Virus record (IMG/VR): IMGVR_UViG_3300018481_000076
Coordinates: 1-23,246 of that record
From: a virus
Length of the DNA stretch: 23,246 nucleotides
Reading direction: 5' to 3' (one strand)
Shown here: positions 1-23,246 of the stretch, piece by piece
Layout: the number at the start of each line of letters is the position of its first letter
How positions within the stretch are numbered: the first letter of the stretch is position 1
Position numbers and translations under genes: made by a program
Notes under the pieces: generated by a model
What the model was told of the DNA's origin: nothing
Seen by the model: only the letters and a program-made list of their open reading frames with translations
Database searches by the model: none

Positions 1-381
1 CGCGCCACGGGGTATGCCGAAGGCGATCGAATCTGGCAGGCGCTGGCAGGCGAATCTGAAAAGCGGCTGAAGGCGGGAGGGGCTGACCCGAAAGCACTCC
101 AGTTCGATGGCGAGCAATTCACCATCGGTGGTGTGCCTGTCAACGCGCAGGACATTCGCGCCCAGGTCAAGACACTCTCGCCCGATGTCGAGAACACCAA
201 GGTGGGACAGAAGACGCTGATGCAGGGCGCTGTCTATCGGTGGCTCGAAGAGGCATCGCCTGAGCAGGCGCAGCAGGCAGCGAAGAACTGGAAGCGCATC
301 GGTGGCCCGCTGTTTGGCCTGGGCGGCGCTGCCGTCCTGGCCGACCAGATGCGCGAAGACCAGCAGGATGGTTCGCAGTGA
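1..381 (+). CDS. C-terminal part of an unidentified phage protein (5' end outside window)
   Basis: The frame is open from base 1 to a TGA at 379-381, giving at least 126 residues, so the start lies left of the window; the internal ATG/GTG codons have no convincing ribosome binding site. The visible part is hydrophilic and helical, with Ala/Gln-rich stretches. It ends in a Gly-rich GGPLFGLGGAAVLADQ segment and a short acidic tail. It sits directly before the scaffold-like and capsid genes, where a portal or head protein is expected in podovirus-type operons. I recognise no portal motif, however, and the end could equally belong to a large multidomain phage protein. Function is not assigned. 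Confidence 0.6.
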   Translation, partial: RATGYAEGDRIWQALAGESEKRLKAGGADPKALQFDGEQFTIGGVPVNAQDIRAQVKTLSPDVENTKVGQKTLMQGAVYRWLEEASPEQAQQAAKNWKRIGGPLFGLGGAAVLADQMREDQQDGSQ

Positions 382-417
382 CAGCGTTTCACGTGAACCC
401 CAATCACGACATCACAT

Positions 418-422
418 AGAGG
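418..422 (+). promoter_or_regulatory. Shine-Dalgarno site deciding the start of the scaffold-like gene
   Basis: AGAGG at 418-422 lies 1 nt before an ATG at 424 and 7 nt before the in-frame ATG at 430. Only the second spacing is functional, so 430 is taken as the start and the protein is two residues shorter than the longest ORF. Confidence 0.65.
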
Positions 423-429
423 TATGGCA

Positions 430-1527
430 ATGGCAACCAGCAACGCACTCCCCGCCGAATCGATCGACACCGACGAAGGCACCGAAGAGGTAAGCCTTCA
501 CGACGAGATTGAAGCGGCCTTCGAGGCTGAATCAGCGGACCCGACTGACGAGGTGCGCGAGCAGCGCGCCGCGCCCCAGGCCGAAGAGAAGCCGCAGACC
601 GAGGGCGCACGCCAGCGTGACGAGTACGGGCGCTTCGCGCGCACCGCTGCCGAGGGGCCTGCTGGCCCCGCCAAGGCGCCAACGCAGCCGCAGGGTGCCG
701 TACCCCAGGACATCAAGCCGCCCGCGTCATGGACCCCCCAGGCGCGCGAGGAATGGGCAACCCTGTCACCCAGGGTCAAGCAAGAGGTGGCGCGGCGCGA
801 ATGGGAAGCTGCGCGCGTGGTGCAGGACGCTGCTGCTGGTCGGCAGTTCCAGCAGGCTTTCGAGCGCGTGGTGAGCCCTTACGAAATGTTTATTCGCAGC
901 GAAGGGGGTAACCCCCTCCAGGCTGTGCAGAACATGATGCAGACCGCTGCTGAACTGCGCATTGGCACGCCCGAAGCGAAGGCCAATCTGATTGCAGGGC
1001 TGGTGAAGACTTTCGGCATTGACGTGCAATTGCTCGATGGTGCGCTTGACACCGTCATCAACGGCACGCCTGCGAAGCCTGGGCAGCCGCAGCAGCAGCA
1101 GTTTCGTGACCCGCGCGTCGATCAGATGATTGCGCAGCAGAACTGGCAGGCGCAGCAGCAGGCAGAGATTCAGTCGGGACAGATGCGCGAATTCCTTACT
1201 CAATTCGGGGGCACGCATGAGTTCTATCGTGACGTGGCCGCGACGATGGCCGACATCGTTGAATTGAAGAGCAAGCGCGGCGAGTACATCGACGTGGAAA
1301 AGATTTACGAACAGGCTTGCAAACTGGACCCTGACGTGTCAACAATCCTGGCGCAGCGTGCAGCCGGTTCCCAACGGCAACACAGCAGCAGTGCAGCGGT
1401 ACTTCGCGCCAAGCGCGCGGCATCGAGCGTGAAGGGCGAGGCAGCCCCCGATGGCGCCTATGTCCCGAAGGACGATTCGATTCGCGCGGCGCTTGAAGCC
1501 GCCATCGAGAACACCGGGCGCGTGTAG
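430..1527 (+). CDS. Putative phage scaffolding protein
   Basis: This 365-aa protein precedes the major capsid gene, the usual place for a scaffold. Residues 1-95 are acidic and Pro/Gln-rich, so probably disordered, and carry a DEYGRFA motif near residue 64. Residues about 97-127 hold a Trp-containing segment (PPASWTPQAREEW followed by a charged helix) that I associate with a family of capsid-preceding phage proteins. The middle and C-terminal parts are predicted helical and Gln-rich, which suits a coiled-coil assembly scaffold. No protease motif is visible. The scaffold role is inferred from position and composition, since scaffolds are poorly conserved in sequence. The start follows the Shine-Dalgarno spacing. 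Confidence 0.75.
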   Translation: MATSNALPAESIDTDEGTEEVSLHDEIEAAFEAESADPTDEVREQRAAPQAEEKPQTEGARQRDEYGRFARTAAEGPAGPAKAPTQPQGAVPQDIKPPASWTPQAREEWATLSPRVKQEVARREWEAARVVQDAAAGRQFQQAFERVVSPYEMFIRSEGGNPLQAVQNMMQTAAELRIGTPEAKANLIAGLVKTFGIDVQLLDGALDTVINGTPAKPGQPQQQQFRDPRVDQMIAQQNWQAQQQAEIQSGQMREFLTQFGGTHEFYRDVAATMADIVELKSKRGEYIDVEKIYEQACKLDPDVSTILAQRAAGSQRQHSSSAAVLRAKRAASSVKGEAAPDGAYVPKDDSIRAALEAAIENTGRV

Positions 1528-1654
1528 CCCCCGACTCTCACACCAGCAGCCCTGCCAAGGGGCCCAGTTGGTTTCGACGCCTTGACCGGCGTGGAAGAAC
1601 CCGCGTGCGGGCCATCTCCAAACGGTCGGTTTCGCAACCCACTGGAGAACTGCA

Positions 1655-2620
1655 ATGGCCTTTCCGAATGTCACTGACATCGTCGCAACGACGATCGAAA
1701 ACCGCAGCCGCAAGCTGGCGGACAACGTCACCAAGAACAATGCTCTGCTGCGTCGCCTCGACACGCGCGGCAATCAGCGCACCGTCTCCGGTGGCTCGCT
1801 GATTTTCGAGGAACTGAGTTTCGCTGAGAACGGAAACGTGGGCTGGTATTCGGGCTATGACCTGCTGCCCGTTGCCGCGCAGGATGTCATCAGCGCAGCG
1901 CAATACGACTTCAAGCAGGCAGCTTGCCCCGTCATCATCAGTGGCCTGGACCAGTTGAAGAACGCTGGCAAGGAACAGATGATTGACTTGCTCGAAGGCC
2001 GCATCAAGGTGGCCGAATCGAGCATGATGAATCTGCTGGCGCAGGGTGTCTATTCCGATGGCCTCGCTGCCGGTGGCAAGCAGGTCACTGGCCTGAATGC
2101 CGCGGTGCCTGTCAATCCGGCCACTGGTGTGTACGGGGGAATTGACAGACTCACGTGGACCTTTTGGAGAAGCAAGACCACGACCGCAGGCGCGGCATTG
2201 ACCGCTGCAACTGTGCAGGCGGCATTCAACGATATGTGGGCCTCGCTGGTCCGCGGAATGGACAGACCCGACCTGATTGTTGTTGACAATTTCATGTGGG
2301 GAATCTATCTCGCTTCTCTCCAGGCGCAGCAGCGTTTCACCGGCACTGAAACTGCCAAGCTGGGTTTCCCCACGATTCAGTACATGGACGCTGACGTGGT
2401 TCTCGATGGCGGCATTGGTGGTTTCGCTGTCACGAAGACTGCGTATTTCCTGAACACGAAGTACCTGTTCTGGCGCCCGCATGCTGACCGCAACATGGTC
2501 CCGCTGGCACCGAATCGTCGCTATGCGATCAATCAGGATGCCGAGGTGCAGATCATCGCGTGGGCAGGCAATCTCACCAGTTCCGGCTCGCAATTCCAGG
2601 GGCGTCTCATTTCTCCGTGA
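1655..2620 (+). CDS. Major capsid protein
   Basis: The 321-aa product has features I recognise from a broad family of phage major capsid proteins: an N-terminal IENRSRKLADNVTKNNALL segment (about residues 14-32), a VSGGSLIFEEL strand (about 44-54), a WYSGYDLL motif (about 62-69), and an AAQYDFKQAACPVIISGLDQ segment feeding into a conserved helix. The length fits a single-domain HK97-fold coat protein without an added decoration domain. It should form the icosahedral head with the upstream scaffold. GGAGAA lies about 5-10 nt before the ATG. A strong hairpin terminator sits 41 nt after the stop, consistent with separately set, high expression of the coat protein. Confidence 0.9.
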   Translation: MAFPNVTDIVATTIENRSRKLADNVTKNNALLRRLDTRGNQRTVSGGSLIFEELSFAENGNVGWYSGYDLLPVAAQDVISAAQYDFKQAACPVIISGLDQLKNAGKEQMIDLLEGRIKVAESSMMNLLAQGVYSDGLAAGGKQVTGLNAAVPVNPATGVYGGIDRLTWTFWRSKTTTAGAALTAATVQAAFNDMWASLVRGMDRPDLIVVDNFMWGIYLASLQAQQRFTGTETAKLGFPTIQYMDADVVLDGGIGGFAVTKTAYFLNTKYLFWRPHADRNMVPLAPNRRYAINQDAEVQIIAWAGNLTSSGSQFQGRLISP

Positions 2621-2661
2621 TTGTGTGTGCGATGGCAGCGATGCCGTCGCAGTTGCCATTT

Positions 2662-2687
2662 CCCCAGGCGAAAGCCTGGGGCTTTTT
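2662..2687 (+). terminator. Rho-independent terminator after the capsid gene
   Basis: CCCCAGGC (2662-2669), a GAAA tetraloop, the perfectly complementary GCCTGGGG (2674-2681), then C and TTTTT (2683-2687). It lies in the middle of the structural operon, so it is probably a partial terminator or an mRNA 3'-end stabiliser that favours capsid expression over downstream genes. Confidence 0.85.
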
Positions 2688-2710
2688 GCAAGCCGACCTG
2701 GAGAAACGAA

Positions 2711-2890
2711 ATGGCTACGAAACCGAATCGCGAGATTGAACCGAAAGAAGAGCCCGAGACGCCCGAGGTGCCCGCGCCTGCGGTGCCTCTCACTGCATCG
2801 GAGTTCGATGCTGTCGCGAGTTTCGAGGACGGCTATCGCTCGATGCTCGATCACCCCGCGCACCCGCTGCGCCATCTGAAGGACGCATGA
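2711..2890 (+). CDS. Small hypothetical phage head-module protein
   Basis: The ATG at 2711 follows GGAGAA (2700-2705) by 5 nt; the longer ORF beginning at 2621 would run through the terminator and has no suitable site. The 59-aa product starts with a Lys/Glu/Pro-rich, probably disordered half (repeated EP/PE pairs). It ends in a short helical segment with FEDGYRSMLDHPAHPLRHL. It overlaps the next gene by 4 nt (ATGA), which implies translational coupling. I do not recognise the family. Position between coat protein and decoration-like genes suggests a minor head component or assembly factor. Confidence 0.7.
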   Translation: MATKPNREIEPKEEPETPEVPAPAVPLTASEFDAVASFEDGYRSMLDHPAHPLRHLKDA

Positions 2891-3555
2891 CCATGGCAGC
2901 AACCTATGCCCTTGATGGCGCGCTCGATGTCGCGCAAGGCGGCAACGACACTGGTGCAGCCAGCACCGGCATTGGCGTTGCCTCGAATCAATCTGGACCC
3001 ACGGTGCAAGGCAACTTCACCAGCAACGCGGCAGACCTGCTGGCGTGGCACATCGGTGGTGGCCCCATCGATCAGGTCGCACCCTCGTCCATGTCCACCA
3101 GCAACACGGGACAGGTGGTGAACCCGGCTGTCACGTTCGCTGCGGGCAGTGGCTACACCAACGGCACCTATGTCGTTCAGAGCAACGCGAGCGGCGGGCA
3201 GCCTGCTGGCGCAGCGTCGATTGAATTCGTCGTTGCCGGTGGCGCGATCGTTTCTGCGCGCGTGGTGCGTCCTGGCAGTGGCTTCACCTCTGCGCCCACG
3301 TTCACGGTGGCGAACGCTGTGAACAGCGCTGGTGCTGGTCCTGGCGCGGGCGTGGGCGGCACGCTCACTGTCGCAGTGGGCCTGCTGTCCCAGGTGTTCA
3401 TGCTCGGTGCTGCCTTCGGCGCGAACAAGAACACGCAGCGGCTGACCGCTGTGGGCGCTGTCGCAGTGAACGCCGCGGTGACGCCTTCGACGTACCTGAA
3501 CCGCAGTGGCCGCGCGATGGTCGCGGGCGATTCGACCTGGGCAGTGGAGCCGTGA
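2887..3555 (+). CDS. Putative phage decoration/structural protein, Gly/Ala/Ser-rich
   Basis: The 222-aa product is rich in Gly, Ala, Ser, Thr and Val with few charges, typical of beta-structured virion surface proteins. Two nearby segments, GSGYTNGTYVV (about residues 88-98) and GGAIVSARVVRPGSGFTSAP (about 118-137), resemble the short beta repeat found in many phage fibres and capsid-decorating proteins. Two in-frame ATG codons (2887 and 2893) share one AAGGA site; 2887 is kept because of its ATGA overlap with the preceding stop. It sits between capsid and connector genes. A head-decoration role is likely but not proven; a minor tail role is the alternative. Confidence 0.7.
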   Translation: MTMAATYALDGALDVAQGGNDTGAASTGIGVASNQSGPTVQGNFTSNAADLLAWHIGGGPIDQVAPSSMSTSNTGQVVNPAVTFAAGSGYTNGTYVVQSNASGGQPAGAASIEFVVAGGAIVSARVVRPGSGFTSAPTFTVANAVNSAGAGPGAGVGGTLTVAVGLLSQVFMLGAAFGANKNTQRLTAVGAVAVNAAVTPSTYLNRSGRAMVAGDSTWAVEP

Positions 3556-3890
3556 GTCTCGTTGCCGGTCAGGCTCTGTTCGATGCCGCTGGGCGCATTG
3601 ACATTGCCCAGGCTGGTGTTCTTGTCGCTGGCTCTTTCCCGCCCCGCACGACCGCGGGGCGCATCGCAGTGAGCATGACTGACCCCATCGAGTTCTACGC
3701 GGGCGGCATCCCCATCACGACGACTGGCCGCATTGCAACGATGCAGGGCCCGATGGCGGTGGCGACTTTCCAGCCTGGAGCAATCCCCGTGTCCGCATCG
3801 GGGCGCCTCTCAGTCAATTTCGCGCAGCCCATCGCAGGCTACGTGTCCGGTTTCCCTCGCACCGCAAGCGGGGCGTTTGCAGTCGTTTGA
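3552..3890 (+). CDS. Small repeat-containing virion protein
   Basis: The GTG start at 3552 overlaps the preceding TGA as GTGA. The 112-aa product is built from repeats of about 22-25 residues. Gly-Arg-Ile/Leu (AGRI, AGRI, TGRI, SGRL) recurs at residues 14, 36, 59 and 84, with a degenerate SGAF at 107. Each is usually preceded by Gly-x-Ile/Phe-Pro and Thr/Ser. The repeats probably form stacked beta hairpins. I recognise this pattern from small proteins encoded near phage capsid or tail genes. A decoration or tail-surface role is likely; the exact function is unknown. No membrane segment or signal peptide is convincing. Confidence 0.7.
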   Translation: MSLVAGQALFDAAGRIDIAQAGVLVAGSFPPRTTAGRIAVSMTDPIEFYAGGIPITTTGRIATMQGPMAVATFQPGAIPVSASGRLSVNFAQPIAGYVSGFPRTASGAFAVV

Positions 3891-3905
3891 AAGGCAACAC
3901 ACACC

Positions 3906-4490
3906 ATGGAAACTTTTGACGGTGACCACAACGTCTTTTCACGCCAGAACGCGGGCGACGATACCCTTTTCGTCGTCTTCTATTCGGGCGTGGTGAAGAA
4001 CGAGTTTCGCACCAACGAAGAAGGACGACCGATCTTCGATGATGTCGAGTGCGTGAAGGTCATTGTTCCTGGCGACAAGAACAGCGTGATTGACCGGCCT
4101 GCGAGCGCGCAGGACAAGCAGCGTTTCTCGAAGCAGTATGGCCTTTTCAAAGCTGGCCTGTCCGAAGAGGAACAGGTCACTGGCACGCGCCTGAGTGACT
4201 GGCCTTACATCACCCGCGCCCAGGCTGAAGAGCTTCGCTATCTCGGCATCCGCACCGTCGAGCAGCTTGCCAACGTGCGTGACGACATCGTCGGCCGCGT
4301 GCCTGGGCTGGTCGGCCTGAAGCAGCACGCTGGCGTGTGGCTCGCGAAGGCCACGAAGAGCGCTGAGGCTGCGCAGATCACCAAGCTGATTCAGGACCAG
4401 AAGAGCGAGCTTGATTCGCTGCGCGAGGCAGTGAAGGAACAGGCTTCCCGCATCGAGTCTCTGCTGAAGGAAAAGCAACATGCCAAGTGA
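3906..4490 (+). CDS. Conserved phage head-module protein with C-terminal coiled coil
   Basis: The 194-aa product has three visible parts. A beta-rich N-terminus holds a TLFVVFYSGVV strand. A middle segment has an IVPGDKNSVIDRPAS motif (about residues 53-67) and then WPYITRAQAEELRYLGIRTV followed by a helix-hairpin-like VGRVPGLVGLKQ. A C-terminal helix with regular heptads of Leu/Ile and charged residues (about 160-190) is a likely coiled coil. I associate this architecture with a widespread unnamed family encoded beside capsid genes. It may take part in head completion or packaging, or bind DNA through the hairpin-like part; these are inferences. The last 11 nt overlap the next gene. Confidence 0.7.
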   Translation: METFDGDHNVFSRQNAGDDTLFVVFYSGVVKNEFRTNEEGRPIFDDVECVKVIVPGDKNSVIDRPASAQDKQRFSKQYGLFKAGLSEEEQVTGTRLSDWPYITRAQAEELRYLGIRTVEQLANVRDDIVGRVPGLVGLKQHAGVWLAKATKSAEAAQITKLIQDQKSELDSLREAVKEQASRIESLLKEKQHAK

Positions 4491-4692
4491 CCGCATCACG
4501 CTGGCACTCGATGCCAAGCATCTGGATTACATCGCCAATGTCCTGGCGCGGCAGCCGTGGGCTGAAGCGAATCCGGTGCTGACCGACTTGCAGCAGCAGG
4601 TCGCTGCATTCAATCGCGCGCAGCTTGACGCCAACACCAGCGGGCCTGTGATGGCAGGCAACAGCCATGGCGAAGCACGCGACAGCCATTGA
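4480..4692 (+). CDS. Small hypothetical phage protein
   Basis: The ATG at 4480 follows GAAGGAA (4466-4472) by 7 nt and overlaps the end of the upstream gene. The 70-aa product begins with a beta-strand/helix segment resembling a short oligomerising motif (LALDAKHLDYIANVLARQPW) and has a hydrophilic Asn/Gly/His-rich tail. The 3' end overlaps the adaptor gene by 26 nt. The family is not recognised. The coupling by overlap on both sides argues that it is a real gene of the head-tail module. Confidence 0.65.
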   Translation: MPSDRITLALDAKHLDYIANVLARQPWAEANPVLTDLQQQVAAFNRAQLDANTSGPVMAGNSHGEARDSH

Positions 4693-5404
4693 GTGCGTGC
4701 AATCGGTGCAGGGGCAGCTTGGGTTGCCCGTGTCCGCTGCTGCGATCACTGCGCCCGCTGACGAGACGGCACAGCAGATGCTGCGCTTGCTCACGTGGGC
4801 AGGCCGCAGGCTGGTCAAGCCGACCAGCACGTATCGCTGGACCACGCTGACGAAGACGTGGACCCTGCTGACGAATGGGGTGGACACCATCTACCCGCTG
4901 CCCGTTGACTGGGATTCCTTCGAGGACCTGACCGGCTGGAATTTCACCAGCCGACTGCCGATGCTTGGGCCCGCGACTGACCCGCAGTGGGCGTGCCTGA
5001 AAGCGCGCAACCTGGGCAGCAGCACCATCAGCGTCATCTACCGTGTGCGCGGCGGCAAGTTCGAGATTTACAACACCTTCGCTGCCCCGCAGGACCTGCG
5101 CATTGACTACTCTTCGCGCGGCTGGGTGCAGGACGCAGCAGACCCGTTGATCGTTCGCGATCACATCCTGAAGGATGACGATGTTCTGCTGTATGACAAC
5201 GAACTGATTACCGCGAAACTGAAGCTGGCGTTTCTCAATGCCAAGGGCTTCGACACCACTGCGGCGCAGGGCGAATACAACGAGATCGAAGAGGCTGCAA
5301 TCTGCGCCGACAGTGACGCGCCTGTCTTGCAGGTTTCGCGCAGCGACACTTACCCGCTGATTAGCACGCAGTTCAATGTGCCTGACACCGGGTACGGGGG
5401 CTGA
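4667..5404 (+). CDS. Head-to-tail adaptor (connector) protein
   Basis: The 245-aa product matches the layout of podovirus adaptor proteins that sit below the portal (P22 gp4 / T7 gp11 functional class). It has N-terminal helices for portal contact (TAQQMLRLLTWAGRRLVK), a beta-rich central part with WTTLTKTWTLLTNGVDTIYP and LPVDWDSF motifs (about residues 58-87), an IDYSSRGWVQ strand segment, and a C-terminal helix (ITAKLKLAFLNAKG, about 182-195). The PLPVDWDSFxDLTGWN stretch is the part I recognise best. It directly precedes the tail-hub gene, as expected. No strong Shine-Dalgarno is seen, so translation is probably coupled to the overlapping upstream gene. Confidence 0.8.
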   Translation: MAKHATAIECVQSVQGQLGLPVSAAAITAPADETAQQMLRLLTWAGRRLVKPTSTYRWTTLTKTWTLLTNGVDTIYPLPVDWDSFEDLTGWNFTSRLPMLGPATDPQWACLKARNLGSSTISVIYRVRGGKFEIYNTFAAPQDLRIDYSSRGWVQDAADPLIVRDHILKDDDVLLYDNELITAKLKLAFLNAKGFDTTAAQGEYNEIEEAAICADSDAPVLQVSRSDTYPLISTQFNVPDTGYGG

Positions 5405-5407
5405 CCA

Positions 5408-7063
5408 ATGCGGCCGACTCGCTTGCCGCAGCGGATGACTCAGCAGATCGTCACGCTGAAGCCGCCCACGCATGGCCTGAACACCACGGGCGATGTCGCA
5501 TTCATGGACCCGCAGGATGCCATCGAGTGCGACAACCTGATTGCTGCTGACCTGGGCCTCACGCTGCGCGGCGGATGGCGCGAGTACGCAACCAACATCG
5601 GTGGTGGCGGGAACATCGTCGTTCGCACGCTGATGGACTTCGATGCTGCGCCGACCACGTCACTGGCCCCGCCGCTGCTGACCAGCACGCTGTTCGCTGT
5701 CACTGACTTCGGCATCTATGACATCGAGGGTGGCGGCAACATGATTGCCGTTGCACCCGACATCGTCTTGTCCGGCACCAGCGGCGCGGGCTACATGGCG
5801 CACGTGCAATTCGTTGCTGCTGGTGGCTCGCACTTTCTGATTGCGTGCAGCGAGACTGACGGGGGCTACCTCTACAATGGTTTGGCGTGGATGAAGATGA
5901 CCAGCGTGGGCGGACCCGGCCCCGGCATCATCACTGGCGTCAACCCCGCTGACTTCGTCCACGTGTGCGTGTGGAAGAAGCGGCTGCTGTTCACCAAGCG
6001 CGGCACCGGGGAAATGTGGTTCTTGCCTGTTGGTCAGGTCGGCGGCGCGGCGCAGATGTTCGACTTCGGGCCCATCCTTCGCAGTGGCGGCATGCTGCTT
6101 GGGCTCGCGAACTGGACGCAGGACGCAGGCAGCGGCATTGACGATCGGCTGGTGGTCTTCGGCAGCGCTGGCGACATCGCGATTTACGAAGGCACTGACC
6201 CTGCGAGCGTGACTGCGTTTTTCGGCGTTGGCGTTTGGTATGTCGGACAGCCGCCGATCGGTCGGCGCTGCTGGACAGACACGGGCGGCAATGTCTACCT
6301 GCTGACGCAGTTCGGCGTGATCCCCATTGCGCAGTTGATGCAAGGTGGCCTGGACAACATCCTGACCAGCGGCACTGACCTGCTGGTGCAACTGCGCAAG
6401 ATCAATGACGCGCTGAACGTTGACTTTCAGACGTTGCTCAATACGCCTGGGTGGCAGTTGATTGCCTTCCCTGGCATTGCGCTGCTTCAGATTGCGCGCC
6501 CGCGGCAGAGCGTCACTGACTACGTGCAGTACACGTTTCAGCAGCACTCGCTGGCGTGGAATCGAATCCTCGATGTACCCGCGATGACGTTCGGGCGTCG
6601 CCTGAATCAGATTTACGGTGGCACTGACGATGCGCGCGTGCTGCGCGTCTTCACTGGCAACACCGATGCGATGCTGCTTGATGGCACCGGAGAAGTGGAG
6701 ATTCGCGGGCGCCTCACGCCTGCATTCAACTACTTCGACCAGCCTGCTGTTCGCAAGCGCGCGCTGATGTTCCGCCCGCAGTTCCTGGCGAAAGGCACGC
6801 CCGGCTGGTCGGTGCTGATGAATGTCAACTTCGAGCGCAACCCGATCGTTGGCACGCCTGTCGGCGGCAATACCGTGGGCTCGCTGTGGGATGCATCGTA
6901 CTGGGACGTTGACGTGTGGTCTGGTGGCCGCAGTGCGTTTGGTGAATGGCGCAGCGTTGTCGGCATGGGCTATTCGCTCTCGCCTTCGCTGTTCATTTCG
7001 TCGGTGACGCAGACCACGCTGGCGAGCCTCGAATACATGACCGATGCGTGTGGCCCGCTATGA
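5408..7063 (+). CDS. Tail hub / nozzle protein (DNA-stabilising type)
   Basis: The 551-aa product starts with a typical GLNTTGDVAFMDPQDAIECDN segment. This is followed by repeated short beta motifs with Gly-Gly turns, including FAVTDFGIYDI, DRLVVFGSAGDIAIYEG and VYLLTQFGVIPIAQLMQGG. These are the signature of beta-propeller nozzle proteins of short-tailed phages (functional class of P22 gp10 and T7 gp12), which close the channel and hold packaged DNA. The length is within the range of that class. The start follows a GGGGG stretch by about 7 nt, 3 nt after the adaptor stop, and the 3' end overlaps the next gene as ATGA. Confidence 0.82.
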   Translation: MRPTRLPQRMTQQIVTLKPPTHGLNTTGDVAFMDPQDAIECDNLIAADLGLTLRGGWREYATNIGGGGNIVVRTLMDFDAAPTTSLAPPLLTSTLFAVTDFGIYDIEGGGNMIAVAPDIVLSGTSGAGYMAHVQFVAAGGSHFLIACSETDGGYLYNGLAWMKMTSVGGPGPGIITGVNPADFVHVCVWKKRLLFTKRGTGEMWFLPVGQVGGAAQMFDFGPILRSGGMLLGLANWTQDAGSGIDDRLVVFGSAGDIAIYEGTDPASVTAFFGVGVWYVGQPPIGRRCWTDTGGNVYLLTQFGVIPIAQLMQGGLDNILTSGTDLLVQLRKINDALNVDFQTLLNTPGWQLIAFPGIALLQIARPRQSVTDYVQYTFQQHSLAWNRILDVPAMTFGRRLNQIYGGTDDARVLRVFTGNTDAMLLDGTGEVEIRGRLTPAFNYFDQPAVRKRALMFRPQFLAKGTPGWSVLMNVNFERNPIVGTPVGGNTVGSLWDASYWDVDVWSGGRSAFGEWRSVVGMGYSLSPSLFISSVTQTTLASLEYMTDACGPL

Positions 7064-7500
7064 AGCAGATCACCAGCGCGCCGATGGTGTGGCAGTTCTT
7101 TCATGAACGCCTGGGCCTGCATAACTCCGCTGACTTTCGCGGCGTGTGCCACTTTCGTGAAGAGCGCGCAGTGAACGGTGCGCCCATCGGCATGGACGAT
7201 GTTGCGGTGGCTGTTGCGTTCAATGGCTTCGTCGGTCGCACGTGCTGCATGCACGTGATCGTTCAGACCCGCGAAACGATTCCGCCGCGCGTGGTGCGCG
7301 AGGCTTTCGAGTACGCATTTCTCGTTGCCAATTGCGAGGCTGTCATGGGCCTCGTTGACAGCGAGAACCAGGCAGTGATGCGGCTGCAAGAACGCCTGGG
7401 CTTTCGCGAGATTGCCCGCATTCCGAATGGTGGCCTCGAAGGCGACCTGATTGTTTTGCAGATGACGCGCAGCGAATGCCGCTGGCTGCGTCGCCACTAG
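7060..7500 (+). CDS. GNAT-like acetyltransferase-fold phage protein
   Basis: The ATG at 7060 overlaps the upstream TGA as ATGA and begins a 146-aa product; the longer ORF start inside the hub gene has no support. Residues 46-70 form two hydrophobic strands. Residues 99-122 (VDSENQAVMRLQERLGFREI) match the C-terminal signature of GNAT proteins, with an Asn, then a helix, then the LGF turn and a strand. The canonical R/QxxGxG/A acetyl-CoA loop is not obvious, so catalytic activity is uncertain. Such genes recur inside structural operons of podovirus-like phages, perhaps modifying a virion or host protein; the substrate is unknown. Confidence 0.7.
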   Translation: MKQITSAPMVWQFFHERLGLHNSADFRGVCHFREERAVNGAPIGMDDVAVAVAFNGFVGRTCCMHVIVQTRETIPPRVVREAFEYAFLVANCEAVMGLVDSENQAVMRLQERLGFREIARIPNGGLEGDLIVLQMTRSECRWLRRH

Positions 7501-7509
7501 GAGAACAGC

Positions 7510-8175
7510 ATGAGTCAATCAGGCAATGGGCCCCCGCAGATGCAGTCTGGTGGCATGGCTGGTGCGCCGCAGATGTCCGGTGGCGCAGGCATGCAGCAGC
7601 GTCCTGGCGGTTCGCAGAGCTTTCGCGAGGTGTCGCCTGCGCAGGGCATGCCGCCCCCTGGTGGCGGGCAGCAGCAGGCATCGCAAGCAGCCATGGATTG
7701 GGCGAACCAGCGGCAGGTATCGCCCCCGCAGGGTGGAGTTCAGCAAGGGCCCCCAGGTGGCGGGTACAGCCCCGCCATGCAGCAGCGCATGCAGCAAGGC
7801 GGCTTCGGTGGCCTGGGGCAAGCAATGGGCAACTTCGCGGCTGGGGGCTTCAACCCGCAGCAGGCTGCGATGGATCAGATGCGCTCGATGCAGACGCCCA
7901 AGCAAGGGCAGCCGCCCTATGGGCAGGGCATGCCCCCTGGCGGCATGGTGGCGCAGCAGATGGCGATGCAGCGCGCCCCGATGGGGCAAGGTGGTGGCCT
8001 CGCAGGCGCAGCGCGCAGCATGGGTGGTGCCCTGGGCGGGATGATGCGCGGCGACGCTGTGCAGCGTCCGCAGATGCCCCAGGGCACGCCGATGGCTGCA
8101 CAGCAGATGCGCCCGCAACGCCAGCAACGCCAGCAAGTGCCGTGGCAACACGGTGTGACGCACGAAGGGGCATGA
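7510..8175 (+). CDS. Low-complexity Gln/Gly/Met/Pro-rich virion protein
   Basis: AGGAGAA (7499-7505) precedes the ATG by 4 nt, which identifies this frame among several overlapping open frames. The 221-aa product is almost entirely Gln, Gly, Met, Pro, Ala and Ser, with runs such as GMPPPGGGQQQ and GQGMPPGGMVAQQM, and is probably disordered. Short hydrophobic Gly-rich helices appear at about residues 98-116 and 158-178. A similar composition recurs in the protein at 9436-9921. Position between the tail hub and the probable ejection proteins suggests an internal virion component. No family is recognised. Confidence 0.65.
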   Translation: MSQSGNGPPQMQSGGMAGAPQMSGGAGMQQRPGGSQSFREVSPAQGMPPPGGGQQQASQAAMDWANQRQVSPPQGGVQQGPPGGGYSPAMQQRMQQGGFGGLGQAMGNFAAGGFNPQQAAMDQMRSMQTPKQGQPPYGQGMPPGGMVAQQMAMQRAPMGQGGGLAGAARSMGGALGGMMRGDAVQRPQMPQGTPMAAQQMRPQRQQRQQVPWQHGVTHEGA

Positions 8176-8176
8176 C

Positions 8177-9427
8177 ATGAGCAGCAGCGCACCCGAAGCA
8201 CCCGACTATGCGGCTGCGGCTGAGAAGACCGCAGCGAGCGACAAAGAGACGCTGACGCAGCAGACCTGGGCGAACCGCGCGACGCAAAACAACCCATGGG
8301 GACAGGTGTCCTGGCAGAACGAAGCTGCCGTTGATCCTGCGACCGGCCAGAAGGTCACGCAGTGGACGCAGAACACCACGCTGGACCCGCGTTTGCAGCA
8401 GGCGCTGGATTCGCAGATCGGCATCCAGCAGCAGCGCAGCGACCTTGCCAGCGGGTTGATGGACAGAGTACAGAACGAGTACAGCGCGCCCATGGATTGG
8501 GGGCAGCTTCAGAACTACGGGCAGGCACCCAACGCGCAGACCGCGCCCAAACTTCAGACCGGCCTTGACTACTCCGGTGCGCAGGGTGTGCAGGGTGCCG
8601 ACCAGAACCGGCAGAGCGCAGAGGACGCGATCTACAAGAGCGCGACCAGTCGCCTGGACCCGCGCTTTGCGCAGCAGGAAAAGGACTTGCAGACGCGACT
8701 GGCGAATCAGGACATCTCGCAGAACAGCGACGCCTATCGCGACGCGATGCGGCAGTTCAACGAATCGAAGACCGATGCGTACAACCAAGCGCAGCTTTCA
8801 GCGATCACTGGCGCTGGTGCAGAGGCGCAGCGCAACCAAGCGATGGACATGGGGTTGCGTCAACAGCAGGTTGGAGAAACGAACACGCAGGGTCAGTTCG
8901 GCAATCAAGCGCGCAGTCAGATGTTCGGCTTTGGGAACACTGTCTACAACCAGGGCATGCAGAACGCGAACTACAACAACGCGCTTCGTGGGCAGCAGCT
9001 TCAGGAACAGATTCAGAAACGTGGCTTCAGCTTGAACGAGATTCAGGCGCTGCTGAACGGGCAGCAGGTTTCGATGCCGCAGTTCGGCTCATACGGGCAG
9101 GCAGGCAAGGCGCAGGCCACTGACTACAGCGGCGCAGCGGGCTCGCAATATGACGCCTCGATGGACGCATACAACGCGAAGCAGGCAGGCATCAGCAACA
9201 TGGTCGGCGGCGCGACTTCGGCCGCAATGATGTTCAGCGATCGGCGCGTGAAGGCCGACATCGAGCGCATCGGCACGCACCCGCGTGGCTTCGGCATCTA
9301 CCGCTATCGCTACATCGGCGAGCGCATGCCGCGCGTTGGTGTGATCGCGCAAGACGTGCGCCGCTTTGCGCCTGAGCTTGTGGGCTCTGTGCGTGGCGTG
9401 CTTCAGGTGAATTACGCAGCACTGTGA
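8177..9427 (+). CDS. Internal virion protein with a C-terminal S74-like intramolecular chaperone domain
   Basis: The 416-aa product is Gln/Asn/Ala-rich and helical over residues 1-340, with a Gly/Ala-rich hydrophobic patch (NMVGGATSAAMMF) near 340-353. Residues 354-416 match the peptidase S74 / intramolecular chaperone domain: SDRRVK at 354-359, the GIYRYRYIGE strand, GVIAQDVRRFAPE, and VNYAAL at the end. In tail spikes and endosialidases this domain trimerises the fibre and then cleaves itself just before the Ser of the SDRRVK-type motif, predicted here before Ser354. The host protein is not a recognisable fibre; it may be an ejected or tail-tip protein. GAAGGGG lies 6 nt before the ATG. Confidence 0.72.
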   Translation: MSSSAPEAPDYAAAAEKTAASDKETLTQQTWANRATQNNPWGQVSWQNEAAVDPATGQKVTQWTQNTTLDPRLQQALDSQIGIQQQRSDLASGLMDRVQNEYSAPMDWGQLQNYGQAPNAQTAPKLQTGLDYSGAQGVQGADQNRQSAEDAIYKSATSRLDPRFAQQEKDLQTRLANQDISQNSDAYRDAMRQFNESKTDAYNQAQLSAITGAGAEAQRNQAMDMGLRQQQVGETNTQGQFGNQARSQMFGFGNTVYNQGMQNANYNNALRGQQLQEQIQKRGFSLNEIQALLNGQQVSMPQFGSYGQAGKAQATDYSGAAGSQYDASMDAYNAKQAGISNMVGGATSAAMMFSDRRVKADIERIGTHPRGFGIYRYRYIGERMPRVGVIAQDVRRFAPELVGSVRGVLQVNYAAL

Positions 9428-9435
9428 GGTGAACC

Positions 9436-9921
9436 ATGGACCCGAACCAATACGCGCTGATGCAAGGCGCACCGCAGCAGCCTGGAATGCAGATGCCTGG
9501 GCAACCCCCTGGCATGCCGCCCGGTGGCGTCATGGGGCCCGGTGCGCCGATGCCTGTGCCGGGGCAGCCGCAGCAGCCGCCACTGGACCCCGCAATGATT
9601 CAGGCCATGCTTGGGTTGCAGGGTGCGAAGACTGCGCAGGCAGGCGTCGCGCGCCAGCGTGGCCTCGCTGACCAGCTTCGCGCTGATGCGCGCAGCCAGT
9701 CGCAAGGTCGGCAGGCAGGTCGCGTGTACCAGGGTCCTGGCGTGCTGAACGCCATCGCTGGCATTGCTGGTGGCCTGAAGAGCAAGCGCATGGGCGAAGA
9801 CGCTGACCTGAAGGAACAGAACATTGGCGCGCAGCGCGGCAGCGCGTTGCAGGACTACTTCAATTCCATCACTGGTCAGAAACGTCCTGCGCTTCCGCAC
9901 ATGGGTGATGAAGGGGAGTGA
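9436..9921 (+). CDS. Small Pro/Gln/Met-rich internal virion protein
   Basis: The 161-aa product has a disordered N-terminal third (residues 1-48) of Pro, Gly, Gln and Met, like the protein at 7510-8175. It is followed by helices: an Arg/Gln-rich amphipathic helix (RQRGLADQLRADARSQSQGR, about 73-92) and a Gly/Ala-rich hydrophobic helix (GVLNAIAGIAGGLKSKRM, about 101-118). The second resembles membrane-active helices of phage ejection proteins. GAGG at 9426-9429 precedes the ATG by 6 nt. I assign it to the ejectosome-like block by position and composition only. Confidence 0.65.
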   Translation: MDPNQYALMQGAPQQPGMQMPGQPPGMPPGGVMGPGAPMPVPGQPQQPPLDPAMIQAMLGLQGAKTAQAGVARQRGLADQLRADARSQSQGRQAGRVYQGPGVLNAIAGIAGGLKSKRMGEDADLKEQNIGAQRGSALQDYFNSITGQKRPALPHMGDEGE

Positions 9922-9923
9922 CC

Positions 9924-10964
9924 ATGGCACTGCCCAATACGCTCGCGAATGGCGGATGGGTTGATCCCTACGCCGAGCAACGCGCGTTGCTCCAGGCGCG
10001 CATGCAGCAGCCGCAACAGCCGATGTACTCGCCTGAAGAGGCAGCAGCACGTCGCGCGCAGAACGAGCGCGAACACACCCTGGGCATCCTGGGGCAGTTG
10101 TCTGGTGACGAAGACGCTGGCGCTGTCGGCGGCGTGATGCTGAAGAACGCTCTTGCGAATCGCGCGCAGCGTGTGAGTGAGCGTGGCGTCTCTGACCCGC
10201 TGACCGGCAAGTTCAGCTATTCGCCTGACTACCTGCAACAGCAGCAGCAAGCAGCGCTTGACAAGCTGGAGGGGCAGAGCGCATCGAGCCGCGAGCAGTG
10301 GAATCGTGATCGTCAGAGCGCTGAAGACCGCAAGGTGCTGAAGAGCATCGGCGGGGGCGGCGCTGGCGGCGCCGATCAGGCGCGCATCTTCCGCGGCGAA
10401 GACACCATGCGCAACGACTTCAATCGCATCACGCAGGACCTGCGCGAAGAGGTGAACGCAACGGGGAAGATCACGCAGATCATCAACGCGAACGCTGGCC
10501 GCAGACCCGATGCCATCACGCAGCAGTCGCTGGTGATCCTGCTGAACAAGTTCCTTGATCCTGGCTCTGTGGTGCGTGAAGCGGAGTTCGATCGCGTCGT
10601 CAAGGCGCAAGGGCTCGAAGGCCGCGCATCGAACCTGAAGGCGATGCTGCTGAAGGGCGAGCCCCTGAGCGACGCGATGATTGCGCAGATCAATGGGCTT
10701 GCGCAGCTTTACCAGCAGGCCGCTGAATCGAAGATGCGCCGCGTTGGTGGCGAGTACATGGAAATCGCGAAGCGTCGCGGGTATGACCCCGACAGCGTCA
10801 TCAGTGACCCGCGCTACCGCGGCACGCCCGCGCCCGCGAAGCCGACCGAAGTTGACGCCAGCACGCTGCTGCGCACGAAGCCGCAGCCCGCGCCGCAGAT
10901 CACCCCCAACGCCCCGCCGCGCACGCCTGCGGGTCCGAACCGTGTCGTTGAAGGGGGCTGGTGA
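9924..10964 (+). CDS. Probable phage ejection / internal virion protein
   Basis: A GTG at 9918 lies inside the Shine-Dalgarno AGGGGAG (9912-9918), so the ATG at 9924, 5 nt further on, is chosen, giving 346 aa. The N-terminal third is Gln/Ala-rich. The central part carries a conserved-looking helical segment with SLVILLNKFLDPGSVVREAE (about residues 196-215) followed by helices containing LSDAMIAQINGLAQLYQQ. I associate this segment with phage DNA-ejection proteins and related internal proteins. The C-terminal 50 residues are Pro-rich and disordered. No lytic transglycosylase motif is seen. It overlaps the next gene by one base. Confidence 0.7.
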   Translation: MALPNTLANGGWVDPYAEQRALLQARMQQPQQPMYSPEEAAARRAQNEREHTLGILGQLSGDEDAGAVGGVMLKNALANRAQRVSERGVSDPLTGKFSYSPDYLQQQQQAALDKLEGQSASSREQWNRDRQSAEDRKVLKSIGGGGAGGADQARIFRGEDTMRNDFNRITQDLREEVNATGKITQIINANAGRRPDAITQQSLVILLNKFLDPGSVVREAEFDRVVKAQGLEGRASNLKAMLLKGEPLSDAMIAQINGLAQLYQQAAESKMRRVGGEYMEIAKRRGYDPDSVISDPRYRGTPAPAKPTEVDASTLLRTKPQPAPQITPNAPPRTPAGPNRVVEGGW

Positions 10965-12865
10965 TGCCCTATGACCTGAAGACCAAAAGCGGGATCATCC
11001 TGCGCAACATCCCTGACGATGTGCAGCCGGACGCGCCCGAACTGAAGGCGCTGGTGCAGCAGCAGCTTCGCGCCCGCGAACCGAAGCCTGTCACGCCGAT
11101 CGTGCCCAGTGATCCCGGTGAAGCCTCGCGCATGGCGCTCGAAGGCATGTCAGGCACTGAGCGTGTCATGGCGAACATCGGCGCTGGCACCGACAGCCTG
11201 CTGACCGGCTTGAAGCAGGTCGGGGGCTACTTCGGCGGCGAAGGCGTCAGCGACGAAGAGCTTGACGAGAAGCGCGCCCGCGACGCTGCCCTGGCCGAAT
11301 CGACCACTGGCGGCAAGGCACTTCAGATTGTTGGCGAAGCTGCGCCCGCTGCGCTGATTCCTGGCGGGGCCTTCGCGCGCCCCGCGTCCTGGCTGCTGAA
11401 GACCCTGGGCTCCCGCAGTGGGGGCCTACTGCGCCGCGGGGCTGCTGCTGCGGGCGAGACGATCGGCAAGGGGGCAGGACGCACCATCGCTGATTCGGCG
11501 CTTGCAGGGGCTGCTGGGGGCGCTGCTGGGCCTGTTCGGTCGGACGAGTCGCGACTGGCGAACGCTGCCGTTGGCGGGACCATCGGCGCAGCCCTGCCCG
11601 CAACCCTCCTGGGCGCACGTGCTGGCGCTGGCGCCATGACCCGTGGCGGGGCCCAGGAGCGCGCCGCGCGCATCGCGCAAGAGGCAGCAGGGGATGACCC
11701 CGCCACGCTGCGGCGCCTCGCTCGCTATGACATGGACAAGCCTGACATCCCGCTGACCAGTGCAGCGGCTGCCGAGAACCCTGGGCTTGCTCGCCTCGAA
11801 GCTGGCGCGCGTGCGCGCAACGGTGCGGACTTCTATGACTTCGACCAGGGGCAGGGTCGCGCTGTCTACGAAAAGGTGATGGGCGCCACCGAGGACTCCA
11901 CCGAGCTTGCCGCGCGCAGGGGCGCGCGCGCTGAGGAATGGGACAGCAATTGGCGCGTTGCTGAAACCGTCGCTGACCCGCAGGTCTTCGCGAAGCGTGT
12001 GCCTGAGTTCAGGGCCAATCTCGAACAGGCGCTGCGCTCCAGCGAGGCTGCGAACCCTGCGGTAGAGGGAGTGCTTGAAGACATCCTGAAGAGGATCGAC
12101 AAGTTCGGTGATGACTTCTCGCCCGCACACCTCCAGCAGATTCGCGCGAACCTGAACCAGCGTGGCAAGGCCATGCCGACGAACGCCTATCAGGCTGCGC
12201 CGCGCGACTCTGCTGCCGTGGGCTCGCTCATCAACGAAATTGACGACATCCTGAACCAGACGACGAAGGGCGCATGGGATGCAGTGAAGGGCGGGTACGA
12301 AACCGCGAGCCGCGGCGTTGACGCCTCGAAGGCATCTGGCCGCATTCGCGAGTCGTTCATGGACCCGAAGAGTGGCCGCATTCACAAGGCGCTGGACCCG
12401 CGCGGCGAGATTGCTGAAGTGACTGAGGGCGGACTTGATCGCGCGCTGAAGCTGCGCCATGGACCTGGGCGCGTTGAAGACCTGCTGGAGCCTGAAGCCT
12501 CGCGCGTGCTGAATCGGACTCTCGACACCATGCGGCGTCAGGGCATCGTGCAGCGCGTGAAGCGGAGTGCCACCAGCGGTGGCGGCAGCAACACCAGCAG
12601 CGACAACTTCGCTGCGGCTGCGGCTGGTCACGTTGTGCCTGGGGGCTCGCTTGGGCGTCAAGCGCTGGAGATGGCGAAGGACTACGCGAACCGCAAGCGT
12701 GATCGGGCGTTGCTCGATGCGCTGCGTGACCCCGCCGAAATGATGCGGCTGCTGACGTTGTCGGCGCGCAACCCTGGCGCACTGTCGCCTGCACAGCAGG
12801 CGATCGTGCAATCGCTGCGCGCCAGCGACGCTGTGGCTGGTGCTGACGTTCTCACCGGAGACTGA
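10964..12865 (+). CDS. Large internal virion (ejection) protein, Ala/Gly-rich
   Basis: AAGGGGG (10951-10957) favours the ATG at 10964 over the GTG at 10961, giving 633 aa. Residues 1-35 (YDLKTKSGIILRNIPDDVQ, then a short helix) resemble the small N-terminal module seen in many phage internal proteins. Residues about 75-220 contain several Gly/Ala-rich hydrophobic stretches (ALIPGGAFARPASWLL, ALAGAAGGAAGP, AAVGGTIGAALPATLLGARA), suited to membrane insertion during DNA delivery. The rest is charged helix with coiled-coil character, and an LEMAKDYANRKRDRALLDAL helix lies near the end. It takes the place of the largest ejectosome component. No enzymatic domain is visible. Confidence 0.72.
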   Translation: MPYDLKTKSGIILRNIPDDVQPDAPELKALVQQQLRAREPKPVTPIVPSDPGEASRMALEGMSGTERVMANIGAGTDSLLTGLKQVGGYFGGEGVSDEELDEKRARDAALAESTTGGKALQIVGEAAPAALIPGGAFARPASWLLKTLGSRSGGLLRRGAAAAGETIGKGAGRTIADSALAGAAGGAAGPVRSDESRLANAAVGGTIGAALPATLLGARAGAGAMTRGGAQERAARIAQEAAGDDPATLRRLARYDMDKPDIPLTSAAAAENPGLARLEAGARARNGADFYDFDQGQGRAVYEKVMGATEDSTELAARRGARAEEWDSNWRVAETVADPQVFAKRVPEFRANLEQALRSSEAANPAVEGVLEDILKRIDKFGDDFSPAHLQQIRANLNQRGKAMPTNAYQAAPRDSAAVGSLINEIDDILNQTTKGAWDAVKGGYETASRGVDASKASGRIRESFMDPKSGRIHKALDPRGEIAEVTEGGLDRALKLRHGPGRVEDLLEPEASRVLNRTLDTMRRQGIVQRVKRSATSGGGSNTSSDNFAAAAAGHVVPGGSLGRQALEMAKDYANRKRDRALLDALRDPAEMMRLLTLSARNPGALSPAQQAIVQSLRASDAVAGADVLTGD

Positions 12866-12866
12866 C

Positions 12867-14678
12867 ATGCCACGCAACAGCAGCGGCACCTATACCCTTC
12901 CCCTCAGCCCTGTCGCGCCGAACACGTTGATCGAAACGACATGGGCGAACCCGACACTGGACGACATCAAGACGGCGCTGACCGAATCGCTTGACCGCTA
13001 CGGGCGGGGCTCGATGCTCGCTGCGCTGAAGGGTGTTGACGGCACCTCTGCTGCGCCGATGTACTCGTTCAGCGCTGAGGCGACCACTGGCATGTATCGC
13101 GCTGGTGCGAACCTGCTGGGCTTCTCTGTCGCTGGCTTGCTCGCACTGAGCATGTCGGCAACGGCAATCACGCTGGTCAAGCCTGTGACGTTCAGCGGTG
13201 TTGTGGGCTTCGCTGATGGCACTGTGCTGCTGCCGAGCATCGCTTTCGCTGCTGACCCTGACACGGGCATCTGGCGCATCACTGGAAACGCCTACGGGTT
13301 CACGTGCGGCGGCATCGAATCCATGCGCGTCAGCACGTCGCGCATCACTGGTGCAGTTCCCTTCGCTGCCCAGGACGGCACTGATGCGGCGCCTGGGTTC
13401 ACGTTCGCGAGCGACCTTGACTGTGGCGCGTACCACATCAGCACCAACATTTGGGGGCTCACCGCGGGCGGCACGCTGGGCCTCCAGATCGCAACTTCGT
13501 CGCTCACTTCGCTCACCCCGCATCGCTTCAGTGACGGCACCGTTGCGCTGCCCTCGATCACGTTCGCGAGTGACACTGACCTGGGCTTTCTGCGCGCTGC
13601 ATCGAACATCATCGGCGTGACCGGCAACGGCACCGAAGCCTTCCGCTTCGATGCGGCAAACAATCAGTTTTACATCGGCAACTTCGTCGGCGGCACTTAC
13701 GGGCGCTTCACGCAGAACACGTGGAACTATGTGAACCCGGCCGCTGCGACAATTCAAGTGAACCCGCAGCCGCAGGATGGCACCTCGACTGCGACGGTGC
13801 AACTGTTCCGCAGCACCACCACCACGGGCACTGCACAGTTCATCATCAACGTGGGCGACAACACGACCAGCAGCAACCACGTGCTGTATGGGTTCAACAC
13901 CAGCGGCCTGAGTGCCATCATTTCGCGCATCGGTCGCACGTTGATCGGCACCAACGTTGATGACGGTGCCACTACCTTGCAGGTCGCTGGCAAGACTGCC
14001 ATCAGCTACGCATCGGGTCAGGGCATCGAATTGATCCTGGGTGCGGGCAACGCACTGGCGCCGAACACCAACTATGACGACATCGTCATTCGCAGCGCGA
14101 GCAATGGCGGCATCACGCTCTCGACGGGTGGCGCTGCGGTGCTGGGCATCATGTTCCAGACTACCGACAGTTCTACCGATGGCCGCTTTCAGTACAGCCA
14201 AACTGCGCGCTCCCTCGCAGCCTACGCGGGCAACACCCTCGGATGGACGCTGACCAGCACCGCAATGACCATCAACACGGGCACGCAACTGGTCGCGTCC
14301 GCTGGTCTGAACATTTCGGGCGGCACGTTCCTGATCGGTGGCGACATCACGAAGTTCACCAGTGCGAACCAGACTGTCACCAGTGCGACGGTGACGCGCA
14401 CCGTGGCGCATGGTGGCCCGCGTGTGCCTGACCTGTTCTGCTGGGTTCTGAAATGCACGACCGCAGAGCATGGCTATGCGGTGAACGATGAAATTCAGTG
14501 CGTCAACGACATCGGCACGCTGACCCGGCAGTACCAGCAGATGGCGAACGCCACCAACGTGGTGTTGCAGTACGTCACCAGCGGCGGGGACCCGCCCGCA
14601 ATCCGCAGCACCGCTGGCGCGCTGGTCAACGTGACGCCCGCAAGCTGGCGGTGGGTGGCGCACGCCCACTGGCTCTGA
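12867..14678 (+). CDS. Tail fibre protein
   Basis: GGAG (12857-12860) lies 6 nt before the ATG. The 603-aa product begins with SSGTYTLPLSPVAPNTLIET and TTWANPTLDDIKTALTESL. This is a widespread N-terminal module of phage tail fibres that I take to be the virion-attachment part. Residues 58-270 are four tandem beta repeats starting DGT. Residues 270-500 are Thr/Ser/Gly-rich beta strands. The C-terminal 120 residues (TVTRTVAHGGPRVPDL, ending WRWVAHAHWL) probably form the receptor-binding tip. No hydrolase motif is seen, so a binding fibre rather than a depolymerase spike is favoured. It is the last gene of the structural operon and is followed by a terminator. Confidence 0.85.
   Translation: MPRNSSGTYTLPLSPVAPNTLIETTWANPTLDDIKTALTESLDRYGRGSMLAALKGVDGTSAAPMYSFSAEATTGMYRAGANLLGFSVAGLLALSMSATAITLVKPVTFSGVVGFADGTVLLPSIAFAADPDTGIWRITGNAYGFTCGGIESMRVSTSRITGAVPFAAQDGTDAAPGFTFASDLDCGAYHISTNIWGLTAGGTLGLQIATSSLTSLTPHRFSDGTVALPSITFASDTDLGFLRAASNIIGVTGNGTEAFRFDAANNQFYIGNFVGGTYGRFTQNTWNYVNPAAATIQVNPQPQDGTSTATVQLFRSTTTTGTAQFIINVGDNTTSSNHVLYGFNTSGLSAIISRIGRTLIGTNVDDGATTLQVAGKTAISYASGQGIELILGAGNALAPNTNYDDIVIRSASNGGITLSTGGAAVLGIMFQTTDSSTDGRFQYSQTARSLAAYAGNTLGWTLTSTAMTINTGTQLVASAGLNISGGTFLIGGDITKFTSANQTVTSATVTRTVAHGGPRVPDLFCWVLKCTTAEHGYAVNDEIQCVNDIGTLTRQYQQMANATNVVLQYVTSGGDPPAIRSTAGALVNVTPASWRWVAHAHWL
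13038..13676 (+). repeat. Four tandem protein repeats in the tail fibre
   Basis: DGT recurs at fibre residues 58, 117, 170 and 223. Each time a shared pattern follows: Pro three to five residues later, a Phe-Ala/Ser strand, an Asp/Glu-x-x-x-Gly turn, then Asn-x-x-Gly about 10 residues on and a Gly-x-x-x-(Leu/Met/Phe) strand. Unit length is 53-59 residues. The repeats are diverged at the DNA level. They are probably successive layers of a trimeric beta shaft. Confidence 0.65.
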
Positions 14679-14681
14679 ACA

Positions 14682-14722
14682 GCCCCCATGAAGGCCCTTT
14701 TTAGCCTCCTGGGGGCGTTTTT
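14682..14722 (+). terminator. Hairpin terminator after the fibre gene, overlapping a lipoprotein start
   Basis: GCCCCCA (14682-14688) pairs with TGGGGGC (14710-14716), with an inner AGGC/GCCT stem in the loop, followed by G and TTTTT (14718-14722). It begins 3 nt after the fibre stop codon and so ends the late operon. The A of the lipoprotein ATG (14688) is the last base of the left arm. Confidence 0.75.
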
Positions 14723-14843
14723 CCTGACTGGGTGTGCCCATCCCGGCAGACCCGATCAGATGATCGTGTGCGTCGTCGCGTTCTGCGTCATCGATTCCCC
14801 CGCCGCTTCGGCCAGTTCACCGCACTCGAAAGGAACCCCATGA
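14688..14843 (+). CDS. Small lipoprotein
   Basis: A 51-codon ORF starts at the ATG at 14688. Its product opens with MK and a hydrophobic stretch ALFSLLGAFFLTGC, which is a full lipoprotein signal with lipobox Leu-Thr-Gly-Cys and acylated Cys16. The mature part is about 36 residues, with a second short hydrophobic stretch (MIVCVVAFCVI) and a Pro/Ser-rich tail. The stop overlaps the next gene as ATGA, which supports translation of both. There is no clear Shine-Dalgarno, and the start lies in the terminator hairpin. A spanin of the Rz1 type is possible by size and Pro content, but no Rz partner is nearby. A superinfection-exclusion lipoprotein is another option. Confidence 0.65.
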   Translation: MKALFSLLGAFFLTGCAHPGRPDQMIVCVVAFCVIDSPAASASSPHSKGTP

Positions 14844-15247
14844 ACGTCACCATCACGAACCAGGGCAACGCCGCTGTTCCGATCATCCTGGGCACCAACA
14901 CATCGGGCGAAGCGCTCGCGATCGTTGACCCTGGGGCGCTCTATGCCGTGGCAGACGATGCCGCCACTGTGGTCAGCGTGGGCGACAACCCGAGCTTTCT
15001 CGAAGAGGTGAAGGAATCGCTCTCCAACATCGCAGAGGTGCTGAAGCGCATCGCGTTCTGGAGGGAGCAGCGGCCGACTCCGCAGGAGGGAGACGACACG
15101 GGCGTTGCCATCCTCATCGAGAACGCGGGCCCCAATGACCTGCGGGTACTCAGTGACGCCAACACCAATGAGACGTTCATTGCTGCTGGCTCCAGTGGCG
15201 TCGCCCAGGCGCAGCGCTACGTCGAGATTAGGGAGCAAGGCGTCTAG
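14840..15247 (+). CDS. Hypothetical phage protein with two similar beta halves
   Basis: GAAAGGA at 14828-14834 precedes the ATG at 14840. The 135-aa product has two halves of alike pattern: residues 1-48 (VTITNQGNAAVPIILGTNTS then a beta segment) and residues about 88-132 (VAILIENAGPNDLRVLSDAN then a beta segment). They are joined by a charged helix (SFLEEVKESLSNIAEVLKRI, about 53-72). This suggests two copies of a small beta domain linked by an oligomerising helix. No signal peptide is present. It is coupled to the upstream lipoprotein. I do not recognise the family; a fibre accessory or host-surface role can only be guessed. Confidence 0.7.
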   Translation: MNVTITNQGNAAVPIILGTNTSGEALAIVDPGALYAVADDAATVVSVGDNPSFLEEVKESLSNIAEVLKRIAFWREQRPTPQEGDDTGVAILIENAGPNDLRVLSDANTNETFIAAGSSGVAQAQRYVEIREQGV

Positions 15248-15273
15248 CAGCCTTGTGTGACTCCCCAATGACA

Positions 15274-15295
15274 AAGGGCCCCGACTGGGGCCCTT
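15274..15295. terminator. Bidirectional terminator between convergent genes
   Basis: AAGGGCCCC (15274-15282), loop GACT, then GGGGCCCTT (15287-15295): a perfect 9-bp stem between the rightward gene ending at 15247 and the leftward operon ending at 15298. The flanking T-runs are short on both strands, so efficiency may rest on the GC-rich stem. Confidence 0.7.
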
Positions 15296-15297
15296 GT

Positions 15298-15597
15298 TCA
15301 CTTGCTCTTCGGCTGTAGCAGCTTGATGCCGCTAGGGTGTAGCCCTGTCTTCAGGAGGAACAGTTCCCACTTGGCAACATCGATCTTGCGCGCCCCTCGT
15401 TCGTACTCAGACCATCGTTGAAAGGTGGAGAGGTGGACGTACTCAGCAGCTTGCGCCTGGGTGAGCCCTGCTGCTAGGCGAGCATGAACGATCATGTCTA
15501 ACGTGGGCTCTTGCACTCTCAGTTTCATTGCCGTTCCGACTGCTTTGCGTGAGACATCATGCTGCATCTGAGACACCATGCTACCCCCACGTATCAC
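15298..15597 (-). CDS. XRE-type helix-turn-helix DNA-binding protein
   Basis: Residues about 33-72 form a Cro/CI-type helix-turn-helix: LDMIVHARLAAGLTQAQAAE, then VHLSTFQRWSEYERGARKID, with the GLTQAQAAEY turn typical of the family. The C-terminal segment AKWELFLLKTGLHP is a pattern I have seen in phage-associated small regulators. It is 99 aa from the GTG at 15597, which overlaps the upstream stop as GTGA; the ATG at 15579, behind a GGGGG stretch, is a credible alternative start (93 aa). It is the last gene of the leftward operon, so it could feed back on the control region at 17454-17556. That link is inferred. Confidence 0.75.
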   Translation of the reverse strand: MIRGGSMVSQMQHDVSRKAVGTAMKLRVQEPTLDMIVHARLAAGLTQAQAAEYVHLSTFQRWSEYERGARKIDVAKWELFLLKTGLHPSGIKLLQPKSK

Positions 15598-15947
15598 GTT
15601 TTGAAAGTGTTGAGTAACCCTGCGCGCGTCTTCTCCATTGCGCCGCAGTCTTGCGCCCCCTCCACGCTGGAGAGAAACTGCGCTTCGGCGGCGAAGACGG
15701 CGCCCTTAGCGAGCATGTAAATCGCATGCCTCGCAGCGTCAGCTTGTGCCGAGTCAGCAGGCATGTTCGCCTCAATGATCTTGGTGGCTGCCTCAGTGGC
15801 TGCAAGCACCTCTGCAAGCGTAGGGAAGCCATGGGGGTCATAGCCGTTCTTGGCATGACGCAAGGCGAGCTTGGTCTTGCGCACAGCCGTCAAAGCCTCT
15901 GCGTTGAGTGCAGCGCGCCGCTTGTCGGTTTCGGTGTAGGTGGTCAT
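15594..15947 (-). CDS. Hypothetical protein, helical
   Basis: The 117-aa product is Ala-rich and almost entirely helical, with a charged N-terminus (TETDKRRAALNAEALTAVRK) and a central helix rich in Ala and Glu (LAEVLAATEAATKIIEANMP). It has two scattered Met/Leu faces but no membrane segment or known motif. It overlaps both neighbours by 4 nt (ATGA upstream, GTGA downstream), so it is translated as part of the leftward operon. AAGGGG lies 9 nt before its ATG. The function is not recognised. Confidence 0.65.
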   Translation of the reverse strand: MTTYTETDKRRAALNAEALTAVRKTKLALRHAKNGYDPHGFPTLAEVLAATEAATKIIEANMPADSAQADAARHAIYMLAKGAVFAAEAQFLSSVEGAQDCGAMEKTRAGLLNTFKT

Positions 15948-16243
15948 TCCGTTGCCCCTTCGATCAAAGCCTTTGAGAGTTCGCGCCAGTTCACGCTGGC
16001 GAGCGCTGCGGACAGCATGTCCGCATAGAGCCCGCTGCCCAGGTCGGGTGCTTGCTCTTCCAAGTTGTCTTTCAGTTCTTGCTCCAGGCGCGCGATGGCC
16101 TGGGCTGTGTCTTCACCGCAGTCGGTGATGCAGTCGCGCGCTGCCTCATTCCAGTAGTTGCTAGTCCCCTCTTCGTTGGTGAGCCACACATTGACCAGCC
16201 ACGTTTCGTAGTTGGTCCAGCCGTTGTATGAGGTGTCAGTCAT
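15944..16243 (-). CDS. Conserved phage protein with N-terminal NGWTNYETW motif
   Basis: The ATG at 16243 follows AAGGAA by about 7 nt; the longer open frame upstream has no site. The 99-aa product starts with NGWTNYETWLVNVWLTNEEG (about residues 6-25). I recognise this motif from a widespread family of small phage and plasmid proteins of unknown function. The rest is acidic and helical (IARLEQELKDNLEE and a C-terminal NWRELSKALIEGATE). In the family the motif usually sits on small soluble proteins of early or accessory regions. The 3' end overlaps the next gene as ATGA. Confidence 0.72.
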   Translation of the reverse strand: MTDTSYNGWTNYETWLVNVWLTNEEGTSNYWNEAARDCITDCGEDTAQAIARLEQELKDNLEEQAPDLGSGLYADMLSAALASVNWRELSKALIEGATE

Positions 16244-16266
16244 TGGTATTCCTTGGTGGTGAGAGT

Positions 16267-16434
16267 TCAGAGGCTCCAGACCTTGGCGGCAGCGGCGCCT
16301 AGGAGCCACGCGAGCAGCAGCACGGGGATGCCTACCCAGGCCGAAGCTAGCGACAGGATGACGCCAACAATCACTGCCTTGACGCAGGCAATCCATAGCA
16401 GCATCGAGACGATGCGCGTGATGAGCTTGACCAT
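16267..16434 (-). CDS. Small membrane protein, two predicted helices
   Basis: The 55-aa product begins MVKLITRIVS and is hydrophobic throughout. It has probable transmembrane helices at about residues 8-30 and 33-52 separated by Ser-Ala-Trp, and a basic N-terminus. The start lies 2 nt after the stop of the upstream membrane protein and lacks its own Shine-Dalgarno, so it is probably coupled to it. The pair of tiny membrane proteins could act as a holin or antiholin, as an exclusion factor, or as a toxin-like peptide. No family is recognised and none of these roles is shown. Confidence 0.6.
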   Translation of the reverse strand: MVKLITRIVSMLLWIACVKAVIVGVILSLASAWVGIPVLLLAWLLGAAAAKVWSL

Positions 16435-16436
16435 GT

Positions 16437-16553
16437 TCAGGCTGCTGTCAGTGCGTCGAGAACAAGAACGATCACTGCCCCGCCGATCGCGCCCCAAAAG
16501 CCGAAGCAGATGGCGCCGACGATGGCGGCAGTGCAGAAGAGTGCTAGGCCCAT
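16437..16553 (-). CDS. 38-residue hydrophobic membrane peptide
   Basis: The ATG at 16553 follows AGGGAG by 6 nt, a good site, and lies 1 nt after the upstream stop. The product is a single hydrophobic, Gly/Ala-rich segment with GxxxG-like spacing (VGAICFGFWGAIGGAVIVLV), long enough for one transmembrane helix or a tight hairpin. Such peptides are often missed in annotation because of their size. Clear start signals and the packed position in the operon support it as a gene. The function is unknown. Confidence 0.58.
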   Translation of the reverse strand: MGLALFCTAAIVGAICFGFWGAIGGAVIVLVLDALTAA

Positions 16554-16554
16554 G

Positions 16555-16746
16555 TCAGGCTCCCTTGGTGGTGTGTTGGTCATACAGGTCGCGCAAGCGG
16601 CTGCAATCGATCGCCTTGCCGTTGTCTGACGCGCGCCATTCGGCATCGGGGTACTCGATGCCCTGGGCGATCAGGTCAAGCAGGCGATCAAGTGCGCGCT
16701 GTTCCTTGCGGCTTGCTGGCGCGATGGTGTCGTTGCGTTGGTTCAT
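16555..16746 (-). CDS. Small hypothetical protein
   Basis: The 63-aa product is charged and helical (RKEQRALDRLLDLIAQGIEY) and ends in CSRLRDLYDQHTTKGA. AAGGGG lies 6 nt before the ATG, and the gene starts 3 nt after the upstream stop. The arrangement of a basic helix, a short turn with Pro-Asp, and a second helix could bind nucleic acid or a partner protein. No recognised motif is present. Confidence 0.62.
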   Translation of the reverse strand: MNQRNDTIAPASRKEQRALDRLLDLIAQGIEYPDAEWRASDNGKAIDCSRLRDLYDQHTTKGA

Positions 16747-16749
16747 GGC

Positions 16750-17430
16750 TTACCCCTTGATGCCACGGCTGCCGAAGAACAGCACCGTGTGACGGTGATA
16801 GGTGTTGAAGGCCAGCATGGTGCCGATGGTGCCGCGCATGGTGTCCGCCCAGGTGCTGGTGCTGATTTCCTTTTCGATCAGCAGCGTGTCGTTCGCGTTC
16901 TCTTCGCCCAGGTCGATCAGTTTGGCGATTTCAAGCAGCACCTCTCTCGTCACGCTCTGAAGTTCAAACGTGTCATCACGCAGCTTGCGCGCTGCGCCGC
17001 GCTCGATGTCAAGGTCAAGGCGTTCAGCTTGCGACAGCGCGGCTTCGCCCGCATCCCATTCGGCTTGCTTGTGAGCCTTGCGCGCGGCCTTGCGCTCTTC
17101 GGCGTCAAGCGTGTTGGCAACGACCATCGTGCCGTAGGCTTGCGCAGTCGCGTGGGCCTTGCCTGCCTTGGTGACTTTCTTGCCGATCAGGTGCCAGATG
17201 GCTTTGCCCTTGTTGGCGTTGTTCAGCGTCTCGACGCTGACGTTGATGCGCTCGATGAACATGGGCGCCGCGTCGTTGTTGAAGTAGCCGACAGAGGCGA
17301 TGTCGCCCACTTGGTGCGGGCACAGGTCGGCAAGCTGCTTGCAAGCCTCTTCGTACTTCGCCTTCACTGTCTCCAGCATGGCGTGAGCTTCGATGACTGC
17401 TTGATTGGCGTATGCGAGGGTGACTGACAT
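16750..17430 (-). CDS. Hypothetical protein, first gene of the leftward operon
   Basis: The 226-aa product has a helical N-terminus (residues 1-36, coiled-coil-like, ending in CKQLADLCP), a mixed alpha/beta segment about 40-100 (SVGYFNNDAAPMFIERINVS, then KGKAIWHLIGKKVTKAG), a long charged helix about 105-165 rich in Ala/Glu/Arg, and a C-terminal segment with a THTV-type strand and FFGSRGIKG at the end. It is not recognised. AGGAGA lies 6 nt before the ATG, and a TATACT -10 candidate lies about 36 nt upstream. As the promoter-proximal gene of the seven-gene operon it should be the most strongly expressed member. Confidence 0.7.
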   Translation of the reverse strand: MSVTLAYANQAVIEAHAMLETVKAKYEEACKQLADLCPHQVGDIASVGYFNNDAAPMFIERINVSVETLNNANKGKAIWHLIGKKVTKAGKAHATAQAYGTMVVANTLDAEERKAARKAHKQAEWDAGEAALSQAERLDLDIERGAARKLRDDTFELQSVTREVLLEIAKLIDLGEENANDTLLIEKEISTSTWADTMRGTIGTMLAFNTYHRHTVLFFGSRGIKG

Positions 17431-17453
17431 TTGGAATCTCCTAGGGGTGGTTA

Positions 17454-17468
17454 ACTGGCAACGCCAGT
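17454..17468. promoter_or_regulatory. Palindrome A, candidate operator
   Basis: ACTGGC-AAC-GCCAGT, two perfect 6-bp arms with a 3-bp spacer. It covers the predicted start point and -10 edge of the leftward promoter. It shares a GCAAnGC core and the same length with palindrome B, centred 16 bp away. Confidence 0.6.
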
Positions 17469-17471
17469 ATA
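17466..17471 (-). promoter_or_regulatory. -10 element of the leftward operon promoter
   Basis: TATACT on the minus strand, one base off consensus, would start transcription near 17459 and give a leader of about 29 nt before the ATG at 17430. No good -35 lies 16-18 bp upstream, so the promoter may be weak or activated. Palindromes A and B flank and overlap it. Confidence 0.5.
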
Positions 17472-17484
17472 ACGCAAAGCGTTA
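17470..17484. promoter_or_regulatory. Palindrome B, candidate operator
   Basis: TAACGC-AAA-GCGTTA, two perfect 6-bp arms with a 3-bp spacer, in the -10/-35 spacer of the leftward promoter. Binding here would block RNA polymerase. The protein is not identified; the XRE-type protein at 15298-15597 is one candidate. Confidence 0.62.
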
Positions 17485-17504
17485 GCCCCCTGGGGCTCCC
17501 CAGG
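17484..17504. repeat. Two overlapping GC-rich palindromes
   Basis: AGCCCC-CT-GGGGCT (17484-17497) and CCTGGGG-CT-CCCCAGG (17489-17504) share the same central GGGG, so only one can form at a time. They could be a further operator or an RNA hairpin insulating the two divergent promoters. No T-run follows on either strand. Confidence 0.45.
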
Positions 17505-17537
17505 TGATGCAAACCCGTTCAGAGCGTGAGGGAATGC

Positions 17538-17543
17538 TATTCT
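17538..17543 (+). promoter_or_regulatory. -10 element of the rightward operon promoter
   Basis: TATTCT is followed by a predicted start near 17550 and an ATG at 17574. The -35 region (about 17515-17520) is a poor match to consensus. Confidence 0.4.
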
Positions 17544-17556
17544 GTGCGATACGCAC
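17544..17556. promoter_or_regulatory. Palindrome C, candidate operator at the rightward start point
   Basis: GTGCG-ATA-CGCAC, perfect 5-bp arms with a 3-bp spacer, immediately after the TATTCT -10 and over the expected start point. It has the same layout as palindromes A and B, though the arm sequence differs. Confidence 0.5.
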
Positions 17557-17573
17557 GAAGACAGGGAGTGAAC

Positions 17574-17786
17574 ATGCTGCATCGGCGTGACCTGAAGCTG
17601 GCCCATGGGGGCCTGTATCGCTGCTGCGTCGAGTCTGCGCGGCAGTGGCTCGAAGAGGACCCGAAGGCCACGGTGCGCGAGGGTGACATGGTCCGGTGCA
17701 AGTGGTGCAGTGGCGAGACTGGTCCGCAGATGATCGTGCGTGGTGATGTGATTCAGTGGAACAACCCCAGTGACAAGCATGGGTAA
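17574..17786 (+). CDS. Small Cys-containing hypothetical protein
   Basis: The ATG at 17574 follows AGGGAG (17563-17568) by 5 nt; earlier starts in the frame lie in the promoter. The 70-aa product has a basic N-terminus (LHRRDLKLAHGGLYRCCVES), a helix with QWLEED, then VRCKWCSGE, so a Cys-Cys pair near residue 18 and a CKWC pair near 58 could hold one zinc ion. A short beta segment (MIVRGDVIQW) follows. As the first gene of the rightward operon it may be an early regulator. No family is recognised. Confidence 0.65.
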   Translation: MLHRRDLKLAHGGLYRCCVESARQWLEEDPKATVREGDMVRCKWCSGETGPQMIVRGDVIQWNNPSDKHG

Positions 17787-18393
17787 CACCACGCCCGCGC
17801 TGTTGCAGTTGATCGCGAAGGCGAACCCTGCGCAGCGTGAGTACCTGCAAGACATGCGTGACCACTACCTTGCCCAGTTCAGGGCAAGCAACAGCATGCT
17901 GTTCGATCGCAAGGGAGTCGCTGCGGGCACGCATGACGCGATGGACAACTGCATTGACGTGATGAAGCGCACCGACAAGAATGCCAAGCGCATCGCTTGC
18001 CGCAAGGGCTGCGCGCACTGCTGTCACATCCCCGTGGACATCACGCGAGACGAAGCGCTGCTGCTGAAGGCCGCTGCTGCTGATGCGGGCATCGCGATCG
18101 ATCGCGACCTGCTGCGCAGGCAGGCCGAAGGCGAATGGAAGAGCAAGCCACTTGAAGAGCGGCGCTGTGTGTTCCTGACTGCTGAGAACGCTTGCGGGGT
18201 GCATGATCATCGCCCGAACTCCTGCCGCAAGTATCACGTGCTCGATGACCCGAAGCAGTGCGACACCGTCAAGTTCTACGGGCGCGATGTGGCGATGCTG
18301 GTGAGCATCGAAGGCGAGTGCTTGCAGGCTGCTGCGTTCACTGCCTTCCGTTCTGGTTCGATGGCTTCAATGCTGCTGGAGGTGACTGAATGA
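17779..18393 (+). CDS. YkgJ-type cysteine-cluster protein
   Basis: Of 204 aa, residues 74-82 form the cluster CxxxCxxCC (Cys74, 78, 81, 82, in ACRKGCAHCC). Residues 130-150 form the second half, CVFL-x6-C-x9-CR, with HDHRPNSCRKY; Cys130, 139 and 149 are visible. This is the signature of the YkgJ/Fe-S or zinc cluster family, whose biochemical role is not established; the cluster probably binds iron or zinc. The N-terminal 70 residues are a helical extension. The ATG at 17779 overlaps the upstream gene; a GTG at 17770 is possible but lies in a worse context. Two further Cys (161, 181) lie downstream. Confidence 0.8.
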   Translation: MGNTTPALLQLIAKANPAQREYLQDMRDHYLAQFRASNSMLFDRKGVAAGTHDAMDNCIDVMKRTDKNAKRIACRKGCAHCCHIPVDITRDEALLLKAAAADAGIAIDRDLLRRQAEGEWKSKPLEERRCVFLTAENACGVHDHRPNSCRKYHVLDDPKQCDTVKFYGRDVAMLVSIEGECLQAAAFTAFRSGSMASMLLEVTE

Positions 18394-19085
18394 GCGAGCT
18401 TGACGAAGACAAGAACATCACCCTTGACGATGGTGAAGCCGCGATCGTGTTCCGCAACGATGGGCGCGTGGACAAGCACTACTTTCAGGGCAGCAGTTCG
18501 GACAAGATCAGCGACTCTTCACCGCTGTTCGCTTCGCTGCTGGTGGCGAAGTTGTTCGATGCGAGCGACGATGAATCGCGCAAGCTGCTGCTGACGCTGC
18601 GTCGCGCTGTCATCAGGGAACTGCCGAAGCCTGCGCTTGTGCCGCTGGCCGATGGCGCCAAGGGCACGTGTGGGCGCTGCTACAGCGAGGCGGATGCCCT
18701 CTATGAAAGCAACTGCGACGATGACCCGCAGGCGCCGGAGAACGGCAACCAGGGCATGTATCACTGCACCGACTGCGGTGCGATGGTCCTGGGCGGCATG
18801 CCGCATCCGCCGCTGTGCTTGCTCTGCACTGAGCGCAGACACCCGCAGTACGACCTGGGCGAGAAGCCGCCCTATCGCGAGCCTGGAAGCCCGCTGAAGG
18901 TCATCTATGCCCCCGGCAGCTTCGACTGGTTCGAGGGCACGCCCGAAGAGCTTGCGGAACTGAAGGCCGACATCGAAGAGAAGTTCTCGAAGGGGCTGCC
19001 GAAGGACGCGAAGGCGATGACCGACAAGGACATGGAAGAGCTTGCGAAGGAACTGAAGGCACGCGGAAAGAACACGCGCCAATGA
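18390..19085 (+). CDS. Hypothetical protein with zinc-ribbon-like CxxC pairs
   Basis: A very strong GGAGGTGA (18378-18385) lies 4 nt before the ATG, which overlaps the upstream stop as ATGA. The 231-aa product has an acidic N-terminus, a helix about 46-80, then CGRC (Cys94/97), a lone Cys109, CTDC (126/129) and CLLC (143/146). These could bind one or two zinc ions as ribbons. The C-terminal 50 residues are charged helix (TPEELAELKADIEEKFSKGL, then DMEELAKELKARGK), probably a coiled coil. The family is not recognised. Metal-binding proteins dominate this operon, and this one could contact nucleic acid or a host protein. Confidence 0.7.
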   Translation: MSELDEDKNITLDDGEAAIVFRNDGRVDKHYFQGSSSDKISDSSPLFASLLVAKLFDASDDESRKLLLTLRRAVIRELPKPALVPLADGAKGTCGRCYSEADALYESNCDDDPQAPENGNQGMYHCTDCGAMVLGGMPHPPLCLLCTERRHPQYDLGEKPPYREPGSPLKVIYAPGSFDWFEGTPEELAELKADIEEKFSKGLPKDAKAMTDKDMEELAKELKARGKNTRQ

Positions 19086-19354
19086 ACCCGATGAACAAGC
19101 TGCCCGCTGACCCTGAATGGATCAAGCTGGTTGACGAGATTGCCCAGGACGCTGCGAAGCGCTTGGGCTGCCTTGTCGTCATGGTGGCGCTGCAAGAGCC
19201 TCACAAGGGTGGCAAGGCGTTGATCGCATGCGAGGGTGTGCCTGACACTGGCCCGCTGCACGAAATGTCCAAGGACCCGCCCGGCTTGATCGCCTACGCT
19301 GCCTACATGGCGCACCTGAGCGACCAGCATGACCGCAAGGGCACGAAGCAGTGA
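19082..19354 (+). CDS. Hypothetical protein
   Basis: The 90-aa product, coupled by ATGA to the gene before and GTGA to the gene after, is a mixed alpha/beta protein. It has a helix (DPEWIKLVDEIAQDAAKRLG), a hydrophobic strand (CLVVMVALQEP), a GKALIACEGVP segment, and a C-terminal helix with AYAAYMAHLSDQHD. The pattern of helix, strand and conserved Cys could be a small ligand-binding domain, but no motif identifies it. GGAAAG upstream is a weak site. Confidence 0.65.
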   Translation: MNPMNKLPADPEWIKLVDEIAQDAAKRLGCLVVMVALQEPHKGGKALIACEGVPDTGPLHEMSKDPPGLIAYAAYMAHLSDQHDRKGTKQ

Positions 19355-19578
19355 CGCACTACGGCATCGGGCTGCGCCTGCATTTCATTGACGTGATGCT
19401 CCAGCACTACGGCACCTTGAACCGGGTTGCGTTGATGGACTACTTCGGAATCTCGACACCACAGGCAAGCAATGACATCAAGGTCTATCTCGGGCGCTGC
19501 CCTGGGAACATGGTCTATGACAAGAGCCTGAAGACCTACACCGTGTGCAGCACGTTCAAGGCGGGGCAGTGGCGATGA
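19351..19578 (+). CDS. Stand-alone winged-helix protein like the N-terminus of CapW/BrxR regulators
   Basis: The GTG at 19351 overlaps the upstream TGA (GTGA). The 75-aa product reads as a complete winged helix: helix 1 (LRLHFIDVMLQHYG), helix 2 (NRVALMDYFGI), recognition helix (STPQASNDIKVYLGR), then a wing (CPGNMVYDKSLKTYTV). The pattern QAS-x-D-I-x-x-Y followed by PGN-x-x-YDKS-x-K-x-Y is what I know from the DNA-binding domain of CapW/BrxR-type regulators, which control CBASS and BREX defence islands. There the domain is followed by WYL and WCX domains, and both are absent here. Whether it binds their operators, or is only an early phage regulator, is unknown. Confidence 0.72.
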   Translation: MTHYGIGLRLHFIDVMLQHYGTLNRVALMDYFGISTPQASNDIKVYLGRCPGNMVYDKSLKTYTVCSTFKAGQWR

Positions 19579-19931
19579 ACTGGTTCGGCAAGCCCTATGG
19601 GGCACCCTACGAAGCCGACTGCGCGCACGTAGCGACTCCGGTGGGGGTGGCATGCGGCTGGTGCGACGAAGCGATTGCAGCGGGCGACGATGGGCTGGTG
19701 ATCCCGCACCTAGGCACTGACAGGCTGGTCAGCGAAAGGCCATGGCACTACGCCTGCCAGCTTCGCAGCGTGGTCGGCGGGGTGCGCCACCAGCTTCGGC
19801 AGTGTTCCTGCTGCGGCCTGGGCGCAGGGCTGCCCCCTGACCCCGAGGGCTTGACCCGCAGGCAGGCTGCCGATGCGGCTGCGTCGCTGTGGGCACTGAA
19901 CATCCGCAAGGGTGACCTGTGGTCAAGGTGA
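19575..19931 (+). CDS. Cys/His-rich phage protein, probable zinc binding
   Basis: The ATG at 19575 overlaps the upstream stop as ATGA; the earlier in-frame ATG (19545) lies inside the preceding gene and is not used. Of 118 aa, the N-terminal MNWFGKPYGAPY is a motif I have seen in actinobacterial and proteobacterial phage proteins. CGWC (Cys27/30), then PWHYAC (His58, Cys61) and CSCC (77/79/80), with Cys16, give a plausible zinc-binding set like a LIM or PARP-type finger. The C-terminus is an Arg/Ala-rich helix (TRRQAADAAASLWAL). Function unknown. Confidence 0.7.
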   Translation: MNWFGKPYGAPYEADCAHVATPVGVACGWCDEAIAAGDDGLVIPHLGTDRLVSERPWHYACQLRSVVGGVRHQLRQCSCCGLGAGLPPDPEGLTRRQAADAAASLWALNIRKGDLWSR

Positions 19932-20281
19932 CCGTTGACCTTGATGCCGACATCGCGCGCATGCGCTGGCATCTGATGGAGGTGATGACCTGCCTGCACA
20001 CGATGCGCAAGCGGCTGTGGATCAATCGCGCGCTGGCGCTGATGAACGTCGCTGCGTGCGCCCAGGTGCTGGCGACCTGGGCAAGCATGGCGGACACCCT
20101 TGGGCATCCCGCTACGGGCGCGCTGGTGCTGCTGAACGTCTTCGCAGTGGCCTGCATCCTGTGGCGCAGCGAAGGGATGTGGCATCGAGCGCACACGGTG
20201 CGGCTGCATCTGCTGGAGGGCATCGCCAAGTACGAAGCGATCAGGGCTCGCACGCTGCTGGAGCAAGGTGGGGGCGAGTGA
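19919..20281 (+). CDS. Two-helix membrane protein
   Basis: The GTG at 19919 overlaps the previous gene by 13 nt. The 120-aa product has a soluble N-terminal helix (VDLDADIARMRWHLMEVMTC), then hydrophobic segments at about residues 38-60 and 66-84, with Arg/Lys at 30-32 (inside by the positive rule), and a long C-terminal helix (HRAHTVRLHLLEGIAKYEAI). The topology predicts both ends in the cytoplasm. It resembles small phage membrane proteins of unknown role; a holin is possible by size and helix number, but no endolysin is nearby, so I do not call it one. Confidence 0.65.
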   Translation: MVKVTVDLDADIARMRWHLMEVMTCLHTMRKRLWINRALALMNVAACAQVLATWASMADTLGHPATGALVLLNVFAVACILWRSEGMWHRAHTVRLHLLEGIAKYEAIRARTLLEQGGGE

Positions 20282-20655
20282 TGGGAGAGTTCGCCATCCT
20301 GATCGGGCACGAAGTGAAGCCCTGCAACTCGATGACCTGGGCGCGCTGGAGAGAAGCGGCAACTGGCTTGAAGGGTGCGAACGGCGGCACCGGGTTTCAC
20401 GTGGCCGATGAAGTGGTGGCTGACGATGTGCGAATCAGCACTGTGTTCCTGGGGCTGGACCACGGGCATGGCGGCAAGCCGCTGTGGTTTGAAACGATGG
20501 TCTTCGGTGGCGTGCTGGACCAGCTTCAGGAGCGCTATGCGACCTGGGATCAAGCAGCAGCGGGGCACGCCTTCGTGAAGGCGACGGTGCTAGGCGAAGA
20601 GCGCAAAGCCGTTGACGAAGTGCGCGCCATGCTGCGGAAGATCGCAGTTTCGTGA
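20281..20655 (+). CDS. Conserved hypothetical phage protein, last gene of the rightward operon
   Basis: The ATG at 20281 overlaps the upstream TGA by one base (TGATG); the much longer open frame from 20017 has no ribosome site. The 124-aa product has VVADDVRISTVFLGLDHGHG then GKPLWFETMVFGG (about residues 41-74), a pattern I associate with a family of small phage proteins. It is followed by RYATWDQAAAGHAFVKATVLG. The His/Asp-rich turn and the downstream helix are the most conserved-looking parts. The function of that family is not known to me. It is followed by the 308-bp non-coding region, so it ends the operon. Confidence 0.7.
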   Translation: MGEFAILIGHEVKPCNSMTWARWREAATGLKGANGGTGFHVADEVVADDVRISTVFLGLDHGHGGKPLWFETMVFGGVLDQLQERYATWDQAAAGHAFVKATVLGEERKAVDEVRAMLRKIAVS

Positions 20656-20732
20656 ATTAACCAACAGATGCACCAAGAATCGTGCGACTGGTATGGCGTC
20701 AGGCTGAAAAGCCTTGCAGATCAAGCACTTGC

Positions 20733-20795
20733 GTACCCCTGCCGACACTAACGCCGATATCGACGGCAGCGTCAAAGAGTGATGCGGCGGGGTAC
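20733..20795. repeat. Long inverted repeat with one bulge
   Basis: GTACCCC-t-GCCG (20733-20744) is complementary to CGGCGGGGTAC (20785-20795) apart from the extra T. The 40-nt interior contains a second CTGCCG/CGGCAG pair that competes for the left arm. This could be integrase arm sites or a structured RNA. Confidence 0.45.
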
Positions 20796-20840
20796 AAAAT
20801 GCCATGGTACTTCTCGCCTAAGCCCTTGATATTCATAGGA

Positions 20841-20860
20841 AATCCATCCTTCTATGGATT
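20841..20860. other. Inverted repeat, candidate attachment-site core
   Basis: AATCCAT-CCTTCT-ATGGATT, perfect 7-bp arms with a 6-bp spacer, 104 bp before the integrase start. This fits tyrosine recombinase core sites, which are inverted repeats with 6-8-bp overlaps. The ATGGATTGG run (20854-20862) matches the codons for Met-Asp-Trp, as found in the conserved 5' part of dusA, a known target of P4-type integrases. The match is short and could be chance. Confidence 0.4.
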
Positions 20861-20963
20861 GGCGTGTCACTTAGCCTCACGCCGCAGACCCGACAGGTTT
20901 ACACCAAGCGTTGCACCATGCGACCATCGCGCCCGGTTCCATCAACACACACCGGAGAACGAC

Positions 20964-22439
20964 ATGACGAAGGCACTGGCACTGGGCAAAGGCGGCACCG
21001 CTACGGATGCTCTCATCACCAAGGCAGTGAAGAACGCCAAAGACGCGGGCAAAAAGGCTGTCGCCTTGACCGATGGCGAAGGGCTGTTTCTCGACTGCAA
21101 CCTGACCGAAGGCGCGGCGCGTCCGCTGGTGTGGCGCTTCCAGTACGGTAGTCCGACACGCCGCGATGCGAACGGCAAGCCGGTGCGCAACAAGCTGACC
21201 TTTGGCGAGTACCCAGGCAAGAGCCTCGCGCAAGCCCGCGAAGAGGCTGAGGCGGCGCGCACGCAGATCGCCCAGGGGGTTGACCCCGCCCAGGCGCGCG
21301 ACGCTGCCAAGCAGGCTGAGAAGGCTGCCCAGGTGCATGCTGCGATCGTCGCCCCGATCGTCGCCCGCGGCGCCAAGGTCGGCACCTTCCGCGCGATGGC
21401 TGCCGAATGGCACGCCCATAACGCGCCGAACTGGGCGAAGCACTACGCGCGCACCGTGGAGCTTTCGCTGGCGAATCACATCCTTCCGGTGGTCGGCGAC
21501 AAGCTGATGAACGACATCCATGCCATGGACTTCGTTGCGCTGCGTCGCGAGCATGAGCAAGAGGGCACCATTGAAGCGCTGGTTCACGCGCTGCGCTGGA
21601 CATCGGCAGTGTTCCGCTTCGCCATGGAAACCGGCCGCGTGAAGGCTGACCCCATCGTGATCCCGAAGGCGTTGCTTGCCATCAAGCGCGAACAGCGCGT
21701 GCATCGCCCCGCAGTCACTTCGCCTAGCAGCGTGCGTGCGCTGATGCAGGCCATCTACGCTCGCGATGAAAGCAGCATCACGCATGCGATGGTCCTGGCC
21801 GCGCTGACGATGCAGCGCATCGGCTCTGTCGTCGCGATGACCTGGGCGGACATCGACCTTGACGCGCAAGTGTGGGTGGTCCCCGCTGAGAAGATGAAGA
21901 TGCGCACCACGCTGAAGAAAAGCCGCAAGGCGCAGCTTGGTCAGCTTGACCACGTGGTGCCCCTCAGCACGCAAGCCTGCGCGCTCCTGCGCCGCATCAA
22001 GGCCATGCAATCGGCTGGTGCGCTGTCCCCCTCGCTGCGTCGCCTGAAGGCTTCGCCTTACGTGCTGCCGAACTACTTCGATGCGACCAAGCACATGGCT
22101 CGCACCAGCGCGACCGACTACATGCGCGATGTCATGGGCTATGCGGACACGCACTGCCTGCATGGCTTCCGCGCGATGGGGCGCACCGCTGGCGCCTACC
22201 AAGCTGGCGTCGCACCGCAACTGCTGGAGGCGCAACTGGCCCACAAGGGCAGCAAAGACGCGATGGGGCGCGACCAGACCAATGGCCTGCGCGAAGCCTA
22301 CGATCGCGCCAGCGAGGCGTATAGGGAGCCTGCGATGGTCAAGGCGCGCAGCGCTGGAGTGCAGCAGTACGCTGACTGGCTCGATGAGGTGTGCGGACCT
22401 GCCCCGTGGCAGGGCGGCGCGCTGAAGCTGGCTGCCTAA
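20964..22439 (+). CDS. int: P4-type tyrosine recombinase / phage integrase
   Basis: The ATG at 20964 follows GGAGA (20954-20958) by 5 nt. Of 491 aa, residues about 15-125 are the DUF4102-like arm-DNA-binding domain (ALTDGEGLFLDC, LTFGEYPGKSLAQAREEAE). Residues 140-235 are the core-binding helices. The rest is the catalytic domain, with Arg285 (LTMQRIGSV), Lys310/312 (PAEKMKM), His330 (DHVVPLS), His400 and Arg403 (LHGFRA), His427 (QLAHKG) and the nucleophile Tyr446 (AYDRA), so it should be active. It catalyses integration of the phage and, with an excisionase, excision. A short Lys/Arg/Gln insert at 314-328 is unusual. It is convergent with an AlpA-like gene and followed by a terminator inside that gene. 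Confidence 0.93.
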   Translation: MTKALALGKGGTATDALITKAVKNAKDAGKKAVALTDGEGLFLDCNLTEGAARPLVWRFQYGSPTRRDANGKPVRNKLTFGEYPGKSLAQAREEAEAARTQIAQGVDPAQARDAAKQAEKAAQVHAAIVAPIVARGAKVGTFRAMAAEWHAHNAPNWAKHYARTVELSLANHILPVVGDKLMNDIHAMDFVALRREHEQEGTIEALVHALRWTSAVFRFAMETGRVKADPIVIPKALLAIKREQRVHRPAVTSPSSVRALMQAIYARDESSITHAMVLAALTMQRIGSVVAMTWADIDLDAQVWVVPAEKMKMRTTLKKSRKAQLGQLDHVVPLSTQACALLRRIKAMQSAGALSPSLRRLKASPYVLPNYFDATKHMARTSATDYMRDVMGYADTHCLHGFRAMGRTAGAYQAGVAPQLLEAQLAHKGSKDAMGRDQTNGLREAYDRASEAYREPAMVKARSAGVQQYADWLDEVCGPAPWQGGALKLAA

Positions 22440-22445
22440 GCAGCG

Positions 22446-22766
22446 TCACTCACCACTGGGGGCCTTCGGGCCCCTTTTCTTTTCCAGCACGCGCGCAAGG
22501 TCATCGTTGCCGGTGGTGGTGCGCCTGTTGTCGCGCACCCAGGTGCGCACCACGCCAAGCACCCAAAAATTGATGCCTGCACCGCGCTTGGGAATCGGGC
22601 GCGGGACCTTGCCATTGCGCAAGGTGAGCAGATTGCGAATCGTGCGCTCACTCAGGCCGATCAGGTCACTGACTTCGCCAATGCGTACCAGTGCTTCGTC
22701 GGGAAGCTGACGGGTGTCAACGTGTCTGCGCGGTGCGGTGGTCCGCACGCGCTTTGCGGCTGCCAT
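22446..22766 (-). CDS. AlpA-like excisionase / transcriptional regulator
   Basis: The ATG at 22766 follows GAAGGG; the longer frame would need a TTG start. The 106-aa product has a basic N-terminus (AAAKRVRTTAPRRH) and a MerR/AlpA-type helix-turn-helix at about residues 24-50 (EALVRIGEVSDLIGLSERTI), followed by the wing (VPRPIPKRGAGINFWVLGVV) and a final helix with RTWVRDNRR. The FWVLGVVRTWV pattern after the wing is typical of AlpA-like proteins, many of which are excisionases or activators of the adjacent integrase. The C-terminal KKRGPKAPSGE is encoded by the integrase terminator hairpin. A role as the excisionase partner of the integrase is inferred from proximity. Confidence 0.82.
   Translation of the reverse strand: MAAAKRVRTTAPRRHVDTRQLPDEALVRIGEVSDLIGLSERTIRNLLTLRNGKVPRPIPKRGAGINFWVLGVVRTWVRDNRRTTTGNDDLARVLEKKRGPKAPSGE
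22459..22483 (+). terminator. Integrase terminator inside the AlpA-like gene
   Basis: GGGGCC (22459-22464), a TTCG tetraloop, GGCCCC (22469-22474) and TTTTCTTTT (22475-22483). It begins 19 nt after the integrase stop. The same bases encode the last residues of the convergent AlpA-like protein, so it is both coding and terminating. Confidence 0.85.
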
Positions 22767-22856
22767 AGGGTTGCCCTTCGCTATCTTGTTGTCGTTGCCA
22801 TTGCTTGCGCTAGGGCATCCCTCGGTGCCCTGCTTGGTCAATCGAAAGACTTGCTG

Positions 22857-23243
22857 CTAATGCGTCGTCAGTTCAATGCCTTCGTTCGCATACAGCGTCC
22901 GAATGGCACTGATGGCTGCGCCAGCCCCGCCGCTGAAGCGAATGGGCTTGACGTGCGCAGCACGACACTTGTACTCAGCCACGTGGCCGATGAATTTGGT
23001 GTTCAGCAACACCGTGGCGCGCGGGGTCCACTTCTCTGCGTGGTCCGCATCGATGAAGCGCGCCGCATCGGCGTAGCCGTTCAGGGCTGCCTTCACCTCG
23101 GTGACTTGCGGACCAATCAGGCCGACGACATCGAAGGGCAGCACGTGCATCTTGCCGGTGTCTTCGGCTTCACCCAGTTCGCGCACCGGGCCCAGTTCGT
23201 TCTGAAGCGAGGCATGCACCATGGCCGCGATGTCGCTGCGCAT
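22857..23243 (-). CDS. Hypothetical protein at the right edge (5' end may continue beyond window)
   Basis: The 128 visible residues start with MRSDIAAMVHASLQNELGP. The frame is still open at base 23246, so the true start may lie outside the window, and no ribosome site can be judged. It has a KMHVLPFDVVGLIGPQVTEV segment, an Ala/Asp helix (DAARFIDADHAEKW), then ATVLLNTKFIGHVAEYKC and a Gly/Ala-rich end (RFSGGAGAAISAIR). No recombination or replication motif is recognised. It is read leftward toward the AlpA-like gene, 90 nt away, so both may belong to one operon entering the window from the right. Confidence 0.6.
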   Translation of the reverse strand: MRSDIAAMVHASLQNELGPVRELGEAEDTGKMHVLPFDVVGLIGPQVTEVKAALNGYADAARFIDADHAEKWTPRATVLLNTKFIGHVAEYKCRAAHVKPIRFSGGAGAAISAIRTLYANEGIELTTH

Positions 23244-23246
23244 GGC

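Follow-up and report, generated by a model that had tools for sequence, protein, structure and literature searches.

Gene organization of the locus

The window, that is, the whole stretch of 23,246 nucleotides that was analysed (positions 1 to 23,246 of IMG/VR virus record IMGVR_UViG_3300018481_000076), is probably a fragment; its virion genes include those of a major head protein and a tail protein. Its capsid protein shares 69% identity with the capsid of Stenotrophomonas maltophilia phage BUCT555, and a Stenotrophomonas-like host is therefore plausible, though not established. The operon considered here extends from ~17574 to 20655 on the plus strand and consists of small genes, the majority without a family, followed by a tyrosine integrase. 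Its probable first ORF (17574–17786) is translated into 70 residues with a C-x2-C motif and has an RBS-like AGGGAG upstream, and another operon member (17770–18393) encodes a CxxCxxCC zinc/iron-chelating domain protein (Pfam PF03692, E = 2e-8). The region upstream of the operon (17452–17556) contains the small palindromes TAACGCAAAGCGTTA (17470–17484) and GTGCGATACGCAC (17544–17556), neither of which is assigned to the protein described below. The integrase ORF (20682–22439, with a likely ATG start at 20964) matches Pfam PF13356, PF22022 and PF00589 as well as phrog_1.

The gene under study, an ORF of 75 codons designated P0001, was confirmed at 19351–19578 of the plus strand with a GTG start and a TGA stop. 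It overlaps both of its neighbours by 4 bp, as in a translated polycistron: its start lies within the stop codon of the preceding gene (GTGA, 19351–19354), and the ATG of the next gene lies within its own stop codon (ATGA, 19575–19578). The preceding gene (19082–19354, 90 residues) has no family according to its translation and library searches, and neither has the following one (19575–19931, 118 residues), which contains C-x2-C motifs. No known defence family was found among the neighbours with Pfam and PHROGs; they are small phage genes. Elsewhere in the window, an excisionase/MerR-like gene (22446–22841, minus strand, phrog_66) and an Xre-type helix-turn-helix gene (15298–15597, minus strand) are present, so that the phage has further candidate regulators.

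Identity and predicted fold of the 75-residue protein

The switching-on of many bacterial immune systems is timed by CapW and BrxR repressors. Their winged helix grips half of a palindrome of ~20–25 bp, and their WYL/WCX part keeps the dimer joined and frees the DNA upon a damage signal (ssDNA). An earlier note on this DNA had recognized the helix and wing signature of these repressors in the 75-residue protein, and the motif turned out to be beyond chance. A phmmer search against the PDB returned CapW and BrxR-type chains only, the best being S. maltophilia CapW (7tb6, E = 4.3e-11) and Pseudomonas aeruginosa CapW (7tb5, 9.8e-11), followed by BrxR (7t8k, 1.8e-4), 9c5g (2.1e-4) and 7qfz (0.021), and a profile of the phage-family relatives reached the CapW/BrxR structures at 1.1e-22.

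An AlphaFold2 model built from 71 aligned sequences presents a confident winged helix (pLDDT 92.4, pTM 0.81) with helices at residues 3–20, 25–32 and 36–49 and strands at residues 54–57 and 62–65. In a Foldseek search with this model, the top fifteen hits were all CapW/BrxR chains (best E = 1e-6), whereas the next other fold had an E-value of only 0.015. The structural alignment suggested in the earlier note gave the same picture, with VIA-align Z-scores of 11.5–14.1 to CapW/BrxR against 8.6 for the best other fold. That note had named a better match to an unrelated winged-helix family such as DeoR as grounds for abandoning the assignment; neither Foldseek nor VIA-align found one, CapW/BrxR being well above the other folds. 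Matches to MarR, IclR, MntR and similar proteins were set aside as generic winged-helix similarity.

The ORF ends right after the wing, and both the WYL and the WCX domains are absent from it. Nor is there a WYL domain downstream, since the gene that follows is a different ORF of 118 residues in another frame. A frameshifted or broken full-length gene was ruled out, given that no WYL sequence lies downstream and that the relatives share the same end with real stop codons. Judged by sequence and by the predicted fold, the 75-residue protein is the winged-helix half of CapW/BrxR without WYL or WCX.

The winged helix of CapW, the CBASS-associated WYL repressor (PDB 7tb5, 7tb6 and 9c5g), spans nearly the whole length of the phage protein, with 40–43% identity to 7tb5/7tb6 and the same predicted fold. 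Different from CapW, the phage protein lacks the linker helix in addition to the WYL and WCX domains, and its gene is not located beside a defence operon. BrxR, the BREX repressor (PDB 7t8k, 7t8l and 7qfz), possesses the same winged helix (Z 12.7–14.1), but the identity is lower (26–32%), the WYL/WCX part is again missing from the phage protein, and the phage gene is not in a BREX locus.

Residues for DNA recognition

In S. maltophilia CapW, detectable DNA binding is eliminated by R32A and likewise by the triple mutation S42A/Q45A/S47A (PMC9122588). The four equivalent residues, R25, S35, Q38 and S40, are all kept in the 75-residue protein. The codon of R25, assigned by alignment to R32, lies at 19423–19425, and this arginine is conserved in 97–100% of the rows across both stand-alone and full-length proteins. 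The other three reside in the recognition helix (codons 35–49, 19453–19497), within the motif S35-T-P37-Q38-A39-S40-x-D42 that aligns with S42/Q45/S47 of CapW. The DNA contacts of Acinetobacter BrxR, namely R11, S37, Q40, K46, K64 and Y66 (PMC9122589), correspond to R9, S35, Q38, K44, K61 and Y63 of the window protein. Twelve positions (R9, R25, S35, P37, Q38, A39, S40, D42, Y46, Y56, K61 and Y63) are common to the stand-alone and full-length rows, and the shared DNA-contact positions include residues important in CapW and in BrxR (PMC9122588, PMC9122589). Three of the twelve, Y56, K61 and Y63, belong to the wing (codons 54–65, MVYDKSLKTYTV, 19510–19545), which is formed by the two strands of the model. 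The claim of a stand-alone protein without a WYL domain in a phage operon is thus borne out by the sequence and profile searches, the predicted fold and the DNA-contact residues.

Several other positions set the phage proteins apart. The base-reading R38 in the SRQQ motif of BrxR is replaced by Thr36 in the 75-residue protein. Position 16 is an arginine in 96% of the full-length rows but Leu/Met or Met/Thr in the phage rows, and positions 19–20, an aromatic residue followed by a mostly acidic one in the full-length proteins, are His/Gln-Tyr or Val/Ile-Tyr/Phe in the phage proteins; positions 16 and 19–20 probably face the parts missing from the phage form. Within the recognition helix, position 44 is an alanine in 59% of the full-length rows, in contrast to mostly Arg, Gln, Ser or Lys in the phage group of the window and a mixture in the other phage rows. 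The tail also differs between the stand-alone and full-length rows. The mean charge of the domain, calculated from rows that are not independent of each other, is +2.7 and +3.9 in the stand-alone proteins versus +1.2 in the full-length ones, with a value of +4 for the window protein.

Distribution in phages and bacteria

The phage proteins form a widespread family that holds only the DNA-binding half of CapW/BrxR and is missing from the main family libraries. It is absent from Pfam, PHROGs and NCBIfam, which is a gap in those libraries: the best NCBIfam match of any member has an E-value of 0.012, and the PADLOC WYL model weakly matches 3 of 26 members. No description of a stand-alone phage version was found in the openly accessible literature searched.

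Four scans of IMG/VR yielded 88 distinct loci with 90 genes, 87 of which are stand-alone and three full-length (L054, L061 and L066). All 87 stand-alone genes end in a stop codon, most of them at most 10 residues past the domain, and the relatives have intact frames with common boundaries and genuine stops. The carriers comprise prophages, a phage of the Mesyanzhinovviridae (Sonora) and phages or contigs of 180–315 kb. Among 50,697 phage records, the family was found in Stenotrophomonas phage Sonora (75 residues), Salmonella phage Arash (gp136, 109 residues) and Yersinia phage fHe-Yen9-02 (ORF 285, 110 residues). Sonora gp088 (QYW02189.1), annotated as a hypothetical protein only, is a stand-alone relative with 52% identity to the window protein and, like it, is encoded in a series of small phage genes that overlap each other. 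The Arash and fHe-Yen9-02 proteins are stand-alone winged helices of the CapW/BrxR type too, divergent and with a tail of ~40 residues of their own. The annotation of Arash gp136 (L003:2983–3312) as a 'WYL domain-containing protein' is misleading, as its 109 residues amount to the winged helix and a short tail. The remaining matches in the phage records are two phage-labelled contigs, one of which was read and encodes a full-length BrxR in a BREX locus. This contig, deposited as 'Acinetobacter phage MD-2021a' (L004, CAKLQH020000045.1), is probably host or plasmid DNA.

The picture is different in bacteria, for which ~965 genomes were surveyed. The family of Paraburkholderia nodosa (299 genomes) gave 35 matches, including two stand-alone ones and one of 98 residues; the family of Pseudoxanthomonas composti (297 genomes) gave 44 matches, none of them stand-alone and the shortest being 163 residues; and nearly all of the 56 matches in a class-wide sample (369 genomes) are ~300 residues long. 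Since the profiles were built mostly from stand-alone rows, this contrast in length between phages and bacteria is not caused by the query. A first scan of genome contigs with A2 gave no match. The best-listed matches on plasmids are mostly annotated as WYL proteins, and of four that were opened, one has CBASS genes next to it and another BREX-3 genes.

Two copies from Paraburkholderia genomes (L166 and L167), which belong to the five bacterial carriers named below, and a third locus, L168, are not in an obvious prophage. In the two Paraburkholderia genomes, the stand-alone gene adjoins a gene of 111–113 codons between Flp/Tad-pilus-like genes (L166:7997–8574 and L167:7599–8500), and the segment has the appearance of a small inserted element and not of a prophage.

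The neighbourhoods of the stand-alone genes vary among the relatives, and no conserved gene partner was found in them. Lar-like restriction-alleviation proteins match 3 of 93 neighbour proteins and were dropped as a functional clue, being too common in phages. One neighbour that deserves consideration is the integrase. The window protein resembles known small winged-helix excisionases in size and fold. The integrase ORF of the window begins 1.1 kb downstream of its gene, or 1.4 kb if the likely start is counted, and integrases are also found near some of the relatives. On these grounds, a role as excisionase or recombination directionality factor, with bending of the DNA at att sites, could be imagined. 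We consider this improbable: the window already has the excisionase-like gene at 22446–22841, the stretches read around Sonora gp088, Arash gp136 and fHe-Yen9-02 ORF 285 carry no annotated integrase, and integrases make up few of the 93 neighbour proteins, the pairing being confined to some members.

Relation to the host regulators

A careful tree was calculated from 55 domains, in which one branch with a support of 100/99 separates all 25 stand-alone rows from all 30 full-length rows; the split is present in every bootstrap tree examined. A quick tree of 134 rows shows the same split, needing one change where shuffles gave 41. Its resolution is poor, however, its search was short, and a test favoured another tree, in which the window row sits in a host clade. 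Given this weakness, the 55-domain tree is relied on. The phage proteins are a lineage of their own rather than near-duplicates of host regulators. A phage-type domain may have acquired WYL and WCX in the defence regulators, or else a single loss of both occurred in the phage family. The window row lies on the stand-alone side, but its own placement is only weakly resolved, as the approximately unbiased (AU) test permits it to be grouped alone with the full-length rows (p = 0.43) or with one host clade (p = 0.18).

The result of the AU test is what could be said for a non-functional remnant of a host CapW gene, degraded or truncated not long ago. However, dozens of relatives agree in their boundaries and contact residues and have intact frames, the separation holds at the family level, and the gene overlaps its operon neighbours precisely. 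The degraded gene is largely refuted at the family level and is hardly to be entertained for the window protein.

Operators and palindromes

CapW-type operators were sought with the pattern TATACG-N12-18-CGTATA. The full-length genes served as a control, which gave the expected result: sites of the form TATACGC-N-CGTATA lie directly upstream of them, e.g. in L038, L109, L108 and L123, and a CapW-type operator occurs upstream in ~12 of the 59 full-length loci. In contrast, none was found in the window or upstream of the stand-alone genes. When at most one mismatch was allowed, the stand-alone loci gave 4 pattern matches in 2 loci versus 5.25 expected. These were not counted, since those in L014 are iteron-like repeats in a replication-type phage gene and those in L168 lie beside an apparent IS21 istB remnant. 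The cluster of GTATAC repeats in L014 (7888–7946), within a gene resembling a phage replication initiator, is possibly an origin. Palindromes upstream of the stand-alone genes are near the shuffled level as well, with a score of at least 8 in 7 of 85 cases versus 5.5% after shuffling. A perfect inverted repeat of 12 bp with a 7-bp gap is located inside a stand-alone coding sequence of a 238-kb viral contig (L015:4986–5016).

Proposed role of the phage protein

We propose, with a probability of about 0.55, that the gene product is a small, ligand-blind and sequence-specific DNA-binding regulator of the phage, made of a single CapW/BrxR-type winged helix. Homology, fold, shared contact positions, basic charge, constant architecture and the 100/99 branch all argue for this reading. 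Three observations count against it: CapW and BrxR bind DNA as dimers, whereas the phage protein lacks the known dimer parts; no operator for it was identified in the window or in the relatives; and the varying neighbourhoods point to no regulated partner. We infer DNA binding, oligomeric state, repression and target as follows. Without the WYL part, the protein would be blind to ligand and most likely would occupy one or more sites constitutively, either singly or as a loosely held pair, and in this state may repress or otherwise regulate nearby transcription. Regulation of a phage promoter is possible for the 75-residue protein, and we favour the phage's own genes as targets over host defence operons, because the family is separate from the host regulators, because its carriers are phage types with very different neighbours, and because a full-length copy accompanies the stand-alone gene in G1025 alone out of five bacterial genomes where the latter is clear (G001, G224, G1025, G1049 and G969).

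The other possibility raised in the earlier note is that a CapW/BrxR half unresponsive to ssDNA occupies CBASS or BREX operators of the host, so that the defence operon stays repressed during infection. The kept DNA-contact residues are in line with it, as are the closest full-length relatives, some of which lie beside CBASS and BREX-3 genes, and the BUCT555-like capsid, S. maltophilia having a characterised CapW. CapW and BrxR repress until ssDNA is bound, whereupon CapW lets go of the DNA (PMC13373217, citing Blankenchip and Corbett 2024), which a form without the sensor could not do. Even without a CapW-type operator upstream of its own gene, the protein could bind in trans at host operators. 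Nevertheless, the idea found no support and was weakened: the stand-alone genes have no CapW-type operator, the proteins are a separate lineage rather than copies of host regulators, only one of the five stand-alone carriers has a full-length protein, and only ~10–20% of the genomes in the host groups surveyed gave a CapW/BrxR match at all. It is weakened further because some exposed positions of the recognition helix, such as position 44, differ. We therefore regard it as unlikely for the window protein, and as a shade more doubtful in the general form that phages of many lineages place the sensor-less domain on CBASS, BREX and similar immune operators and override their de-repression.

The stand-alone family either directs phage genes by means of this shared module or disturbs the control of host immunity, and both answers have a bearing on the origin of CapW and BrxR. 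The role is directly testable, because phage Sonora has a member of the family and a CapW together with its operator has been characterised from S. maltophilia.

How a regulator of phage genes could bind DNA without the dimer parts may be viewed in light of Escherichia fergusonii BrxR, for which repression from a single repeat is possible, though as a dimer (PMC9122601). The known dimer contacts of CapW and BrxR are mostly in the parts missing from the phage form (PMC9122588, PMC9122601), and a dimer of the phage protein would rest on other contacts or on cooperative binding to half-sites. The same location of the contacts makes it very improbable that the phage domain serves as a partner subunit, joining a host CapW/BrxR dimer or another winged-helix copy in mixed dimers with altered DNA binding, even though two loci carry pairs of stand-alone proteins, which could form mixed dimers: L024 has two different genes in tandem (5980–6198 and 6198–6428), and L025 has two copies (5959–6216 on the plus strand, and 9295–9627 in reverse-strand coordinates). 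Another prophage with a stand-alone gene, L006, also carries a reverse transcriptase (3468–4832, phrog_1423), whose N-terminus contains WNVNFNNGNVNNNHRNNNG, in a stretch resembling a diversity-generating retroelement.
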